DNA of 64,000 bases from Euzebya tangerina. Its GTDB lineage: Bacteria > Actinomycetota > Nitriliruptoria > Euzebyales > Euzebyaceae. The notes under the pieces were generated by a model, which worked only from the letters and a program-made list of their open reading frames with translations, had not been told where the DNA came from and made no database searches. Location of the stretch: contig NZ_PPDK01000001.1 of NCBI RefSeq assembly GCF_003074135.1, positions 1,860,001 to 1,924,000 on the forward strand, in the 5' to 3' direction. A program made the translations under genes and the position numbers. Shown here one piece after another: positions 1 to 64,000 of this stretch; positions within the stretch are counted from its first letter, which is position 1; every line of letters starts with the position of its first letter.

Positions 1-315
1 GTGACGCCCGTCGGCGCGCCTCCGCTCACCCCAGCCGTCCCGGACTCTCATCGGCCCGTACCCCTCGGCGCGGACCGTGCCTGCCCCGGCCACCACGCCG
101 TCGGCGTTGTGGCGCATGGCGAAGAAGGCCTGGCCGTCACCGTCACCGCCCAAGGTCCCGCTGACCCCGTCATCTCCGACCACCCGACCGTCGAGCGCGG
201 AGACCATGTTGATGCGGACCAGTGGGGCCAGGGGATCTTCGGGTCGGTACGCCTCATAGACGTCCACTGCGGTGGAGGGGTCGATGCCGGGCCGGTTCGG
301 GTAGAGACGACGCAT
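1..315 (-). CDS. RibD C-terminal-domain reductase (pyrimidine reductase family), 3' part cut off by the window
   Basis: The first 105 codons read in one frame from the left edge to an ATG at 315. The protein begins MRRLYPNRPGID and contains INMVSALDGRVVG and DGVVAGAGTVRAEGYGP, the hallmark NMxxSLDGR and AGTVRxxxYGP segments of the RibD_C / dihydrofolate-reductase-like fold that binds NADPH and reduces 5-amino-6-ribosylamino-pyrimidinone or a relative. The start is well supported: GGGGAGGG lies about 8 nt upstream. Its ATG overlaps the mutY ATG on the other strand within the sequence CATG. Whether it serves riboflavin synthesis or is one of the stand-alone actinobacterial reductases of unknown substrate cannot be told from this fragment. 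Confidence 0.85.
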   Translation of the reverse strand, partial: MRRLYPNRPGIDPSTAVDVYEAYRPEDPLAPLVRINMVSALDGRVVGDDGVSGTLGGDGDGQAFFAMRHNADGVVAGAGTVRAEGYGPMRVRDGWGERRRADGRH

Positions 316-1264
316 GTCCGCAACCCTCCCCGCTGACGCGCCTCGTGGCACCTCGGAGTCGGTCGACTCCGCGGGAGTTGCCGCCATCGCGAGCCCGTTG
401 CTGGCCTGGCACGACCCCACAGCCCGGCGGCTTGCCTTCCGCGAGGGCACCACGCCGTTCGGCGTGCTGGTCAGTGAGATCATGGCCCAGCAGACCCAAG
501 CCGAGCGGGCCGCCTCGGGCTGGACCGCCTTCATGGCGCGGTTCCCCGACCCAGCCACGCTGGCGGCCGCCGCAACAGCCGACGTGATCGACGCCTGGCA
601 GGGCCTGGGGTACAACCGGCGCGCGGTCAATCTGCAACGAGCCGCCCAAGCCATCGTCGCCGACCACGACGGGCGGGTGCCGGACGACCTCCAAGCGCTG
701 CTGGCGCTCCCGGGCGTCGGCCCGTACACCGCCCGGGCCGTGCTGGCCTTCGCGTTCGACCATCCCGTCGTGCCCGTGGACACCAACATCGCTCGCATCC
801 TGGCGCGAGTGACCGGCCGGGTCCTCACCCGCCCCGCCGCCCAGCAACTGGCTGACGACCTGGCCACCGCGCCTGAGCAGGGCTCGCTGCCGGCCGCTCT
901 CATGGATCTGGGAGCAGCGATCTGCACCGCGAAGGGCCCCGACTGTGGGATCTGCCCGCTTCGCGACCACTGTGGCTGGCGTGGCGGCCCGAGCCCGGAT
1001 CCAGCGGCGCGCGGGGCGCACAAGCCGACCGCGCAAGGCCGATTCGAGGGCTCTCGACGACAGGCCCGCGGCCGCATCATCGATGCCCTCCGCCGGGGAG
1101 CGATCTCGACCAAGACGGCAACCGAGCTTGCGGGTGACCACGGTCCAGCCCTGCTCGACGGCCTCGTCCGGGATGGCCTGGCCGATACGATCCCCGGCGG
1201 ATTCGCCCTCCCGGGCTGGTCCGGCGACCTGGCGAAGGGAACACTCGATGTCCACGACCGATGA
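314..1264 (+). CDS. mutY: A/G-specific adenine DNA glycosylase MutY
   Basis: This enzyme removes adenine mispaired with 8-oxoguanine in base-excision repair. In the 316-aa product the catalytic Glu55 lies in SEIMAQQTQ, the helix-hairpin-helix LPGVGPYTARAV covers about 132-143, catalytic Asp156 lies in PVDTNIARI, and a [4Fe-4S] cluster is bound by Cys204, 211, 214 and 220 (C-X6-C-X2-C-X5-C). After residue 235 there is only a short winged-helix-like tail and no full NUDIX-like 8-oxoG recognition domain, which is usual for actinobacterial MutY. The start has only a weak ribosome site and overlaps the divergent RibD_C start. The 3' end overlaps the next gene by 17 bp, suggesting cotranscription. 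Confidence 0.93.
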   Translation: MSATLPADAPRGTSESVDSAGVAAIASPLLAWHDPTARRLAFREGTTPFGVLVSEIMAQQTQAERAASGWTAFMARFPDPATLAAAATADVIDAWQGLGYNRRAVNLQRAAQAIVADHDGRVPDDLQALLALPGVGPYTARAVLAFAFDHPVVPVDTNIARILARVTGRVLTRPAAQQLADDLATAPEQGSLPAALMDLGAAICTAKGPDCGICPLRDHCGWRGGPSPDPAARGAHKPTAQGRFEGSRRQARGRIIDALRRGAISTKTATELAGDHGPALLDGLVRDGLADTIPGGFALPGWSGDLAKGTLDVHDR

Positions 1265-2459
1265 GGCCGAGCAGGACGAAGCCGCGACAGATCGAGCCGC
1301 GCAGGAGGAGTCCTTCTGGAAGATCGGCAAGGAGAACTGGAAGACCGTCCTGAAATCGACGGGGAAGCAGTTCGCCTCCGATCAGGTGGCGACGCTCAGC
1401 GCCTCGGTCACGCTCCGGATCGTCCTCTCCCTGGTTCCGGCGCTGATCGCCGCCATCGCCATCGGCGCCCAAGTCATCTCCACCGCCGACATCGAGGAGT
1501 TGGTCTCCTCGGCTAACAGCATCGTGCCCGGCGAGTCGGCGCAGGACTTCGTGTCCAACACCGTTCAAGATGCCATCGCGAGCCTGCAGGACCAGGGTCT
1601 CTCCGCGCTGCTGATCTCGATCGGGGCCGGTCTGTTCGCCGCCAGCAGCGCAGCCGTCCAACTCATCAAGGCGCTGAACGTGGCCTACGACGTCGAGGAG
1701 AACCGCGGCTTCATCGGCCAGCGGTTCGCCTCGCTGGCGGTCATCGGCGCGCTCGTGCTCGCACTCGCTGGCATGTTCGTCGCGATCGTGCTCGGCCCGA
1801 GCCTGCTCGAGTTGGTGCTGCCCGCCAACATCATCGAGTCGCCGCTGAACATCCTGATCACCCTTGGCCGCTTCGTGGCCGCCGTCCTGATCCTGATGGG
1901 GTTCTTCGGCTTCGCGTTCTGGTACGGACCGGATCGCGAGCGACCCAAGCTGCGGTTCCTCAGCCCCGGGGCCGTCTCCGGTGTGATCGGGTGGCTGGTG
2001 CTGAGCTACCTCTTCAGCCTCTACGTTCGGACGGCAGGAAGCTACAACGCGACCTACGGAGCCGTCGCGGGGATCGTCGTGCTGCTGATCTGGCTCAACT
2101 ACTCCTTCATCGTGCTGCTGATGGGCGCCGAACTCGACTCCGAGTTGGAGAAGTTCATCGAGCAACGACGCATCGAGCGGTCGCTGACGGCCATTCCGGG
2201 GTCCGAATCCGAGATGGTCGGAAGTCTGCCGGCCGCGCCACGGGACGCTCCGACGCTGGATGACGTCTCACCGGACATGCCGCGCCATCCGGAGCTGATG
2301 GCGGCCAGCCGGCCCGCCACGCGATCGGAGGACGAAGCCGACCCTGACCAGGTCGATACCGGCGCTGCCGCGCCCAGCCCGGCGGTCCTGATGGGCGCAG
2401 CGAGGAAGACCAGCGGTGCCAGCATCGCGGCAGCGCTGTGGGGCCGGATGCGTGACTGA
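1248..2459 (+). CDS. YihY/BrkB-family inner membrane protein
   Basis: The 403-aa product matches the YihY (UPF0761, formerly 'ribonuclease BN') family: a short cytoplasmic N-terminus, then about six hydrophobic segments between residues 45 and 290. Typical features are the early SVTLRIVLSLVPALIAAIAI helix and the late YGAVAGIVVLLIWLNYSFIV segment ending in GAELDSELE. A long hydrophilic tail (about 300-403) is poorly conserved. I chose ATG 1248 because GAAGGGA sits 7 nt upstream; the frame stays open further left, but that part overlaps mutY in a different frame. The family is often described as a transporter or virulence factor, but no biochemical activity is firmly established. Confidence 0.87.
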   Translation: MSTTDEAEQDEAATDRAAQEESFWKIGKENWKTVLKSTGKQFASDQVATLSASVTLRIVLSLVPALIAAIAIGAQVISTADIEELVSSANSIVPGESAQDFVSNTVQDAIASLQDQGLSALLISIGAGLFAASSAAVQLIKALNVAYDVEENRGFIGQRFASLAVIGALVLALAGMFVAIVLGPSLLELVLPANIIESPLNILITLGRFVAAVLILMGFFGFAFWYGPDRERPKLRFLSPGAVSGVIGWLVLSYLFSLYVRTAGSYNATYGAVAGIVVLLIWLNYSFIVLLMGAELDSELEKFIEQRRIERSLTAIPGSESEMVGSLPAAPRDAPTLDDVSPDMPRHPELMAASRPATRSEDEADPDQVDTGAAAPSPAVLMGAARKTSGASIAAALWGRMRD

Positions 2460-2503
2460 ATCGGGCAGGCCGCATCGGCTGGGCCGTTCGCGGCGTCGCT
2501 GCA

Positions 2504-2509
2504 TAAGAT
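2504..2509 (+). promoter_or_regulatory. Candidate -10 element (TAAGAT) of disA
   Basis: TAAGAT stands 26 nt upstream of the disA GTG in an otherwise GC-rich spacer. No good -35 box is seen at 16-18 bp, so the call rests on the -10 alone. Confidence 0.35.
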
Positions 2510-2535
2510 GAGATCGAGCCACGAGAGGAGTTGCG

Positions 2536-3603
2536 GTGCCGGAGAGTGATGCGTCGATGTTGGAGATGCTCCAGCTCGTCGCACCGGGGACGGTCCTTCG
2601 GGAGGGCATCGAGCGCATCATCAAGGCGGGCAAGGGTGCGATCATCGTCCTCGGCTACGACAAGCAGATGGAGGAGATGCGCTCCGGCGGGTTCCAGCTG
2701 AAGGCCAAGGTCACCGCGCAGCAACTGTCGGAGGTCGCCAAGATGGACGGGGCCATCCTCCTGGACGACGCGTGCGAGAACATCCTCTTCGCCAACGTCC
2801 ACCTCGTTCCGGACTCCTCCGTCGAGACCGAGGAGACGGGGACCCGACACCGCACCGCGGATCGGGTCGCGAAGCAGACTGGAACGCCGGTCATCAGCGT
2901 CAGCGAGTCGATGCAGATCGTCTCGTTGTACTTCGGGCAGGACAAGCACGTCTTGGAGGACCTCGCCCAGATCATGTTCCGGGCCAATCAGGCCCTGGCC
3001 ACGCTCGAGCGCTATCGCAACCGACTGGATGAGGTGTCAGCCGCCCTCTCTGCCCTGGAGATCGAGAACGTGGTGACCTTGGGGAACGTCGTGGCCGTTC
3101 TCCAGCGGGCAGAGCGGGTGGCGCGCATCGCGGCGGAGATCGACCACGCGATCACCGAACTGGGCACGGAGGGGCGGCTGCTGGAACTGCAGTTGGACGA
3201 GTTGCTGCACGGTGTGGCCAGGGAGCGGGAGTTGGTCGTCAAGGACTACATCGCTGACCGACGTCGGAAGGACTCCAAGGTGCTGGAGCGCATCGCCGAG
3301 TTGGACGATGCCGATCTGCTGGTGCCCGGCAACGTCGCCTCAGCGCTCGGCTACAGCCCGGCCGAGCAGGGCGATGAGCGTCCGGTGGCCGCGCGTGGCT
3401 ACCGACTCCTCAGCCGCATCCCCCGCCTCCCCTCCACGATCGTCGACAAGCTGGTCGACAAGTTCGGGTCGCTGGATCGGCTGCTGGACGCGACGATCGA
3501 TGATCTGGGAACCATCGACGGGATCGGTGAGGCCCGCGCCCGCTCCATCAAGGAGGGTCTGGCCCGACTCGCGGAGTCGTCCATCCTCGAGCGATACGCC
3601 TAG
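2536..3603 (+). CDS. disA: DNA integrity scanning protein DisA (diadenylate cyclase)
   Basis: DisA makes c-di-AMP from two ATP and links it to DNA branch structures. In the 355-aa product the DAC domain covers about residues 10-150 with both catalytic motifs intact: DGA at 71-73 and RHR at 104-106 (GTRHRTADR). A helical linker follows, then a C-terminal helix-hairpin-helix DNA-binding region near 315-345 (IDGIGEARARSIKEGL). The length is standard. The GTG start has GAGAGGAG 5 nt upstream. The usual partner radA is not adjacent. The gene stands just before carD, so c-di-AMP synthesis and the CarD-led operon are neighbours but probably have separate promoters. Confidence 0.96.
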   Translation: MPESDASMLEMLQLVAPGTVLREGIERIIKAGKGAIIVLGYDKQMEEMRSGGFQLKAKVTAQQLSEVAKMDGAILLDDACENILFANVHLVPDSSVETEETGTRHRTADRVAKQTGTPVISVSESMQIVSLYFGQDKHVLEDLAQIMFRANQALATLERYRNRLDEVSAALSALEIENVVTLGNVVAVLQRAERVARIAAEIDHAITELGTEGRLLELQLDELLHGVARERELVVKDYIADRRRKDSKVLERIAELDDADLLVPGNVASALGYSPAEQGDERPVAARGYRLLSRIPRLPSTIVDKLVDKFGSLDRLLDATIDDLGTIDGIGEARARSIKEGLARLAESSILERYA

Positions 3604-3624
3604 CAGTCGCGGTCACTACAGAAC

Positions 3625-3639
3625 GTGACAGCGTGTCAC
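3625..3639. promoter_or_regulatory. Perfect 15-bp palindrome between disA and carD
   Basis: GTGACA-GCG-TGTCAC is a perfect inverted repeat 21 bp after the disA stop, and an overlapping GTCAC...GTGAC pair starts a few bases before it. The arms are short for a terminator and no T-run follows, so a protein-binding site is equally possible. Confidence 0.35.
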
Positions 3640-3727
3640 ATACGCCACTTGTGCAACACCCTGGATGGGTCCGGTGGTTGCGTCGTCCGCAGGCGGCATC
3701 GTAGGCCGCTGACCTGCCCTTTCCCAT

Positions 3728-3756
3728 TTGGGTTCTCGTCATAGATGTGTTACAGT
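3728..3756 (+). promoter_or_regulatory. Predicted carD promoter
   Basis: TTGGGT (3728-3733) and TACAGT (3751-3756) are separated by exactly 17 bp, a good housekeeping-sigma arrangement. Transcription would begin near 3763, giving a leader of about 110 nt that contains a short hairpin (CATCAC/GTGATG, 3814-3830) before the carD ribosome site. Confidence 0.55.
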
Positions 3757-3873
3757 CGCAGACGGCACTAGTCGCGGAGGGCCCCCCGACGTTCCGTCAC
3801 CGGCATGCTCCGCCATCACTCGCCGTGATGTGTGCGTCACCCATACAAGCGACTCCAACAGGAGAACCCACAT

Positions 3874-4356
3874 ATGACCTATTCCGTTGGCGATACCGTT
3901 GTGTATCCGCACCATGGAGCAGCCGTGATCGAGCGCGAGGAGACGCGCAAACTGCTTGGGGAGGAGAGGTCGTATCTGGTTCTGAGGCTCACCTACGGTG
4001 ACCTGACGATCAAGGTTCCGGCTGATCAGACGGATGAGGTGGGGCTGCGGAACGTCTGCGATGACCAGGAGATCGAAGAGGTCCTCGACGTGCTGCGACT
4101 GCGTGGCGCGAAGGTCCCGACGAACTGGTCGCGGCGGTTCAAGGCGAACAACGAGAAGCTGAAGGGTGGGGACATCATGAAGGTGTCTGAGGTCGTTCGT
4201 GACCTCTCCCTTCGTGAGATGGACAAGGGGCTGTCGGCAGGGGAGAAGCGCATGCTGTCGAAGGCCCGTCAGGTGCTGGTGTCAGAGCTCGCCGCCTCCC
4301 TCGAGAAGGAGGACGAAGAGGCCGAGGCCTACCTCGACGAGGTGCTCCAGAGCTAG
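3874..4356 (+). CDS. carD: CarD family transcriptional regulator (RNA polymerase-binding)
   Basis: CarD binds the RNA polymerase beta subunit and stabilises open complexes at rRNA and many housekeeping promoters. The 160-aa product has the N-terminal Tudor-like RNAP-interaction domain (MTYSVGDTVVYPHHGAAVIE, residues 1 to about 60) and a helical C-terminal DNA-binding domain with RRFKANNEKLKGGD and LSAGEKRMLSKARQVLVSELA. Length and order match mycobacterial CarD (162 aa). ATG 3874 is preferred over an upstream in-frame ATG at 3832 because AGGAGAA is 7 nt upstream and MTYSVGD is the conserved start. It has its own predicted promoter and leads the run of PIN/TRAM, ispF, cysS and rlmB genes. Confidence 0.96.
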   Translation: MTYSVGDTVVYPHHGAAVIEREETRKLLGEERSYLVLRLTYGDLTIKVPADQTDEVGLRNVCDDQEIEEVLDVLRLRGAKVPTNWSRRFKANNEKLKGGDIMKVSEVVRDLSLREMDKGLSAGEKRMLSKARQVLVSELAASLEKEDEEAEAYLDEVLQS

Positions 4357-4438
4357 TCCCGAAAGAGGGGTCAGCCCCCACCGGTCACGCGGTTCGTCGA
4401 GCAGAAGTGCGGCGAAAACCGCGTGACGAGTTGCCCGG

Positions 4439-4444
4439 TACGCT
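4439..4444 (+). promoter_or_regulatory. Candidate -10 (TACGCT) for a leaderless transcript
   Basis: TACGCT ends 6 nt before the GTG start of the PIN/TRAM gene, where no Shine-Dalgarno sequence is visible. Spacing fits transcription starting at the start codon. Confidence 0.4.
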
Positions 4445-4450
4445 CGGGCT

Positions 4451-5563
4451 GTGAGCAACCACAGCGCGGACGTGCCGGGCGGTATCGCTTTTGTCGAGCT
4501 GATCCGTCTTGCGATCGTGATCCTCGCGACCGCCGCGGCCCTCGAGATCTCAACAGCTCTCGACCTCGACGGGTCCCCGCGCGTGGTCGTGACCGGTCTC
4601 GGCGCCGGCGCCGGGTATGTGATCGGTGGGATCCTCGGTCGGTTTGCACAGACTCGGATCACCAAGACCGAACGATCGTTCCAGCGAGTCGCGACCAGCG
4701 AGATCGTGGCCGGTGGGGTCGGGGCACTGGTCGGGATCATCATGGCAACGGGGGTGACGTGGCCGGTGCTGCTCTTCGGGGGGAAGACCTTGACCGTCCC
4801 CATGGCCGCGATCGTGATCATCACATTGGCCTGGGCAGGGTGGCGGTTGGGACGGGCTCGAGCCGGCGATCTGATGGTCTTCCTGGGGGCCGGCGGCCGC
4901 CTCCCCAGCGGCTCGCGTGCGCAGGGTGGCGGTTACAAGCTGGTGGACACCTCGGTCCTGATCGACGGGCGGATCGTCGACATCTGCCGCGACGGCTGGG
5001 TGGACGGTGTTCTCTGTGTACCCGCCTTCGTCCTGCTCGAGCTGCAGGGTCTTGCCGACTCCGGGGAACCAGAACGCCGTCGCCGCGGACAGCGCGGTCT
5101 CGACACCGTTGCGGAGCTGCAGCTGCTCTCCTCGATCGCAGTCGAGATGCTGGAGGACGAGCCGCCCGGCGAGGAGGTGGACGTCAAGCTGCTCCACGTC
5201 GCCAAGCAACGCGGGACCCCGCTGATCACCACGGACGGCAATCTGGCCCGCGTCGCGCAGGTCCAGGGCATCGCCGTCCGCAACGTGCACGAGCTGGCGG
5301 ACAATCTGCGGCCGCCGGTGGTCCCAGGCGACCAGCTCCAGGTGTCCGTGGTCAAGCGAGGACGGGAACCGGGGCAGGGCGTCGGGTTCCTGGCAGACGG
5401 GACCATGGTGGTGATCGAGTCCGCTTCCACGGCAGTCGGGCGTGAGGTGCTGGCCGAGGTCACCAGCATCATGTCGAACTCCCACGGTCGAATGCTGTTT
5501 GCGACGAACGTGAGCAGCCGGTCCGTACCCGACACACCCCAGTCCAGCGCAAGCCGGCGCTAG
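4451..5563 (+). CDS. YacL-type membrane protein with PIN and TRAM domains
   Basis: The 370-aa protein has four N-terminal membrane segments (about 17-32, 46-62, 86-108, 117-132), then a PIN nuclease-fold domain starting at YKLVDTSVLIDGRI (162-175), with acidic residues Asp166, Glu197 and Asp262 in the positions expected for metal binding. A TRAM RNA-binding domain (about 290-345) follows. This matches the YacL/PilT-like family that sits next to disA in firmicutes. It is probably a membrane-anchored RNA-acting protein, but its substrate is unknown. The GTG start lacks a ribosome site and may be leaderless. ispF begins 11 bp after the stop, so the two are very likely cotranscribed. Confidence 0.9.
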   Translation: MSNHSADVPGGIAFVELIRLAIVILATAAALEISTALDLDGSPRVVVTGLGAGAGYVIGGILGRFAQTRITKTERSFQRVATSEIVAGGVGALVGIIMATGVTWPVLLFGGKTLTVPMAAIVIITLAWAGWRLGRARAGDLMVFLGAGGRLPSGSRAQGGGYKLVDTSVLIDGRIVDICRDGWVDGVLCVPAFVLLELQGLADSGEPERRRRGQRGLDTVAELQLLSSIAVEMLEDEPPGEEVDVKLLHVAKQRGTPLITTDGNLARVAQVQGIAVRNVHELADNLRPPVVPGDQLQVSVVKRGREPGQGVGFLADGTMVVIESASTAVGREVLAEVTSIMSNSHGRMLFATNVSSRSVPDTPQSSASRR

Positions 5564-5574
5564 AGGTCGGAGCG

Positions 5575-6075
5575 TTGGACATCCGCATCGGCCAGGGCGT
5601 CGACGTGCACGCGTTCATCGACGTCGAGGACCCCGGGGCGCTGGAGCGGCCGCTGCGGCTGGCCGGCGTGACGATCGATGGACCGCTCGCGCTGGCCGGT
5701 CACTCCGACGCCGACGTCGTGCTGCACGCCTTGGTCGATGCGCTCCTCGGGGCGGCGGGAGCCGGGGACCTCGGGTCACTCGTCGGGGTCGACCGCGACG
5801 AGACGGCCGGTGCGGACAGCGCCCTCTTCGTCGACCAGGCGCTCGACGTGCTGGATCGGGCGGGGCTGCGGGTCGGCAACGTCGACCTCACCGTGATCGC
5901 CCAGAAGCCGCGGCTCGGGCCCCACCGCGACGCGATGCAGCACCGCGTCGCCGAACTCCTGCACGTCGATGCGGGCAGGGTCTCCATCAAGGCCACCACC
6001 ACCGACCGGCTCGGATTCATCGGTCGTGGTCAGGGCGTGGCCTGCCTCGCCATCGCCTCGCTGGTCAGCGACTGA
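5575..6075 (+). CDS. ispF: 2-C-methyl-D-erythritol 2,4-cyclodiphosphate synthase
   Basis: IspF closes the cyclodiphosphate ring in the MEP isoprenoid pathway. The 166-aa product shows the zinc ligands Asp10 and His12 (GQGVDVHAF) and His43 (AGHSDADVVLHA), and the C-terminal KATTTDRLGFIGRGQGVAC signature. The middle loop (GSLVGVDRDETAGADS) departs from the common FPDTDP pattern. The start is a TTG with AGAGGTCGGAGCG directly upstream. ispD, normally its immediate neighbour or fusion partner, is absent from the whole window; dxs occurs separately at 38.3 kb. Confidence 0.95.
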   Translation: MDIRIGQGVDVHAFIDVEDPGALERPLRLAGVTIDGPLALAGHSDADVVLHALVDALLGAAGAGDLGSLVGVDRDETAGADSALFVDQALDVLDRAGLRVGNVDLTVIAQKPRLGPHRDAMQHRVAELLHVDAGRVSIKATTTDRLGFIGRGQGVACLAIASLVSD

Positions 6076-6111
6076 TCAGCACGCCGCGGTCAGGAGGTGG
6101 TCAGGAGGCGC

Positions 6112-6333
6112 TCACGAGACCATGAGCGAGGCGACCCCGGCCACGATCAGGACCAGCGTCACGTAGAACGCGATGCTCTGGACGCGACGGAAGCGGTGGT
6201 AGTTGCGAGTTGTCGTGCCGTTGCGCTTCCGCTGCAACTGGCCCGCCACCCGGCGGGCGCGCAACTCCTCGGACAGGGTGCGAGTTGGTGCGTTGTTGGC
6301 CATGCCGACGCTATCGGCGTTGCTGCGCGTCAC
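6112..6333 (-). CDS. Small single-TM protein of unknown function
   Basis: The 73-aa product is basic over residues 20-50 (RARRVAGQLQRKRNG) and ends in one hydrophobic helix (SIAFYVTLVLIVAGVASLMVS). I prefer GTG 6333 because AAAGGG lies about 9 nt upstream. ATG 6303 (63 aa) has no ribosome site. It lies antisense to its neighbours, between ispF and cysS, where some genomes carry other small genes. I do not recognise the family, and a short tail-anchored protein is all that can be said. Confidence 0.55.
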   Translation of the reverse strand: MTRSNADSVGMANNAPTRTLSEELRARRVAGQLQRKRNGTTTRNYHRFRRVQSIAFYVTLVLIVAGVASLMVS

Positions 6334-6424
6334 CTTGACTGCCCTTTCGCTGGTGCGTCCTCGTGCGCCGGCCCGGTCTGCCGGCCCTGACTGCGTATCC
6401 CGCCCGGAATAGGCTACGACGACG

Positions 6425-7815
<1,391 letters not shown>

Positions 7816-7819
<4 letters not shown>

Positions 7820-8553
7820 GTCGCGGAGGCCGCAGCGACGTCATCCCCGGTCGGGGGCCGGTGCGTGAGGCGCTGGCAGCCGGACGTGAGCTGCGGGAGA
7901 TCGTGGTCGACCGCAAGGTGGCCGACGCCACCAGCGACATCGCCGAGCAGGCACGTGCAGCCGACATCCCCGTCCGCCAGGCCACCCGACACGAGATGGA
8001 CACCCTGACCGGCGAGGTCCGGCACCAGGGCGTGCTCGCCCTGGCGGCACCCTTTGCCTACGCCCCGCTCGACCAGGCCACCGACGGCGACCTGGTGATC
8101 GTCCTGGACGGCGTCACCGATCCGCGCAACCTCGGGGCCATCGCGCGTGTGGCGGAGCTCGCCGGCGCTGCTGCCTTGGTGATCCGAGACCGTCGCGCCG
8201 CCGCACCCTCCCCGGCCGCCGAGAAGGCGTCCGCCGGGGCCCTGTCGTGGTTGCCGATCATCAAGGTGACCAACATCACCCGGGCCCTCGAATCGTTGTC
8301 CGATGCGGGGCTGTGGACCGTGGGCCTCGAGGGTGGAGCGACGACGTCCATCTGGGACCAACCACTGCTGGACGAACGCATCGCACTGGTCATCGGGGAA
8401 GAGGGTCAGGGGTTGTCACGCCTGGTCGCTGAACGGGTCGACGCCCGCGTGACCATCCCGATGGCGGGACACCTGGATTCCCTGAACGCCTCCACCGCGG
8501 CAGCCGTCGCCACGTTCGAGTGGTGCCGGCGTCGAGTGCAGACGGAAGTATGA
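7816..8553 (+). CDS. rlmB: 23S rRNA (guanosine-2'-O)-methyltransferase RlmB (TrmH/SpoU family)
   Basis: The 245-aa product has an N-terminal substrate-binding domain (RSDVIPGRGPVREAL) and a SPOUT methyltransferase domain with all three motifs: DGVTDPRNLGAIAR, LVIGEEGQGLSRLV and IPMAGHLDSLNASTAAAV, where the cofactor is bound in the C-terminal knot. It is expected to methylate a conserved guanosine in the peptidyl-transferase region of 23S rRNA. The GTG start overlaps the cysS stop (GTGA), so translation is probably coupled. Confidence 0.93.
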
Positions 8554-8560
8554 TCGCCCC

Positions 8561-9139
8561 GTGCTGACCGAGGACCTCCGGACGCTGATCGATCGCCTTG
8601 AGCGGATCGACCGTGCGGTGGACCTTGCCTGTGTCAGCCTCGAAAGGCACTACTCGCCGCAGATCGCCGACGCGCTGACCGACACCTGTACCGAAGCCGT
8701 CAGCCTCGGGCACGAGCTCACCATGCGCGTCTTCTACGACGAGCCGTGGAGCCGCCTGGACACCCTCCACCAGATCTGGGTGTTCGTCCACACCATGATC
8801 CGCCGCGTCGCCGGTCACGGGGTCGACACGATGGACACGATGCTGGTCTCCGACGCCACGCGGGATGGGTTGGCGACGTTGTGCATCGCCACGGCGGCGC
8901 TCGAGACGGCCGGGCTGCAAGTTGCCACGACGCCGCGGGACGCCACGGCGCTCCGAGCCGCCTCCCAGGCCATCACGGACCTTGCTGCTGCGGCCGACCA
9001 CGTGTTCATGACCGCGGTGACGGCCATGGCGGGTCCGGAGGCCCGTGGGGTCTCACGGCTTGACGCGGCCTATGCGATCCTCACCGCGACAGCGGCACGG
9101 GCAGCACGCGAGCGGGCGTCGGTCAACGCCCACCAGTGA
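8561..9139 (+). CDS. Hypothetical helical protein
   Basis: The 192-aa product starts 7 bp after rlmB and is probably in the same operon. It is mostly helical and soluble, without membrane segments, signal peptide or recognisable motif. It starts MLTEDLRTLIDRLERIDRAV and has alanine-rich helices after residue 100. GTG 8561 is taken as the start because it removes any overlap with rlmB. I do not recognise the family. Confidence 0.6.
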   Translation: MLTEDLRTLIDRLERIDRAVDLACVSLERHYSPQIADALTDTCTEAVSLGHELTMRVFYDEPWSRLDTLHQIWVFVHTMIRRVAGHGVDTMDTMLVSDATRDGLATLCIATAALETAGLQVATTPRDATALRAASQAITDLAAAADHVFMTAVTAMAGPEARGVSRLDAAYAILTATAARAARERASVNAHQ

Positions 9140-9161
9140 CGACCAGCAGCGGGGACCGATC

Positions 9162-11678
9162 GTGACCACCAGCAACCTGACACGCGAGGCTGCCGTCCGA
9201 CGTGCATCACTCGTCGGGCAGGTGTCCTATGACGTCGACCTCGATGTCGCCGGACCCGACGACGAGACCTTCGGGTCGACCACCCGGATCACCTGGACCA
9301 CACCCGACCCGGGCGAAGGTGTCTTCGTCGACCTGGCAGCCCACACCGTGGATCGGGTGGTGCTCAACGGCCGCGAGTTGAGGGACGTGTACCGGGACGG
9401 GCGGATCCACCTGGACGACCTGACCGAGCGCAACGAGCTGGTGGTCGAGGCGCGGTGTGAGTACTCCCGCTCCGGCGTCGGACTGCACCGCTTCACCGAC
9501 CCGGTCGACGACCAGGTCTTCCTCTACACCCAGTTCGAGCCGTTCGAGGCGCATCGTGTCTTCGCCTGCTTCGACCAGCCGGATCTCAAGGCCCCCTTCC
9601 GGCTGGCGGTGACGGCGCCCACGGGCTGGCAGGTCGTCTCCAATGCCGCGGTTGCCAGCGGGAGCCCCGACACCGGTGTGTGGGCCTTCGAACCGACCCC
9701 GCCGATCTCCACCTACATCACCGCGATGGTCGCCGGGCCCTACCACAAGGTCGAGGCCACCCACGGGGACGTGGCGATGGGCATCTACTGCCGTACGTCC
9801 TTGGCCGAGTTCCTCGACCCCGACGAGATCTTCGAGATCACGACCCAGGGTCTGGACTGGTTCGCAGAGGCCTTCGACGTCCCCTATCCGTTCGGCAAGT
9901 ACGACCAGCTCTTCGTCCCCGAGTTCAACTTCGGCGCCATGGAGAACCCGGGGTGTGTCACCTTCACCGAGTCCTACCTCTTCCGCTCGCGTGTCACCGA
10001 CGCCACGCGGCTGCAGCGGGCGAACACGATCCTGCACGAGATGGCCCACATGTGGTTCGGGGACCTCGTCACCATGCGCTGGTGGGACGATCTGTGGCTG
10101 AACGAGTCCTTCGCGACGTTCATCGCACACACGGCGGTCGGTGAGGCGACCCGGTTCGGAGACGACTCGTGGTCGGACTTCGCCCACTCGATGAAGGCGT
10201 GGGCCTACCAGCAGGACCAACTGCCGTCGACGCACCCGATCGTCGCGGACATGGTGGACACGGAGTCGGTCATGGCCAACTTCGACGGCATCACCTACGC
10301 CAAGGGCGCCAGCGTCCTGAAGCAGCTGCACGCCTGGGTCGGCGAGGACGCCTTCATCAGCGGTCTGCGCGACTACTTCGACGCCCACGCCTGGGGCAAT
10401 GCCACCCTGCGCGACTTCCTCAGCGCGCTCGAGGGACCCTCGGGCCGCGACCTGCTGCCCTGGGCCAAGCAGTGGCTGCAGACCGCCGGCGTCGCGACCC
10501 TCTCCGCCGAGGTCGAGACCGACGACAGTGATGTGATCACGGCGGCGTCGATCATCCAACAGGCGCCCGTGAAGCATCCCACCTTGCGTCCCCACCGGCT
10601 TCGCGTCGGCCTCTACAACAACGGTCCCGACGGGCTGACCCGCACCCAGCTGATCGAGGGAGACATCGACGGTGCGACCACGTCCTTCCCCGGTCTGGTC
10701 GGCAAGCCCCGCCCCGACCTGCTGCTGGTCAACGACGACGACCTGGCCTATGCGAAGGTCCGGCTGGACGAGCGGTCCATCAGCACGCTGGAGGAGTCGC
10801 TCGGCACGCTGGCGGGTGGCGTGGCACGGGCGGTCTGCTGGGGCTCCCTGTGGGACATGACCCGGGACGGAGAGCTGGCTGCCCGGCGGTTCGCGGAGCT
10901 GATCGCACGACACAGCGTCGCCGAGAGCGACATCGGGGTCCTCCAGACCCTCGTCCGCCAGATGACGGCCTGCGCAGACCGGTACGGCGCGCCGATCAAC
11001 CGCGAGACGCTGCGTGGCCGCCTCACCAACCTGGCGCACGAGCAGCTCGAGTCGGCTGAGCCGGGCAGCGATGAGCAGCTGGTCTGGGTTCGGGCCATCT
11101 GCTCCTCGCGGATGGACTACCCGTTCATCCGGGGCCTGCTGGACGGCGGCCTGGTCGTGGAGGGGCTGGCCGTCGACCCGGACCTGCGCTGGTTTGCGCT
11201 GGGACACCTGTCGGCCATGGGTCACGCGGACGCGGAGCGGATCCAGCAGGAGCTGGAGCGGGATCCAACGGATGTCGGCCGTCGCGGGGCGGAGGCCTCT
11301 CGGGCGGCACGTCCGCTCGGGGAGGCCAAGGCCGAGGCGTGGGAGCGCGCCCTCGACACCTCCCTGGCCCTTCACTCGCGGCGCGCGATCCTCCGCGGCT
11401 TCTGGCAGGTGGAGCAGGCCGAGGTGCTGCGTGGGTACGCGACGACGCGCTGGCTCGAGGCGTTGCCGTCGCTCTGGGCCGATCGAAGTGGTGAGGAAGC
11501 GCTGTCGATGACCGAGCAGCTGTACCCGCACAGCTTCATCGACGAGATCGTGGTCGAGGCTGCCGACCGGGCGATGGCCCTCGACTTGCCACCGGTCGCC
11601 AAGCGTCGGGTGGCGGAGAGCCAGGACTCGACCCGCCGGGCGCTCCGGGCGCAACAGACCGACGCCTCAGCGACGTAG
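9162..11678 (+). CDS. pepN: Aminopeptidase N (M1 family zinc metallopeptidase)
   Basis: The 838-aa enzyme removes N-terminal residues from peptides in the cytoplasm; no signal peptide is seen. The exopeptidase motif GAMENPG starts at residue 258, and the zinc site is HEMAH at 292-296 with the third ligand Glu in WLNESFATF downstream. An ERAP1-like helical C-terminal domain fills the last 300 residues. Length fits actinobacterial PepN (about 850 aa). GTG 9162 is chosen because GGGGA precedes it by about 8 nt and the protein then begins MTTSNLTREAAVRR, as relatives do. The open frame extends left to 9045 inside the previous gene, which is unlikely to be used. Confidence 0.95.
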   Translation: MTTSNLTREAAVRRASLVGQVSYDVDLDVAGPDDETFGSTTRITWTTPDPGEGVFVDLAAHTVDRVVLNGRELRDVYRDGRIHLDDLTERNELVVEARCEYSRSGVGLHRFTDPVDDQVFLYTQFEPFEAHRVFACFDQPDLKAPFRLAVTAPTGWQVVSNAAVASGSPDTGVWAFEPTPPISTYITAMVAGPYHKVEATHGDVAMGIYCRTSLAEFLDPDEIFEITTQGLDWFAEAFDVPYPFGKYDQLFVPEFNFGAMENPGCVTFTESYLFRSRVTDATRLQRANTILHEMAHMWFGDLVTMRWWDDLWLNESFATFIAHTAVGEATRFGDDSWSDFAHSMKAWAYQQDQLPSTHPIVADMVDTESVMANFDGITYAKGASVLKQLHAWVGEDAFISGLRDYFDAHAWGNATLRDFLSALEGPSGRDLLPWAKQWLQTAGVATLSAEVETDDSDVITAASIIQQAPVKHPTLRPHRLRVGLYNNGPDGLTRTQLIEGDIDGATTSFPGLVGKPRPDLLLVNDDDLAYAKVRLDERSISTLEESLGTLAGGVARAVCWGSLWDMTRDGELAARRFAELIARHSVAESDIGVLQTLVRQMTACADRYGAPINRETLRGRLTNLAHEQLESAEPGSDEQLVWVRAICSSRMDYPFIRGLLDGGLVVEGLAVDPDLRWFALGHLSAMGHADAERIQQELERDPTDVGRRGAEASRAARPLGEAKAEAWERALDTSLALHSRRAILRGFWQVEQAEVLRGYATTRWLEALPSLWADRSGEEALSMTEQLYPHSFIDEIVVEAADRAMALDLPPVAKRRVAESQDSTRRALRAQQTDASAT

Positions 11679-11685
11679 GGTCGCC

Positions 11686-11701
11686 GCTGAGCGTGTTCAG
11701 C
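11686..11701. terminator. Weak hairpin between convergent genes
   Basis: GCTGA-6 nt-TCAGC lies in the 30-bp gap between the converging pepN and LytR_C genes. The stem is only 5 bp and no T-run follows. Confidence 0.25.
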
Positions 11702-11708
11702 AGAGGTT

Positions 11709-12338
11709 CTAGAAGCTGCCGACCAGCACGTGGATGTTGACGCTCTCGTTCAGGCCACGGTTGGGTTCCACCACCTGGAAGCGGGGGTCTCGGGCACGGA
11801 GCGCCTCGGCCTCAGCCTCGTTGTCCGCCGTGAAGTACACGGTGGTGGTCGAGACGTCGCGACCTGAGGACGCGCGGGCCACGATGTTGTAGCCCAACTG
11901 CTCGAGGACCGAGGCGGCAGCGTCGACCGCGGCGCTGCCACCACCGGCATCGAGGATCTGGACGGTGGTGTCGCCAGGCGGAAGGGCGGCTGCGATGAGC
12001 TCCTGTGGGTCGACCGTCGGCGGCGCTTCGGTCGGCTCAGCCGTGGCACTTGGGTCAACGGCTTCCGGAGTTGGTGCGGCGGCGACCTCGGACTGGGTCC
12101 GCTCGCTCTCACTGGCGTTGGCGGCCGCCTCGGCTCGTGCGATCGAGGCGGCATCGGGACGGTCCTCGATGGCGAGCGCCCACGTCAACCCCACGTACAA
12201 CGCCAAGAGCAGGCTGCCCACGAAGAGAACCCGGGCGGCGTTGAGTGAGATCAGGCGGAGAATCGTCGACACTGCAGTGAGCGAGGGTACTCCCTCAGGA
12301 GACTGACGCCGGTTCAGCCGGACGGGAGTGCTGGTCAT
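11709..12338 (-). CDS. Membrane-anchored LytR C-terminal-domain protein
   Basis: The 209-aa product has a short cytoplasmic N-terminus, one membrane helix (about residues 32-54, NAARVLFVGSLLLALYVGL), a Pro/Thr/Glu-rich linker, and a C-terminal LytR_C domain from about 120 (TTVQILDAGG ... IHVLVGSF). LytR_C domains occur beside LCP cell-wall ligases and in VirR-type proteins. The ATG start overlaps the SURF1 gene by 44 bp with AAGG about 9 nt upstream; GTG 12272 would give a shorter protein that still contains the helix. It is a paralogue of the protein at 21486-22121, with both ending DPRF.VV...N......IHVLVG. Confidence 0.75.
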   Translation of the reverse strand: MTSTPVRLNRRQSPEGVPSLTAVSTILRLISLNAARVLFVGSLLLALYVGLTWALAIEDRPDAASIARAEAAANASESERTQSEVAAAPTPEAVDPSATAEPTEAPPTVDPQELIAAALPPGDTTVQILDAGGGSAAVDAAASVLEQLGYNIVARASSGRDVSTTTVYFTADNEAEAEALRARDPRFQVVEPNRGLNESVNIHVLVGSF

Positions 12339-13050
12339 CCGCGGTCGCCTTGGACTCGGCCATCCGTCGGCGCAGCAGCAGGGGGTAGCCGATCAGGCCG
12401 ATGAGCGTGAAGGCGAACCACTGCATGGCGTACGAGACGTGGTTGCCCGAGTCGAGCGCCGGAGGATCGGCCGGTCGAGGGATGGCCCCAGCCAGTCGGG
12501 CTTCCTCGTCGATCACCTCGACGTATGCACCCGTGGTCAGGTCCGGCACCTGGGGGCGGAGCTCGTCGAGGTCCACTGCGCCGAGGACCTCGACCGTGCC
12601 ATCGTCGTCGCTGATCACCTGTCGCGCCGGTGTCGGCTGCCGTAGGCGTGCCTGGATCGTCACATCGCCCGCGGGCGGCCTGGGGGCCTGGTCGTCCAGC
12701 GGCACCCAGCCGCGGTTGACGAGCACGGTCTGTCGGTCGGTCGTCGTGAACGGGGTCAGGACCTCATAGCCGGGCCTGCCGTTGCGAGAGCGCGGGCTCA
12801 GGCTGACATCCGCGTCCTGGGCGAACGCTCCCTCGACCGTGACGGGTTGATACTCGATCGGCGTCCTCAGCAGTTCGGCGCTCAGCGGGACGGGAGGGCT
12901 GTCGATGACGGCCTCGATCTGGGCGTTGATCTCATCGACCTCACCCTGGCGGTCGAGTTGCCACAGGCCCAGGTTGATCAAGCCGATGGCGATCGCGATC
13001 ACCGCGATGTGGGTGGCGATCCAGCCGGGCTTCAGCAGCATGCTGCGCAT
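12295..13050 (-). CDS. SURF1 family cytochrome oxidase biogenesis protein
   Basis: SURF1 proteins help assemble heme-copper oxidases. The 251-aa product has the two-helix topology: an N-terminal membrane segment ending in the signature LGLWQLDR (27-34), a large external loop with VNRGWVPL, and a second segment near 208-225 in the conserved HVSYAMQWFAFTL context. A charged C-terminal tail follows. It diverges from the hydrolase gene across only 23 bp and overlaps the downstream LytR_C gene. Confidence 0.9.
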   Translation of the reverse strand: MRSMLLKPGWIATHIAVIAIAIGLINLGLWQLDRQGEVDEINAQIEAVIDSPPVPLSAELLRTPIEYQPVTVEGAFAQDADVSLSPRSRNGRPGYEVLTPFTTTDRQTVLVNRGWVPLDDQAPRPPAGDVTIQARLRQPTPARQVISDDDGTVEVLGAVDLDELRPQVPDLTTGAYVEVIDEEARLAGAIPRPADPPALDSGNHVSYAMQWFAFTLIGLIGYPLLLRRRMAESKATADDQHSRPAEPASVS

Positions 13051-13060
13051 GGCCCCACTG

Positions 13061-13066
13061 TAGGTT
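13061..13066 (+). promoter_or_regulatory. Candidate -10 (TAGGTT) for a leaderless transcript
   Basis: TAGGTT is followed by 7 nt and then the GTG start of the hydrolase gene, with no Shine-Dalgarno sequence between them. Confidence 0.4.
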
Positions 13067-13073
13067 TCGGTCC

Positions 13074-13943
13074 GTGACCGTCCCGTCGTCTGCGCTGTCC
13101 TCCCCGCCGCCCGAGATTCGTCGTCATCGAGTGGCCATCGATGGTGGTCGGGCGCTCAACGTGCGGGAGCGGTCCGGCGATGACCGCGCCTTCCTGCTGG
13201 TGCACGGCTTGGCGTCGAACGCCAGGCTGTGGGATGGGGTGTCGGCGGAACTGGCCGGCCGCGGGCATCGCGTGGTGGCCGTCGATCAGCGGGGCCATGG
13301 GCTGAGCGACCGTGCCCGGACTGGGTACCGCTACCCCGAGGTGGTGGGGGATCTCGTGGCCCTGGCGGAGGTGCTGGGGCTGCATCGCCCGGTGCTCGTG
13401 GGACAGTCGTGGGGTGGGAATGTGGTGATCCACGCCGGGGCTCAGGCCGGGTCGCGCTGGCATGCCATCGGGGCCGTCGACGGTGGGACGATCAACCTGG
13501 GTGACACGTTCGACGACGCGCAGGCGGCGTGGGAGGCCTTGCGCCCGCCGCCGCTGGCCGGGCGGCCGGCATCGGAGGTCCGGGACATGATCGCCGGATC
13601 GGTCCAGGGCTGGCCTGCGGGAGCGCTCGAGGCGCAGATGGGCAACTTCGAGATCTTCGAGGACGGGACGCTGGCGCCGCACCTGGCGCTGGGGGACCAT
13701 CGGCAGATCGTGGAGGCGATGCTCACGTCGGACCCGCGGGACGTCTACGACCAGGTGGACCTGCCCGTGCTGCTCATGCCAGTCCGTGGTGGGACGGGGG
13801 AGTGGGCGGAGCGCAAGGCAGCAGCGGTGGAGGAGGCCATCGAGTTGCTCCCGGATGGCCGGGTCCAGTGGTTCGACGGCGCCCACGACGTCCACCTGCA
13901 GAAGCCGGCGGAGGTGGCGGAGGCGCTGTTGACGTTGCTGTAG
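13074..13943 (+). CDS. Alpha/beta hydrolase
   Basis: The 289-aa protein has the alpha/beta-hydrolase layout: an oxyanion-loop HG at 44-45 (LLVHGLASNARLWD), DQRGHGLSD, the nucleophile elbow GQSWGG with Ser112, and a C-terminal His in FDGAHDVHLQKP. The usual acidic residue after strand beta-7 is not obvious (the segment reads LLMPVRGGT), so it may be elsewhere. The substrate is unknown. The mRNA is probably leaderless. Confidence 0.85.
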   Translation: MTVPSSALSSPPPEIRRHRVAIDGGRALNVRERSGDDRAFLLVHGLASNARLWDGVSAELAGRGHRVVAVDQRGHGLSDRARTGYRYPEVVGDLVALAEVLGLHRPVLVGQSWGGNVVIHAGAQAGSRWHAIGAVDGGTINLGDTFDDAQAAWEALRPPPLAGRPASEVRDMIAGSVQGWPAGALEAQMGNFEIFEDGTLAPHLALGDHRQIVEAMLTSDPRDVYDQVDLPVLLMPVRGGTGEWAERKAAAVEEAIELLPDGRVQWFDGAHDVHLQKPAEVAEALLTLL

Positions 13944-14020
13944 GCCGGGGTCTGCTCAAAGGATTCTTGAGGTCGACCCAACCTGATGGGGCGGTCAGAC
14001 GTGTGAGGAGTGTGCAGACC

Positions 14021-14548
14021 ATGACAGCGGCGGGGGAGGTCCCGGGCGAACGTCTCGAGCCCGAAACGGCCTTCGCGCGGGCCTATCTCGCGTCGCACGC
14101 CCAGACGGTGCGGCTGGCCTACCTGTTGACGGGGGACGCCTCACGGGCGGAGGAGCTGGCACACGACGCCTGGGTGAACGCGTATCGGCGGCATCGCCGT
14201 CAGCCGATCGATGACCTGATTCCCTACGTCCGTCGAGCCGTGGTGAACGCCACCCGGTCGCGCGGCCGGCGCTCCGCGCTGGAGCGGGCGTACGTGAAGC
14301 TGGTCCGGTCCCGAGATCACTCCGTCGCAGCCGACGAGAGCGTGCTCGAGCGTGACCGCATCCTGGTGGTCCTCAACCAACTCTCCCAGCGCATGCGGAC
14401 GGCAGTGGTGCTCCGCCACTGGCTGGATCTCTCCGTGGCCGAGACGGCCCGGTTGATGGGTGTGACCGAGGGGACCGTGAAGTCCACGGTGCATGACGGG
14501 TTGGCGCGGCTTCGCACGCTGCTGGACGAGGAGGACGCCGATGGCTGA
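14021..14548 (+). CDS. ECF RNA polymerase sigma factor (SigE-type)
   Basis: The 175-aa product has sigma region 2 (about 15-80, with LLTGDASRAEELAHDAWVNA) and region 4 (about 115-165, LSVAETARLMGVTEGTVKS) and no regions 1 or 3, as in ECF sigma factors of the SigE-like actinobacterial group. ATG 14021 has GAGGAG about 10 nt upstream; an in-frame GTG at 14012 sits too close to that site. The 3' end overlaps the next gene by 8 bp. That gene encodes a single-pass membrane protein, so it is a natural candidate anti-sigma factor. Confidence 0.9.
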   Translation: MTAAGEVPGERLEPETAFARAYLASHAQTVRLAYLLTGDASRAEELAHDAWVNAYRRHRRQPIDDLIPYVRRAVVNATRSRGRRSALERAYVKLVRSRDHSVAADESVLERDRILVVLNQLSQRMRTAVVLRHWLDLSVAETARLMGVTEGTVKSTVHDGLARLRTLLDEEDADG

Positions 14549-16544
14549 ACGCGAATCAATCGACCCCGATGACCCGGTGAGCGACATGGCCGTGCGGGTT
14601 CAACGCGAGTTGGCTGCGTCCGCCGCAGATCTTGAGGTCTCAGCGCCAGACCTGGCCGCGGTCCGTCACGGGGGTGCTGGCAGCCGCGAGGGGCAGGTCT
14701 TCTGGGGGGTCGCCGCATGTCTGGTGGCGCTCCTCGTCGTCGTGGTGGTTGCCGGTCCGTGGCAGTCTCCAGATGCCGTGGTCGTCGGATCCGTGCCCTC
14801 GCGGAGCGCGGGCGACCTGGTCCCGGCTACCCCGACCCTCCTCGACGGGCGGGCATTCGAGGGAGCGTGGGACGTCGTGGAGGCGCCGGATGACCCACGG
14901 ATGATCCGCGTGGAGTTCAGCGTGAATCCAGATGGCAACGAGCGAGGCCTGATCACTGCCTCGATGACCGGGGCCCAGAGCTGCGAGCAGTCCATTGCAG
15001 AGCTCCTGCTGGATGACGGAGTCGTCCTGACCGGGCCCGTTGGCTTGACGATCGATGCTGAGTGTCCAGAGCTCGAGGGGCCTCAGTGGTCGCGGGAGTT
15101 CTGGGTGACCGTCGTGGGCATGGACTTGGGGCAGGAGCAACTGATCATCAGACGGTCCGATGGCAGCCGCGTCGTTCTCGATGAGGACCCCGCTGGTGCG
15201 CCGGAGTTGCCGACTCCCGCGCCGGTCCTGGCGACGGCCGATCAACTCGCCGGGCGGACGTACAGGGCCGATCCGGCCTCGCTCGACGTTCCTCGCGCGT
15301 CTTCGCTTCAGCTCGTGTTCCGCCTGCCGGTGGACCCCACTCCCACGCCTGTCGGAGCGTCGGGGCTCCAGGTCACGGCACGGCGGGCCCCCGACTGTGA
15401 GCTCGCGTCCGGGACGGTGCGGATCGACGCGGGGCGCGTGACCTTCGTCGATGGTCTTCCCACCACGCCGAGCACCTGCACCGAGGGTGATGACGACCTG
15501 GTTCGCTGGGCCATCGAGTTCCTGACGTCGATGCAGGAGATCACCATCAGTCCTGTCGGCATCCACGTCTCGCTCGATGATGGACGAGACGTGCTCCTCA
15601 GCGAGTTGGTCGACCCGGCACCGGCTGCCACCCTCCCGCCACCTGATGGCGAACCGATACCGGAGGCCACCATCACGGCACAACCGCAAGGACACTCGGA
15701 ACCGCTAGCGGGAGGTGGACCGCCGGTGGTCGGCCGCTGGTGCGGCGACGTGGGGATGATCGGGGCTGCCGTCAGCACCTCTGGCAGCCTTCACGTCATC
15801 TGTGCGGACGGAGGTCAGATCCCGGTGGATGAGTACACCGACCGCAGTCGCGTCGACATCGACGCAGAGCGCCTGGCCGCCGACTTCTCGGCACCGAACA
15901 GCACGATGGAGATCTTCGATCTAGCGGAACCGACTGGTCCCGCTGCAGCGAGAGGGGACGTCCCGGCATTGGCCTCGGACGGCCGGCTGGCGACCAGGGT
16001 GACCGAGACCCAGGTGGCCATCGAGGGCGAGCCCACGCCGTACGAGACCGGCGCGCGCATCTACGACGTGTCGTGGACCCGCAACGCACGATGGCTGTTG
16101 ACCCTCCGCGACCGAGAAGATGGCTCCCTCCAGGTCGACGCCCTTCGGCCGGACGGCTTCGGTGGCGGCAGCGGTGTGGGCGACTATCCCGACGGCCTGG
16201 TTGCGATGTCCGGCGAGGTCGACACGCCGGATGTCGCCGCCCTGCTGATCGACGACGGCACCGGTCCGGTGATCGCCGGCTTCCACCTGACGGATCCGAA
16301 CGGCCGGATCGACGCCGTAGCCGCCGTGGACTTGCCGTCAGGGACGTTCCCGACCGACGGGACGGCCTTCATCGAACCAGTGGGACTACTGGCGCCCGAC
16401 GCCGACAGCACCTGGGTGCAGGGCAACCGCATCGGCTGGGTTGTCGGCGACGGCGAGAGGGCTTGGTACGTCGACGGCGCACGGACGGTCGAGATCCTCA
16501 CCGGTGTTCGGGACGTTGCGATGATCGCGCCAGCTGGGCAGTGA
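14541..16544 (+). CDS. Single-pass membrane protein with large META-like extracellular region; probable anti-sigma partner
   Basis: The 667-aa product has about 52 cytoplasmic residues, one membrane helix (about 53-72, VAACLVALLVVVVVAGPW) and roughly 590 external residues. Outside, two cysteine-containing units near 95-215 and 235-345 share a plan with META/HslJ domains (TMTGAQSC, TARRAPDC...). A beta-propeller-like or beta-rich tail (400-667) follows. GAGGAGG precedes the ATG, which overlaps the sigma gene, so the two are coupled. No zinc anti-sigma motif (HxxxCxxC) is visible in the short cytoplasmic part. Function as an anti-sigma factor is inferred only from position and topology. Confidence 0.65.
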   Translation: MAERESIDPDDPVSDMAVRVQRELAASAADLEVSAPDLAAVRHGGAGSREGQVFWGVAACLVALLVVVVVAGPWQSPDAVVVGSVPSRSAGDLVPATPTLLDGRAFEGAWDVVEAPDDPRMIRVEFSVNPDGNERGLITASMTGAQSCEQSIAELLLDDGVVLTGPVGLTIDAECPELEGPQWSREFWVTVVGMDLGQEQLIIRRSDGSRVVLDEDPAGAPELPTPAPVLATADQLAGRTYRADPASLDVPRASSLQLVFRLPVDPTPTPVGASGLQVTARRAPDCELASGTVRIDAGRVTFVDGLPTTPSTCTEGDDDLVRWAIEFLTSMQEITISPVGIHVSLDDGRDVLLSELVDPAPAATLPPPDGEPIPEATITAQPQGHSEPLAGGGPPVVGRWCGDVGMIGAAVSTSGSLHVICADGGQIPVDEYTDRSRVDIDAERLAADFSAPNSTMEIFDLAEPTGPAAARGDVPALASDGRLATRVTETQVAIEGEPTPYETGARIYDVSWTRNARWLLTLRDREDGSLQVDALRPDGFGGGSGVGDYPDGLVAMSGEVDTPDVAALLIDDGTGPVIAGFHLTDPNGRIDAVAAVDLPSGTFPTDGTAFIEPVGLLAPDADSTWVQGNRIGWVVGDGERAWYVDGARTVEILTGVRDVAMIAPAGQ

Positions 16545-16565
16545 TGCGGAACCAACCGCGATGCC

Positions 16566-17789
16566 GTGGCGTCACAGGTGGTGATGGATCCTCGTGATGA
16601 CACTGGCCGGCAACGGGTCTTCACGGCCATTACGGCCGCCATGCTCCTTGGCGCAGCCTTTGGTCTGGTGCCCTTCGTCATCGGCGATCGAAGCGCCGGT
16701 CAGCCTCAACCAGCCGCCACCGCACCGGTTCCCTCGCAGGACACGACGCTCCCACCACTCGAGCCGGTCCCGCCGGGGGACCAATCGCTGGACGGCCGTG
16801 CATTCGTCTCGGAAGGCCCACTGCCTGGAGCGCCGGAGAGGGGACAGATCACGCTGTCGTTCCGGGAGGGTCGACTTGGCGTGGGCATCGACCCTGGCTG
16901 CAACGGCGGTGGGGGGCTCTACGCGATCGACGATGGTCGGTTGCTGGTGTCGGACCTGACCCGGACCGCAATGGGGTGTGACCCGGCGCTCGAGGCCATG
17001 GACGAGTACGTCTTCTCGCTGATCAGCGCAGCACCTGAGATACAGATCGACGACCAGTTGATGGTCCTGCGGCACGTGGGCGGGGACGTTGTGCTCTACG
17101 ACCTCGGTCTGGAGGACTGCCGGCCGGTGGCCGAGCAGATCGCCGCGCAGGTCGACGTGGCGGTCGCGACCTTCGACGTCGAGGCGTACCTGGCGGGGCA
17201 ACCGGTCCTACCGGACGCCAGCGGCGTGGAGTTCGGCGACCAGTTGGAAGCCATCGAAGAATCAGGCTGCACCGACCAGCTGGAGCGGAACGTCATTGCT
17301 GAGGCCATCACGGCTGTTGGGCAGGCCTACGACCTGACGGGACCGGAGCGGATTCGCTGGGAGGTGGCGGGGAACCTGGCCTCGCTGGCGGCGTCGGGGG
17401 CCTCGACGGCGGTCCCACGGCCGTCACAAGCCCCGGTCCCACCAGGAACGGACTTCCTCAACGATCGGACCTACGTCACCACCGCACGCCTGACCGACAC
17501 GGGGGAGGACGACGTCATCGTCGTGCTGTCGTTCGAGGAGGGGCGGGTGAACGCCGAAGTGCAGCCGGCCTGCAACCAGATCAGCGGCTCCTACACGGTG
17601 AGCGAGCGGAGCCACCTCATGGTCGACGACGCCAGCAGCACTGAGCGTGGATGCCCTGATGAGGTGGTCGCAGAAGAGCGGTGGCTGATCGACTTCCTCG
17701 CCTCCAGTCCGCGAATCACGCTGGAGGACGGCGGGCTGATCCTGTTCGATGGCCGCGACACGGTCGTCTACCTCGACCAGCAGCGCTGA
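16566..17789 (+). CDS. Exported or membrane-anchored protein with two META/HslJ-like domains
   Basis: The 407-aa protein has an N-terminal hydrophobic helix (about 18-38, FTAITAAMLLGAAFGLVPFVI), a proline-rich linker, and two related domains, about 75-180 and 295-405. Each has the META/HslJ pattern of a Cys-Asn pair (PGCNGGGGLYAI; PACNQISGSYTV), then a second Cys 30-35 residues later and an (A/F)xxLxxxP helix. ATG 16584 is an alternative start, with AGGTGG just upstream. It lies 21 bp after the candidate anti-sigma gene, so the three probably form one operon. META domains occur in heat-inducible outer-membrane HslJ and in secreted inhibitors; the ligand here is unknown. Confidence 0.7.
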   Translation: MASQVVMDPRDDTGRQRVFTAITAAMLLGAAFGLVPFVIGDRSAGQPQPAATAPVPSQDTTLPPLEPVPPGDQSLDGRAFVSEGPLPGAPERGQITLSFREGRLGVGIDPGCNGGGGLYAIDDGRLLVSDLTRTAMGCDPALEAMDEYVFSLISAAPEIQIDDQLMVLRHVGGDVVLYDLGLEDCRPVAEQIAAQVDVAVATFDVEAYLAGQPVLPDASGVEFGDQLEAIEESGCTDQLERNVIAEAITAVGQAYDLTGPERIRWEVAGNLASLAASGASTAVPRPSQAPVPPGTDFLNDRTYVTTARLTDTGEDDVIVVLSFEEGRVNAEVQPACNQISGSYTVSERSHLMVDDASSTERGCPDEVVAEERWLIDFLASSPRITLEDGGLILFDGRDTVVYLDQQR

Positions 17790-17790
17790 G

Positions 17791-17863
17791 AGCCGGGAGC
17801 GAGAATCGAACTCGCGACATTCGCTTTACAAGAGCGATGCTCTGCCAACTGAGCTATCCCGGC
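17791..17863 (-). tRNA. tRNA-Thr (anticodon TGT)
   Basis: A complete cloverleaf is read on the minus strand: acceptor GCCGGGA/TCCCGGC, D stem GCTC/GAGC, anticodon stem TCGCT/AGCGA around loop CTTGTAA, T arm GCGAG-TTCGATT-CTCGC, discriminator T. The anticodon TGT reads ACA (Thr). CCA is not encoded. It ends 1 bp from the stop of the converging META-domain gene. Confidence 0.96.
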
Positions 17864-17921
17864 GATGAGATGTGGTTCAGGGTAGTGGACGCCAGTGGAT
17901 GGCGCCCACTCGGGCATCACG

Positions 17922-18614
17922 TCACATGTTCCCGACTCGCTTGTGGTTTCCGACCAGCCTCGGCAGGCCCCTGACGAAGTCCCAGACGGCGACGATGCCG
18001 CCCATCAGCAGCGTGCGGACGGCGCCAAGTGAGAAGGGCGGCACGGCCTTGAGCTCGCGGGATTGGACCGGCTGTCCGTCAGCCACGGCGCCCAGGATGT
18101 CGTCCATCTCCTCGGCGTTGTTCCAGATGCTCCGGAACAGGATCGTGCCATCGGGGTCGATGACGAAGATCGAGTTCGGCATCGTGCCGTAGTGCCGATG
18201 TGCCGCACCGTCCACGTCGTCGACCACGATGGGGCGGCGGTCGTCGTAGCGGCTCTGTGTGCGCTTGGCGGCCTCGACCTTCTCCTCTCGGGTCTGGTGC
18301 TGCGGCTGGCGCTCACCGGGGTGGGCCTCCCGGACGTACATGAGGAGGTGATCCAGCTGCGGATACTTCTCCATCAGCGACATCATGGGCGGCACGCTCT
18401 GCGCGTACATCGGGCAGGTCATGCTGCCGGTCTCGAGGACCAGTGGCTTGTCCTGCAGGTAGTCCGAGAGGCTGACCTGCTGCCCCGTCAGGGTGTGCAG
18501 TGTCACGTCCTCGAAGGTCTCGCCTGCCTGTAGTCCCTGATCGACGGTGAAGTCGTACTCCTCAGGGGTGAAGCGGCGGTACCCGTACTCGTTGATCGCG
18601 GTGGTCGTGTTCAT
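17922..18614 (-). CDS. Iodothyronine deiodinase-like thioredoxin-fold protein (Cys form)
   Basis: The 230-aa product carries the deiodinase-family pattern: VLETGSMTCPMYAQSVPPM, then LLMYVREAHPGE. In vertebrate enzymes the matching motif is GSxTxPPF with selenocysteine, and EAHPSDGW follows. Here the codon is TGC, so the catalytic residue would be Cys in GSMTCP (about residue 67). The later MPNSIFVIDPDGTI segment fits the thioredoxin fold. The C-terminal 40 residues contain a weak hydrophobic stretch. AGGAGAGACACG precedes the ATG. It follows the four-TM gene in a two-gene unit divergent from a TetR regulator. Substrates of bacterial members are unknown; a peroxiredoxin-like redox role is as likely as dehalogenation. 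Confidence 0.75.
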   Translation of the reverse strand: MNTTTAINEYGYRRFTPEEYDFTVDQGLQAGETFEDVTLHTLTGQQVSLSDYLQDKPLVLETGSMTCPMYAQSVPPMMSLMEKYPQLDHLLMYVREAHPGERQPQHQTREEKVEAAKRTQSRYDDRRPIVVDDVDGAAHRHYGTMPNSIFVIDPDGTILFRSIWNNAEEMDDILGAVADGQPVQSRELKAVPPFSLGAVRTLLMGGIVAVWDFVRGLPRLVGNHKRVGNM

Positions 18615-18647
18615 CGTGTCTCTCCTTCTCTTGTGGGGTGCTGCCGT

Positions 18648-19124
18648 TCAGGTCAGCGAGGTCTGGAGTGCGATGACTGCGAGGAGGGTGGTGCTGGTCA
18701 TGAGGAGACCGCGGTGGTGCAGCAGCGCCAGGCGGCCCAGTCCGCTGCGAACCTCGGATGCCTCGCCGTCGGAGGGCACCTCGTCAACGCCTCGGATGTC
18801 GCGGAACAGCCGAGCGACGATGAGTGCCAGCTGGATGAAGAAGAGCGCCGCGAGGCTCACGCTGGCGAGGGTGACGCCGGTCTGCACCAGCAGCAGGATC
18901 ATCAGCAGCGAGGCCGCCCCCATGGTCGTCATCATGGTGGGTGGCAGCAGGTGGATGACCCGCTTGAGGATCGCGTGGACCGTTCGTGCCTCGTCGTCGC
19001 TGACGCGGCCTGACCGCGGCTGCCACATCAGGCGCCAGACCGGCTTCTCGATCAGGGACAGCACGACGAAGATGCCGGTCCCGAGACCCAGCAGTGCTGA
19101 GAGCAGTGGGAGGAGACGGTCCAT
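18648..19124 (-). CDS. Four-helix membrane protein, DUF1772-like
   Basis: The 158-aa protein has four hydrophobic segments (about 5-26, 58-80, 83-103, 138-156) and a His-Arg pair before the last helix (LLHHRGLLMTSTTLL). Size, topology and the late His-Arg recall DUF1772 (anthrone-oxygenase-like) proteins, but similarity is weak by eye. It is the first gene of the unit with the deiodinase-like protein (33-bp gap) and lies opposite the TetR gene over the two operators, so it is very likely controlled by that repressor. Confidence 0.6.
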   Translation of the reverse strand: MDRLLPLLSALLGLGTGIFVVLSLIEKPVWRLMWQPRSGRVSDDEARTVHAILKRVIHLLPPTMMTTMGAASLLMILLLVQTGVTLASVSLAALFFIQLALIVARLFRDIRGVDEVPSDGEASEVRSGLGRLALLHHRGLLMTSTTLLAVIALQTSLT

Positions 19125-19154
19125 GGTGATCGTGGCCCTTCCTGGTCATGTAAG

Positions 19155-19200
19155 ATGTAGTCAATGACAACATACAGGTTAATGTAGGCAATGTCAACAT
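19155..19200. promoter_or_regulatory. Two 19-bp operator repeats between divergent TetR and its target unit
   Basis: Copy 1, ATGTAGTCAATGACAACAT (19155-19173), is an inverted repeat with one mismatched pair around a central A. Copy 2, ATGTAGGCAATGTCAACAT (19182-19200), agrees at 17 of 19 positions and starts 27 bp later. Copy 2 contains the TetR start codon (19191). Both lie in the 66-bp divergent gap, the expected place for autoregulation and control of the four-TM/deiodinase-like genes. Sequence supports the repeats directly; binding by this TetR protein is inference. Confidence 0.7.
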
Positions 19201-19817
19201 CTACTGATCAGGGCTCAGCCGATGGGGCGTATCACCATGGGAACCTGCGGGAGGCGCTGCTCGGGTTGGCGGTCGAGACGCTCAGCGACAGCGGGGTCGA
19301 GCAGCTCAGCCTGCGAGCGATGGCCCGCGAGCTCGACGTCAGTCATGCCGCGCCGCTGCGGCACTTCAAGACCAAGGCCGACCTCCTGAACGCCATCGCT
19401 GTCGAGGGGGTCAAGAGCCTGCTGGCCGCCACCTCCGCGGCTGCGGCCGATCAGCCATCCGGCGTTCGTCGTCTGCGGCACATGGCGTTGGCATACGTCG
19501 ACTGGGCGCGGGAGCACGCCGCGTTCCACCGCGTGATCCGGAACCCTGAGGTGATGCGCCATGCCACCGCACCGCTCCACGAGATGCTCGCGGAGTTCGC
19601 GTCCCTGCAGCGGCGTGAGATCAGTGCGGCCCAGGGTCAGGGCTGGCGAGCAGACGCCGACGCCGACGTGCTCTTCGTGCACCTGGTGTCCTTGACGGCC
19701 GGCACGGCCATCGTCGCCACCGATGCGATGTACCAGGCGCCCATGGGCGCCGCCACGTCACGCGAGGCGCTGACGGCCTCGTTGGACCTGTTCCTCAGCG
19801 ACCGCAGTTCCTCGTGA
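19191..19817 (+). CDS. TetR/AcrR family transcriptional repressor
   Basis: The 208-aa product has an N-terminal helix-turn-helix (about 20-65) with YHHGNLREALLGLAVETL, LSLRAMARELDVSHAAPLRHF and a KTKADLL end typical of TetR proteins. The C-terminal part shows the YVDWAREHAAFHRVI segment of the WHG-type TetR ligand domain. Its own ATG lies within one of two 19-bp operators, so autorepression is likely. The regulated unit is probably the divergent four-TM and deiodinase-like pair. The ligand is unknown. Confidence 0.9.
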   Translation: MSTSTDQGSADGAYHHGNLREALLGLAVETLSDSGVEQLSLRAMARELDVSHAAPLRHFKTKADLLNAIAVEGVKSLLAATSAAAADQPSGVRRLRHMALAYVDWAREHAAFHRVIRNPEVMRHATAPLHEMLAEFASLQRREISAAQGQGWRADADADVLFVHLVSLTAGTAIVATDAMYQAPMGAATSREALTASLDLFLSDRSSS

Positions 19818-19845
19818 TCGTCGCCGACACCAACTGGGGCGCACC

Positions 19846-19882
19846 GATCAGTCCTGTCGTCGCTGATCAGTCCTGTCGTCGC
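19846..19882. repeat. Perfect tandem duplication with 19-bp period
   Basis: GATCAGTCCTGTCGTCGC occurs at 19846-19863 and again at 19865-19882. The right copy holds the last codons and stop of the ACT-domain gene on the minus strand, so the left copy looks like a duplicated 3' end lying beyond the stop. Confidence 0.85.
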
Positions 19883-20265
19883 CGGTCGGTCCAGGCGCGA
19901 CTAACAGCCAGGGCACGGTCGTGGTCGTCGGCCACGACCACGAGCTGGTTGTTGTGATCGCTGTACAGCACCTCGATGTTGACCCCCTCGTCCCGCAGCA
20001 TCGCGGTGAACGCACCAAGCTGGCCCGGCGCGTCCTGGACCAGTCGTTGGACCACGACGGCTCTGACGCGGACCACCTCGATCCCCGCGGCCCGGAGGGC
20101 AGCTGCGGCGGCCATCCCGTCGGCGACGAGGAAGTGGGCCACGCCGACACCGGCCACCGCCCACGCGCCGCCGCCCTCGACGCTGATGCCGGCGGCGCCG
20201 AGCGCCTCGCCCATGGCCGCCAGTGCCCCCGGTTCGTCGACCAGTCGGATTTCGATGTCGTCCAT
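19867..20265 (-). CDS. Tandem ACT-domain protein
   Basis: The 132-aa protein consists of two ACT-like units, MDDIEIRLVDEPGALAAMGE (1-65) and VQRLVQDAPGQLGAFTAMLRDEGVNIEVLYSD (about 70-125). Both show the DxPGxLxxx helix start that binds amino acids in regulatory domains. There is no attached enzyme, so it is a stand-alone sensor of the kind often seen in actinobacteria. GGAGGCGAGC precedes the ATG at 20265. The longer open frame to the right is rejected because it lacks a ribosome site and ACT character. Ligand and partner are unknown. Confidence 0.85.
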   Translation of the reverse strand: MDDIEIRLVDEPGALAAMGEALGAAGISVEGGGAWAVAGVGVAHFLVADGMAAAAALRAAGIEVVRVRAVVVQRLVQDAPGQLGAFTAMLRDEGVNIEVLYSDHNNQLVVVADDHDRALAVSRAWTDRRRQD

Positions 20266-20398
20266 GCTCGCCTCCACGCCTGGCCTGACCGTCCGTCGGT
20301 CGTGAGCGGGGGTCGTCCTCGCTCTGGCAGGCTCGAGCAGGACGGTACGAACGGCACGCTTCGGCAGGGGCCGAATCGTTCTGCGGCACACTCGGGGG

Positions 20399-21076
20399 AT
20401 GTCAGCCGACCGACTCGCGGCCGTCGCGAGCCTGCTTGCCGACCAGTCGCGTGCAGCGATCCTCACCGCCCTGCTCGGCGGGACGGCGCACACCGGGAAC
20501 GAGCTGGCGCGACACGTCGGCATCGCACCGTCGACCGCCAGCGAGCATCTCGGTCGTCTTCTCGATGGCGGGCTGGTGGCGGTCGAGAGCCAGGGCCGGC
20601 ATCGCTACTGGCGACTGGCCTCCCCCGACGTCGCGGAGCTGATCGAGTCGCTGGTCGCCCATGCCCCCGACCGCGTGGATGGCCCGTCCCTCCCTCGGCC
20701 GTCGGACCTGGCACTCGGCCGGAGCTGCTACGACCATCTCGCGGGCCGTGTCGCGGTGGATGTGTACGGCGCCCTGGTCGAGCGGGGCCATCTGCTCGCC
20801 AGACCGGGGGCAGTGGAGGTGACCGATTCCGGCCGGGTGTTTCTGGGCGATCTGGGCCTTCCGCAGGCGGCGTTCGAGGCGACGACCAGACCGCCCGTAC
20901 GAGCCTGTCTGGATTGGACCGGGCGTCGTCATCATCTGGCCGGTGCCGTAGGGGCAGCACTGCTCGACACCCTGCTCGATCGTGGCTGGGCACGACGCGG
21001 CCCCCGGCCGCGTCAGATCCGCTTCACCCGGACGGGGCGTGCCGAGCTCACCACTCGGCTGGGAATCGGCTGGTGA
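20399..21076 (+). CDS. ArsR-family winged-helix transcriptional regulator
   Basis: The 225-aa product starts with an ArsR-type winged helix (residues 1-80): LADQSRAAILTALLGG, then GIAPSTASEHLGRLLDGGLVA as recognition helix and SQGRHRYWRLAS as wing. A longer C-terminal half (100-225) contains a conserved-looking CYDHLAGRVAVDVYGAL segment and a late second winged-helix-like unit; this architecture is common among actinobacterial ArsR proteins. No cysteine metal site like CVC is in the recognition helix. The target is unknown. Confidence 0.87.
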   Translation: MSADRLAAVASLLADQSRAAILTALLGGTAHTGNELARHVGIAPSTASEHLGRLLDGGLVAVESQGRHRYWRLASPDVAELIESLVAHAPDRVDGPSLPRPSDLALGRSCYDHLAGRVAVDVYGALVERGHLLARPGAVEVTDSGRVFLGDLGLPQAAFEATTRPPVRACLDWTGRRHHLAGAVGAALLDTLLDRGWARRGPRPRQIRFTRTGRAELTTRLGIGW

Positions 21077-21193
21077 TGGACCGACAACACCAACGGTGAG
21101 CTTGCCGGCTGCGGCTGAGGACCGTGGAGGTTCGTCGGATCCGAGGACGCTCGTGCGTAGGATCGGCCCCGAGCGACTCAAGGAGTGAGGTTT

Positions 21194-21472
21194 GTGCCTG
21201 CGCGGAAACTGAGCAAGCGAGAGATTGCGCTGCTCGACTTCGAGCGTGACTGGCCTGCGCACGAGGGCGGGAAGCTCGCCGCCATGCGCGCGCGCTTCGA
21301 GCTATCGGACTCGCGGTACTACCAACTGCTCCGCGAGTTGACCGATAGCGATGCGGCGATGGATCATGATCCGCTGCTCATCCGTCGCCTGCGCCGCCGC
21401 CGGAGGGAGCGCGACGCCGGGGCGGCAGACCACGGTCCGATGGTCCACAGGCGGCGAGACCAGACCAAGTAG
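21194..21472 (+). CDS. DUF3263 protein
   Basis: The 92-aa basic protein (KLSKREIALLDFERDWPAHE ... LLIRRLRRRRRERD) matches DUF3263, an actinobacterial family with an LDFE(R/K)xWW-type helix and a YYQLL segment that suggests a small helix-turn-helix. GTG 21194 is preferred over GTG 21185 because AAGGAG lies exactly 8 nt upstream. It is followed 13 bp later by the LytR_C gene, the same pair order as mycobacterial Rv0430-Rv0431. Function is unknown. Confidence 0.88.
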   Translation: MPARKLSKREIALLDFERDWPAHEGGKLAAMRARFELSDSRYYQLLRELTDSDAAMDHDPLLIRRLRRRRRERDAGAADHGPMVHRRRDQTK

Positions 21473-21485
21473 GGTTTCGAGCAGT

Positions 21486-22121
21486 ATGGATGACTTCGAA
21501 CAGGTAGACGGCTACGCCGAGGAGCGAACAGGCCCTGGGATCCTTGGTCCGATCCTGACCACGGTGCTGGTCGGCCTGATCACCTTCCTGCTGTACGGAC
21601 TGGTCTTCGGCGGACTCGGCGGCGGTGACGACGGGTTGTTGGCCGAGGACGAGGCGACGACACCCGCCGACGCCCCGGCGATCGAGACGCCCACCCCCGG
21701 TGAGGTTGCCACGCTGGCCCCGGAGGAGGAGCTCGGCGCGGAGGTCGCTCCGACGCCCATCTCGCCAGCCCCCACCCCACCAGGACAAGAAGCGACCGAA
21801 GCAGCGCCGGCGCCCGGTGGCCAGATCGGCGCAGGGGTGTCCGTCCAGGTCGTCAACGGCGCCAACACCGGGGCCGAGCGGTTCGACGCCGCAGTCACCG
21901 CGCTCAACGAGCTCGGCTACAGCGTCACGGAGTCCGGAACCTCCCCCAACGCCTACGCGCAGACCACGGTCTTCCCGAGCCCCGGGCAGGAGGCCCAGGC
22001 CCAGGCCCTCGTCGACGGTGACCCGCGGTTCATCGTCGTCGGTGAGAACCCCGGCAATCTGCGTGAGGACATCCAGATCCATGTGCTGGTCGGCGAGGAC
22101 TTCCCAATTCCCGAGGCGTGA
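21486..22121 (+). CDS. LytR C-terminal-domain membrane protein (VirR-like)
   Basis: The 211-aa product has one membrane helix (about 22-43, TTVLVGLITFLLYGLVFGGL), an acidic Pro/Thr/Glu-rich linker and a C-terminal LytR_C domain (about 115-205, VSVQVVNGANTGAERF ... IHVLVGEDF). Order and topology match Rv0431 (VirR), a mycobacterial membrane protein linked to cell-envelope and vesicle control, and the upstream DUF3263 gene supports this. It is also a paralogue of 11709-12338 in this window. Confidence 0.85.
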   Translation: MDDFEQVDGYAEERTGPGILGPILTTVLVGLITFLLYGLVFGGLGGGDDGLLAEDEATTPADAPAIETPTPGEVATLAPEEELGAEVAPTPISPAPTPPGQEATEAAPAPGGQIGAGVSVQVVNGANTGAERFDAAVTALNELGYSVTESGTSPNAYAQTTVFPSPGQEAQAQALVDGDPRFIVVGENPGNLREDIQIHVLVGEDFPIPEA

Positions 22122-22213
22122 TCCAGCGGCATCCGCGTGTTGGGCGGGTGGCGTTCCAACCTCCTCGGCGGGGAAGTCCACCCACCACGAGGTGGGCACC
22201 CGACCCGATCGGA

Positions 22214-22276
22214 CTGTGTGAGGGTTCTGTGTGAAGGTCTGTTTGAGCGGTCGCTGTGAGGGGTTTCTGTGAGGGT
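22214..22276. repeat. Five degenerate 10-14 bp direct repeats
   Basis: Units CTGTGTGAGGGTT, CTGTGTGAAGGT, CTGTTTGAGCGGT, CTGTGAGGGGTTT and CTGTGAGGGT follow one another with 0-2 bp gaps, ending at the stop of the HAD gene. They fall between the converging LytR_C and HAD genes. No gene is visible in this 154-bp gap. Confidence 0.7.
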
Positions 22277-23118
22277 CAGCGTCCGCTTCGTCGGAGCGCA
22301 GCCGTGACCGCCTGCGCCACGCCGGCCCCGTTTCGCCCGGTCACGGTGAACCGGTTGCCGCCGGGCTCCCCGTGCCCGTTGCCGACGATGACGTAGGTGC
22401 CGACCACCTCCGCCATGGTCTGGTCCTCCAGCGAGTCGCCCACGGCCATGGCCCGGTCGGCGGGGATGCCACGGGCGATCAGATCGTCAGCCACCGCTCG
22501 TGCCTTCCCCACTCCACGGGCGACCAGGTGGTAGGCCCGGACGTCGTCACGCCCCCGCCAGCCCCTGGTGAGCCCGTTGTCGACGATCTTGGCCCAGCCG
22601 ATGCCGGCCTCCGCCAAGGCCTGATCACAGCGCCCGGTGTCGACCAGCCCGACCAACAGGCAGTCGCCTTCCCGACCCTGATCCCACGGCTCGTAGTAGC
22701 GGAGGTCGTCCGGGTAGAGCTCGAAGAGCACATCAGCGGCCCCGACGGCGTCCAGCGTCTGGCGCGGGTCGTCCGCGATGCCACGAGGCGCCTCGCCCCA
22801 CTCGAAGTGGTGCTCGCGACCGCGGATGATCACGGCCCCGACCTCAGCGATCGCGCCGTCCAGACCCAGCAGCCGCGCGTTCTGCTCGAGCATGCGCGCG
22901 GCCCGGCCACTCACGCCCACGACGGCGACGCCCGACTGCGCAGCCGCGACGAGCGCTCGGACAGCGCGATCATCCGGTGCGCCATCCGCGTCGTGCAGCA
23001 CCGACCCGTTGCGGCCCAGCAGCGTGCCGTCCAGATCCGTGTACACGATCTCGACGGGCGGCAGATCGTGCAGGTGGTCGAACAGATCGTGACCTTCGAC
23101 GGACGACGTGGTGCTCAT
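22276..23118 (-). CDS. HAD-superfamily (Cof/MPGP-like) phosphatase
   Basis: The 280-aa protein has HAD motif I VYTDLDGTLLG (nucleophile Asp), motif II in VVGVSGRAA, and motif IV AVGDSLEDQTMAEVVG with the two acidic magnesium ligands. The large C2-type cap between about 85 and 200 fits the IIB (Cof, mannosyl-3-phosphoglycerate phosphatase, sucrose-phosphate phosphatase) group. Sugar-phosphate specificity cannot be assigned. It diverges from the AAA+ gene over 90 bp. Confidence 0.82.
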   Translation of the reverse strand: MSTTSSVEGHDLFDHLHDLPPVEIVYTDLDGTLLGRNGSVLHDADGAPDDRAVRALVAAAQSGVAVVGVSGRAARMLEQNARLLGLDGAIAEVGAVIIRGREHHFEWGEAPRGIADDPRQTLDAVGAADVLFELYPDDLRYYEPWDQGREGDCLLVGLVDTGRCDQALAEAGIGWAKIVDNGLTRGWRGRDDVRAYHLVARGVGKARAVADDLIARGIPADRAMAVGDSLEDQTMAEVVGTYVIVGNGHGEPGGNRFTVTGRNGAGVAQAVTAALRRSGR

Positions 23119-23208
23119 CGGGCCACAGCCTCACATGCGCAGCCGCCGGCGACAGGGCCGGCCGTGCGACAGCCCGTTCCAAGCCGGCATGGTGCAGACT
23201 AGGAGCTT

Positions 23209-24690
23209 GTGAGTGACACCCTGCGCAAGCCTGTCCGCGAGTTCGTCGCCGGCGTCGCCCCGGCCATGGCGGAGCTCGGGTCAGACGACCCCTCGGCCGA
23301 TGTCGTCGCGGAGGCATACGAGATCGTCTCGGCGATGGTGGACGCTGACGGGGCCCACTCCGACACCGAGCTGTGGGCGCTGATCGGGGCGTTCAGCGGC
23401 CTCATGGACACCCACATCCACCACGCCACGCCTGCTGATCTGCGAGCCATGGGGATGATGGCGGGCAAGCGGGTGTTCGTCGACAAGCCCTCACTCATGT
23501 TCGACACGCTGGTGGCGGCCGACCAGTCCAAGCAGACCTCCCACGCCTGGACCTACTACGTCCACGCCCTGCGGCTGGCCCATCACGTCGTCGCCCTGGA
23601 TCACGTGACCCAGCACGTCGAGTTGCAGGCCATCGAGCGGTTCCGGCGGACCTTGCTGACCGCGATCTCCTCAGCTGGGCTGCCGCGCGGTCCGCGGGAC
23701 TCGGGCCGCAGGTCGACGACCAATGATGCACCGGTGGCCCAGGCTGCTGCACAGGCCGAGGCGGACACCGATGCCGAGGTGGCGGTGGAGTTGCCTCCGG
23801 CCCGACCGCTGGAGGAGTTGCTGGCCGAGCTCGACGAGTTGGTCGGCCTCGACGCCGTCAAGTCCGAGGTCAAGCTGGTCACCAACCTGCTGCAGGTCCA
23901 GAAGCTGCGGGCAGAGAAGGGACTGAAGGTCTCGGACTCGAGCCGTCATCTGATCTTCACGGGCAACCCGGGAACCGGGAAGACCACGGTCGCTCGGCTG
24001 ATCGCTCAGATCTACCGCACCCTCGAGGTGGTCCCGAAGGGGCATCTGGTCGAGACGGACCGCTCCGGCCTCGTCGCCGGTTTCGTCGGCCAGACGGCAG
24101 CCAACGTCGTCAAGGTCTTCGACTCGGCCCGTGGCGGGGTCCTGCTGATCGACGAGGCCTACTCCCTCGTCCGCGGTGGCGAGAAGGACTTCGGCCGTGA
24201 GGCCATCGACTCGATCGTCAAGCTGGTCGAGGACCGACGGGACGACACCGTGGTGATCATGGCCGGCTACCCGGACGAGATGGCCGACCTGATGGGCTCC
24301 AACCCCGGGCTGGTCTCCCGCTTCCCCCAGACGATCCACTTCCCGGACTACACCACCGACGAGCTGGTCACGATCGCCGGCCTCATCGCCGAGGGCAACG
24401 AGTACAGCTTCGATGACGGGGCGAGGGAGCGGCTGGCCGAGCTGCTGGACGAGGTGCCGCGCGACCGTGGCTTCGGCAACGGCCGGCTGGCCCGCAACGT
24501 CTTCGAGCAAGCGGTGGCGATCCACGCCAGCCGGATGGTGGAGCTGCTCAAGCGAGCTGAGAATCCCACCGGCTCGCAAGCCCGCGGCTCGGGAGCAGCG
24601 ACCGATGACGAGGCGTCGGAGGAGCCCTCTGCGGAGCTGCTCCAGACCCTGACGGCGGAGGACCTACCAGGGGAGATCACCACGTCGTGA
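23209..24690 (+). CDS. CbxX/CfqX-type AAA+ ATPase with TerB-like N-terminal region
   Basis: The 493-aa product has a C-terminal AAA+ domain of the CbxX/SpoVK group: Walker A GNPGTGKTT (252-260), Walker B VLLIDEAYSL (311-320), then SRFPQTIHFPDYT and the arginine-bearing lid GFGNGRLARNVFEQA. The N-terminal 155 residues are helical with two TerB-like acidic turns (VDADGAHSDTEL and ALDHVTQHVELQ). Members act as protein remodelers, for example Rubisco activase CbbX and ESX EccA. The TGA overlaps the next start (GTGA), so it is coupled to the exported protein downstream. No Rubisco or ESX genes are near; substrate unknown. Confidence 0.88.
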   Translation: MSDTLRKPVREFVAGVAPAMAELGSDDPSADVVAEAYEIVSAMVDADGAHSDTELWALIGAFSGLMDTHIHHATPADLRAMGMMAGKRVFVDKPSLMFDTLVAADQSKQTSHAWTYYVHALRLAHHVVALDHVTQHVELQAIERFRRTLLTAISSAGLPRGPRDSGRRSTTNDAPVAQAAAQAEADTDAEVAVELPPARPLEELLAELDELVGLDAVKSEVKLVTNLLQVQKLRAEKGLKVSDSSRHLIFTGNPGTGKTTVARLIAQIYRTLEVVPKGHLVETDRSGLVAGFVGQTAANVVKVFDSARGGVLLIDEAYSLVRGGEKDFGREAIDSIVKLVEDRRDDTVVIMAGYPDEMADLMGSNPGLVSRFPQTIHFPDYTTDELVTIAGLIAEGNEYSFDDGARERLAELLDEVPRDRGFGNGRLARNVFEQAVAIHASRMVELLKRAENPTGSQARGSGAATDDEASEEPSAELLQTLTAEDLPGEITTS

Positions 24691-25658
24691 TCAAGTCGAT
24701 AGCGGCCGGGATCGCGGCCATCGTCCTGATCGTCGGGGCCCTGTGGGTGCGTACCAACCTGATCGAGTCCGGGGACGATTCCGTTGCCGGCGAGGAGAAC
24801 TCCGTCGACCAGGGCGACCTCGACGACCTCCGGATCGCCTGTGACGCCACGCTCGGCAGCGCCTGCCCGTCGGGGTCGGATCGCCTTGACGTCGAGGAGA
24901 TGCTGGGAGCCTTCTCGACCACACCGGTGGCGTATGACGTGGTGGTGGCCCCGTCGGTGGTGGTGGAGCTGGTCGAGCAGTCCCAGACCGCCCTCGTCTC
25001 GTTCTCCGAGGAGCGCACCCCGGTCGCCGTCAGCCCCGTCGTCCTCGCCACGGCGATCGCCGTGGACGAACAGGTCGCCGACGCCTGCGGCGATGCGGTC
25101 ACCTGGACCTGTGCGGCACAGCTGACGTCGGAGGGAGCGCTCCGGCCGGCGTTGCGCGGGACCGATGACGTCAGCGGATTGGTCGGGGCCGCCGCGATGA
25201 CCGGTGGGTTCCTCGAGAACGCCTCCTTCTCCGCCAACGCCCTGGGCGGCTCGGCCTTCCTGGGCTGGGTCGACGCCTTCGGCGACGCGCGAGCCACCGC
25301 GCAGCCGATCCAGAACGTCATCCAGTTCAACGCAGCGCAGGCCAACGCCGGTGTCGAGCTGGAGGCAACCGGGCTGCCGACGGTGACCTCCTCCAGCCGA
25401 CAGGTGGTCAACCTGTCCTACCCCACACCGCTGGCGTTCGTCGGGGTCGTGGCTGTGGCTGTGGATGACGCCGACCCGGACGCGGCTGCCGAGATCGGCC
25501 AGACGGTCGGTGCGGCACTGGTGGACTCGGGCTGGCGTGGACCCGATGGTGCGGCGCCGGGAGCTGAGGGGGTGGTGGTGCCGCCGTCGTTCGACCCGGC
25601 CGGCGATGATGGCCTCCCCAACGGCGGGACGCTGTTCTCCCTCCGTCAGCGCCTCTAG
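24687..25658 (+). CDS. Exported solute-binding-like protein of unknown function
   Basis: The 323-aa product starts with a hydrophobic signal anchor (IAAGIAAIVLIVGALWV) followed by a low-complexity acidic spacer and a 270-residue domain resembling type-2 periplasmic-binding proteins (VAYDVVVAPSVVVELVEQS; PVVLATAIAVDEQVADAC; ALGGSAFLGWVDAF). One Cys pair and one single Cys are external (Cys52, Cys59, Cys133 region). It overlaps the AAA+ gene by 4 bp. The family assignment is tentative; pairing with the VWA/solute-binding lipoprotein 400 bp downstream suggests a joint envelope role. Confidence 0.6.
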   Translation: MIKSIAAGIAAIVLIVGALWVRTNLIESGDDSVAGEENSVDQGDLDDLRIACDATLGSACPSGSDRLDVEEMLGAFSTTPVAYDVVVAPSVVVELVEQSQTALVSFSEERTPVAVSPVVLATAIAVDEQVADACGDAVTWTCAAQLTSEGALRPALRGTDDVSGLVGAAAMTGGFLENASFSANALGGSAFLGWVDAFGDARATAQPIQNVIQFNAAQANAGVELEATGLPTVTSSSRQVVNLSYPTPLAFVGVVAVAVDDADPDAAAEIGQTVGAALVDSGWRGPDGAAPGAEGVVVPPSFDPAGDDGLPNGGTLFSLRQRL

Positions 25659-25693
25659 GTCGCAAGCGGGTGCGGTGCGCGTCAGGCGTCCGC

Positions 25694-25894
25694 TTAGTGG
25701 GCCACCAGCGCCCGATGACGCTCGAGCGCATCGATCGACAGCATGAACCAGTGCCGTCCCACGCAGCGCACGTAGACGTGCTCGATGGGTCCGTCGGTGC
25801 TCTCCAACACGTCCCGGCGCACGATCTCGGCCGTGTCACCACACGACGGGCAGGTCGTCAGCTGGGTGGTGGTCAGGGTCTGGGTGGCGTTCAT
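25694..25894 (-). CDS. Small zinc-ribbon protein
   Basis: The 66-aa product contains TTCPSCGDTAEIV and later VYVRCVGRHWFML: a CxxC pair with a single later Cys and a His/Trp, the pattern of short actinobacterial proteins with a treble-clef-like zinc site. ATG 25894 has TGGAG 7 nt upstream; a GTG at 25897 is adjacent. It lies antisense between two exported-protein genes. Function unknown. Confidence 0.75.
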   Translation of the reverse strand: MNATQTLTTTQLTTCPSCGDTAEIVRRDVLESTDGPIEHVYVRCVGRHWFMLSIDALERHRALVAH

Positions 25895-26059
25895 CACAGG
25901 CTCCAGAGCAGTGGTTCGAGCGTGCGGCTGTCACAGGGAAGAGAGCCCGATTCCGGGCCCTGATACGTCCCGTCATCTCCGCGAAAGGTCTTGCCGCTCA
26001 GCAGCCGAGGACGGCGATAGGGTGGCGGGAACGAGCAACAGCGGAGAAGGCAGAGTGTG

Positions 26060-27907
26060 ATGAGACGTTGGCGGGCGATCGTGATCCTGCTGCTCCTGAC
26101 CATGGTGGCGGCGGCCTGCACGGGGGGTGACTCGCCGTTCGACTTCGGTGGCGAGGACGAGTTGGGCGAGGAGGGCCTGGCCGAGGCCGACGCGGGCGAC
26201 TGCATCACGGTCGACATGGCCGTCTCGAGCGAGAAGATCGACTTGCTGACCGACCTCGCGAACGAGTTCAACAACGCCGACGCCGCCGAGTTGGACGGTG
26301 AGTGCATCTTCGTCCGTCCGCAGCGCAAGGCGTCCGGGACGGCGGCCAGCCTGCTGTCCGAGGGCTGGGACGAGGAGCTGGAGGGACCGCGGCCGGTGAT
26401 CTGGTCCCCGGCCTCCTCCGCCTGGGGACAGGTGCTCAACCAGCGCCTCATCGATCAGGGGCAGGCGGCCATCGCGCCGGAGGACTTCACCCCGTTCATG
26501 CTCACGCCCCTGGTCATCGCGATGCCCGAGCCGATGGCCGAGGCGCTCGGCTACCCGGAGGAGCCGATCGGCTGGAACACCTTGCTGGAGCTGTCCCGTG
26601 ACCCGCAGGGCTGGGCCGTGTTCGGCCACCCCGAGTGGGGCCCGTTCCGCCTCGGCAAGACCAACCCGAACTTCTCCACCTCCGGGCTCTCCGCCCTGAT
26701 CGCGCAGTACTACGCGCTGGTGGACAAGACCCAAGGGCTGACGAACGAGGACATCACCCGCCAGAACGTGCTGGACGACGCCTCGAGCATCGAGTCTGCG
26801 GTCGTCCACTACGGCGACACCACGCTGACCTTCCTCAACAACTGGTACCGCAACGACGTCCGGGGGACAGCGCTCACCTATGCCTCCGCGGTGGCCATCG
26901 AGGAGGTCAGCCTCATCAACTACAACCGCGGGAACCCCGACGGGGTGATCGAGCCGGGTGAGGAAGTGGTCCCACCGCGCGTCCCGCTGGTCGCCATCTA
27001 CCCGGAGGAGGGGACGCTGTTCAGCGACAACCCGTTCTTCATCCTCGAGGACGCCGACTGGGTGGACGCCGACCAGGCCGCCGCGGCCGAACTGTTCACC
27101 GACTTCGTGCAACTGCCCGAGAACCAGGAGCGGGTCCTCGAGTTCGGGTTCCGACCTGGCAACATCGAGGTCCCGATCGCCGACCCGATCATCCCGGCGA
27201 ACGGCGTGGATCCGAGCGAGCCGAGCACGACCTTGGCGACGCCGGAGTCCGACGTCATGGTCAACCTGATCAACCAGTGGTCGCAGACGCGCAAGCCGGC
27301 GCAGGTGCTGATCGTGCTGGACGTCTCGGGGTCGATGGGTGACTTCGCCTCCGATGACGGACGCGAGACGCTGCTGGATCTGGCGACCCAGGCGGCGACG
27401 ACGGCACTTGACCAGTTCATCGACACCGACGTCGTCGGCCTGCGGATCTTCTCGACCGATCTCGGGGCCGATCCGGAGACGGGGGAGCCGGTCGACTACA
27501 TCGACCTGGTGCCGCGGGCACCGATCGCGGAGAACCGCGAGGTGCTCGCCCAGTCCCTGCGGCAGCTCTTCCCGGTCGCCGGGACGCCGCTGTACACCGT
27601 GACCGAGGACAGCTTCAACGACATCGTCGACACCTTCGATCCCGAGAAGATCAACGCGATCGTGTTGCTGACCGACGGGCAGAACGACGACCCACGGAAC
27701 AGCGACCGCAATGGGATGCTCCAGACGCTGGAGGGGGCGCAGGGCGAGAACGCCACCCAGGTCCGGATCTTCCCGATCCGCTACGGGACGGGGGCCGACC
27801 TGACGGACCTCGAGGCCATCGCGGAGGCGACGGACGCCACCGTCTACGACTCCTCCGATCCCCGCTCCATCGACCAGGTGTTCACGGCGGTCATCTCGAA
27901 CTTCTAG
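26060..27907 (+). CDS. Lipoprotein with solute-binding and von Willebrand A domains
   Basis: The 615-aa protein has a lipobox (LTMVAAAC, lipidated Cys20), then a type-2 periplasmic-binding fold (about 45-400; VIWSPASSAWGQVLNQ, FTPFMLTPLVIAMPE, FSTSGLSALIAQYYAL) and a C-terminal VWA domain with an intact MIDAS DVSGSMGD (421-428), the later threonine TPLYTV, and the aspartate in LLTDGQNDD. It would sit on the outer face of the membrane and bind a ligand or protein in a metal-dependent way. AAGG is 9 nt before the ATG. In other actinobacteria such proteins are found near TelA/TerD/PspA stress genes; here PspA is 2.2 kb away. Confidence 0.87.
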   Translation: MRRWRAIVILLLLTMVAAACTGGDSPFDFGGEDELGEEGLAEADAGDCITVDMAVSSEKIDLLTDLANEFNNADAAELDGECIFVRPQRKASGTAASLLSEGWDEELEGPRPVIWSPASSAWGQVLNQRLIDQGQAAIAPEDFTPFMLTPLVIAMPEPMAEALGYPEEPIGWNTLLELSRDPQGWAVFGHPEWGPFRLGKTNPNFSTSGLSALIAQYYALVDKTQGLTNEDITRQNVLDDASSIESAVVHYGDTTLTFLNNWYRNDVRGTALTYASAVAIEEVSLINYNRGNPDGVIEPGEEVVPPRVPLVAIYPEEGTLFSDNPFFILEDADWVDADQAAAAELFTDFVQLPENQERVLEFGFRPGNIEVPIADPIIPANGVDPSEPSTTLATPESDVMVNLINQWSQTRKPAQVLIVLDVSGSMGDFASDDGRETLLDLATQAATTALDQFIDTDVVGLRIFSTDLGADPETGEPVDYIDLVPRAPIAENREVLAQSLRQLFPVAGTPLYTVTEDSFNDIVDTFDPEKINAIVLLTDGQNDDPRNSDRNGMLQTLEGAQGENATQVRIFPIRYGTGADLTDLEAIAEATDATVYDSSDPRSIDQVFTAVISNF

Positions 27908-27919
27908 GTGGCTACCTCC

Positions 27920-28039
27920 GGGGTGTGTCATGTCCGCGTGCCCCGGCGCTCGTTGGTGACACAGCCAGCGCCAGGTGAGCCCCTGTGCGCGAGGGTGTGT
28001 CGCGTGTGCCTGGCGCCTCGCTCAGAGGTGACACACCCC
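27920..28039. repeat. Pair of related hairpin repeats forming one large inverted repeat
   Basis: Unit A (27920-27963) and unit B (27993-28039) share the order GGGTGTGTC, CGTG or GTG with TGCC, CGGCGC or TGGCGCC, then GGTGACACA. Each unit can fold on itself (TGTGTCA/TGACACA), and the outer arms GGGGTGTGTCA (27920-27930) and TGACACACCCC (28029-28039) pair perfectly. An inner pair GCGCCAGG/CCTGGCGC (27968-27975, 28009-28016) sits inside. It fills the gap between converging genes, so it may terminate both, or be a REP-like element. Confidence 0.8.
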
Positions 28040-28047
28040 CGCAACGG

Positions 28048-28470
28048 CTACACGCGCGAGATCACCACCGCGTAGGACCCGATGCCGAGCAGGCGCGCCT
28101 CGTAGCTCACGCCGTCGGCGGTGACGCTGACCACGGCACCACCGGCATCCATGGTCATGTCCTCGACCTTCCCCAGACGACGACCCGTCTCGTCCAGCAG
28201 ACGGCTGCCGCGCGCGTCGTCGTCCGTCGGCAGCGCACCCGGGTCCTCGATCACCACCGAGCTGTCGGGCAGGGTCACGGCGTCAGGCCCGAAGCTGATC
28301 ACGTCCGTCCGGGCCACGATCCCACCGGGCCGGCCCTTCACCACGACGGCGGCCACGGAGGCCGTGTCCAGATCGATCTGGAACGCCCGGACACGGCCGA
28401 TGGTCTCGGCGGTCGCCGTGTCGACGACCTTGCGCTTGCGCAGGCTCTTCAGACTCAGCAACTCGGTCAC
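28048..28470 (-). CDS. PRC-barrel domain protein
   Basis: The 140-aa product has two PRC-barrel-like beta units (KVVDTATAETIGRVRAFQID and RLLDETGRRLGKVEDMTMD), the fold found in ribosome-maturation factor RimM and reaction-centre H subunits. There is no membrane helix. The start overlaps the preceding PRC-barrel gene by 4 bp (ATGA), so this is the last gene of a three-gene coupled unit headed by a 47-aa membrane protein. Confidence 0.82.
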   Translation of the reverse strand: MTELLSLKSLRKRKVVDTATAETIGRVRAFQIDLDTASVAAVVVKGRPGGIVARTDVISFGPDAVTLPDSSVVIEDPGALPTDDDARGSRLLDETGRRLGKVEDMTMDAGGAVVSVTADGVSYEARLLGIGSYAVVISRV

Positions 28471-29048
28471 GAGGACGCTCCTCCAGCCCCGCCCTGCAGC
28501 ATCGCCCGGAAGGTGTCGACGGAGGCCCCGAAGCCGGACAGGTCCTTGGAGATGAAGTCCAGAGCCTCATCCGGGACCATCAGCCGCCCCTCGTTGACCG
28601 CCAGCGTGTCCGGCAGCGGGACGAATCTGACGTCTCCTCCGTCGGGCGGCTCAACCTCGTATCCGACGACGTCCAGCTCGCCGTCGGGTTCCAGACGCAG
28701 CACGGCATCCACGACCTGCCCGATGACCTTGCCCGACCGGGTCAACACCTCATCACCGGTCACGTCACCCTTGACGGCCTTCTTCTGCGCCTTCTCCTGC
28801 GCGACCAGTCGCTCAGCCGAGTCGATCATGATGGCGTCCGGACCGAACCCATGGACGCCCGACCACGGCAACCATTCCTTCTTCGGCCCACTGAACAGAC
28901 CACGGCCGGCGAGCGTGAACCCCTCCACCGAGCCCTCCGGTGTGAACACGACGTCCCTCACCTGCGCGACGTCTTCGCCGCGGAGGGTCACCACGGGCTG
29001 ACCGGTCACCTCGCTCGCGTGTCGGAGCAGTCGTGTGTCCTCGGTCAT
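28467..29048 (-). CDS. PRC-barrel domain protein
   Basis: The 193-aa product has PRC-barrel units near residues 10-80 (VVTLRGEDVAQVRDVVF) and 90-160 (DVTGDEVLTRSGKVIGQVVDAVLRLE) and a short helical tail. It overlaps both neighbours by 4 bp. Such tandem PRC proteins are common in actinobacteria, usually without known function. Coupling to a tiny membrane protein suggests a complex at the membrane. Confidence 0.82.
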   Translation of the reverse strand: MTEDTRLLRHASEVTGQPVVTLRGEDVAQVRDVVFTPEGSVEGFTLAGRGLFSGPKKEWLPWSGVHGFGPDAIMIDSAERLVAQEKAQKKAVKGDVTGDEVLTRSGKVIGQVVDAVLRLEPDGELDVVGYEVEPPDGGDVRFVPLPDTLAVNEGRLMVPDEALDFISKDLSGFGASVDTFRAMLQGGAGGASS

Positions 29049-29188
29049 GTGTCGTCTCCATCGCCGGTTCCACCCTTGCGGGTCACCTTGATGCCGCCCT
29101 GGCGCCGTCGACGTTGGATCAGTAGCGCGAGGGTGACGAGCACGATGATCGCCACGATGACGATGATCGCGATCGCTGTGGTGTCCAT
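29045..29188 (-). CDS. 47-aa single-TM protein heading the PRC-barrel unit
   Basis: An ATG at 29188 opens a 48-codon frame: MDTTAIAIIVIVAIIVLVTL then ALLIQRRRRQGGIKVTRKGG and an acidic end. It is one uninterrupted hydrophobic helix followed by a strongly basic cytoplasmic stretch. The stop overlaps the next ATG (ATGA) exactly as the following genes overlap each other, which strongly supports it as real. No strong ribosome site is visible before it. Confidence 0.75.
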   Translation of the reverse strand: MDTTAIAIIVIVAIIVLVTLALLIQRRRRQGGIKVTRKGGTGDGDDT

Positions 29189-29209
29189 GGCAGGCCTGTC
29201 AGTCGGGGG

Positions 29210-29232
29210 TGACGTCAGGACTTTCCCCTGAC
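29210..29232. promoter_or_regulatory. Overlapping palindromes in the divergent PRC/PspA intergenic region
   Basis: TGACGTCA (29210-29217) is a perfect 8-bp palindrome overlapping a second inverted repeat, GTCAGG-7 nt-CCTGAC (29214-29232). They lie 22-44 bp upstream of the PRC-unit start and about 75-97 bp upstream of the coiled-coil/PspA unit, so one regulator could serve both. Confidence 0.4.
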
Positions 29233-29306
29233 AACTCCCTGAGAAACGGCGTCTGGGCCTCCAGAGCCTCGAAGATCATGCCACGCGCCGGTAGGCTCGC
29301 GGCCGG

Positions 29307-30071
29307 ATGACAGCAATCGAGGACCGCTCACTCCGGGACCGCTTCTTCACACCTGCGGTGTCCCGAGCCATCACGGCGCCGTCCTCGTTGTTGCTGCTCG
29401 GCGGGGCGGCTGCCGTCGGCATCGTGGCGGGTGGGCCGGTCATCGGGGCCGTTCTCGGCGTGGGTGCCTACGCCGGCAAGGTCTGGCGGGCCATCCCCCG
29501 CCGAGGCCGGGCCGAGCAGATCGACCCACGGTCCCTGCGCTCGCCGTGGCGGGACTACGTTCACGAGACGCAGATCGCGCAGGCTCGCTACCGGCGGGTG
29601 GTCGAGCAGGCCCAGGAGGGCCCGCTGACCGACCGGTTGGAGCAGATCGGCGAGCGCATCGGCGACGGTGTGCGGCAGGCCTGGGGCATCGCGAAGCGCG
29701 GGCAGGCGTTGGAGGACGGGCTCCACCAGTTGGAGGTCAATCAGGCCCAGCGAGAGCTGAAGCGGACCCTGGAAGAGGTCCAGCGCCACCCCACACCATC
29801 CAATCGGCAACGCCTGGAGTCACTGCAGTCCCAGGTGGCTACCGCGCAACGGCTCCAGCGGGTGACGACCGACGCCTCCGAGCGCCTCCGCCTGCTCGAT
29901 GCAAGGTTGGACGAGGCCGTGGCGCGAGCAGTCGAGTTGTCCTTGTCCGGCGACACCGGCCAGTTGTCTGGCCTCGGATCAGATGTTGACAGCCTCGTCG
30001 GGGAGATGGAAGCCCTGCGACAGGCGCTCGAAGAAACCGGCGGTACCACCGCACAGATGGGAGTGACGTAG
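29307..30071 (+). CDS. Coiled-coil protein with N-terminal hydrophobic hairpin, PspA partner
   Basis: The 254-aa product has two adjacent hydrophobic stretches (about 25-58, SSLLLLGGAAAVGIVAGGPV then IGAVLGVGAYAG), followed by a long charged helical region (90-250) predicted to form coiled coil. It ends 2 bp before pspA, so the two are cotranscribed and probably work together at the membrane. A -10-like TAGGCT lies 9 nt before the ATG, with no ribosome site. The family is not recognised; it could be a membrane anchor or modulator of PspA. Confidence 0.75.
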   Translation: MTAIEDRSLRDRFFTPAVSRAITAPSSLLLLGGAAAVGIVAGGPVIGAVLGVGAYAGKVWRAIPRRGRAEQIDPRSLRSPWRDYVHETQIAQARYRRVVEQAQEGPLTDRLEQIGERIGDGVRQAWGIAKRGQALEDGLHQLEVNQAQRELKRTLEEVQRHPTPSNRQRLESLQSQVATAQRLQRVTTDASERLRLLDARLDEAVARAVELSLSGDTGQLSGLGSDVDSLVGEMEALRQALEETGGTTAQMGVT

Positions 30072-30073
30072 AC

Positions 30074-30877
30074 ATGATCAAGTTGTTTCGACGCACGTGG
30101 GCGTACCTGGTGGCGCTGTTCACCGGGAAGTTCAACGAGCGTGCAGATCCGAAGGTCCAGCTCGAGCAGGCCATCATGGAGGCGCAGGAGCAGCACCGGA
30201 AGCTGAAGGAGAACGCGGCCAATGTGATCGCGAACCAGAAGCAGACGGACATGCGCCTGACCCGCGCCATGGAGCAGATGGAGAAGGTCCAGAAGTCCGC
30301 GCGGCAGGCGGTGCTGATGGCGGAGGACGCCTCGAAGAAGGGGGACACCAAGAAGGTCGGGGAGTACACCGCCGCTGCTGAGTCGTTCGCCAACCGGCTG
30401 ATCGCCGTCGAGCAGGAGGTGGAGGACCTCAAGGCCCTCTCGCTGCAGCAGGCGCAGTCTGCCGACCAGGCCAAGGCCGCCGTCCAGCAGAACTCCACGG
30501 CCCTGCAGAAGAAGCTGGCAGAGCGGCAGAAGCTGCTGAGCCAGCTGGACCAGGCCAAGATGCAGGAGCAGATGAACACGGCGATGGCCTCGCTCTCCGA
30601 GACGGTCGGTCAGGAGGCCCCGACCTTCGACGAGGTCCGCGAGAAGATCGAGGGCCGGGTGGCCAAGGCCAAGGGTGTCCAGGAGCTCCAGGGCGAGTCC
30701 GTGGAGGGCCGGATGCTCGAGATCGAGCAGGCCGCGCTCAACACCGAAGCGCAGGCACGGCTATCCCAGATCCGCTCGGAGTTGGGCCTGGATGTGGCCG
30801 AGGCCCCAGCCGAGGAAACGCCGCAGGTCGCTGAGGCGACCGCAGAGCCTGCGGCGGGGACCGAAGCGGGCGCCTGA
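30074..30877 (+). CDS. pspA: Phage shock protein A (PspA/IM30/Vipp1 family)
   Basis: The 267-aa product begins with the amphipathic helix and ADP region typical of PspA (MIKLFRRTWAYLVALFTGKF) and continues as four long helices of the ESCRT-III-like fold up to about residue 225. An Ala/Glu/Pro-rich tail follows. PspA oligomers stabilise damaged membranes. It is coupled to the coiled-coil gene upstream and followed by a strong hairpin. No pspC or clgR homologue is seen here, so regulation must differ from the mycobacterial clgR-pspA unit. Confidence 0.93.
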   Translation: MIKLFRRTWAYLVALFTGKFNERADPKVQLEQAIMEAQEQHRKLKENAANVIANQKQTDMRLTRAMEQMEKVQKSARQAVLMAEDASKKGDTKKVGEYTAAAESFANRLIAVEQEVEDLKALSLQQAQSADQAKAAVQQNSTALQKKLAERQKLLSQLDQAKMQEQMNTAMASLSETVGQEAPTFDEVREKIEGRVAKAKGVQELQGESVEGRMLEIEQAALNTEAQARLSQIRSELGLDVAEAPAEETPQVAEATAEPAAGTEAGA

Positions 30878-30900
30878 CGCCCCGCTGACCGACGTGCACT

Positions 30901-30934
30901 GACGGGCCGCTCCCTCCGTCGGGGGCGGCCCGTC
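30901..30934 (+). terminator. Terminator hairpin after pspA
   Basis: GACGGGCCGC and GCGGCCCGTC form a perfect 10-bp stem with a 14-nt loop, 23 bp after the pspA stop. No T-run follows, as is common for actinobacterial terminators. Confidence 0.7.
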
Positions 30935-31010
30935 GTGTGTCCAAGCACCTGTCAAGACGGACACTTGGGCGGTCGATACCTGCAGCCCAGACTCATCGTC
31001 GAGGTACTGC

Positions 31011-32819
31011 ATGCAGGTCTTCCCCATCACCATCAACTCCGCACTGCGCTTGGCCCTGACCGTTGTCGGGCTCGCGTTCGCGGCGCTGCTCTTGACGGCA
31101 TCTCCAGCGATGGCGCACGGCGACACGCCTCACACGCCCTGGCACAACGACCACGCTGAGCCATCCGCGACGTGGACAGCTGAGGGCGATGAGTACGTGG
31201 TCGACCTGACCTTCCCGCACCCCGGCACGGCGGCCTACAGCTACACCGACACCTACGACGCCTGCCGCAGCGGCTGCTCCCGTCTCCACCGCGCCACCGA
31301 CATCATGACCGACAAGATGGTGCCGATCCACGCCACCGTCGACGGCGAGATCTGCTGGGCGCCAGGCATCGACGAACCGATGCCCAGCTACGGCTACATG
31401 ATCAGCCTGTGCGGCGACGACGGGTTCAAGTACGTCTTCGTCCACCTCAACAACGACACGCCTGGCACCGACGACGGCCTCGGCGGGCCGGAGAACGCCT
31501 ACGCACCGGGGATCGAGCAGGGCGTCCGGGTGGAGCGCGGCCAGCACATCGGCTGGGTCGGTGACTCCGGCAACGCCGAGGGCACGGCCCCGCACAATCA
31601 CTTCGAGATCCACGAGGCCCACTCCGGGGACGTCCGGATCAACCCGTACAACTCGCTCCTCGCCGCCGAGGCTCGAGGTGACTTCCCCGAGTCGATCACA
31701 CCGCTCGAGGACGACGGTGGCCCGGAGGGTGGAGGGTCCGGGGAGGGAGACCACAGCAACCCGTTGGGCCCCGACGACCTGCCCGACCCTGAGTCTCCTG
31801 GCGAGGGCGCCGAGGCACCCGAACCACGGCCCGAGACCGACCAGCCGGACACCGACGAGGAGGAGGACACCCTCGCCCCCCAGGCCACGGGCCGGCTTGC
31901 CGGGCCCACGCGGGTGGAGACCGCCGTCGCGCTGTCCCAGGCCACCCGGCGTCCTGGAACGTCGCGAGCCGTGGTCATCGTGCCCTCCGACTCACACGTC
32001 GAGGCGCTGGTGGCGGCACCGCTGGCTGGGATGCTCGACGCGCCGGTGCTGTTGTCCGGCACCGGCGGGCTGCCCGTGGCAGTGCGTGATGAGGTGGACC
32101 GACTGGACGTCCGCAACGCCTACATCATCGGGTCCGAGGCCCTGCTGTCCTCCCAGACGGAGGCTGACCTGGCTGCTGCCGGCGTGGCCAACATCGCACG
32201 GATCGGGGCGACAGACCGGTACGCCCTGAGTGCCGCCGTGGCCCAGGAGCTGCTGTCATATGGAGGCGACATCGACGATGTCATCCTGGCACTGGGGGAC
32301 GCGGAGGAGGCCAGTCGCGCGTGGCCAGATGCGCTCTCGGCCAGCGCCCTGGCGGCGCAGACCGGGGCGCCCATCCTGCTGACGGACGGGACTGGGCTCT
32401 CCGACGCGGTGGTCGACGTATTGGCCGTCGTTGGGGCGGACCAGGTCACCGTCGTCGGTGGCACGGCGGCGATATCAGACGCTCTGTCAGGCGAGGCCGC
32501 CGCGGCAGCAGGCGCGTCCGTGCGCCGACTGGGCGGTGCCACCCGGTACTCGACCAGCGTCGCCGTCGCCGAGGCGGCCGTCGACGCCGGTTTGGACGCT
32601 GGGCGCGTCTGGGTGGCAACCGGCCTCAACTACCCGGACGCCCTTGCGGCAGGGCCGGCAGCGGCCTCGTCGAGCAGCCCGTTGGTGCTGGTCGACGGTG
32701 ATGGTCTGCCGGGCTCACCTGCCAGCCAGATCTGGCTGGCCCGCCACGCCGAGGAGGTCGTCGTGGTGGGTGGCGAGTCGGCCGTGACCGGGGCGGTCCA
32801 GGCTGAACTCATCCGCTGA
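31011..32819 (+). CDS. Secreted M23-type peptidase with C-terminal CWB2 cell-wall-binding repeats
   Basis: The 602-aa product has a signal peptide (about 1-35, ending SPAMA), an M23/LytM-like domain with His93 and Asp97 (HRATD) and His195/His197 (HNH), and Cys pairs around the fold. A Pro/Glu-rich linker (225-290) leads into three cell-wall-binding repeat 2 units (about 290-600), each with the pattern R(I/L)xGxxRYxTAVA...AxALAxxxxAPxLL. Zinc ligands fit a peptidoglycan endopeptidase, possibly for cell-wall turnover. Three CWB2 repeats are the usual number. Starting at ATG 31011 gives a good signal peptide, though the ribosome site is weak. Confidence 0.9.
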   Translation: MQVFPITINSALRLALTVVGLAFAALLLTASPAMAHGDTPHTPWHNDHAEPSATWTAEGDEYVVDLTFPHPGTAAYSYTDTYDACRSGCSRLHRATDIMTDKMVPIHATVDGEICWAPGIDEPMPSYGYMISLCGDDGFKYVFVHLNNDTPGTDDGLGGPENAYAPGIEQGVRVERGQHIGWVGDSGNAEGTAPHNHFEIHEAHSGDVRINPYNSLLAAEARGDFPESITPLEDDGGPEGGGSGEGDHSNPLGPDDLPDPESPGEGAEAPEPRPETDQPDTDEEEDTLAPQATGRLAGPTRVETAVALSQATRRPGTSRAVVIVPSDSHVEALVAAPLAGMLDAPVLLSGTGGLPVAVRDEVDRLDVRNAYIIGSEALLSSQTEADLAAAGVANIARIGATDRYALSAAVAQELLSYGGDIDDVILALGDAEEASRAWPDALSASALAAQTGAPILLTDGTGLSDAVVDVLAVVGADQVTVVGGTAAISDALSGEAAAAAGASVRRLGGATRYSTSVAVAEAAVDAGLDAGRVWVATGLNYPDALAAGPAAASSSSPLVLVDGDGLPGSPASQIWLARHAEEVVVVGGESAVTGAVQAELIR

Positions 32820-32906
32820 GGTCGGCGGCTCACGGACGTTTCCACGGGCACAGCGATGGCAAGGGTCTAGGTACACCAACTCGACCCTCTGAGGAGTGCC
32901 ATCACC

Positions 32907-33416
32907 ATGAGTACTTGGACCGTTCCCGGACTTGACGACGCGGCCGCCGACAAAGTGAGGACGATGCTGCAGGAGCGTTTGGTTGCCCTGATCGACCTGC
33001 AACTGACCCTCAAGCACATCCACTGGAACGTGGTCGGCCCGAGCTTCATCGGCGTCCACGAGATGTTGGATCCGCAGACCGACGCCGTCAGGGAGATGAC
33101 CGACGCCGCCGCCGAGCGGATCGCCACACTCGGTGGCGAACCGGTGGGCACACCAGGCTTCGTGTCCTCGACCCGTAGCTGGGAGGAGTACACCGTCAAG
33201 CGCGCAGCCGTCCAGACGCACCTCGAAGCGCTCAACGCGGTCTACGACGGCGTCATCGGCGATCACCGCAAGGTACTGCTCGAGGTCGAGGAACTTGACC
33301 CGATCAGCCACGACATGCTGGTCGAGCAGACCGAGCAGTTGGAGCTCTTCCAGTGGTTCGTCCGCGCCCACCTGGCCAACGAGGACGGCACACTGGACCC
33401 CAAGCCCGCCGCCTGA
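32907..33416 (+). CDS. dps: Dps-family DNA-binding ferritin
   Basis: The 169-aa protein has Dps dodecamer ferroxidase residues: His39 in HIHWNVVGPSF, His51 and Asp55 in VHEMLD, and Asp66/Glu70 in TDAAAERI. It oxidises iron with peroxide and protects DNA. A long helix-rich C-terminus (ELFQWFVRAHL) is typical. GAGGAG lies about 10 nt before the ATG and a clear terminator follows, so it is probably monocistronic. The N-terminus lacks the lysine-rich tail used by E. coli Dps to bind DNA. Confidence 0.93.
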   Translation: MSTWTVPGLDDAAADKVRTMLQERLVALIDLQLTLKHIHWNVVGPSFIGVHEMLDPQTDAVREMTDAAAERIATLGGEPVGTPGFVSSTRSWEEYTVKRAAVQTHLEALNAVYDGVIGDHRKVLLEVEELDPISHDMLVEQTEQLELFQWFVRAHLANEDGTLDPKPAA

Positions 33417-33450
33417 CACCGGGGACCCTGACACGCAGGACCTCGTGCGA

Positions 33451-33475
33451 AGCCCCCGTCTACTTGGCGGGGGCT
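33451..33475 (+). terminator. Rho-independent terminator after dps
   Basis: AGCCCCCG-9 nt-CGGGGGCT forms an 8-bp GC-rich stem followed by a T-rich run (GTTGTTGTGGTT). It is 34 bp after the dps stop and also stands beyond the end of the converging ridA gene. Confidence 0.75.
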
Positions 33476-33489
33476 GTTGTTGTGGTTGC

Positions 33490-33888
33490 CTACTGCGGTC
33501 GGCGTGCCACCAGGTCGATCTCGACCAGTGCACCGACTGCCAGGCCCGTGACGCCCACACAGGTGCGAGCTGGCAGGCTCCCCGGCTCGAAGTAGGACTG
33601 GTAGGCGGCGTTCATGGCCGCGTAGTCACGGTCGAACTCAGTCAGGAACGCGCGCACCTGCACCACGTTGTCGAGGGACAGGCCCACGGCCTCGAGCACG
33701 ATGATGAGGTTGTCCATCACCCGCCGGGTCTGTGCGTCGATGCCATCCGGCAGCGGCTTGTCCGGATCATCCGGCCAGGTCGGCATCTGCCCCGTGAGGA
33801 AGACCCAGCCGTCGATCTCGGCCGCTTGCGAGAAGGGCGCCACGGCCTGTGGGGCCGCGTCGACCAGGTGGAAGGTCGGAAGAGACAT
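33490..33888 (-). CDS. RidA/YjgF family protein (reactive intermediate deaminase)
   Basis: The 132-aa product has the RidA fold: FSQAAEIDGWVFLTGQMP, a central QTRRVMDNLIIVLEAVGLSLDNVVQVRAFLT helix region split across positions 52-84, and the catalytic-type arginine in PARTCVGVTGLAVGALVEID. RidA hydrolyses enamine/imine intermediates; some subgroups lack activity. It starts 5 bp after the MaoC stop, so the two share an mRNA. Confidence 0.85.
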   Translation of the reverse strand: MSLPTFHLVDAAPQAVAPFSQAAEIDGWVFLTGQMPTWPDDPDKPLPDGIDAQTRRVMDNLIIVLEAVGLSLDNVVQVRAFLTEFDRDYAAMNAAYQSYFEPGSLPARTCVGVTGLAVGALVEIDLVARRPQ

Positions 33889-33893
33889 GGTGC

Positions 33894-34388
33894 TCAGACC
33901 TTCGGCTCAGGGCGGCCCGGGAAGCTCTCCGGGCCATCGCCGCGCTTGGGGATCAGGACCTTCCGCGTGAACTCACACACCACGGTCCCGTCCTGCTTGT
34001 AGCCGATCGTGCGGACGCTCACGATCCCACGGTCCGGCTTGGAGCGGGACTCCCGTACCTCGAGCACCTCGGTCTCGGAGTAGATCGTGTCACCGTGGAA
34101 CGTCGGGTTCGCGTGCTTGAGCGACTCGATCTCGAGGTTCGCGATCGCCCGCCCACTGACGTCCGGGACGCTCTGGCCGAGGACGATGGAGTACACCAGG
34201 TTCCCCACCACCATGGCCTTGCCGTGCGGAGTGGCCGCCGCGGCGTAGTTGTCGTCGGAGTGCAGTGGGTGTTGGTTCTGGGTGATCGCACAGAAGAGGA
34301 TGTCCTCGGCCTGGGTGATGGTCTTGCCGGGCCAGTGCTTGTAGACATCCCCGACGGTGAACTCCTCGAGGTACCGACCGAACTGCAT
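33894..34388 (-). CDS. MaoC-family hydratase, mesaconyl-CoA-hydratase-like
   Basis: The 164-aa hot-dog protein has the hydratase loop ILFCAITQNQHPLHSDDNYA. In ordinary (R)-specific enoyl-CoA hydratases the motif is GDxNPxHxD; here Gly-Asp is Gln-Asn, as in the TxNxQPLHxD variant of the actinobacterial mesaconyl-CoA-hydratase-type MaoC proteins. ATG 34388 is taken because AAGGAG is 8 nt upstream; the frame extends right without features. Along with the long acyl-CoA dehydrogenase (36.5 kb) and the CoA-ester lyase (42.3 kb) it suggests the ethylmalonyl-CoA pathway, but another acyl-CoA substrate is possible. Confidence 0.82.
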   Translation of the reverse strand: MQFGRYLEEFTVGDVYKHWPGKTITQAEDILFCAITQNQHPLHSDDNYAAAATPHGKAMVVGNLVYSIVLGQSVPDVSGRAIANLEIESLKHANPTFHGDTIYSETEVLEVRESRSKPDRGIVSVRTIGYKQDGTVVCEFTRKVLIPKRGDGPESFPGRPEPKV

Positions 34389-34529
34389 GACATGGGCTCC
34401 TTGCCTGCGCGTGAGGGTTGGTCTGTGGCGGCGCCAGCGTAATGACCGCGCTGCCGGCGGCGAAATCCGCGCACGGCCGGGGGAGACGTGCGGCCAGCCT
34501 CCGTTAACCGTCCGGCTACCAGCACTGGC

Positions 34530-34535
34530 TACCGT
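34530..34535 (+). promoter_or_regulatory. Candidate -10 (TACCGT) for a leaderless arsC transcript
   Basis: TACCGT is followed by 7 nt and the arsC ATG; no ribosome site is seen. Confidence 0.4.
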
Positions 34536-34542
34536 GCCGGCC

Positions 34543-34956
34543 ATGTCACAGCGCCCCAGCATCGTGTACCTCTGCATCCACAACGCCGGCCGGTCCCAGA
34601 TGGCCGCCGCCTGGACGGCTCACCTCGCCGGCGACGCCGCAGCGGTCTTCAGTGGAGGATCGAATCCAGCGGCAGAGGTCAACCCGGCCGCCGTCCAGGC
34701 GATGCAGGAGGTCGGGATCGACATGTCGGGTGCCCAGCCGCAGGCGTGGACCGATGAGGTCGTGGCCGCGGCCGACGTGGTCATCACGATGGGCTGCGGT
34801 GACACCTGCCCGGTCTTTCCCGGCGTGCGCTATGAAGACTGGCCCCTGGAAGATCCGGCGGGCCAGGGCGTCGAAGCCGTCCGACCGATCCGCGACCAGA
34901 TCAAGTCCCGCGTCGAGGGGCTGCTGGCCGAGCTCGGCGTGGCCACACCGGCCTGA
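34543..34956 (+). CDS. arsC: Arsenate reductase ArsC (LMW phosphatase fold)
   Basis: The 137-aa protein has the phosphatase P-loop CIHNAGRS (Cys11-Arg17) and downstream MGCGDTCPVFPG (Cys85, Cys89), then YEDWPLEDP. This pattern matches thiol-linked arsenate reductases including the mycothiol-dependent ones of corynebacteria. Reductant (thioredoxin or mycothiol/mycoredoxin) cannot be told from sequence alone. An aquaporin begins 11 bp later, a known pairing in which arsenite leaves through the channel. Confidence 0.9.
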   Translation: MSQRPSIVYLCIHNAGRSQMAAAWTAHLAGDAAAVFSGGSNPAAEVNPAAVQAMQEVGIDMSGAQPQAWTDEVVAAADVVITMGCGDTCPVFPGVRYEDWPLEDPAGQGVEAVRPIRDQIKSRVEGLLAELGVATPA

Positions 34957-34967
34957 CAGTCGCCACG

Positions 34968-35645
34968 GTGGACGCCCACCTGCTGCGCCCGGTCCTGGCA
35001 GAGGGGATCGGCACCGCGCTGCTCCTCATCGCCGTCATCGGGTCGGGGATCATGGCCTCGACGCTCTCGACGGGCGATGACGGGCTGCAGTTGCTGGAGG
35101 CGGCCCTGGCCACCGGCGCCGGGCTCGCCGCCCTGATCATGGCCTTCGGACCCACCTCGGGTGCCCACTTCAATCCGGCGGTCAGCCTGGCCGACCAGTT
35201 GCTCAACCGGACCGGATGGTCCCGCACGGGGCTGTACATGGCGGCCCAGGTCTTGGGCGGTGCGATCGGCGTGGCGATCGCCAACGTGATGTTCGAGCTC
35301 CCGATCATCTCGATCGCCACCAACGACCGCGGCGGGCTCGGGCGAGTGGTGGGCGAGGCGGTCGCGACCTACGGCCTCGTGGCAGTGATCTTCCTCATGG
35401 TCCGGGCGTCCGCCTCCATCGCATCGATCGGCGTCGCCGTGGGGGCCTTCATCGCCGGCGCCCACTTCTTCACGTCCTCGACCAGCTTCGCCAACCCAGC
35501 GGTGACGATCGCCCGGACGCTGTCGGACTCCTACGGCGGCATCGCGCCGGCCAACGTCGGCGCGTTCATCCTCGCGCAGGTCGTCGGCGCGCTGCTCGCG
35601 GTCGGAACGGTCGCTCTCCTGGCGCCTCGTCACGAGATCGAGTAG
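34968..35645 (+). CDS. Aquaporin/glyceroporin (MIP family), arsenite-exit candidate
   Basis: The 225-aa protein has six membrane helices and both channel motifs: GAHFNPAVS (about residues 65-73) and SFANPAVTIAR (about 177-187). Its position directly after arsC suggests it lets As(III) flow out, as in rhizobial AqpS systems. No arsR lies beside it; a distant ArsR-type regulator is at 20.4 kb and no link is shown. The GTG start follows the arsC stop by 11 bp, so the genes are cotranscribed. Confidence 0.9.
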   Translation: MDAHLLRPVLAEGIGTALLLIAVIGSGIMASTLSTGDDGLQLLEAALATGAGLAALIMAFGPTSGAHFNPAVSLADQLLNRTGWSRTGLYMAAQVLGGAIGVAIANVMFELPIISIATNDRGGLGRVVGEAVATYGLVAVIFLMVRASASIASIGVAVGAFIAGAHFFTSSTSFANPAVTIARTLSDSYGGIAPANVGAFILAQVVGALLAVGTVALLAPRHEIE

Positions 35646-35694
35646 TAGGCCAGCGCCGCAGCTCGCCGAGCTTCCCGGAGTCGACCGGCACGGC

Positions 35695-36354
35695 TCAGCT
35701 GAGGACGGGAAAGCGCGGGTCGGGGTGCGCCTCCCGACCGGTGGCTGCCAGGATGAAGCTGGGAGGGTCCATCCCCTCCGGTCGTGGGGCACCGAGCAGC
35801 CCGGTCAGGATCGACTCGGTCACCGCCACGCCCTCATCGGTCACGCTCGGTCGGACTCCGAGCGCGGTCGTCAGGTCGAGGTGGTGGACGGTCAACTCGA
35901 GCACCCGCGTCGCCAGGTACTCGTGCAACAGCATCGGCCCGCGAAGCGTGGCCGTCAGGTGATCTGCCGATCGCGCCCGCACCTGCTCGGCGGTCTCGGT
36001 CCACGCCGCCGCGAAGGTGCTGACCAGCGCGTCGGTCCCGATCCGCGCCGCGTCTGCCCGCGACCTGGCCGCGACGTCTGAGGCGACCGCAGCCGTGTCG
36101 AAGTCGAAGTAGCTGACGCGGTCGCACGCCGGGGCGATCCTCTCCGCCGACCTCTCCACCGACCCCTCGACCGGCCGCTCGACCGGTTGAGCGAGGTAGT
36201 GGGTCGTGCGATCGGCTGCCCGGACGAGATGAGCGGTCAGCTCGGCCAGCGACCACTCACCCAGGCCGGGCTGATCCCACTGATCGGGCGTGATCGACCG
36301 AAGGGTCTGCTGCACGGCGAGCGCCTGCGCAGAAAAAGCTTGGAGGACGTCCAT
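35695..36354 (-). CDS. Maleylpyruvate isomerase N-terminal (DinB/MDMPI) family protein
   Basis: The 219-aa product starts MDVLQAFSAQALAVQQTLRS and includes EWSLAELTAHLVRAADR and, later, ATRVLELTVHHLDLTTAL. The spaced His residues (HLVRA, HHLD) fit the metal site of the DinB/MDMPI fold, whose members often use mycothiol in actinobacteria. Substrate unknown. The start at 36354 is followed upstream by TACCGT at 6 nt, consistent with a leaderless mRNA. It diverges from the acyl-CoA dehydrogenase gene. Confidence 0.82.
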   Translation of the reverse strand: MDVLQAFSAQALAVQQTLRSITPDQWDQPGLGEWSLAELTAHLVRAADRTTHYLAQPVERPVEGSVERSAERIAPACDRVSYFDFDTAAVASDVAARSRADAARIGTDALVSTFAAAWTETAEQVRARSADHLTATLRGPMLLHEYLATRVLELTVHHLDLTTALGVRPSVTDEGVAVTESILTGLLGAPRPEGMDPPSFILAATGREAHPDPRFPVLS

Positions 36355-36360
36355 GAGGTG

Positions 36361-36385
36361 ACGGTACGCCAGTGGCCATGGCCAC
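36361..36385 (-). promoter_or_regulatory. Leaderless-type -10 with adjacent 14-bp palindrome
   Basis: On the minus strand TACCGT (36361-36366) lies 6 nt before the MDMPI-family ATG. The perfect palindrome GTGGCCATGGCCAC (36372-36385) falls between this -10 and where a -35 would be, a good repressor position. Confidence 0.4.
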
Positions 36386-36437
36386 GTCTGAGCCCACTCC
36401 ACGATCGGGTGCTGCGAGGTCGACTTTGGTGTGCGGC

Positions 36438-36449
36438 TACTGGTCAGTA
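36438..36449 (+). promoter_or_regulatory. 12-bp palindrome upstream of the acyl-CoA dehydrogenase
   Basis: TACTG-GT-CAGTA is a perfect inverted repeat whose right end is 11 nt before the dehydrogenase ATG. It could bind a TetR- or GntR-type regulator; the cognate protein is unknown. Confidence 0.35.
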
Positions 36450-36460
36450 ACACTGGGAGC

Positions 36461-38086
36461 ATGTCCCTTGCAGCAGCCCGCACCATCACCTCCGCAGCCC
36501 GCGAGGTCGTCGACACCGCTCTGGCCCGCCTGGCCGTGGACAGCCAGAAGGACGGCCGGATCGATCTCGAGCTCATGGACCGTGAGCAGCAACTGGCGTA
36601 CGACCTGGCCAGTGCGGCCTCCCGCGTCACCGCGGCTGAGGAGATGCTGGCCTACGGCGAGCAGGGGGAGTACCAGGCGCAGCTCACGCTCGCCTTCGCG
36701 GGTGAGATGGCTGCCGACCTCGCAGCTCGGATGGCTGGCCGCGAACAGACCTGGGCCCTAGCTGCCGACGCCGCCTGGCACGGTGAGGCGTTCACCGACG
36801 CCTTCCGCGCCGCTCGCTCCACCCAACTGCTCGAGGACCTCGGGGATCGTGCCCTTCGCAGTCCGGATCTCCCCCGGGACCTGGGCGAGGAGATGCAGAT
36901 GGTCCGGGGCACGTTCAAGGACTTCGCCGAGCAGAAGGTCATGCCGATCGCCGAGCACGTGCACCGCGAGGACGCCGACATCCCCGACGAGATCATCGCC
37001 GAGCTCAGCGAGATGGGCTGCTTCGGCTTGTCGATCCCAGAAGAGCACGGTGGCTTCGCCGAGGGTGAATCAGAGAACGACTTCATGTCGATGGTGGCGG
37101 TCACCGAGGAGTTGTCCCGGGGCTCCCTCGGGGCTGCGGGATCGCTCATCACGCGCCCCGAGATCCTCTCCAAGGCCCTGGTGGGTGGTGGGACGGACGC
37201 GCAGAAGGAGCGCTGGCTGCCCGGTATCGCCGCCGGGGAGCTGATGTGCGGCGTGGCCGTGACCGAGCCGGACTTCGGCTCCGATGTCGCCGGCATCAAG
37301 GTCTCCGCAACCCGCGACGGCGACAGCTATGTGATCAACGGCGTGAAGACCTGGTGCACCTTCGGCGGGAAGGCCAACCTGCTCATGGTCCTGGCCAGGA
37401 CCGACCCGGACCGGTCGCTGCGGCATCGGGGTCTGTCGCTGTTCGTGGTCGAGAAGCCGTCCTTCCCGGGCCACGCCTTCGAGTACACCTCGCCGCTCGG
37501 CGGTCGCATGGAAGCCAAGGCCATCCCCACGCTGGGCTACCGCGGGATGCACAGCTTCGAGATCAGCTTCGAGGACTATCGCGTCCCAGTTGACAACCTG
37601 GTCGGCGGGGAGGAGAAGCTCGGCAAGGGCTTCTACCTGCAGATGGATGCCTTCGCCAACGGGCGGCTGCAGACGGCAGCCCGGGCCAACGGCGTCATGC
37701 AGGCGGCCTTCGAAGCCGCTGTCACCTACGCCGGGGAGCGCAACGTCTTCGGGGTGCCCCTCGGCAGCTATGGACTGACCAAGACCAAGTTGGGTCGGAT
37801 GGCCGCGACCATCGCCGCGTCACGGGCCTTCTCCTACCGCTCTGCGGCGCTGCTCGGCGCCGGGAGCGGCCAGATGGAGGCCTCGATGGTCAAGTGCTTC
37901 AGCTGCCTGGCAGCGGAGTGGCTCACGCGAGAGGCCCTGCAGATCCACGGTGGGTTCGGCTACGCCGAGGAGTACGCCGTCAGTCGCTACTTCGTGGATG
38001 CGCGGGTGCTGTCGATCTTCGAGGGGGCCGACGAGACCCTGGCGCTGCGCGTGATCATCCGTCAACTGCTGCAGGAGGCGCTGTGA
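36461..38086 (+). CDS. Long-form acyl-CoA dehydrogenase, probable (2S)-methylsuccinyl-CoA dehydrogenase
   Basis: The 541-aa product contains a standard ACAD domain from about residue 143 (QMVRGTFKDFAEQKVMPIA), the FAD/substrate strand VAVTEPDFGSDVAGIKV, IHGGFGYAEEYAVSR, and the catalytic-type Glu in LSIFEGADETLALRV. What stands out is an extra helical N-terminal region of about 140 residues. Such an extension distinguishes methylsuccinyl-CoA dehydrogenase (Mcd, about 550 aa) of the ethylmalonyl-CoA pathway from normal 380-aa enzymes. ATG 36461 is preferred over GTG 36431 because relatives start with a short MxLAAA-type segment. No ccr or ecm gene is in this window, so the call stays probable. 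Confidence 0.8.
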   Translation: MSLAAARTITSAAREVVDTALARLAVDSQKDGRIDLELMDREQQLAYDLASAASRVTAAEEMLAYGEQGEYQAQLTLAFAGEMAADLAARMAGREQTWALAADAAWHGEAFTDAFRAARSTQLLEDLGDRALRSPDLPRDLGEEMQMVRGTFKDFAEQKVMPIAEHVHREDADIPDEIIAELSEMGCFGLSIPEEHGGFAEGESENDFMSMVAVTEELSRGSLGAAGSLITRPEILSKALVGGGTDAQKERWLPGIAAGELMCGVAVTEPDFGSDVAGIKVSATRDGDSYVINGVKTWCTFGGKANLLMVLARTDPDRSLRHRGLSLFVVEKPSFPGHAFEYTSPLGGRMEAKAIPTLGYRGMHSFEISFEDYRVPVDNLVGGEEKLGKGFYLQMDAFANGRLQTAARANGVMQAAFEAAVTYAGERNVFGVPLGSYGLTKTKLGRMAATIAASRAFSYRSAALLGAGSGQMEASMVKCFSCLAAEWLTREALQIHGGFGYAEEYAVSRYFVDARVLSIFEGADETLALRVIIRQLLQEAL

Positions 38087-38189
38087 CGGACAGGCTCGTC
38101 GGACGACGCTTGCAACCTTCGGCGCAGTAGCCATCTCGTTCTGCATCGAAGGTGCACGGTTCGGGCAGGTCACGTCTGCGCCGGCGCCC

Positions 38190-38211
38190 TAGACTGCTGT
38201 CACATATGTGA
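38190..38211 (+). promoter_or_regulatory. Predicted dxs promoter -10 with downstream palindrome
   Basis: TAGACT (38190-38195) is a good -10 without a clear -35 box. Four bases on lies the perfect 12-bp palindrome TCACATATGTGA (38200-38211), overlapping the expected transcription start. Half-site order is opposite to a CRP site. The 198-bp gap before dxs holds no gene. Confidence 0.45.
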
Positions 38212-38284
38212 GCGGTCGGTCTGCCCGCTTGACGCCGACCGTGCCCGGACAGCGAGCCGACGCCGATGAGGAGCCCGACACCTG

Positions 38285-40144
38285 ATGGTCCTGAACAGAA
38301 TCGATGGCCCGCAGGACCTGAAGAGTCTGACCCACGATGACCTGCTGACCGTGGCCGAGGAGCTGCGGACGTTCATCGTCTCCTCGGTCGCCAAGGTCGG
38401 CGGCCACCTCGGCTCCAACCTCGGTGCGGTCGAGCTGACGCTGGCCCTGCACCGCGTCTTCGACAGCCCGCGCGACACGATCCTGTGGGACACCGGTCAC
38501 CAGGCCTACGTCCACAAGATCGTGACCGGGCGCATGGGGCTGTTCGATCAGCTGCGTCAGGCGGGTGGCCTGTCCGGGTACCCCAGCCGCGCAGAGTCCG
38601 AGCACGACATCATCGAGAACTCCCACGCCTCGACCTCGCTGTCGTGGGCGTTCGGTCTGGCCAAGGGACGGTCCAGGGACGACGGCCAGGTCATCGCGGT
38701 CATCGGCGACGGTGCCCTGACCGGTGGCATGGCCTATGAGGCTCTGAACACCATCGGCCACCTGCAGGTCCCGGTGGTCATCGTGTTGAACGACAACGGC
38801 CGGTCCTACGACAAGACCGTCTCGCGGCTCGCCAGTGAGGTGTCGCGGGTGCGACTCTCCGGGGTGTACCGCGCTGCCCGCCGTGCCGTCGACCCGATCA
38901 TCGACCGGGTTCCCTACGCCTCCAAGGTGGCGGATGCGGGCCTGGGGGCCGTCAAGGCCGTGGTGGCTGACGATCCGGCGCTGCAGGGGTTCGTCGAGGC
39001 GCTCGGCATCCACTACCTCGGGCCGGTGGGTGGGCACGACTTCAAGGACCTCGAGCACGCGCTCCGCGTTGCCTCGGCCGAGAACGGCCCTGTCCTGGTC
39101 CACGTCCTGACCCAGAAGGGCAAGGGCTACGCACCGGCTGAGACCGACCGCGAGAAGAAGCTGCACGACACCTCTGCCTTCGACATCGCGACGGGACGCG
39201 GGACCAAGACCAAGCCGCGCAGCTGGACGCAGGCCTTCAGCGATGTCCTGCTCGACGTGATGGACGCCAACGAGGACGTGGTGGCCATGACGGCTGCGAT
39301 GCCCGGCTCCACCGGCCTGCTGCCGTGCGCTGCCCGACATCCGGAGCGCGTGATCGACGTCGGGATCGCCGAGCAGCACATGGTCACCTCTGCCGCCGGT
39401 CTGGCCCACCAGGGCAAGATCCCCGTGGTTGCGGTCTACTCGACCTTCTTCAGTCGGGCGTTCGACCAGGCCAACCTGGACGTCGGGCTGCACGACGAGC
39501 ACGTGGTCTTCTGCTTCGATCGTGCGGGCATCACCGGCGACGACGGAGCCAGTCATCACGGCGTGTTGGACCTGAGTCTCTGCTTGCGCATCCCGGCCAT
39601 GACCGTCTTCGCGCCGTCCTCCGAGCAGGAGCTCGTGGAGATGTTGCACACGGCCGTGACCCTGGACGGGCCGGTGTCGCTGCGGTGGCCCAAGTACGCG
39701 GCGGCGCAGCGGGACACCGTCGGATCGGGCCTGGCGGCCCACAAGCTGCGAGAGGGGACGGCCGCGGCGGTGGTGGCGATCGGTGATCGGGTGGAGCCGG
39801 CGCTGGTGGCCGCGGAGGCCCTGGCCGAGGATGGCGTTGACGTGGCCGTGTGGGACCCGCGGGTGATCCGACCGGTCGACGGGGCGATGTTGGACGACCT
39901 GCGGCGCTACGACCTGGTCATCACCGTGGAGAACGGCTACGCCAGCGGCGGCGCCGGCGCGCACATCGCGGACCGGCTGGTGGAGCTGACCGGTGTGATG
40001 GAGGCCCCGCGCGTCCTCCGGCTGGGTGTCCCCGACGGCTACATCCAACACGCGAAGCCCGATCACATCCTGGCGGAACTGGGGTTGGACGCAGCCGGCA
40101 TCGAGGCCGGCATCCGCAAGACGCTCGGCATCGACGCGGCCTGA
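38285..40144 (+). CDS. dxs: 1-deoxy-D-xylulose-5-phosphate synthase
   Basis: Dxs condenses pyruvate and glyceraldehyde-3-phosphate, the first step of the MEP pathway. The 619-aa product has the thiamine diphosphate motif GDGALTGGMAYEALN with the later NDNGRSYDKTVS, the catalytic-type glutamate in DVGIAEQHMVTSAAGLA, and a transketolase C-terminal domain. VGGHLGSNLGAVELTLALH near the start is conserved. Length is normal. GAGGAG lies about 12 nt before the ATG. Together with ispF (5.6 kb) it shows the MEP route; the carotenoid operon at 50-56 kb is one consumer of its products. Confidence 0.96.
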   Translation: MVLNRIDGPQDLKSLTHDDLLTVAEELRTFIVSSVAKVGGHLGSNLGAVELTLALHRVFDSPRDTILWDTGHQAYVHKIVTGRMGLFDQLRQAGGLSGYPSRAESEHDIIENSHASTSLSWAFGLAKGRSRDDGQVIAVIGDGALTGGMAYEALNTIGHLQVPVVIVLNDNGRSYDKTVSRLASEVSRVRLSGVYRAARRAVDPIIDRVPYASKVADAGLGAVKAVVADDPALQGFVEALGIHYLGPVGGHDFKDLEHALRVASAENGPVLVHVLTQKGKGYAPAETDREKKLHDTSAFDIATGRGTKTKPRSWTQAFSDVLLDVMDANEDVVAMTAAMPGSTGLLPCAARHPERVIDVGIAEQHMVTSAAGLAHQGKIPVVAVYSTFFSRAFDQANLDVGLHDEHVVFCFDRAGITGDDGASHHGVLDLSLCLRIPAMTVFAPSSEQELVEMLHTAVTLDGPVSLRWPKYAAAQRDTVGSGLAAHKLREGTAAAVVAIGDRVEPALVAAEALAEDGVDVAVWDPRVIRPVDGAMLDDLRRYDLVITVENGYASGGAGAHIADRLVELTGVMEAPRVLRLGVPDGYIQHAKPDHILAELGLDAAGIEAGIRKTLGIDAA

Positions 40145-40236
40145 CCGGCCCGGCGGGCGAGGCGAGCGCAGATTCCAGGCGGTTCCTGGCGCGCGAACCC
40201 TCCCCGTCCCCTATGGTCACCAGAGCCCACTCCGGA

Positions 40237-40265
40237 CTCGTGATCGACGGTGAGGGGATCACGAG
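40237..40265. terminator. Hairpin between converging dxs and nitrilase genes
   Basis: CTCGTGATC-11 nt-GATCACGAG is a perfect 9-bp stem in the 147-bp gap, usable from either side. No T-run is present. A smaller CCAGG/CCTGG hairpin lies nearer to dxs. Confidence 0.5.
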
Positions 40266-40291
40266 CCCGTCTGTGGGCATCGCGCTGGCTG

Positions 40292-41059
40292 CTACACCGC
40301 TCGGCGATCGGCCATGAAGGGGAAGCGCTGCCGGGTTACCGCGACCTCCTCGGCGTGGACCGCGGCCAGGAGGATGGTCTCGACCTCCGCGGCGCTGGCC
40401 AGCACCGCACCCATGGGGGAGATGACCATCGAGTCGCCGGCGTAGGACAGGTTGTTGCCGTCCTCCCCGACCCGGTTGACCGCCGCGACGTAGGCCTGGT
40501 TCTCGATGGCCCGAGCACGCAACAGCGCCTGCCAGTGCTCCCGTCGTCCCCGCGGCCAGTTGGCCACCACGACGTACAGGTCCGTATCGGCGGCCGTGGC
40601 CCAGAACTCGTCGGCGAAGCGCAGGTCGTAGCAGACGAAGAAGGTGGTGCGCAGGCCGCCGATCGCGGTGGTCAGGAACGAGGATCCGGCGTCGTAGTGC
40701 TGGTCCTCACCGCCGTAGCTGAACGGGTGGATCTTGTCGTAGCAGCCGACCAGGCCCTCAGGGCCGGCCACCACCAGTCGGTTCGTCGGCAGACCATCTC
40801 CCTGCGGTGCCGTCGCCATGGAACCGGCCAGGTGGATGTCGTGGGTGGAGGCCTGGTCGATCATCCACTGGACCGTAGTCCCGTCGGGCGGCTCGGCGAT
40901 GTCGGTGGAAGCCATGGAGAACCCGGTGGGGAACATCTCGGGGAGCAGGACCAGACCCGCCCCGGCCCCCGCCGCTGCCCACAGCCGTTCGGCGAACCGA
41001 CGTCGGTTCGTCTCGTGATCCTCCCACTCGAGGTCGGCCTGGATCGCCGCGATGCGCAT
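40292..41059 (-). CDS. Carbon-nitrogen hydrolase, omega-amidase-like (NIT2/YafV group)
   Basis: The 255-aa protein has the nitrilase-superfamily triad: Glu41 (LLPEMFPTGFSM), Lys109 (CYDKIHPFS) and Cys143 (FVCYDLRF). The MFPTGFSM segment and the pairing with a class I aminotransferase directly upstream fit omega-amidase, which hydrolyses alpha-ketoglutaramate or alpha-ketosuccinamate formed by glutamine or asparagine transamination. In Bacillus the same pairing occurs in methionine salvage (mtnE/mtnU region). The gap to the aminotransferase stop is 24 bp. Confidence 0.87.
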   Translation of the reverse strand: MRIAAIQADLEWEDHETNRRRFAERLWAAAGAGAGLVLLPEMFPTGFSMASTDIAEPPDGTTVQWMIDQASTHDIHLAGSMATAPQGDGLPTNRLVVAGPEGLVGCYDKIHPFSYGGEDQHYDAGSSFLTTAIGGLRTTFFVCYDLRFADEFWATAADTDLYVVVANWPRGRREHWQALLRARAIENQAYVAAVNRVGEDGNNLSYAGDSMVISPMGAVLASAAEVETILLAAVHAEEVAVTRQRFPFMADRRAV

Positions 41060-41083
41060 GGCCTCGATCGTAGTCGGGTCACG

Positions 41084-42298
41084 TCATGGCGCCGACCGAG
41101 CCATCCGCGGAAGGCCCGTTCGGAGCCGCTCCAACCCCTCCGCCAGCAGCGACTCGCTCTTGCAGAAGGCGAACCGGACCCAGCCGCGACCGTCCTCCGG
41201 CGAGGCGTGGAAGACCGAACACGGGATGGCGGCCACACCCACCTCGGCTGGCAGTCGCTGGCAGAAGTCGACGTCGTCGGCGAACCCAAGCGTCCGCACG
41301 TCGGCCGTGACGAAGTAGGTGCTGGTCGAACTGGTCCGGCCCAGACCGACGTCGTCCAACCCGTCGATCAGGACGTCGCGGCGTGCCTGGTACTCCGCCG
41401 CCAGGGGAGCGGTGTAGGACTCACCCCAGGACAACGCCTCGGCGATCGCGTGCTGGAACGGCGTGCCGGAGGTGAAGGTGATCCACTGCTTGGCGGCCTC
41501 GATGGCCGCGGCGACGGGTGCGGGCGCACACGCCCAGCCGACCTTCCAGCCGGTGACGGAGAAGGTCTTGCCGGCCGAGGAGATCCGGACGGTGCGCTCG
41601 CGCATGCCGGGGAGCGTGGCGATCGGCGTGTGGCGCTCATCGTCGTAGACGAGGTGCTCGTAGACCTCGTCGGTGACCACGAGCAGGTCGTGCCGGGTGG
41701 CCACGTCCGCGATGGCCTGCAGTCCGCCGGTACTGAAGACGGTGCCGGTCGGGTTGTGGGGGGAGTTGAGGAGGATCGCCCGTGTCCGCTCGGTGACGGC
41801 CGCCTCGAGGTCGTCCGGGTCGAAGCGCCAGACCCGAGCACCGGCCTCCTCGACCGGCCGGAGCGGGACACCCACGACGGTCGCGCCAACCATCGCGATC
41901 GCGGCTGGGTAGACGTCGTAGACCGGTTCGAAGACCACGACTTCGTCCCCTGCCTCGACCAGCGCCTGGACGCTGGCGAACATGGCTTCCGTGGCACCCG
42001 TGGTGACGATCACCTCGGTGTCGGGGTCGAAGTCGAGCGCGTAGTTGCGGCGGTCATGATCGGCGATGGCCTGGCGCAGGGACGGTACGCCACGGCCCGG
42101 CGCGTACTGGTTGTGGCCAGCGGCCATGGCCGCCTCCGCTGCCTGGACCAGTGCGCTCGGCGGGTCGAAGTCGGGGAAGCCCTGCCCCAGGTTCACCGCA
42201 TCGTGCCGGCGTGCCAAGGCCGACATCTCGGTGAAGATCGTGGTCCCGAACCCCTGGAGACGGGAGGTCAGGTACGGGTCGGTCGACGTCACATCCAA
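41084..42298 (-). CDS. PLP-dependent class I aminotransferase (methionine/glutamine transaminase-like)
   Basis: The 404-aa protein is a fold-type I aminotransferase: NLGQGFPDFDPP, the LNSPHNPTGTVF loop, the Asp in VVTDEVYEHLVYD, the Schiff-base lysine in SSAGKTFSVTGWKVGWA and the carboxylate-binding Arg in RFAFCK. Its sequence style resembles the YbdL/kynurenine-oxoglutarate (glutamine transaminase K) group. Next to an omega-amidase-like hydrolase it probably transaminates keto acids using glutamine or methionine. It starts 3 bp after the upstream CoA-ester lyase stop, so all three genes may share one mRNA. Confidence 0.87.
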   Translation of the reverse strand: MDVTSTDPYLTSRLQGFGTTIFTEMSALARRHDAVNLGQGFPDFDPPSALVQAAEAAMAAGHNQYAPGRGVPSLRQAIADHDRRNYALDFDPDTEVIVTTGATEAMFASVQALVEAGDEVVVFEPVYDVYPAAIAMVGATVVGVPLRPVEEAGARVWRFDPDDLEAAVTERTRAILLNSPHNPTGTVFSTGGLQAIADVATRHDLLVVTDEVYEHLVYDDERHTPIATLPGMRERTVRISSAGKTFSVTGWKVGWACAPAPVAAAIEAAKQWITFTSGTPFQHAIAEALSWGESYTAPLAAEYQARRDVLIDGLDDVGLGRTSSTSTYFVTADVRTLGFADDVDFCQRLPAEVGVAAIPCSVFHASPEDGRGWVRFAFCKSESLLAEGLERLRTGLPRMARSAP

Positions 42299-42301
42299 CC
42301 T

Positions 42302-43234
42302 CTACGCAGACGGCTGGAGACCAGCGGCCTGCCCACGGCCCGCAACGACTTGAGCCATCTTCGCCGAGGCCTCGTCGATCATGACGTCCCCGAACATCAG
42401 CGCTCCGGTCCCCTCCGCGCCCGTCGCGCGGTCGTAGGCGTCGAGCAACGCCATGGCGTGATCGAACTCCTCCTGGGTCGGACTGAAGACCTCGTTCACG
42501 ACGTCGACCTGCGCTGGGTGGAGCACCCACTTGCCGTCGAACCCCAGCGCCTTGGCCATCTCCGCGACCTCACGGAGGCCGTCACTGTCCTTGATCTTGG
42601 CGTAGGGGCCGTCGATGGCCTGGATGCCGGCGTTGCGGGCGGCGATCAGGATGCGCATCAGCACGGCGTGCCACATGTCGCCGGGGTAGCTCGCCGTCCG
42701 CTCGCCGAGGGTGGTGCCGGGCATCCCGAGGGCCGCGGCCATGTCGCCCGGCCCCAAGATGAGGGTCTCCAGTCGGTCTGACGCGAACGCGATGTCATCG
42801 ATGTTGGTGAGGCCCTGCGCGTCCTCGATCTGAGCCTCCAGACCGATCCGGTGCGGCAACTCGCTCTCGACCTCGACCATGCGGAGGAGATGGTCGACGA
42901 ACTCGATCTGGCCGGGGTTCTGGACCTTGGGGACCATCACGCAGTCGATGTACTCACCAGCGGTCCCGACGACGTCGATGATGTCGCGGTGGCAGAAGTG
43001 CGTGTCGACGGCGTTGACCCTGACGACGACGGTCTTGTCCCCGAACTCGGTGTCCTCCAACGTGGCGATGACGTTGCGCCGCGCCTGCGCCTTCTCTCCT
43101 GGGGCGACGGAGTCCTCGAGGTCGAGGAACACCTCGTCGACGGGGAGGCCGGCGGCCTTGCTCAACATCTTGGGTGAGGAGCCGGGAACGGCCAGGCAGG
43201 TGCGGCGGGGACGCGTGAGCGGAGAGTCGGACAC
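42302..43234 (-). CDS. CoA-ester lyase (HpcH/HpaI/CitE family), possible methylmalyl-CoA lyase
   Basis: The 310-aa TIM-barrel protein contains CLAVPGSSPKMLSKAAGL, VFLDLEDSVAPGEKAQAR (acidic metal ligand), VVRVNAVDT, IGLEAQIEDAQGL (catalytic-type Glu and Asp) and GKWVLHPAQVDVVNEVFSP, all characteristic of the CitE/malyl-CoA lyase group. In the ethylmalonyl-CoA pathway such an enzyme cleaves beta-methylmalyl-CoA to glyoxylate and propionyl-CoA. A citrate-lyase complex is unlikely, since citD and citF are absent. GTG 43234 is chosen because TATCGT lies 6 nt upstream (leaderless) and the protein then begins MSDSPLTRPRR. Confidence 0.85.
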   Translation of the reverse strand: MSDSPLTRPRRTCLAVPGSSPKMLSKAAGLPVDEVFLDLEDSVAPGEKAQARRNVIATLEDTEFGDKTVVVRVNAVDTHFCHRDIIDVVGTAGEYIDCVMVPKVQNPGQIEFVDHLLRMVEVESELPHRIGLEAQIEDAQGLTNIDDIAFASDRLETLILGPGDMAAALGMPGTTLGERTASYPGDMWHAVLMRILIAARNAGIQAIDGPYAKIKDSDGLREVAEMAKALGFDGKWVLHPAQVDVVNEVFSPTQEEFDHAMALLDAYDRATGAEGTGALMFGDVMIDEASAKMAQVVAGRGQAAGLQPSA

Positions 43235-43240
43235 GCGGAC

Positions 43241-43246
43241 ACGATA
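43241..43246 (-). promoter_or_regulatory. Candidate -10 (TATCGT) for a leaderless CoA-lyase transcript
   Basis: TATCGT on the minus strand is followed by 6 nt and the GTG start; no ribosome site is seen. Confidence 0.4.
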
Positions 43247-43267
43247 GTCGCCACGGCCACAGTCACG

Positions 43268-43285
43268 AAACGCGTCACAGCGTTT
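43268..43285. promoter_or_regulatory. 18-bp inverted repeat in the CoA-lyase/DICT divergent gap
   Basis: AAACGC-GTCACA-GCGTTT is a perfect repeat overlapping the expected -35 region of the CoA-lyase promoter and lying 33 bp before the DICT gene. It could repress or activate either gene. Confidence 0.45.
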
Positions 43286-43317
43286 GATGGGCAACACCTC
43301 GGGGATGCTCGTCGCTG

Positions 43318-43854
43318 ATGGATTGGATGCGCAGGCCGAGTGGCGATCCGGCCGACCCGCACGGGGTCGCGGATCTGCTGGCTCGCGCCTGTGGAGCGGT
43401 CGCCACGACCGCCGTCGAGGGGACCCGATTCGTCTTCTCGACCAAGGAGATGCTCCGGGTCAGTCGTGAGATAGAGCAGGCCGCTCTGGTCGAGCCCGCC
43501 GATCCGCTCTACGTCGGGGTCCAGCACGGCCACCGACTCGACGTCCAGGACGAGGTCTACTCGGACTTGATCAACCGGGGGGTCACCGTCTTCGCCTTCG
43601 GCACCGACGAGGGCACCGTCGTCGATGGTGTCCAGTGGGTGAGGGTGCACGACGACGATCGACTGCTGGCTGCGTCATGGTTCCTGGTCCGTGGGGGCTC
43701 CGACGCCCACGCGCTGGTGGGCTTCGAGGTCGGTGAGCCGATCGACGGCGTGCGCCAGTGGGAGGGCTTCGAGTCGCGCGACAGCCGTCTGGTGGACGGG
43801 ATGATCCGTCACCTGGACGCACACCTCGAGGGATCGGCCGCTCGGGCTGGGTAG
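43318..43854 (+). CDS. DICT sensory-domain protein
   Basis: The 178-aa protein matches the DICT domain (found in diguanylate cyclases and two-component systems): FVFSTKEMLRVSREIEQAAL, LYVGVQHGHRLDVQDEVYSDL, VTVFAFGTDEG, DDRLLAASWFLVRGGSDAHALVGFE split over 110-140, and a terminal WEGFESRDSRLVDGMI. It is stand-alone without an output domain. A GGDEF-EAL protein lies about 1.2 kb further on, across a TetR gene, which may be a functional link. Start ATG 43318 is the longest sensible choice; ATG 43327 also fits. Confidence 0.78.
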   Translation: MDWMRRPSGDPADPHGVADLLARACGAVATTAVEGTRFVFSTKEMLRVSREIEQAALVEPADPLYVGVQHGHRLDVQDEVYSDLINRGVTVFAFGTDEGTVVDGVQWVRVHDDDRLLAASWFLVRGGSDAHALVGFEVGEPIDGVRQWEGFESRDSRLVDGMIRHLDAHLEGSAARAG

Positions 43855-43890
43855 ATCCGGGAGTCGCACCCCGTCAGCTGACGCGAACCC

Positions 43891-43930
43891 GTGACTCAGC
43901 GTCGTCAGACGAATACCATTGGTCTAGACG
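43891..43930 (+). promoter_or_regulatory. Promoter and operator-like repeats before the TetR gene
   Basis: GTGACT (43891-43896) and TACCAT (43914-43919) are 17 bp apart. ACCA-T-TGGT overlaps the -10 end and GTCTAGAC, a perfect palindrome, follows it directly before the ATG. This is the usual layout of an autoregulated TetR gene. Confidence 0.4.
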
Positions 43931-44527
43931 ATGGCTGAGGCACCAAGCTCCGCGAAAGGTGCGATGACCCGCGCCAAGCTCCTCCAAGCCGCCGCGGACG
44001 AGTTGATCGAGACCGGGGGATCACTCGAGGTGGCCGCCGTCGCCCGTCGCGCGGAGACCTCCATCGGACTGACCTATCGGTACTTCCACAACAAGGGGGC
44101 CCTGGCGGCTGCTGTGGTGGAGGAGTTCTTCGATCGGCAGAACGAGGCGGTCCTCATGGCCACCATCGACGCCGACGGGTGGCGGGAACGGGAGCGTCGG
44201 CGCATCGAATTGATGGTGGCGTTCCACTACAGCGAGCCCTTGGCCAAGGTGGCCCTGGGTGGCTTGGCCCGTGAACCCGAGGTTGCAGCCGTGATGATGG
44301 AGAAGCAGGCCGGCCAGGCCGCGATCGTGGCGGCGATGTTGGCTCGCGGGCAGGACCTGGGCTTCATCGATCCGAGTCTTGACCCCTCGGTGGCGGGGGC
44401 CATGGTGCTGGGCGCGATTCGCGAAGCGATCCGGGTTGCCCTGGCGGCCGGCGAGCACCTGGACGCGGGTGCGCTGACCGAGCAGATCCTCACCTTCGTC
44501 GACATGGCCACGCGGCTGCGCACGTAG
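43931..44527 (+). CDS. TetR family transcriptional regulator
   Basis: The 198-aa product has the TetR helix-turn-helix at about 15-60: KLLQAAADELIETGG, LEVAAVARRAETSIGLTYRYFHNKGALAAAV split over 30-60. A helical ligand domain follows (EPLAKVALGGLAREPEVAAV; PSVAGAMVLGAIREAIRVAL). No ribosome site is visible and the mRNA leader would be very short. The target gene is not evident; neighbours on both sides (DICT, DUF5317) are possible. Confidence 0.87.
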   Translation: MAEAPSSAKGAMTRAKLLQAAADELIETGGSLEVAAVARRAETSIGLTYRYFHNKGALAAAVVEEFFDRQNEAVLMATIDADGWRERERRRIELMVAFHYSEPLAKVALGGLAREPEVAAVMMEKQAGQAAIVAAMLARGQDLGFIDPSLDPSVAGAMVLGAIREAIRVALAAGEHLDAGALTEQILTFVDMATRLRT

Positions 44528-44528
44528 G

Positions 44529-45101
44529 TCAGGCGGTCTGGCCGATGGTGCTGGACCAGCGCGCGCCGGCCTGATCGGGTTCGACGGGTTGCCGGGCTAG
44601 GAGGTGGAGCATCTCAGCGAGCCCGACCACGAGCATGATGTCGCCGACGCTGAAGACGTTCGACAGGGGCCACGAGGCCGGGATGGCGAACACGTCTCCG
44701 AGGAACCACAGAGGACTGCCTGCCGACACGCTGGAGTTGGCGAACTCGCCGTCCGCGACCAGACCAGCGACGCTCGTGGCCCAGGGTGTGGCTGGCATGA
44801 CCCCACCGTTCATGGTGATCGCCGCCAGGTTGCAGGCGGCCCCGACGGTGATCATGGTCAGCCCCTGGATGGCACGGTTGCGCCACAGGAAGTAGACGAT
44901 CAGGCCATAGGATCCGACGTGCAGCACCAACGGCACCATCTCGAGACCGGCCAGAGGGCCCTCGATCGCCGCGGTCTGGACGACGATGGCGACCAGGGGA
45001 ATCCACGCGGCTTGCAGGCGCAGGGTGGTGACCGCGGCAAGGGATCCGCCGGTCAGCGGGACCGATGCCACGATCAGCAGCGCCAGGACCAGCACGATCA
45101 C
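44529..45101 (-). CDS. DUF5317 integral membrane protein
   Basis: The 190-aa protein has about five hydrophobic segments and the DUF5317 hallmarks NGGVMPATPWA, PLWFLGDVFAIPASWPLSN and VFSVGDIMLVVGLAEML. Its GTG start overlaps the GGDEF-EAL stop by 4 bp (GTGA), so it is translationally coupled to that gene. In other actinobacteria DUF5317 genes also occur with GGDEF/EAL or HD-GYP genes. Function unknown. Confidence 0.8.
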   Translation of the reverse strand: MIVLVLALLIVASVPLTGGSLAAVTTLRLQAAWIPLVAIVVQTAAIEGPLAGLEMVPLVLHVGSYGLIVYFLWRNRAIQGLTMITVGAACNLAAITMNGGVMPATPWATSVAGLVADGEFANSSVSAGSPLWFLGDVFAIPASWPLSNVFSVGDIMLVVGLAEMLHLLARQPVEPDQAGARWSSTIGQTA

Positions 45102-47140
45102 GTCGAGACCGCCGGGTCGGTGTCGGTGAGGTAGATCGGACGCTGGACGCTGGACCGGCCGGCCAGCCACGCGAGGGACTCGCTTGGTCCCATGGGGCGT
45201 GAGATGCCGTAGCCCTGCGCTTGATCACAGCCCGAGCGGGCCAGGAAGTCGAGCGTGGAGGCGTGCTCCACACCCTCAGCGGTGACGATCAGGTCGAAGG
45301 AGTCTGCGATGTCGATCAGGGTGCGGATCATCCGGCGGCCGCGATCGGTGTCGGCATCACGCAGGAAGGAGCGGTCGATCTTCAACCCGTTCACGGGGAA
45401 GTCACGCAGCTTGGCAAGGGACGAGTGACCGGCGCCGAAGTCGTCCAGCGAGACGTTCACGCCGAGGGCGATCAGCTCCGCCAGCGTCTCCATGGAGGCG
45501 TCCGCGTCGGACATCAGTGCGGTCTCGGTGATCTCGAGCGTCAGGTACTCCGCTCGCAGGCCGTATCTCGAGAGCAGCTGACCGACGATCTCCGCGAAGC
45601 CGCCTTCGCTGAGGTTGCGCACGGAGATGTTGACCGACATCCCGACGGGGTACCCGCCGGCGTGCAGCTTCAGCAGGTGCTGAAGCGCGTGGTCCAACAC
45701 GTACTTCGTCAGCGGTGCGATGAGGGGTGTCGTCTCGAGGAAGGGCATGAACTCCGATGGCGGAATCAGCCCTCGCTCGTCGTGGTCCCACCGGATCAGC
45801 GCCTCGAAGCCCGTGACGGCCTCGGTTCGAGCATTGATCAGCGGCTGGTACTGCAGCACCAACTCTTCGCTGGTGAGCGCTGACGCGAGCTCTGCGAACT
45901 TGCCCTGGCGGGAGTTGTCGGCCACGGAGTAGTCAAGTCCAGCGGCCTTGGCGATGTACATGGCCGCGTCGGCAGCACGCGCCAACGAGCCGACCGTGTC
46001 GAGCCCGGGCCCCGAGGCAGCGATCCCGATGGACGCCGTGATCGACAACTCCACGTCCTCGTCGACGTCGTCGGTCGAGATCGGTGCGTCCACGGCCGTG
46101 GTCAGCGACATGGCCAGGGCCTCGACGTCCGCGACATCGCCGACCTCTGGGAGGAGGATGGCGAACTCGTCGCCGCCGAGCCGTGAGACGGTTGCCTCGT
46201 CGGGCAGGACGGCCACGAATCGGGTGGCCATCTCCTGCAACACCGCGTCGCCGACGTGGTGTCCGTAGGTGTCGTTGATCTGCTTGAAGCCGTCGAGGTC
46301 GACCAGCAGGACGGCGACAACACCGCGGTGCGCCGCGGCGTGTTCGAGTGCCGCTTCTGCGTCGTCATCGAACCGACGCCGGTTCGGTAGGCCGGTCAAG
46401 GCGTCGTGGTTGGCGCGGCGCTCTGCCTCAGCCGACCGCTCGATGACACGGGCGATGCCGTAGGCGAGGAGGATGGCCAGTGGCAACAGGACCGGGTGGT
46501 CCTGGCCGATGCCGACCATCACCGGCCCCAGAGGGAGGAGGACTCCGTCCGTGGGCAGGGTGAGGAAGAAGTGGCTGCGAATCGTCGCGATGACATCGCG
46601 CCTGGTGACCAGGGCCACGACGACGTAGACGACGACGCTGCAGACGGTGTAGACCACGGCGCAGGCGAGCGCGATGGTCAGCAGTCCGAGGATCGAGACG
46701 GATCCACCATCGAGGTGTTGGATGTCTCCGAGGCGCAGCACCGCAGTGCCCGCCGCAAGACCCAGGGACAGCATCGAGCCGTTGAAGGCCGACTGTTTGA
46801 TCGGGACCCCTCTGCGGAGGTCGGCGAAGATGGATAGGAGACCGACGAGAACGGCCGCGCCGTAGCCCGGAACGACGAACATCAGGGCGCACGCGTAGGC
46901 GAGCGACACCGTGATGAAGCCGGTCCGGAACCGCATGAGTGGGCGGAACTCCGCTGCCAGGAAGCACCCGGCGAAGAGGACCGCCAAGAAGGCGTTGGTC
47001 GGACGGACTCCCTCGCCCTGGCCGACCATGATGGCCAGCACAGCAACAAGGACTCCGCCGGCGATCACACTGCCGACGTAGGTGTTGAGTTGAGCGAGGG
47101 AGGGTTCATCGTCGGCCGGGATGGGCCGACGAGCGCTCAC
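45098..47140 (-). CDS. Membrane GGDEF-EAL protein (c-di-GMP metabolism)
   Basis: The 680-aa protein has about seven N-terminal membrane segments (20-230), a GGDEF domain with intact LGGDEFAI (322-326 is GGDEF) and an EAL domain with FEALIRW (EAL at 446-448), Asn504 (SVNISV), Glu536 (LEITET), DDFGAG (566-571) and TAEGVEH. Both catalytic sites therefore look complete. The inhibitory RxxD site five residues before GGDEF is missing (PDEA). The GTG start follows the stop of a 29-aa membrane peptide by 4 nt. The DUF5317 gene is coupled at the 3' end. Confidence 0.92.
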   Translation of the reverse strand: MSARRPIPADDEPSLAQLNTYVGSVIAGGVLVAVLAIMVGQGEGVRPTNAFLAVLFAGCFLAAEFRPLMRFRTGFITVSLAYACALMFVVPGYGAAVLVGLLSIFADLRRGVPIKQSAFNGSMLSLGLAAGTAVLRLGDIQHLDGGSVSILGLLTIALACAVVYTVCSVVVYVVVALVTRRDVIATIRSHFFLTLPTDGVLLPLGPVMVGIGQDHPVLLPLAILLAYGIARVIERSAEAERRANHDALTGLPNRRRFDDDAEAALEHAAAHRGVVAVLLVDLDGFKQINDTYGHHVGDAVLQEMATRFVAVLPDEATVSRLGGDEFAILLPEVGDVADVEALAMSLTTAVDAPISTDDVDEDVELSITASIGIAASGPGLDTVGSLARAADAAMYIAKAAGLDYSVADNSRQGKFAELASALTSEELVLQYQPLINARTEAVTGFEALIRWDHDERGLIPPSEFMPFLETTPLIAPLTKYVLDHALQHLLKLHAGGYPVGMSVNISVRNLSEGGFAEIVGQLLSRYGLRAEYLTLEITETALMSDADASMETLAELIALGVNVSLDDFGAGHSSLAKLRDFPVNGLKIDRSFLRDADTDRGRRMIRTLIDIADSFDLIVTAEGVEHASTLDFLARSGCDQAQGYGISRPMGPSESLAWLAGRSSVQRPIYLTDTDPAVST

Positions 47141-47144
47141 CCCC

Positions 47145-47234
47145 CTACCACCACTTGTACGGTGCAGCGGCTACTGCCACGACCGATACGAGCACCATGA
47201 GGTTGAAGAGCATCAACTTTGACCGCGAATTCAT
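47145..47234 (-). CDS. 29-aa membrane peptide preceding the GGDEF-EAL gene
   Basis: From ATG 47234 a short frame encodes MNSRSKLMLFNLMVLVSVVA then VAAAPYKWW. GAGAGGGA lies only 4 nt before the ATG, the best ribosome site in this gap. The peptide has a basic start and one hydrophobic segment ending in two Trp. Its stop is 4 nt before the GTG of the GGDEF-EAL gene, whose own ribosome site is poor, so coupling is probable. No homology is recognised; it could be a regulatory leader or a partner subunit. Confidence 0.6.
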   Translation of the reverse strand: MNSRSKLMLFNLMVLVSVVAVAAAPYKWW

Positions 47235-47328
47235 GAAATCCCTCTCAGATACATCCCGACCTCGACTGCCGAGACCGGTGGTTCACGGCGTGTGGTATCG
47301 GCACGCGATCAGCCAACCTGAGGACATT

Positions 47329-47347
47329 TTCTGAGCGAAGTTCAGAA
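47329..47347. terminator. Short hairpin after the LLM oxidoreductase gene
   Basis: TTCTGA-7 nt-TCAGAA is a perfect 6-bp inverted repeat 9 bp beyond the LLM-gene stop. It may terminate that gene or mark the promoter region of the 29-aa peptide and GGDEF-EAL unit. Confidence 0.35.
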
Positions 47348-47355
47348 CCACTCAC

Positions 47356-48378
47356 TCACAGGGCATCTTGGAGGGGCTCCAGCACCTCAGGTTGCATTGT
47401 CCCGAGGATCATGGTGCCGATTCGCGAGTCCTTCCACGCCTCCAACCGATCCAGAATCCGGTCGAGTGGTCCGACCAGCGCACACTCGTCCACCAGGGCA
47501 TCCGGGACCAACGCGATCGCCTCGGACTTGTTGCCGGCCAGGTACAGGTCCTGGATCTTCCCGGCGGCCTCCTCGAAGCCATACCGACACGCCAGGTCGT
47601 TGTAGAAGTTCTTCTCCTTCGATCCCATGCCGCCGATGTACAGCGCGAACATGGGTCGCAGCATGTCCCGGCAGGCTTCGATGTCATCACCCATGACCAC
47701 CGAGACCGTCGGGGCGATGTCGAAGTCGCTGCCGTCGCGCCCGGCAGCCTCCATGCCCGCATCCAGATTCTCGTTGTAGATGGTCTCGCGCTCAGGGGAG
47801 TAGAAGATCGGCAGCCAGCCGTCGGCGATCTCGGCCGTCAACTGGACGTTCTTCGGTCCGATGGCGGCCAGGTAGATCGGGATGGCCGGCCGGACCGGGT
47901 GGAGGATGGACTTCAGCGGCTTGCCGAGACCTGTCGCGCCCTCGCCGCTGTAGGGGATCTGGTACTCCTCGCCGTCGTGCTCCAGTCGCTCGTCGCGGGC
48001 GATGATCGTCCGCACGATCTCGACGTACTCGCGAGTCCTCGTCAGCGGCTTGCCGTACGGGACCCCGTGCCATCCCTCCACGACCTGCGGGCCGGACAGG
48101 CCCAGCCCGAGGAGCATCCGGCCGCCGCTGAGCGCATCCAGCGTCATGGCGGTCATCGCCGTGTTCGCGGGTGTCCGTGCCGGCATCTGGAAGATCGCCG
48201 AGCCGACCTTGATCCGCTCGGTCTTCGCAGCGGCGTACGCCAGCACGGTTGCGGCGTCGGAGCCGTAGGACTCTGCGGCCCACACCGAGTCGACGCCGAC
48301 CTCGTCCGCGTGCTGGATGAGCGGCATGACATCGCCGATCGAGGATCCGGAGTATCCGATGTTCAGGCCAAGGCGCAT
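47356..48378 (-). CDS. LLM-class F420-dependent oxidoreductase
   Basis: The 340-aa protein is a luciferase-like TIM barrel: [93 protein letters not shown] split along 165-190. These are typical of mycobacterial F420-dependent enzymes (TIGR03559 style). Substrate unknown. It probably shares a promoter with the adenosine deaminase gene (49-bp gap). Confidence 0.87.
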
Positions 48379-48427
48379 GACGGTGTCTTTCGGTCGAGGG
48401 GTCGGGTTGTGCGTCGGGTGGCGGAGC

Positions 48428-49390
48428 CTAGTCCGAGACGTCCACAGCCTCGATGATCTGCTCTCGGGGCATGGCCGCGATGGCGAGGATGTTGGCCCAG
48501 AGCTGCTCGTCGGAGACGCCGCGCTCGTTCACCAACGCGTACTCCTGCCCCAGGTCGGTGTTGAACATGGCGGGGTCATCGGTGTTGATGGAGAAGGCGA
48601 CACCGGCGTCGAGAAGGGCGTCCAACGGGACGTCGTCGGTGTGGTCGACCGCGCCGGTCCTGACGTTGGAGGTGGGGCAGACGTCGAGGCCGATCCCCTC
48701 GTCAGCAAGCCGTGCCAGGAGAGCCGGGTCGCCGGCGGCCCCGATGCCGTGACGGATCCGATCCGGCTTCAGGTGGTCGAGCACCTCCGCCACCCGGGCG
48801 GGGCCGGTGACCTCGCCGGCGTGGGGCACCGAAGCCAGCCCGCCCTCGCGCGCGATCGCGAAGGCGCGGGCGTAGGTCGCCGGCTGCTGCCAGTGCTCGT
48901 TGCCTCCGATGCCGAAGCCGACGATGCCGCGGTCGGAGTACCGGACCGCCCACCGCGCTGTCTCCTCCGCGAGGTCGGGCTCGATGGACCAGAAGATGTC
49001 TGGTGTCAGCCGCATGAGGACACCGTGGGCATCCAAGGCCTGCTGGGCCCCCGCGCAGTAGCCCTCGAAGAGATCCTCGAATGGCACGCCGCGCATGACC
49101 CGTTCGGCCGGTGAGAAGATGGCCTCGACGTAGCGGGCGCCGTGGGACGCCGCTTGTGCCGCGTAGTCCAGGGTGATCTGCTGGAAGTCCTCGGCGGTCT
49201 GCAGGCAGTTCGTCGTCAGGTGCCAGACCTCGATGAAGTGCTCGAAGTCCGTGAACTCGTAGAGCGCTCCGAGTTCCTCGACGGTGTCCACCGGCAGTGG
49301 GCGGTCATTCCGACGTGCGATGTCGAGCAGGACCTGCGGGCGGACAGATCCCTCGAGGTGGATGTGGAGCTCCCCACGTGGTGTGATCAT
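48428..49390 (-). CDS. add: Adenosine deaminase
   Basis: The 320-aa enzyme has the zinc ligands His9/His11 (LHIHLEGS), [11 protein letters not shown] (His and Glu), [19 protein letters not shown] and the catalytic Asp pair [12 protein letters not shown]. It converts adenosine to inosine; adenine deaminases share this fold, but SIN-TDDP and the length fit Add. ATG 49390 follows TACCCT by 11 nt and no ribosome site is visible. Confidence 0.92.
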
Positions 49391-49480
49391 CGGCTCGACT
49401 GAGGGTAGCGGACGTGGTGGCCTGTGGCCTCCCTGGTGCGGTTGAGACCCGGCTCGCCGCTCAGATAACGCCGCACGCCG

Positions 49481-49486
49481 TACCCT
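49481..49486 (+). promoter_or_regulatory. Candidate -10 (TACCCT) for a leaderless transcript
   Basis: TACCCT lies 6 nt before the ATG of the CDP-alcohol phosphatidyltransferase gene, with no ribosome site. Confidence 0.4.
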
Positions 49487-49492
49487 TGCGCC

Positions 49493-50317
49493 ATGGTCGG
49501 ACCCGTTGCGCTTGCCCTTGCGCTGGTGGTGCTGGTCATCGTGGCTGTTGTCACTGCCGAACGGCCCACGGTCGTCGTGCCCGACCGCGAGGGCTACTTC
49601 GACAAGTGGCAACCACTGCACGGGGGCGTCGACCCGCGTGCCAACCCCTGGCTGCGCGGCTGGCTGGCGCTGGGCTACCGCGTGGCCCGTCCACTCGCCG
49701 TCTGGGGCGTGAAGCCCGACGTCCTGACCTTCACCTCGACCTGGATCGCCCTGGCCGCGATCGTGGTGGCGACGTACGGGGGTCGTTGGGAGATCCTGGC
49801 CGGATGGCTGATCGTCTTCAGCGGCCTCGGTGACACGCTCGACGGCGCGGTCGCGGTGGCCACCGACCGGACCACAACATGGGGGTACGTGCTGGACTCG
49901 GCCGTCGATCGGCTGAACGACGTGCTCTACCTGGTTGCTGTGTGGATCGTGGGTGGGCCGTTGTGGATCGTGGTCGTGGCCGGCGTCGCGTTCTTCATGC
50001 TTGAGTACGTCCGGGCCCGCGGTCGGAACGCCGGCGGCAGCGAGGTGGGGACCGTCACCGTCGGGGAGCGCGCGCTGCGCGTGATCTGCTGCTCCATCGC
50101 CGTCCACTGGGGTGGGGTCTTCCTCTCGATCGACGAGTTCATCGCGACGCTCCTGATCAGCATCCTGGCCGTCCTCAGCGTGATCGGACTGGCCCAGATC
50201 ATCCTGGCCGTGCGGCGTGACCTGCAGGCCCTCGACCGGGCCCAGGCGGCCGCGCTCAGCGACGAGGCCGCCGCCAACTCAGGCCGCGCCGACCTGTCCG
50301 GCGACGATCTCGGCTGA
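49493..50317 (+). CDS. CDP-alcohol phosphatidyltransferase family protein
   Basis: The 274-aa membrane protein has the family motif in LGDTLDGAVAVATDRTTTWG and YVLDSAVDRLND: D-T-L-D-G-x2-A, then G-x3-D-x3-D, giving all four Asp residues. The conserved Arg after the Ala (AR) is Val here. About six hydrophobic segments surround it. The N-terminal helix (1-22) is extra relative to many members. The alcohol (glycerol-phosphate, inositol-phosphate or other) is unknown. It converges on the crtI-like gene: the two reading frames overlap by 39 bp at their ends. Confidence 0.85.
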   Translation: MVGPVALALALVVLVIVAVVTAERPTVVVPDREGYFDKWQPLHGGVDPRANPWLRGWLALGYRVARPLAVWGVKPDVLTFTSTWIALAAIVVATYGGRWEILAGWLIVFSGLGDTLDGAVAVATDRTTTWGYVLDSAVDRLNDVLYLVAVWIVGGPLWIVVVAGVAFFMLEYVRARGRNAGGSEVGTVTVGERALRVICCSIAVHWGGVFLSIDEFIATLLISILAVLSVIGLAQIILAVRRDLQALDRAQAAALSDEAAANSGRADLSGDDLG

Positions 50318-51802
50318 CAGCAGCACCAGGGGCAGCCCGCCCCCCGGGTGCGCCGAACCACCTACCAGGAACAGACCCTGCAGATCGCTGACGTTCGGCG
50401 GTCGGAGGAAGGCCGCCAACGGACCGTTGGACGAGGTGCCGTAGATCGCACCGCCGGGTGTGGCCGCCGTCTCCTCGAGCACCGCCGGAGGCCGCTCCAC
50501 GCGCAGGGTCACAGCGTGGCGCACGTCGACACCTCGCGCGGCCATGAGCCTGAGGATGTGGTCGGCGTAGCCGTCCGGGGGAGAGGTGGCCTGGTCGGTC
50601 CGCGGTGCGTTGACCAGCACGAACCAGGCCTGATGTCCGGCCGGCGCAACGCTGGGGTCATCGGGAACCGAGATGTAGATCGTGGGGTCGGGCACATACC
50701 GATGGCGGTGGACCGTTGCCCCCACAACTCGGCGGACGACAGCACGCCGGAGGCTGGGCCGGCCGAAGAGCGAGTCGAACTCGTCGTCGTAGTCGGCTGG
50801 GAAGAGCACGGTGTGGGCAGCCATGTCGGCGGCGGCCCCGGACAGACCTGCCGTGCGCACCCCCAGCAGCAGGACGTACCCCGCAAGCGACCGTGGTGCG
50901 TGGCGCAGGCGTCGTCGCAGAGGCCGGCGGTTCGCGGGAGGGAGCAGGTGAGCCGCCAGGATCTGTGCGTCGGCGTTGGCCACGACCACGTCAGCTTCGA
51001 TGCGAGTGCCGTCGGCGAGTTTGACACCGGTGGCCGCCGCGCCATCGGTCAGGATCCTGCTCGCCGCAGTTCCGGTCGCAACGGTGCCACCCAGTGCGGT
51101 GATCCGGTCGGTGAGCACGGTGGCGATGGTTCGCAGTCCGCCGTCGATGTACCAGCCGCCCCAGGTGCGCTCGGCGTAGGGCACGGTCACCAGCGCCGCC
51201 GGCGCGCGACGCGGATCAGAGCCTGAGTAGGTGGCGTAGCGGTCCAGCATCATGCGCAGCCGGGGGTCGCTCAGGTACTCACGACCCAGGCTGCGGAGGG
51301 TCCGGTGCGGCGCCACGGCGTGGAGCGCACGAGGTCGCGCGGCCAGGGGCAGCAGGTCCAGTGGTCCCCGAAGGGCCGACCGGAGGATGGGCTGCTCCGA
51401 GGCGTCCCAGACGCGTTCTGCACGTTCCATCAGGGCGCCCCACTGCACGCCTGCGCCCAGCCCGAGGTGGCGGTCGAGTTCGGCCTTGAACGTGGCCTCG
51501 TCGCTCCACGCGTCGAGCCAGGTGTCGTCGGCGAAGCGGTAGCGGGCGATGGGGTCGAGGCGACGAAGGGGCAGGTTCTCCGGCGTGCCACCCGTGGCCT
51601 CGAGTGTCTCGAGAAGCGTCCATGGCAGCGTGACCAGCGACGGGCCGGTGTCGAACGTGAACCCGGCTTCGCGGTGGACCCCGAGCTTTCCCCCGACGGT
51701 TGGCGCCTGTTCGACGACCGTGACCGAGTGCCCGAGGGCGGCCAGGCGCGCGGCGGCGGCCAAGCCCCCGACGCCAGCGCCGATGACGACCACCCGCTTC
51801 AT
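50279..51802 (-). CDS. Carotenoid desaturase (CrtI/phytoene dehydrogenase family)
   Basis: The 507-aa FAD enzyme begins with the dinucleotide fold VVVIGAGVGGLAAAARLAALG and has VGGKLGVHREAGFTFDTGPS, GGLRTIATVL and the C-terminal FLVGGSAHPGGGLPLVLLSAEIVAGQ typical of CrtI-type desaturases. ATG 51802 overlaps the glycosyltransferase stop (ATGA). It is the last gene of the carotenoid operon. It may perform phytoene desaturation or a later 3,4-desaturation; crtE and crtB are not in the window. Its 3' end overlaps the converging CDP-alcohol gene by 39 bp. Confidence 0.9.
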   Translation of the reverse strand: MKRVVVIGAGVGGLAAAARLAALGHSVTVVEQAPTVGGKLGVHREAGFTFDTGPSLVTLPWTLLETLEATGGTPENLPLRRLDPIARYRFADDTWLDAWSDEATFKAELDRHLGLGAGVQWGALMERAERVWDASEQPILRSALRGPLDLLPLAARPRALHAVAPHRTLRSLGREYLSDPRLRMMLDRYATYSGSDPRRAPAALVTVPYAERTWGGWYIDGGLRTIATVLTDRITALGGTVATGTAASRILTDGAAATGVKLADGTRIEADVVVANADAQILAAHLLPPANRRPLRRRLRHAPRSLAGYVLLLGVRTAGLSGAAADMAAHTVLFPADYDDEFDSLFGRPSLRRAVVRRVVGATVHRHRYVPDPTIYISVPDDPSVAPAGHQAWFVLVNAPRTDQATSPPDGYADHILRLMAARGVDVRHAVTLRVERPPAVLEETAATPGGAIYGTSSNGPLAAFLRPPNVSDLQGLFLVGGSAHPGGGLPLVLLSAEIVAGQVGAA

Positions 51803-52944
51803 GTGACGGCCCGACCCTTCCACGTGAGCAGGCCGCGTCGTCTGCGGTCGAAGGACCGCACCGTCAACGCGGCCAGGGTCCCGATCGAGAGCGGGTGGAG
51901 AGGCGCATCGACCACTCGGCCACCGGTTCGGCTGGCAGTGAAGGCTCGGCCGATGGTTGCCGCGCCGTACCCGAGGGCGCCGAGGCGAACCAGTCCGCGG
52001 TCGCGCCGTGCGAGGCCGACCAGCAGCCCCAGCGGCGGAGCAAGGTACAGCAGGGCCAGCAGGGAGAGGGCCCCCACAGCACCCCGCGGTGAGCCGAACG
52101 CAGCCCACAGCGACTTGCTGTACCCCTCCCGCAACTCCGACCAGCCGATATACATCCGGCAGTGGGCCAGCTGGGTGCCGTCGGCCATCCCGACGCGGAA
52201 CCCCGCGGACTTGAAGGAGCGCGCCAGCGCGACGTCCTCGATGACCTCGTGCTTGACGGTCTGATGGCCCCCGGCTGCGTGGTAGGCCGCGGTGCGGCAG
52301 ACCATGAACTGACCGTTGCCAGCCGTGAGGCTTGTCGAGCGTGTGCGCTCGGCCAGTCGGAGAGGCAGGAAGGTGAGCCAGGACCACTGCAAGAGCGGCT
52401 GCACCACTCGCTCCATGGCGCTGCCCGTGACCTGACGCGGGTACGGCGACAGGAGATCCAGCGCGCCGTCCAGGAGCACGCCGACCGCCCGGATCACCGC
52501 GTCCTCCTCCAGCCTGACGTCGGCGTCGAGGAAGACGAGCACCTCTCCCGTGGCGTGCTGGGACAGTTGCCAGCAGGCATGTGGCTTGCCCAGCCAGCCA
52601 TCCGGTCGAGGGTTGCCGTCGAGCACACGAACGGTCAGGTCGCCGTGCTCTGATGACGCGGCGATCCGACGAGCCAGCACGCCGGTGCCGTCGGTCGAGC
52701 CGTCGTCCAGGACCACCACCTCGCCCGACACTCCTCCCTGGGCCATGGCCGCCCACAGCGTCGGCTCGAGTCGGTCGGCCTCGTCGCGCGCGGGAATGAG
52801 GATCGACACGGTCGGAGGATGGGGGACCTCGGAGGTGTCCGGCTTGCGCAGCAGCAGCCAGTTGAGCAGCGAGTGGGCGCTCAGGAGTGACGCCCCGACT
52901 GCGCCGACAGCGACGGTCTGGCGCAGCAGACCGGGCAGATGCAC
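51799..52944 (-). CDS. Family 2 glycosyltransferase, carotenoid (CruG/CrtQ-like)
   Basis: The 381-aa membrane protein has an N-terminal helix, a GT-A domain (TVSILIPARDEADRLEPTL, VVVLDDGSTDGTG, the metal-binding EVLVFLDADVRLEED, and QTVKHEVIEDVALARSFK with the ED catalytic-type motif), then two or three C-terminal helices. Located in a carotenoid operon next to cruF, it resembles CruG/CrtQ enzymes that add sugars to carotenoid hydroxyl or carboxyl ends. Sugar donor is unknown. It starts 27 bp after the cruF stop and overlaps the crtI-like start by 4 bp. Confidence 0.85.
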   Translation of the reverse strand: MHLPGLLRQTVAVGAVGASLLSAHSLLNWLLLRKPDTSEVPHPPTVSILIPARDEADRLEPTLWAAMAQGGVSGEVVVLDDGSTDGTGVLARRIAASSEHGDLTVRVLDGNPRPDGWLGKPHACWQLSQHATGEVLVFLDADVRLEEDAVIRAVGVLLDGALDLLSPYPRQVTGSAMERVVQPLLQWSWLTFLPLRLAERTRSTSLTAGNGQFMVCRTAAYHAAGGHQTVKHEVIEDVALARSFKSAGFRVGMADGTQLAHCRMYIGWSELREGYSKSLWAAFGSPRGAVGALSLLALLYLAPPLGLLVGLARRDRGLVRLGALGYGAATIGRAFTASRTGGRVVDAPLHPLSIGTLAALTVRSFDRRRRGLLTWKGRAVT

Positions 52945-52971
52945 CGCCTCAGCTCACCGGCCCCGGTCGTG

Positions 52972-53850
52972 TCATGCGGGGGTTGCCGGCTCTGGCGGAG
53001 CGGGCCCTGCGGTCGCGGACGCGGCGGGCTGGGTGGGTTGGCGCAGCCTGGCCCAGGCCAGCAGGCCGACGATCAGGCCCATGCCCACACCGCCGTAGAC
53101 GCCGGATTGGACCAGGTCGAAGTAGAGGATGTGGGCAACAGCGCTGCCGCTCCAGGTCCAGACGTAGAGGGCCACGGGGACCACGCTGTGCCCATCGCCA
53201 CGGGACCACCGGTCGGTGAGGTGCCACGCAGCCATCATCATCAGCCAGGCGGTGCCCAGCCAGGCCAGGTAGTTGCTGGCCGGGACCGTCCCGATCAGGT
53301 AGGGACCCGTTCCCTCCCAGGTCCAGTACCCCTCCGTCACCATCTGCGGATCCAGGTACAGGTCCCAGGCGGCCAGCGCCGCAGCGCCGATGGAGGTGCC
53401 CAGCCAGCGGCTGGGTGTGATCTGACGTGCTACCACCAGGGCCGGATAGCCCATCATCGCCCAGGCCAGCGGGATGATGACGGGCACCTCACCGATCAGC
53501 GGTCCGATCCGGTCGGAGTAGCTGTAGCTGCCGAACGGGAACCCGGTCGCGACACCGACCACCTCGACCAATAGCCCTCCGCCAGCGAAGACCGCCGCCA
53601 CGGTCAGGGCCGAACGCGGACCACGGCTGAGCCACACGTGGGTCAGTGACGCCGCCGCGAACAGCAGCACGGTGACGACCGTGACGACGTCACGCTGGGC
53701 ACCCGAGTAGTTGGGATAGCTGATCTGGCCGGCGATCACCAGGACGGCCAACACGACGGGAATCCATCCCGCCGGACGGGCGGGCCGCCAGCCACGGACG
53801 GCGTGGCGCGTCCGGTCCCGCAGGCCAGGGGCGCTGACGTGCGCCGTCAC
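52972..53850 (-). CDS. cruF: Carotenoid 1,2-hydratase CruF
   Basis: The 292-aa protein has about seven membrane helices and the CruF signature LLVEVVGVATGFPFGSYSYS, DRIGPLIGEVPVIIPLAWAMM, and AAWDLYLDPQMVTEGYWTWE. CruF adds water to the C-1',2' end of acyclic carotenoids (bacterioruberin and myxol synthesis). The start is GTG 53850, whose last bases overlap the upstream stop (GTGA). The longer frame to the right is ignored because it crosses the desaturase gene. It sits in the operon between a desaturase/ketolase and a glycosyltransferase. Confidence 0.88.
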   Translation of the reverse strand: MTAHVSAPGLRDRTRHAVRGWRPARPAGWIPVVLAVLVIAGQISYPNYSGAQRDVVTVVTVLLFAAASLTHVWLSRGPRSALTVAAVFAGGGLLVEVVGVATGFPFGSYSYSDRIGPLIGEVPVIIPLAWAMMGYPALVVARQITPSRWLGTSIGAAALAAWDLYLDPQMVTEGYWTWEGTGPYLIGTVPASNYLAWLGTAWLMMMAAWHLTDRWSRGDGHSVVPVALYVWTWSGSAVAHILYFDLVQSGVYGGVGMGLIVGLLAWARLRQPTQPAASATAGPAPPEPATPA

Positions 53851-55466
53851 CGTGACAGCCGTGCCTTGACGTCTCGTGACACCCGGGCCATGACGGAGGG
53901 TTTGGCGTCGTCCAGCACGATCCGTGCAGCCGTCCGACCGCTGGCGCCGAACACGCCGCCGCCGGGGTGAGTGGACGCGCCGGTCAGGTACAGACCGTCC
54001 AGCGGCATCCGATAGCCCGAGAGCTCGGGCATGGGCCGCCACGAGAACATCTGGTCGAGGGACATGTCGACGTGCATGACCTGGCCGCGGACCAGCCCCA
54101 GTTCCCGCTGCAGATCCAAGGGCGTCTGGACGTAGGCGTGTTCGACGCTGTCGGCGAATCCGGGGGCGCGAGCGTCGACTGCGGCGATCAACTTCTGGCC
54201 CTCACGCTCCTTGATCGTGTCCCACTCCTCGCCGTTCGACAGCTCGAAGGGATGCCACTGGCCCCAGACCGTGATGTTGTGCTTCCCGGCTGGTGCGATC
54301 GAGGGGTCGATGGCGCTGAAGGCCATGGCGAGGGCGGCCGGCTTGGACGGTGGCCGACCCGCAACGAACTCGCCATGCGCCTCGCGGAGGAACCGGCGCG
54401 ACGGGGCCAACAGCTGCATGGCGTGGTGCTCCGCGCCGCCCAGGGAGCCGGGGTACTCCGGCAGTGTCGACGTGCCGAGACGCACCACCATGCCGATCCC
54501 GTTCCCGGTGCGGATGGTCCGCCGAGCCCGCTCCGCGAAGCCGGACGGGAGGTCGTGCTCCGCCACCAGCGAGAGGGTCGTGAGCACGTGACAGCCCGCG
54601 ACCACGGTCTGCGCGGCGATGTGGTCGCCGGACTCGGTCAGGACGCCCGATGTCCGCCCGGCTGCGGTGGTGATGCCGGCCGCCCCGTCGCCGAGGCGGA
54701 TGGTGCCGCCGTATCGCCTGAACCGTTCGGCAAGAGCCACCGAGAGGGATCCGGATCCACCGACAGCCCGACCGGGCGCCAGGTGGTGCATCACCATGTT
54801 CCAGCCGACCAGGTCGGCGGTGGCCGGCTCGTGGGTCGGTGGGCCGGACTGCGCGCCCAGCCAGGCCAGCGCGGACTTCAGCCGCTCGTCGGTGAAGTGC
54901 TCGTCCAGCAGCGCGTCGGCGGAGGTCAGGAACTGTCGCGAGAGCTCCAGGCTGGACAGCCCAGCCCGACGTCCCAGCCCTGCCATGCGCCGCCCCATGT
55001 TCACCATGGTCGGCGCCTCTTGGAAGAGCTCGAAGATCCGCTGGTTTCGACCCCCCCAGTCCGTTGCGAAGGCCTGATAGGCGTCGGCCTCGGCGGCACC
55101 ACAGACCCGCGCGATCGACTCGCAGGTGGTGTCCAGGTCGATGTGGAAGGCGATGGCGTCCGTCGCCTCGGCCTCCACAGCCGTCGGATCAGCGGAGACG
55201 GGCGCAAAGCCCCACGGGTCCATGTCGATGTAGGTCAGCCCGCACTCGCCCAGGGCGAGCTCCTCCACGATGCCCGTGTGACGGACCATGATGTGGGCGC
55301 TCGACCCAACATCCATCTTGTAGCCGTCGAACCGCTCGACCGTGGAGACCGCACCGCCGACGACGTCACGTCGCTCGACGATCTCGACATCCAGACCGGC
55401 GCGAGCCAGGTAGCACGCGGCGACGAGGGCGTTGTGCCCCGCACCGATGACGACGACGTCCCTCAT
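53847..55466 (-). CDS. CrtI/CrtO-family FAD carotenoid oxidase or ketolase
   Basis: The 539-aa protein has VVVIGAGHNALVAACYLARAG, RRDVVGGAVSTVERFDGYK with MDVGSS, the internal VWGQWHPFELSNGEEW and a C-terminal GLYLTGASTHPGGGVFGASGRTAARIVL. The GHNALVAA start and WGQWHPF motif place it in the CrtO/PYROXD2 branch, which includes beta-carotene ketolases and carotenoid oxygenases that remodel linear carotenoid ends. It is the second gene of the operon, overlapping crtA and cruF by 4 bp each. The exact reaction (ketolation, desaturation or oxidation to aldehyde) cannot be determined. Confidence 0.85.
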   Translation of the reverse strand: MRDVVVIGAGHNALVAACYLARAGLDVEIVERRDVVGGAVSTVERFDGYKMDVGSSAHIMVRHTGIVEELALGECGLTYIDMDPWGFAPVSADPTAVEAEATDAIAFHIDLDTTCESIARVCGAAEADAYQAFATDWGGRNQRIFELFQEAPTMVNMGRRMAGLGRRAGLSSLELSRQFLTSADALLDEHFTDERLKSALAWLGAQSGPPTHEPATADLVGWNMVMHHLAPGRAVGGSGSLSVALAERFRRYGGTIRLGDGAAGITTAAGRTSGVLTESGDHIAAQTVVAGCHVLTTLSLVAEHDLPSGFAERARRTIRTGNGIGMVVRLGTSTLPEYPGSLGGAEHHAMQLLAPSRRFLREAHGEFVAGRPPSKPAALAMAFSAIDPSIAPAGKHNITVWGQWHPFELSNGEEWDTIKEREGQKLIAAVDARAPGFADSVEHAYVQTPLDLQRELGLVRGQVMHVDMSLDQMFSWRPMPELSGYRMPLDGLYLTGASTHPGGGVFGASGRTAARIVLDDAKPSVMARVSRDVKARLSR

Positions 55467-56182
55467 GTGACGCCCGCGCCGCGTCTGTCGTCGGAGAGAT
55501 CCACTCCGAACACGGTGCCACGAATTCCCAGGACCGCGAACCGCGCGAACATCTCCTCGGCGTACCAGCCCAGTCGACTTGTGTCCTCGATGGCCTGACG
55601 GTGCGGCGTGCGCCGGTAGGCGAAGTCGATCAGGTCGTCCAGGCTGGACCAGATGGTGAACGTGCCTTGGAGGCCGATCGGGGCCTCGCCGATGCCGACG
55701 CGGAGGAGGGGCCCGCCACTGGCATCGGGAAGGTCGGCCACCACCGGCGGCACCGCCCGCCAGAAGGTGCTGGCCTTCCTCGCCACCAGTCGTGCCCGGG
55801 TGATGGATGCGACTGGTCCGTCCCAGACCCCGGGGTCAGCCGTGGGCACGAAGGGCTCCCTGCCGCTCCACTGCCCCCGGCTGCGGAGCGGACGGAGGTC
55901 GGCCCGCCACTCCTCCTCCGCAATGCGACGCCACCCACGCAGCGTCGGGTGCGCCTCGAACGCAACCGAGTCGTGTCGAGTCCGCCACGTCGCCACCAGC
56001 CCCCAGGTGCGGAGGTCAGCGTCCCGGGGGCTGAAGGTCGTCCCGTCACCGGTGCCGAGCAGCTTGTGGAAGATCATCCCGGGGGTGCCACGCAGCCTGA
56101 TCCGATCGACGCCCATGCGGCCGATGGCCTGCGGGATGCGAGCCGTCGGGACCCGCCACAGGTGCATCGTCACGTGTGACAT
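55463..56182 (-). CDS. crtA: Spheroidene monooxygenase-like protein CrtA
   Basis: The 239-aa product carries the CrtA family pattern: MHLWRVPTARIPQAIGRMGVDR then LRGTPGMIFHKLLGTGDG, the TFSPRDADLRTWGLVATW stretch, AEEEWRADLRPLRSRGQWSG, ITRARL, and IGEAPIGLQGTFTIWSS with FARF.VLGIRGT at the end. In purple bacteria CrtA inserts a keto group at C-2 of spheroidene using oxygen. In actinobacteria it is rare, and here it heads a carotenoid operon. The start overlaps nothing; TAGGAT stands 9 nt upstream and AGGCGG also lies close to the ATG. Confidence 0.9.
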   Translation of the reverse strand: MSHVTMHLWRVPTARIPQAIGRMGVDRIRLRGTPGMIFHKLLGTGDGTTFSPRDADLRTWGLVATWRTRHDSVAFEAHPTLRGWRRIAEEEWRADLRPLRSRGQWSGREPFVPTADPGVWDGPVASITRARLVARKASTFWRAVPPVVADLPDASGGPLLRVGIGEAPIGLQGTFTIWSSLDDLIDFAYRRTPHRQAIEDTSRLGWYAEEMFARFAVLGIRGTVFGVDLSDDRRGAGVT

Positions 56183-56191
56183 CGCCGCCTG

Positions 56192-56267
56192 ATCCTATCG
56201 GGGGAAACCCGCAGATCAGTGGGCCCATCTCAGGGTCGGGAAATCAGTGGGATGCCCGATTTCGGGA
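56192..56267. promoter_or_regulatory. Divergent crtA/ABC regulatory region with repeats
   Basis: On the minus strand TAGGAT (56192-56197) is a -10 for crtA. ATCAGTGGG occurs twice as a direct repeat (56215-56223, 56243-56251), the first overlapping the expected crtA -35. TCGGGAAATC-12 nt-GATTTCGGGA (56236-56267) is an 8-of-10 inverted repeat lying between the two genes. The rest of the 153-bp gap holds the GAGGAAAC ribosome site of the ABC gene. Confidence 0.45.
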
Positions 56268-56335
56268 ACGGGGCCGGGCCGCCACAGTACGGACCCATAA
56301 CGAACTGACCCCCACGCGTCACGAGGAAACATCCC

Positions 56336-57103
56336 ATGCAAACCATTCAGGAGACGACGGCACCCACATCGCACGGCAGGCCGCGGCTCGCGGCCCGGGC
56401 CATCGGCTTGGAGAAGATCTACGGAGACGGTCACACTGCGGTGCGCGCCCTGGACGGGGTGTCCCTCGAACTGCCGGTCGGCCAGTTCACGGCCGTCATG
56501 GGCCCCTCCGGCTCGGGCAAGTCGACGCTGATGCACTGCTTGGCCGCGCTGGACCGACCCTCCTCGGGTCAGGTGGTACTGGGCGACACCGACGTGACGG
56601 CGCTGTCAGACAAGCAGTTGACGCTGCTGCGTCGCGACCGCATCGGCTTCGTCTTCCAGGCCTTCAACCTGTTGCCGCAGCTGACCGCCACCGAGAACAT
56701 CCTGCTCCCGCTGCGCCTGGCCGGCCGGCGCCCCGACGACGACTGGTTCGACGAGGTCGTGACCACCGTGAGCCTGGGCGACCGTCTCACCCACCGCCCC
56801 TCCGAACTGTCCGGCGGACAGCAGCAGCGGGTCGCCGTCGCCCGCGCACTGGTCGGACGCCCCGACATCGTGTTCGCCGACGAGCCAACCGGCAACCTGG
56901 ACTCGGCCTCCGGCGAGGAGGTGCTGACCTTCCTCCGCAGCAGCGTGGACCGGCACAACCAGACCGTCGTGATGGTCACCCACGACCCCGTCGCTGCCGG
57001 GTACGCCGACCGGGTCGTGTTCCTGGCCGATGGCCAGATCTGCGGCGAGATGGCCGACCCGACCGCCGAGGCGGTCCTGGACCGCATGAAGGCGCTGGGC
57101 TGA
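56336..57103 (+). CDS. ABC transporter ATP-binding protein (LolD/MacB-like)
   Basis: The 255-aa protein has Walker A GPSGSGKS (about 61-68), a Q-loop FVFQAFNLLP, the ABC signature LSGGQQQRVAVARAL, Walker B IVFADEPTGNLDS and the H-loop VMVTHDP. It belongs to the MacB/LolCDE/FtsE class that pairs with FtsX-like permeases. ATG 56336 has GAGGAAAC about 8 nt upstream. It ends 2 bp before the permease start. Confidence 0.95.
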   Translation: MQTIQETTAPTSHGRPRLAARAIGLEKIYGDGHTAVRALDGVSLELPVGQFTAVMGPSGSGKSTLMHCLAALDRPSSGQVVLGDTDVTALSDKQLTLLRRDRIGFVFQAFNLLPQLTATENILLPLRLAGRRPDDDWFDEVVTTVSLGDRLTHRPSELSGGQQQRVAVARALVGRPDIVFADEPTGNLDSASGEEVLTFLRSSVDRHNQTVVMVTHDPVAAGYADRVVFLADGQICGEMADPTAEAVLDRMKALG

Positions 57104-57105
57104 TC

Positions 57106-59649
57106 ATGGGACGCGCCGTACTTGCAAGCCTGCGTGCCCACAAGCTGCGTCTGCTCGCCACATCGCTCGCGATCGTGGTGGGTGTCGCCTTCGTCTCCGG
57201 CACACTCATCCTGTCTGACACGCTGCGACTTGCGTTCGACAACCTGTTCAGCGAGACCACCGCGGGCATCGACGTGGTCGTCACCGGCCCCGAGGACTCA
57301 GCCGACCCCTTCAGCGGTCAGCGAGACCCGGTTCCAGCCGAGTTGGTCGAGGTCGTCGAGGCCGTCGAGGGGGTCCACACGGTCGCGCCGGAGGTGCAGG
57401 GCTTGGCCCAGCTCATCTCCGGGGACGGCGAGCCCGTCGGCGGCGGCGGGCCACCCACCCTCGCGATGGGCGCCCCTGTCAGCGAGGCCATCACCACACC
57501 GGACGTGCGCTCCGGGCGGTTCCCGGACTCCGCGGATGAGATCGCGGTCGACGTCGGGGCCTTCGAGGCCCTCGGGGTCGAGCTCGGCGACACGGTCGGC
57601 GTGGTCCTGAGCGGTCCCGTGCAGGACAAGACGGTCGTCGGCACGGTCGGGTTCGGCGATCTTGACAACCTGGCCGGCGCCACGATGGTCGTGCTCGAAG
57701 CGGAGTACGCCGTCCAGACGTTCGGCCAGGACGGGTTCACCCAGCTGTCCGTCATCGCCGACGACGGCGTCGACGCCGCTGACCTGCGTGACCGGATCGC
57801 GGCCGTCACCGACGAGGTGGAGGTCTTGACCCAACTCGAGGCCGCCGATCAGGCAGCGGCACAGGTGTCGGAGGGACTCGGCTTCTTCACCACGGCACTG
57901 CTCGTCTTCGCCGGCGTCTCGCTGTTCGTCGGGGCCTTCCTGATCGCGAACACCTTCACGATCATCATGGCCCAGCGAACCCGGGAGATGGCTCTGCTGC
58001 GAGCCGTCGGTGCCTCCCGAGCCCAGATCCTGCGCTCGGTGCTGGCCGAAGCCCTGGTCATCGGGCTGATCGGCTCGGTGCTCGGATTCGCCGCTGGGAT
58101 CGGGCTGGCCCAGGGTCTCTACGCCCTGCTCGACGCCTTCGGCATCGCCCTGCCATCCGGTGACCCGGTCGTCGCCGGCCGGACCTTCGCCGTCGCGATG
58201 GGCCTGGGCACGGTGTTGACCGTCGTCATGGCGGTCGTGCCCGCGATCCGCTCCACGCGGGTTCCGCCCGTCGCGGCTCTGCAGGCGGTGGCTGCGCCGT
58301 CTCTCAAGCAGACGGGGCCCGGGCGCGTCGTCTCCGGCGGCGTCGTATTCGTCGGCGGAGTCGCCGGCTTGGCCGTCTCGCTGCTGCAGTCCCTCGGTCT
58401 GGCCGCGGTCGGCGCAGCTGCGGTCGTCACGCTGATCGGTGCGGCCTTCCTGGCTCCGCTGGTCACCCGGCCCCTCGTCCGCCTCATCGGTGGGCCGGTG
58501 CGTGCCAGCCGTGGGGTGCAGGGTGAGCTGGCCAGCCAGAACGCCATGCGCAACCCACAGCGAACCGCGTCAACGGCCTCCGCGCTCATGATCGGGCTGG
58601 CATTGGTCAGCTTCGTGGCGATCCTCGCGGCCTCGTTCTCGGCCTCGATCGAGCAGACCATCGAGGACTCCTTCGGCGGCGACTTCATCGTCTCGCAGAC
58701 CGGCTTCGAGCTCGGCATCGATCCCGGTCCGAGCCTGGCGGAGGACCTGGCCGCCGTCGACGGCGTGGCGCTGGTGGTGCCGGAGTCCTTCGCCTTCCTC
58801 GAGGTGGAGGGAGAGGAGGCGACAGCCTTCGCGACCGATGCCGGTCTCTACGAGCAGGTCATCGCCACCGAGATCATCGACGGCGGGGCCGACGGCCTGG
58901 TCGGTGGTGGCGCGGCCATCGATGAGGAGTCGGCAGCCGAGCAGGGATTGGCCGTCGGTGACGTGGTCCAGATGTCGGCGCTGGGTGGTGACCCGGTTGA
59001 CGTCGAGGTGGTCACCATCTACAGCGCGGAGGCGCTGGACGATGGCTGGTTGGTTGATCAGGCGGCCCTGCTGGCTGCTGGCATCTCGGCCGACAGCTTC
59101 CGCCTCTCCTCGACCTACATCGAGCTGGCCGACGATGCGGATGCCGCAGCCGTCAGCGACCGGCTCGACGACCTGTTGGCCGCGGAGTACCCGGCACTGT
59201 CCGTCCTGGATCAGACCGGGTTGATGGAGCAGATCACCGACCAGATCAACCAGTTGCTGGGCCTGATCACGGCGCTGCTGGCACTGAGTGTCCTGGTCGC
59301 GCTGTTCGGCATCGTCAACACGCTGGGCCTGAGCGTCCTGGAGCGCACCCGCGAGCTCGGGCTGCTCCGAGCCGTCGGCGCCACGCGGCCGCAGATCCGC
59401 TCGATGGTCCGCTGGGAGTCCGTCCTCGTGGCACTCCTCGGCGCGGTGTTCGGGTTGACCATCGGCATCCTCTTCGCGTGGCTGGTGGTCACCGCCCTGG
59501 CGGAGCAGCAGCCCTTGACGCTGTCCATCCCACCGCTGCAACTGCTGGTCGGCCTGGTGGCCGCAGCCGTCGCGGGTGTGGTGGCAGCCATCCTCCCGGC
59601 CAGACGGGCGGCTCGGACCGACATCCTGCGGGCGTTGGAGGCGCAGTAG
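57106..59649 (+). CDS. FtsX-like ABC permease, duplicated
   Basis: The 847-aa membrane protein has an N-terminal helix (ATSLAIVVGVAFVSGTLILSD), two FtsX-type three-helix cores (about 240-390 and 710-847) and two external MacB-like domains. It is the usual partner of the upstream ATPase. In actinobacteria such exporters move antibiotics, lipoproteins or peptides, or transmit a mechanical signal; the substrate here is unknown. A very strong hairpin follows the stop. Confidence 0.9.
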   Translation: MGRAVLASLRAHKLRLLATSLAIVVGVAFVSGTLILSDTLRLAFDNLFSETTAGIDVVVTGPEDSADPFSGQRDPVPAELVEVVEAVEGVHTVAPEVQGLAQLISGDGEPVGGGGPPTLAMGAPVSEAITTPDVRSGRFPDSADEIAVDVGAFEALGVELGDTVGVVLSGPVQDKTVVGTVGFGDLDNLAGATMVVLEAEYAVQTFGQDGFTQLSVIADDGVDAADLRDRIAAVTDEVEVLTQLEAADQAAAQVSEGLGFFTTALLVFAGVSLFVGAFLIANTFTIIMAQRTREMALLRAVGASRAQILRSVLAEALVIGLIGSVLGFAAGIGLAQGLYALLDAFGIALPSGDPVVAGRTFAVAMGLGTVLTVVMAVVPAIRSTRVPPVAALQAVAAPSLKQTGPGRVVSGGVVFVGGVAGLAVSLLQSLGLAAVGAAAVVTLIGAAFLAPLVTRPLVRLIGGPVRASRGVQGELASQNAMRNPQRTASTASALMIGLALVSFVAILAASFSASIEQTIEDSFGGDFIVSQTGFELGIDPGPSLAEDLAAVDGVALVVPESFAFLEVEGEEATAFATDAGLYEQVIATEIIDGGADGLVGGGAAIDEESAAEQGLAVGDVVQMSALGGDPVDVEVVTIYSAEALDDGWLVDQAALLAAGISADSFRLSSTYIELADDADAAAVSDRLDDLLAAEYPALSVLDQTGLMEQITDQINQLLGLITALLALSVLVALFGIVNTLGLSVLERTRELGLLRAVGATRPQIRSMVRWESVLVALLGAVFGLTIGILFAWLVVTALAEQQPLTLSIPPLQLLVGLVAAAVAGVVAAILPARRAARTDILRALEAQ

Positions 59650-59668
59650 GGGTCGGCCGGTCACCGTC

Positions 59669-59712
59669 GGAGGGCGTTACCTCACACGTCATTGCGTGGG
59701 GTGACGCCCTCC
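59669..59712. terminator. 17-bp hairpin between the ABC unit and the SRPBCC gene
   Basis: GGAGGGCGTTACCTCAC and GTGGGGTGACGCCCTCC pair as 17 bp including two G-U wobbles, with a 10-nt loop. The right arm ends 4 nt before the SRPBCC ATG and contains the only G-rich ribosome-like site. It may terminate the ABC unit or regulate the next gene's translation. Confidence 0.6.
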
Positions 59713-59716
59713 ACTC

Positions 59717-60175
59717 ATGGTCATGGGCATGAGACGACAACTCCTCAGCATCTGCCGCGAGTACGACCGCCCCACGGCCGCGATGTGGGCTGTCGTGTCC
59801 GACCTGGACTCCTACGCCGACCACGTCGAGGCGCTGGCCTCCACACCCGTGCTGCGAGGCTCCGGTGTCGGGGCCGTCCGACAGTGCGTCACCACGTCGG
59901 ACCAGCGGTGGCAGGAGACGGTCACGGCGTGGGATGACGGGCGCTCCTACGAGATCGAGGTCGACACCAGCACCTACCCTGTGGTGCTGCGAGGGGTCTT
60001 CAGACGCTTCACCGGTGTGTGGCGTGTGGAGCCCGTCGGTGAGGACGGGTCCCGGGTGTGCATGGACTTCATCGCTGACGTGCGAGGTGGTTGTCTGCTG
60101 TGGCCGTTGGTCCGCCTGGCCGCCCGTGCGACGCGCAAGGATCTGGAGGCCACGCTGGAGAGCTACGGCGCCTGA
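59717..60175 (+). CDS. SRPBCC (polyketide cyclase/START-like) protein
   Basis: The 152-aa protein fits the SRPBCC fold: VVSDLDSYADHVEALAST, QRWQETVTAWDDGRSYEIEVDTS split along 75-98, TGVWRVEP and a C-terminal long helix AARATRKDLEATLE. Such proteins bind lipophilic ligands. Three in-frame ATG codons (59717, 59723, 59729) compete for the start. Expression may depend on the hairpin directly before it. Ligand unknown. Confidence 0.75.
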   Translation: MVMGMRRQLLSICREYDRPTAAMWAVVSDLDSYADHVEALASTPVLRGSGVGAVRQCVTTSDQRWQETVTAWDDGRSYEIEVDTSTYPVVLRGVFRRFTGVWRVEPVGEDGSRVCMDFIADVRGGCLLWPLVRLAARATRKDLEATLESYGA

Positions 60176-60191
60176 TTCGGGACGAGGACAC

Positions 60192-60197
60192 TAGAGT
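60192..60197 (+). promoter_or_regulatory. Candidate -10 (TAGAGT) for a leaderless crotonase transcript
   Basis: TAGAGT is followed by 7 nt and the ATG of the crotonase gene; no ribosome site is seen. Confidence 0.4.
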
Positions 60198-60204
60198 CCG
60201 GTGC

Positions 60205-60978
60205 ATGATCAATACGCGCACCGACGGCCCCATCACGATCGTCGAGATCGACCGCCCGGAGAGCCGAAACGCGGTCGACGGGCCGACCGCGGATGCGTTG
60301 CGGCGGGCCTTCCAGATCTTCGATGGTGATGATCGCCAACTGGTGGCGGTGCTGACTGGGGCGGGTCCTCACTTCTGCGCGGGTGCCGACCTGACGGCGT
60401 TCGTGGCGGAGGACGGACGTGAGTTGCGAATCGAGGCTCCGCCGGCTCCCGGGCCGATGGGTCCGACACGAATGCGGCTCTCCAAGCCGGTGATCGCGGC
60501 AGTGGAGGGGTACGCGGTCGCCGGCGGGCTGGAGTTGGCCGTCTGGGCCGACATGCGCGTGGCTGCTGAGTCGGCGGTCTTCGGTGTGTTCTCCCGCCGA
60601 TTCGGTGTGCCGCTGATCGACCTGGGTGCGGTCCGGCTGCCGCGGTTGGTCGGGCACTCACACGCCATGGACATGATCCTCACCGGTCGCCCGGTGGCCG
60701 CGGAGGAGGCCCTGATGATGGGACTGGCCAACAGGGTCGTGCCCGACGGGATGGCCCTCAGCTCGGCGATCGAGCTCGCGCGGACCATCGCAGCGTTCCC
60801 CCAGCAGACGATGCGATCGGACCGTCAGGTTGCGATCGAGCAGTGGGACCTGGACGACGAGCGCTGGAACCAGCGGGAGTACATGTTGGGCCGCAACGTC
60901 CTGCAGTCGGGGGAGGCGCAGACCGGCGCCGTGCAGTTCGTTGCCGGCGCCGGGCGGCACGGGCAGTTCGGCCAGTAG
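60205..60978 (+). CDS. Crotonase (enoyl-CoA hydratase/isomerase) family protein
   Basis: The 257-aa product has LTGAGPHFCAGADLTAF (oxyanion loop), VEGYAVAGGLELAVWADMRV (first catalytic Glu) and FGVFSRRFGVPLIDLGAVRL. The second catalytic Glu of true hydratases lies at FGxPE; here the position is Ser. Other members of this subfamily share the FGVFxRR pattern. The reaction is therefore open, and isomerase or thioesterase-type chemistry is possible. A terminator follows. Confidence 0.87.
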   Translation: MINTRTDGPITIVEIDRPESRNAVDGPTADALRRAFQIFDGDDRQLVAVLTGAGPHFCAGADLTAFVAEDGRELRIEAPPAPGPMGPTRMRLSKPVIAAVEGYAVAGGLELAVWADMRVAAESAVFGVFSRRFGVPLIDLGAVRLPRLVGHSHAMDMILTGRPVAAEEALMMGLANRVVPDGMALSSAIELARTIAAFPQQTMRSDRQVAIEQWDLDDERWNQREYMLGRNVLQSGEAQTGAVQFVAGAGRHGQFGQ

Positions 60979-60999
60979 AGCCGCCCACCGGGCACAGGA

Positions 61000-61028
61000 A
61001 GACGCCCCGGCCAGTGACCGGGGCGTCT
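61000..61028. terminator. Bidirectional terminator
   Basis: AGACGCCCCGG-7 nt-CCGGGGCGTCT is a perfect 11-bp stem between the converging crotonase and MsmK-type genes. No T-run is present. Confidence 0.8.
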
Positions 61029-61047
61029 GAGTCCGCGCAGGCGGGTG

Positions 61048-62247
<1,200 letters not shown>

Positions 62248-62322
62248 GTGGGGGTGCCTCCAGGCTCGGGTTGGGGTGCCGTCATCTTTCCGCAGGACGT
62301 GGTATCGCGCAAGGGTCAATCC

Positions 62323-62336
62323 TGTAAGCGCTTACA
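62323..62336. promoter_or_regulatory. LacI/GalR-type operator
   Basis: TGTAAGCGCTTACA is a perfect 14-bp palindrome with the central CG typical of LacI-family operators. It lies 3 bp upstream of TTGACC (a -35-like box, minus strand 62314-62319) and so could control the MsmK-type gene by carbon source. Confidence 0.75.
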
Positions 62337-62427
62337 TAGTGGGCAGCCGGTGGTCGGGCGGTGCCATGTGGTGCCAGTCCGGTTGCTGGCTGCGCTCAGA
62401 GGTCGGATGGGGCAAGGTGGCGCCCCA

Positions 62428-62503
62428 GCCCCCGTAGCTCAGTGGATAGAGCGTCGGTTTCCTAAACCGTGCGTCGCAGGTTCGATTCCTGCCGGGGGCG
62501 CCA
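62428..62503 (+). tRNA. tRNA-Arg (anticodon CCT)
   Basis: Cloverleaf: acceptor GCCCCCG/CGGGGGC, D stem GCTC/GAGC, anticodon loop TTCCTAA, T arm GCAGG-TTCGATT-CCTGC, discriminator G, and CCA is encoded. Anticodon CCT reads AGG (Arg). The outermost pair of the anticodon stem (T-T) is mismatched. Confidence 0.95.
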
Positions 62504-62619
62504 TCGAAACCGCAGGTCAGCGCCACTTGCCGTTCTGGGTGCTCGGCTCGACATGGTGCTGGGGAGCAGAACAGGGAGCCAAGCGGCACCGGGCGCAACT
62601 CGACCCGGCCGTGAAACGG

Positions 62620-64000
62620 CTAGCCGACGCTCCCGAGAACCGTTCCGTCGTCGATGCGCAGCGGGCCGGGGCCCTCGTGGTCGATGACGGCCTCGCCGTG
62701 CACGGCGACGTTGCCGCCCACGGTGACATCGCCGTTGATCGTCAGGCTGTCCGCCAGGACGAGCGACGGAGGGCCGGCTGGAAACCGCGCCTCGAAGTCG
62801 TCGAGCAGCTTGTGGTGTGTCGGGTCGAGGTTGACCAGCGGAGCGGCGTCCCGGCCACTGTCCAGGCGCGCTCGGACGAGGGCTACCGTGGCCTCGGCGG
62901 TCAGCTCGTAGGCGTCAGAGCGGAGCGCGAGCAGATCGTTGGTGGTCTTCACGGGGAGGAAGCGCGACCGGGGGACCCGGATGGCCGTGGTCCCGTCGAT
63001 GACCCCGATGGCCGCACCCATGGCGGTCTCCAACTGGATGACCGGGGTCGAGGTGGGGTCGGTGGGGTCGACGGTCTTGCGGTTGACGATCATCGGGAGT
63101 CCGAGTTCACCGTCCCGCTCGGTCAGCAGGTCCTGCATCGCGATCAGGTCCAGCCACAGCGAGTTGGTGTTGAAGTACCGGTGACGTGAGATGTCCTGGA
63201 AGGAGTCGAGGTCAGCCTCCGGGGTCTGGGCGATCTCGCGGAGGATGAGACCGCCGTCCGGCCGGCGCGCGAGGTGGCCGCCCTTGCGGTCGGCGGCGGT
63301 GCGGTCAGCGACCTCCATGGCGAAGGGGGCGCCGGAGCCGGCGAACCAGCCGAGGATCGCTCGGTCAAGGGTGGCACCCAGATTGTCGGCATTGGAGACG
63401 AATGCGTACCGAAGGCCGGCGTTGATCAGGCGGGCGAGCAGCCCATCCCCTTGAATGGCGGCGTAGAGATCGCCATGACCGGGCGGGGCCCACTCGAGAT
63501 CACGGTTCGCGGGCCAATCGACCGGCTCGAGGTCGTCGGCCCGCAGCTTCGGCACCCGGTTCTGCAAGAAGTCACGCGGGACGCCTTCGACACCGGGATC
63601 CACCGCCCGTACGGCCTCCAGACTCGCGTCTCGCGTCGCGAAGCTGTTCATGAGGATGAGCGGCAGCCGCGCGCCCATCCGCTCCCGCTGACCGTGCAGC
63701 TGCCGGGCAGTGATGTCGAGGAACGACAACCCATCCTTCACCGGCAACAGCGACTTGGGACCGGTCATCCCCATGCTGGTCCCTAGCCCTCCGTTCAACT
63801 TGATGACGACCGTGGCGTCGAGTAGGTCGGGGTCATCGCTGTTGGGCAGGCCACCGGCGTCCTCGAGCGTCTCCACCGGTTCGATGTCGCCCTCGCTGAT
63901 CTGCCCGGACCCGCCAGACCGAAGATCCGCGAGTTGGCGGACGAAGGTGTCGATGGCTGCTTGGGCAACCCCGGCCTCGCGCATGCGTTGGCCGGCCGTT
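62620..64000 (-). CDS. UTP-glucose-1-phosphate uridylyltransferase, eukaryotic (UGP2) type; start may lie past the edge
   Basis: This enzyme makes UDP-glucose. It contains the nucleotide-binding loop VIKLNGGLGTSMGMTGPKSL, then YFNTNSLWLDL, VNRKTVDP and a C-terminal left-handed beta-helix (NGDVTVGGNVAVHGEA). This is the UGP2-like family rather than bacterial GalU. Within the window the first ATG is at 63984 (454 aa), but the frame is open to 64000 (TAGQR-MREAGVAQAAID), and relatives have a few more N-terminal residues, so the start may be outside. The tRNA-Arg gene is 116 bp from its 3' end. Confidence 0.88.
   Translation of the reverse strand, partial: TAGQRMREAGVAQAAIDTFVRQLADLRSGGSGQISEGDIEPVETLEDAGGLPNSDDPDLLDATVVIKLNGGLGTSMGMTGPKSLLPVKDGLSFLDITARQLHGQRERMGARLPLILMNSFATRDASLEAVRAVDPGVEGVPRDFLQNRVPKLRADDLEPVDWPANRDLEWAPPGHGDLYAAIQGDGLLARLINAGLRYAFVSNADNLGATLDRAILGWFAGSGAPFAMEVADRTAADRKGGHLARRPDGGLILREIAQTPEADLDSFQDISRHRYFNTNSLWLDLIAMQDLLTERDGELGLPMIVNRKTVDPTDPTSTPVIQLETAMGAAIGVIDGTTAIRVPRSRFLPVKTTNDLLALRSDAYELTAEATVALVRARLDSGRDAAPLVNLDPTHHKLLDDFEARFPAGPPSLVLADSLTINGDVTVGGNVAVHGEAVIDHEGPGPLRIDDGTVLGSVG

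Follow-up and report, generated by a model that had tools for sequence, protein, structure and literature searches.

What a bacterium might do with a protein of the iodothyronine deiodinase family, and whether the genes beside it belong to the same system, are the questions raised by a compact locus of Euzebya tangerina, located within the 64-kb window analysed here (the window being the whole stretch of DNA, with positions counted from its first letter). An ORF check of the window defines a cassette of three reading frames: on the minus strand, the genes of a deiodinase-like protein in its Cys form (DIO, 17922–18614, 230 aa) and of a small helical-bundle membrane protein (TM4, 18648–19124, 158 aa), placed head to tail with 33 bp between them, and on the plus strand a divergent gene for a TetR-family repressor (tetR, 19191–19817, 208 aa). 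The divergent region carries two 19-bp near-palindromes, O1 (ATGTAGTCAATGACAACAT, 19155–19173) and O2 (ATGTAGGCAATGTCAACAT, 19182–19200). The initial annotation had proposed these three frames with the same positions and strands, the divergent TetR gene and both near-palindromes, as well as the motifs GSMTCPMY and REAHPGE in DIO, and all of them were found again. Directly downstream of the DIO gene there is a tRNA-Thr gene (17790–17863); its 5′ side faces the cassette, so that the geometry is unlike that of the usual island integration.

The deiodinase-like label given to the first protein is supported by three types of evidence, namely the Pfam family PF00837 (63.1 bits, cut-off 27), the best sequence matches in the PDB, which are DIO3 (4tr3, E 3e-10) and DIO2, and the fold comparison of a confidently predicted model. 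The latter, an AlphaFold prediction built on an alignment of 42 relatives (pLDDT 92), ranked DIO2 (9h48) first and DIO3 (4tr3) second over 350,542 PDB chains; ResA proteins came next, peroxiredoxins ranked lower, and DsbE proteins were also among the matches. The C-terminal helices of the model span residues 196–203 and 207–227. DIO matches the AhpC-TSA family as well (PF00578, 30.6 bits, cut-off 26), and its score against the NCBIfam model deiodinase_rel (NF038285, 82.1 bits) lies under the 250-bit threshold.

The alignment with DIO3 places S167, T169, U170, Y197, E200, H202 and H219, among which are the proton-relay and anchor residues of that enzyme (PMC7506546, PMC9141512), on S64, T66, C67, Y93, E96, H98 and H106 of DIO. 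S64, T66, C67, E96 and H98 are kept in 41–42 of the 42 relatives, Y93 in at least 90% of them and H106 in 35. C67, which takes the place of the selenocysteine in deiodinases, is the sole cysteine of the protein, and given the lack of a second one its regeneration would fall to an external thiol. The thyroxine-binding omega loop (AHxxDGW) is absent from DIO, which has AHPGERQ instead and is 9 residues shorter there, W207 and D211 have no counterparts in the DIO3 alignment, and the position of R275 is occupied by W164 (alignment and its ungapped extension). Since DIO departs from the known enzymes in both the loop and R275, it is to be regarded as a homologue and not as an iodothyronine deiodinase. 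The peroxidatic motif PxxxT/SxxC is incomplete in DIO (S64 and C67 are present, L60 stands for the proline), and neither a CxxC nor an evident signal peptide is present.

Among relatives with a match that covers the catalytic codon, this codon encodes Cys or is TGA in every case. The TGA form occurs in 17 relatives and is followed by a stable hairpin in all 17, mostly with a small G-bearing loop, and of eight TGA-form genomes tested, seven gave strong tRNA-Sec matches; taken together, these observations imply that a single catalytic site exists in a Cys and a Sec version, as was first noted in 2005 in the account of the Sargasso Sea selenoproteome (PMC1088965). The genome of E. tangerina also has a strong tRNA-Sec match (65.9 bits; G000:C1:1437790-1437881, minus strand), yet its DIO uses Cys.

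The membrane protein is less easily placed, having no match to any Pfam or NCBIfam model. The label "DUF1772-like", which had been attached to it initially, is unsupported: three homologues were compared with PF08592 (DUF1772/anthrone oxygenase) and none matched it at E-values up to 1, and hhalign put the probability at only 5% when PF08592 members from this and related genomes were used, so that this identity was rejected. The description as a four-TM protein agrees with the predicted structure, a helical bundle (helices 4–34, 43–57, 60–82, 86–114 and 122–157; mean pLDDT 76), for which the PDB fold search returned unspecific helical bundles only and no E-value <0.001. Homologues of TM4 are 41–75% identical, and E26, K27, P28, H50, H58, D114, H136 and H137 are invariant in seven of them; the conservation of E26, H50, H58, D114, H136 and H137 suggests a polar or metal-binding site. 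Cysteines number zero in TM4 of the window and of one Rhodobacteraceae locus (L144), and one in that of an Oscillochloris locus (L023).

The third protein carries the TetR_N helix-turn-helix domain (PF00440, 31 bits, cut-off 24), with YHHGNLR at its N-terminus and VSHAAPLRHF in the region of the recognition helix. With respect to its presumed binding sites, the figures first given for the pair were reproduced: O1 and O2 are identical at 17 of 19 positions, they lie 27 bp apart from start to start, and the TetR start codon (ATG, 19191–19193) falls within O2. The half-sites are palindromic at eight of nine positions in O1 and at seven of nine in O2; chance matches expected in shuffles of the window amount to 0.00, and there is no third match to the 19-mer in the 64 kb. 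The longest exact stretch common to both operators is six bases, the reason why a repeat search with a 7-base seed missed them. A promoter search on the minus strand places TTGACA (−35, 19197–19192) and TATGTT (−10, 19174–19169) upstream of TM4 and DIO, separated by a 17-bp spacer and agreeing with the consensus at 10 of 12 positions (0.2 such sites expected in shuffles). The −35 hexamer lies within O2, and O1 contains five of the six bases of the −10 hexamer. Each operator thus masks one hexamer, from which repression by steric exclusion would follow, and the position of O2 over the TetR start leads one to expect autorepression.

Whether this arrangement is peculiar to one genome can be answered by comparison. 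In a scan of 84,980 species genomes, for which the window DIO was aligned with one relative to serve as the query, 79 loci were kept; TM4 and this type of TetR are encoded as well in only the two closest: that of an Oscillochloris MAG of the Chloroflexota (L023, DIO 60% identical) and that of Roseibacterium (L024, DIO 57% identical), where the trio is rearranged. Searches in the family of Roseibacterium added three Rhodobacteraceae loci with the exact gene order of the window (L121, L122 and L144; DIO 77–78% identical) and a further locus, L123, with TetR, operators, TM4 and an RND pump, and with no DIO in the 10.4 kb read. The three-gene arrangement, whose absence from all relatives would have told against the initial annotation, is therefore present in several genomes. 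TetR orthologues in the trio loci are 45–63% identical, and the TetR of L024 is only 27% identical to that of the window. In the tree, the six DIO proteins of the trio loci form one clade (support 100/100), within which the window protein groups with those of L121, L122 and L144 (100/98). Beyond the three genes the trio loci have no neighbours in common, except for the MFP/RND pair of L024 and L123, whose homologous pump proteins (46% and 59% identical) are encoded in an operon with TM4 (L123, 734–4929; L024, 243–4450). At the level of gene content and order, comparison shows that the genes of TetR, TM4 and DIO form one unit.

The regulatory region is conserved to a similar extent. Every TetR/TM4 divergent gap examined has the palindrome, and 13 sites at six loci define the consensus ATGTWGNCANNGNCWACAT, in which six of nine half-site positions are nearly invariant. 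The members of a pair lie 27 bp apart in the window and in L121, L122 and L144; L123 has a spacing of 24 bp, and L024 is without recognisable operators. In L023 the TetR/TM4 gap holds a single copy, identical to O2 at 19 of 19 positions despite the fact that the proteins of this locus are only 44–60% identical to those of the window, and the DIO gene stands apart behind a promoter of its own (TTGACA-17-TATCAT), which carries two further operator copies. The promoters of L121, L122 and L144 repeat the arrangement of the window (TTGAC[A/G]-17-TATGTA), and comparison of these divergent regions shows that the 27-bp spacing sets one predicted operator on the −35 and the other on the −10; this conserved distance is what each operator needs in order to mask one hexamer. 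When a matrix was trained on the other genomes only, excluding the window, O1 scored 34.4 bits and O2 32.1 bits, the third-best place in the 64 kb reaching 10.7 bits. The initial proposal of TetR control through two operators is hence supported by conserved operators, spacing and promoter placement in independent loci, and the regulatory part of the explanation, a predicted TetR switch, can be considered well supported.

Genome-wide counts come from pattern searches with up to three mismatches, while matrix scoring refers to the 64-kb window. The genome search for the 19-mer called for initially, done with the symmetric consensus, yielded four sites in the 4.78-Mb genome of the organism itself: O1, O2, a third within a predicted coding frame and a fourth that belongs to the promoter of a TetR paralogue. 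A wider regulon in this genome was accordingly rejected. Three of the four sites in the Oscillochloris genome (6.3 Mb, same pattern search) are the cassette's own, and the fourth falls in a predicted reading frame whose product, judged by eye, is a channel-like membrane protein. The paralogous TetR (G000:C3; L021, 1446–1519; L127, 5688–5761) is 31% identical to the cassette TetR, and its divergent promoter contains three palindromes of the TTGACA-N-TGTCAA type, an indication that this type of repressor uses such palindromes. Opposite this gene are encoded a GNAT acetyltransferase and a hydrophobic protein of 142 aa that matches no Pfam family; an alpha/beta hydrolase gene lies behind the paralogue. 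Another TetR gene, found at L003/L022/L091 (42–1324 in the window's order), overlaps by 4 bp the start of a distant Cys deiodinase-like gene (34%) and represents an independent TetR-deiodinase pairing without TM4.

As to the origin of the cassette, genomes of the same genus have no DIO, the trio was found in none of 396 sampled genomes of other Actinomycetota, and no DIO sampled there is this close, which makes lateral acquisition of the window copy, as a compact unit, the most likely course. An empty insertion site in the same genus was not shown, the homologues of the ACT-domain neighbour there being only 39–42% identical. No trio was found on plasmids, where a single distant DIO occurs (in Mycolicibacterium), and a plasmid origin of the cassette was rejected.

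With regard to function, the reading towards which we lean is that of a self-contained, horizontally moved stress unit, providing an inducible one-Cys thiol peroxidase or reductase for small organic toxicants. According to this proposal, TetR dimers on both operators would exclude RNA polymerase from TM4-DIO and would also limit the synthesis of the repressor itself, until a small, hydrophobic molecule, probably some toxic organic compound or the product of its oxidation, releases TetR and allows TM4 and DIO to be made. DIO would then act as a thioredoxin-fold, one-Cys (Sec-equivalent) enzyme, in which C67 attacks the substrate, the conserved deiodinase network of Ser, Thr, Tyr, Glu and His delivers protons and, because there is no resolving cysteine, outside thiols restore the enzyme. 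Most likely, DIO would use thiols to reduce an organic hydroperoxide or some comparable electrophile, much as peroxiredoxins and deiodinases do. Within the membrane, this lipophilic compound would probably be dealt with by TM4, as suggested by the fact that TM4 can also stand in the operon of an RND efflux pump.

The evidence from neighbouring genes that bears on DIO chemistry comes mostly from the wider DIO family and not from the trio itself. On a plasmid of Mycolicibacterium vanbaalenii JOB5 (NZ_CP126902.1, L120, 3639–7804), genes for another TetR, a carboxymuconolactone-decarboxylase (CMD)-type protein, a deiodinase-like protein, a glutaredoxin and an MFS transporter lie in a row. OsmC and CMD proteins are neighbours of DIO in Rhodospirillales-type genomes, and genes of these two types turn up repeatedly close to deiodinase-like genes from other clades (L027, L028, L030, L032, L037, L042; L031, L036, L071, L077). 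These contexts favour a role in detoxifying organic compounds by redox chemistry over metabolism of the thyroid type, and it is on account of them, together with the RND pumps beside TM4, that a thiol peroxidase or reductase is ranked first and dehalogenation second.

Dehalogenation, which is possible but doubtful, would make the enzyme a true reductive dehalogenase: the cassette would be induced by a halogenated aromatic (iodinated or brominated, probably marine), whose halogen DIO removes by way of a halogen bond to C67 and a proton relay through E96 and H106. This idea agrees with DIO2 and DIO3 being the top sequence and fold matches, with the conservation of the deiodinase proton-relay residues, with the activity, though weaker, of Cys deiodinases (PMC9141512) and with the presence of homologues in both records of the iodide-oxidising Iodidimonas in the collection (for the habitat, PMC9415286). 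The loop shortened by 9 residues, the missing W207 and D211 and the change of R275 to W164 speak against it, since with them the known mode of iodothyronine binding is absent; moreover, the Iodidimonas DIO belongs to the wider alphaproteobacterial clade and comes without TM4 or TetR, and beside none of the trios could another halogen gene be recognised. A complete inducible dehalogenation system is judged doubtful too; in it, the halogenated aromatic would be sensed by TetR and dehalogenated by DIO at the expense of thiols, with TM4 either presenting the lipophilic substrate or exporting it. As an observation in its own right, the Iodidimonas-type iodide oxidisers I. muriae and strain Q-1 (L101, L049) both have a deiodinase-like gene of the wider family, a possible link with iodine.

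Another way of looking at the cassette is to put efflux at its centre: TetR and TM4, either alone or together with an RND pump, would be the functional core of a membrane or efflux response to lipophilic compounds, and DIO an accessory of some versions. L123, with its TetR, operators, TM4 and RND/MFP pump, shows that DIO is not needed for every version, and a homologous pump (59%/46%) precedes TM4-DIO in L024. DIO is nonetheless present without a pump in five of the seven loci and keeps in L023 a doubly operated promoter of its own, an indication that control of DIO has been selected for, and this alternative appears rather unlikely.

Much less probable is a thiol-disulfide pair, in which DIO would be a ResA- or DsbE-like oxidoreductase and TM4 its membrane electron partner, of the CcdA, DsbD or VKOR type. 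ResA and DsbE proteins are among the fold matches, most trio loci have DIO and TM4 side by side in the same orientation, and in the model the helix 207–227 of DIO could lie on the membrane; against this, DIO lacks a CxxC and an evident signal peptide, and with no cysteine in the window or L144 protein and one in that of L023, electrons could not pass through thiols of TM4, so that a role of TM4 as a thiol relay was excluded. Finally, that the repeats are due to chance or are a mere promoter footprint, TetR regulating something else, is scarcely credible: the embedded −35 and partial −10 hexamers could account for part of the conservation, but both halves of the 19-mer are conserved beyond them at 13 sites in three phyla, the genomes contain few such sites, and the paralogous TetR gene has three copies of a related palindrome.

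The favoured stress unit can be compared with several known systems. With the iodothyronine deiodinases DIO1–3 (PF00837), DIO has in common the thioredoxin fold, GS-x-T-[C/U]-P, Y-x-x-EAHP and a histidine at the end of the loop; unlike them, it is bacterial and tied to a TetR switch and TM4, it has Cys for Sec, and it lacks the proximal Cys (M65) and the N-terminal membrane anchor. One-Cys peroxiredoxins (AhpE, Bcp, LsfA) resemble it in fold, in the single reactive Cys and in the AhpC-TSA match, whereas DIO has the incomplete PxxxT/SxxC motif and, in its place, the EAHP-H network of deiodinases. Autoregulated efflux and detoxification operons of the TetR/AcrR type have the same divergent TetR gene and palindromic operators over a divergent promoter, and an RND pump, as do related loci of the cassette, but here the genes under control encode a protein of the deiodinase-like type and a membrane protein that belongs to no curated family. 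A further precedent is given by the deiodinase-like proteins of the Sargasso Sea selenoproteome, bacterial members of PF00837 with Sec and Cys forms, for which the passages concerned propose a redox function and, unlike the present cassette, describe no regulator, operator or membrane partner (PMC1088965). The functions of such selenoproteins were still called largely unknown in a 2026 review (PMC13188914).

Bacterial deiodinase-like proteins have been on record since 2005 (PMC1088965), and to them the cassette adds a predicted and testable genetic switch. It joins a deiodinase-like protein to a putative switch of its own, to two precisely placed operators and to a constant membrane partner, conserved across three phyla, and it defines a family of membrane proteins without a match in Pfam or NCBIfam models. 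The operator set would offer a direct route to the inducer, and hence to the class of substrate, for the Cys as well as the Sec forms. If dehalogenation were to prove true, the cassette would bring to light halogen-abstracting chemistry in the deiodinase family outside thyroid hormone metabolism.
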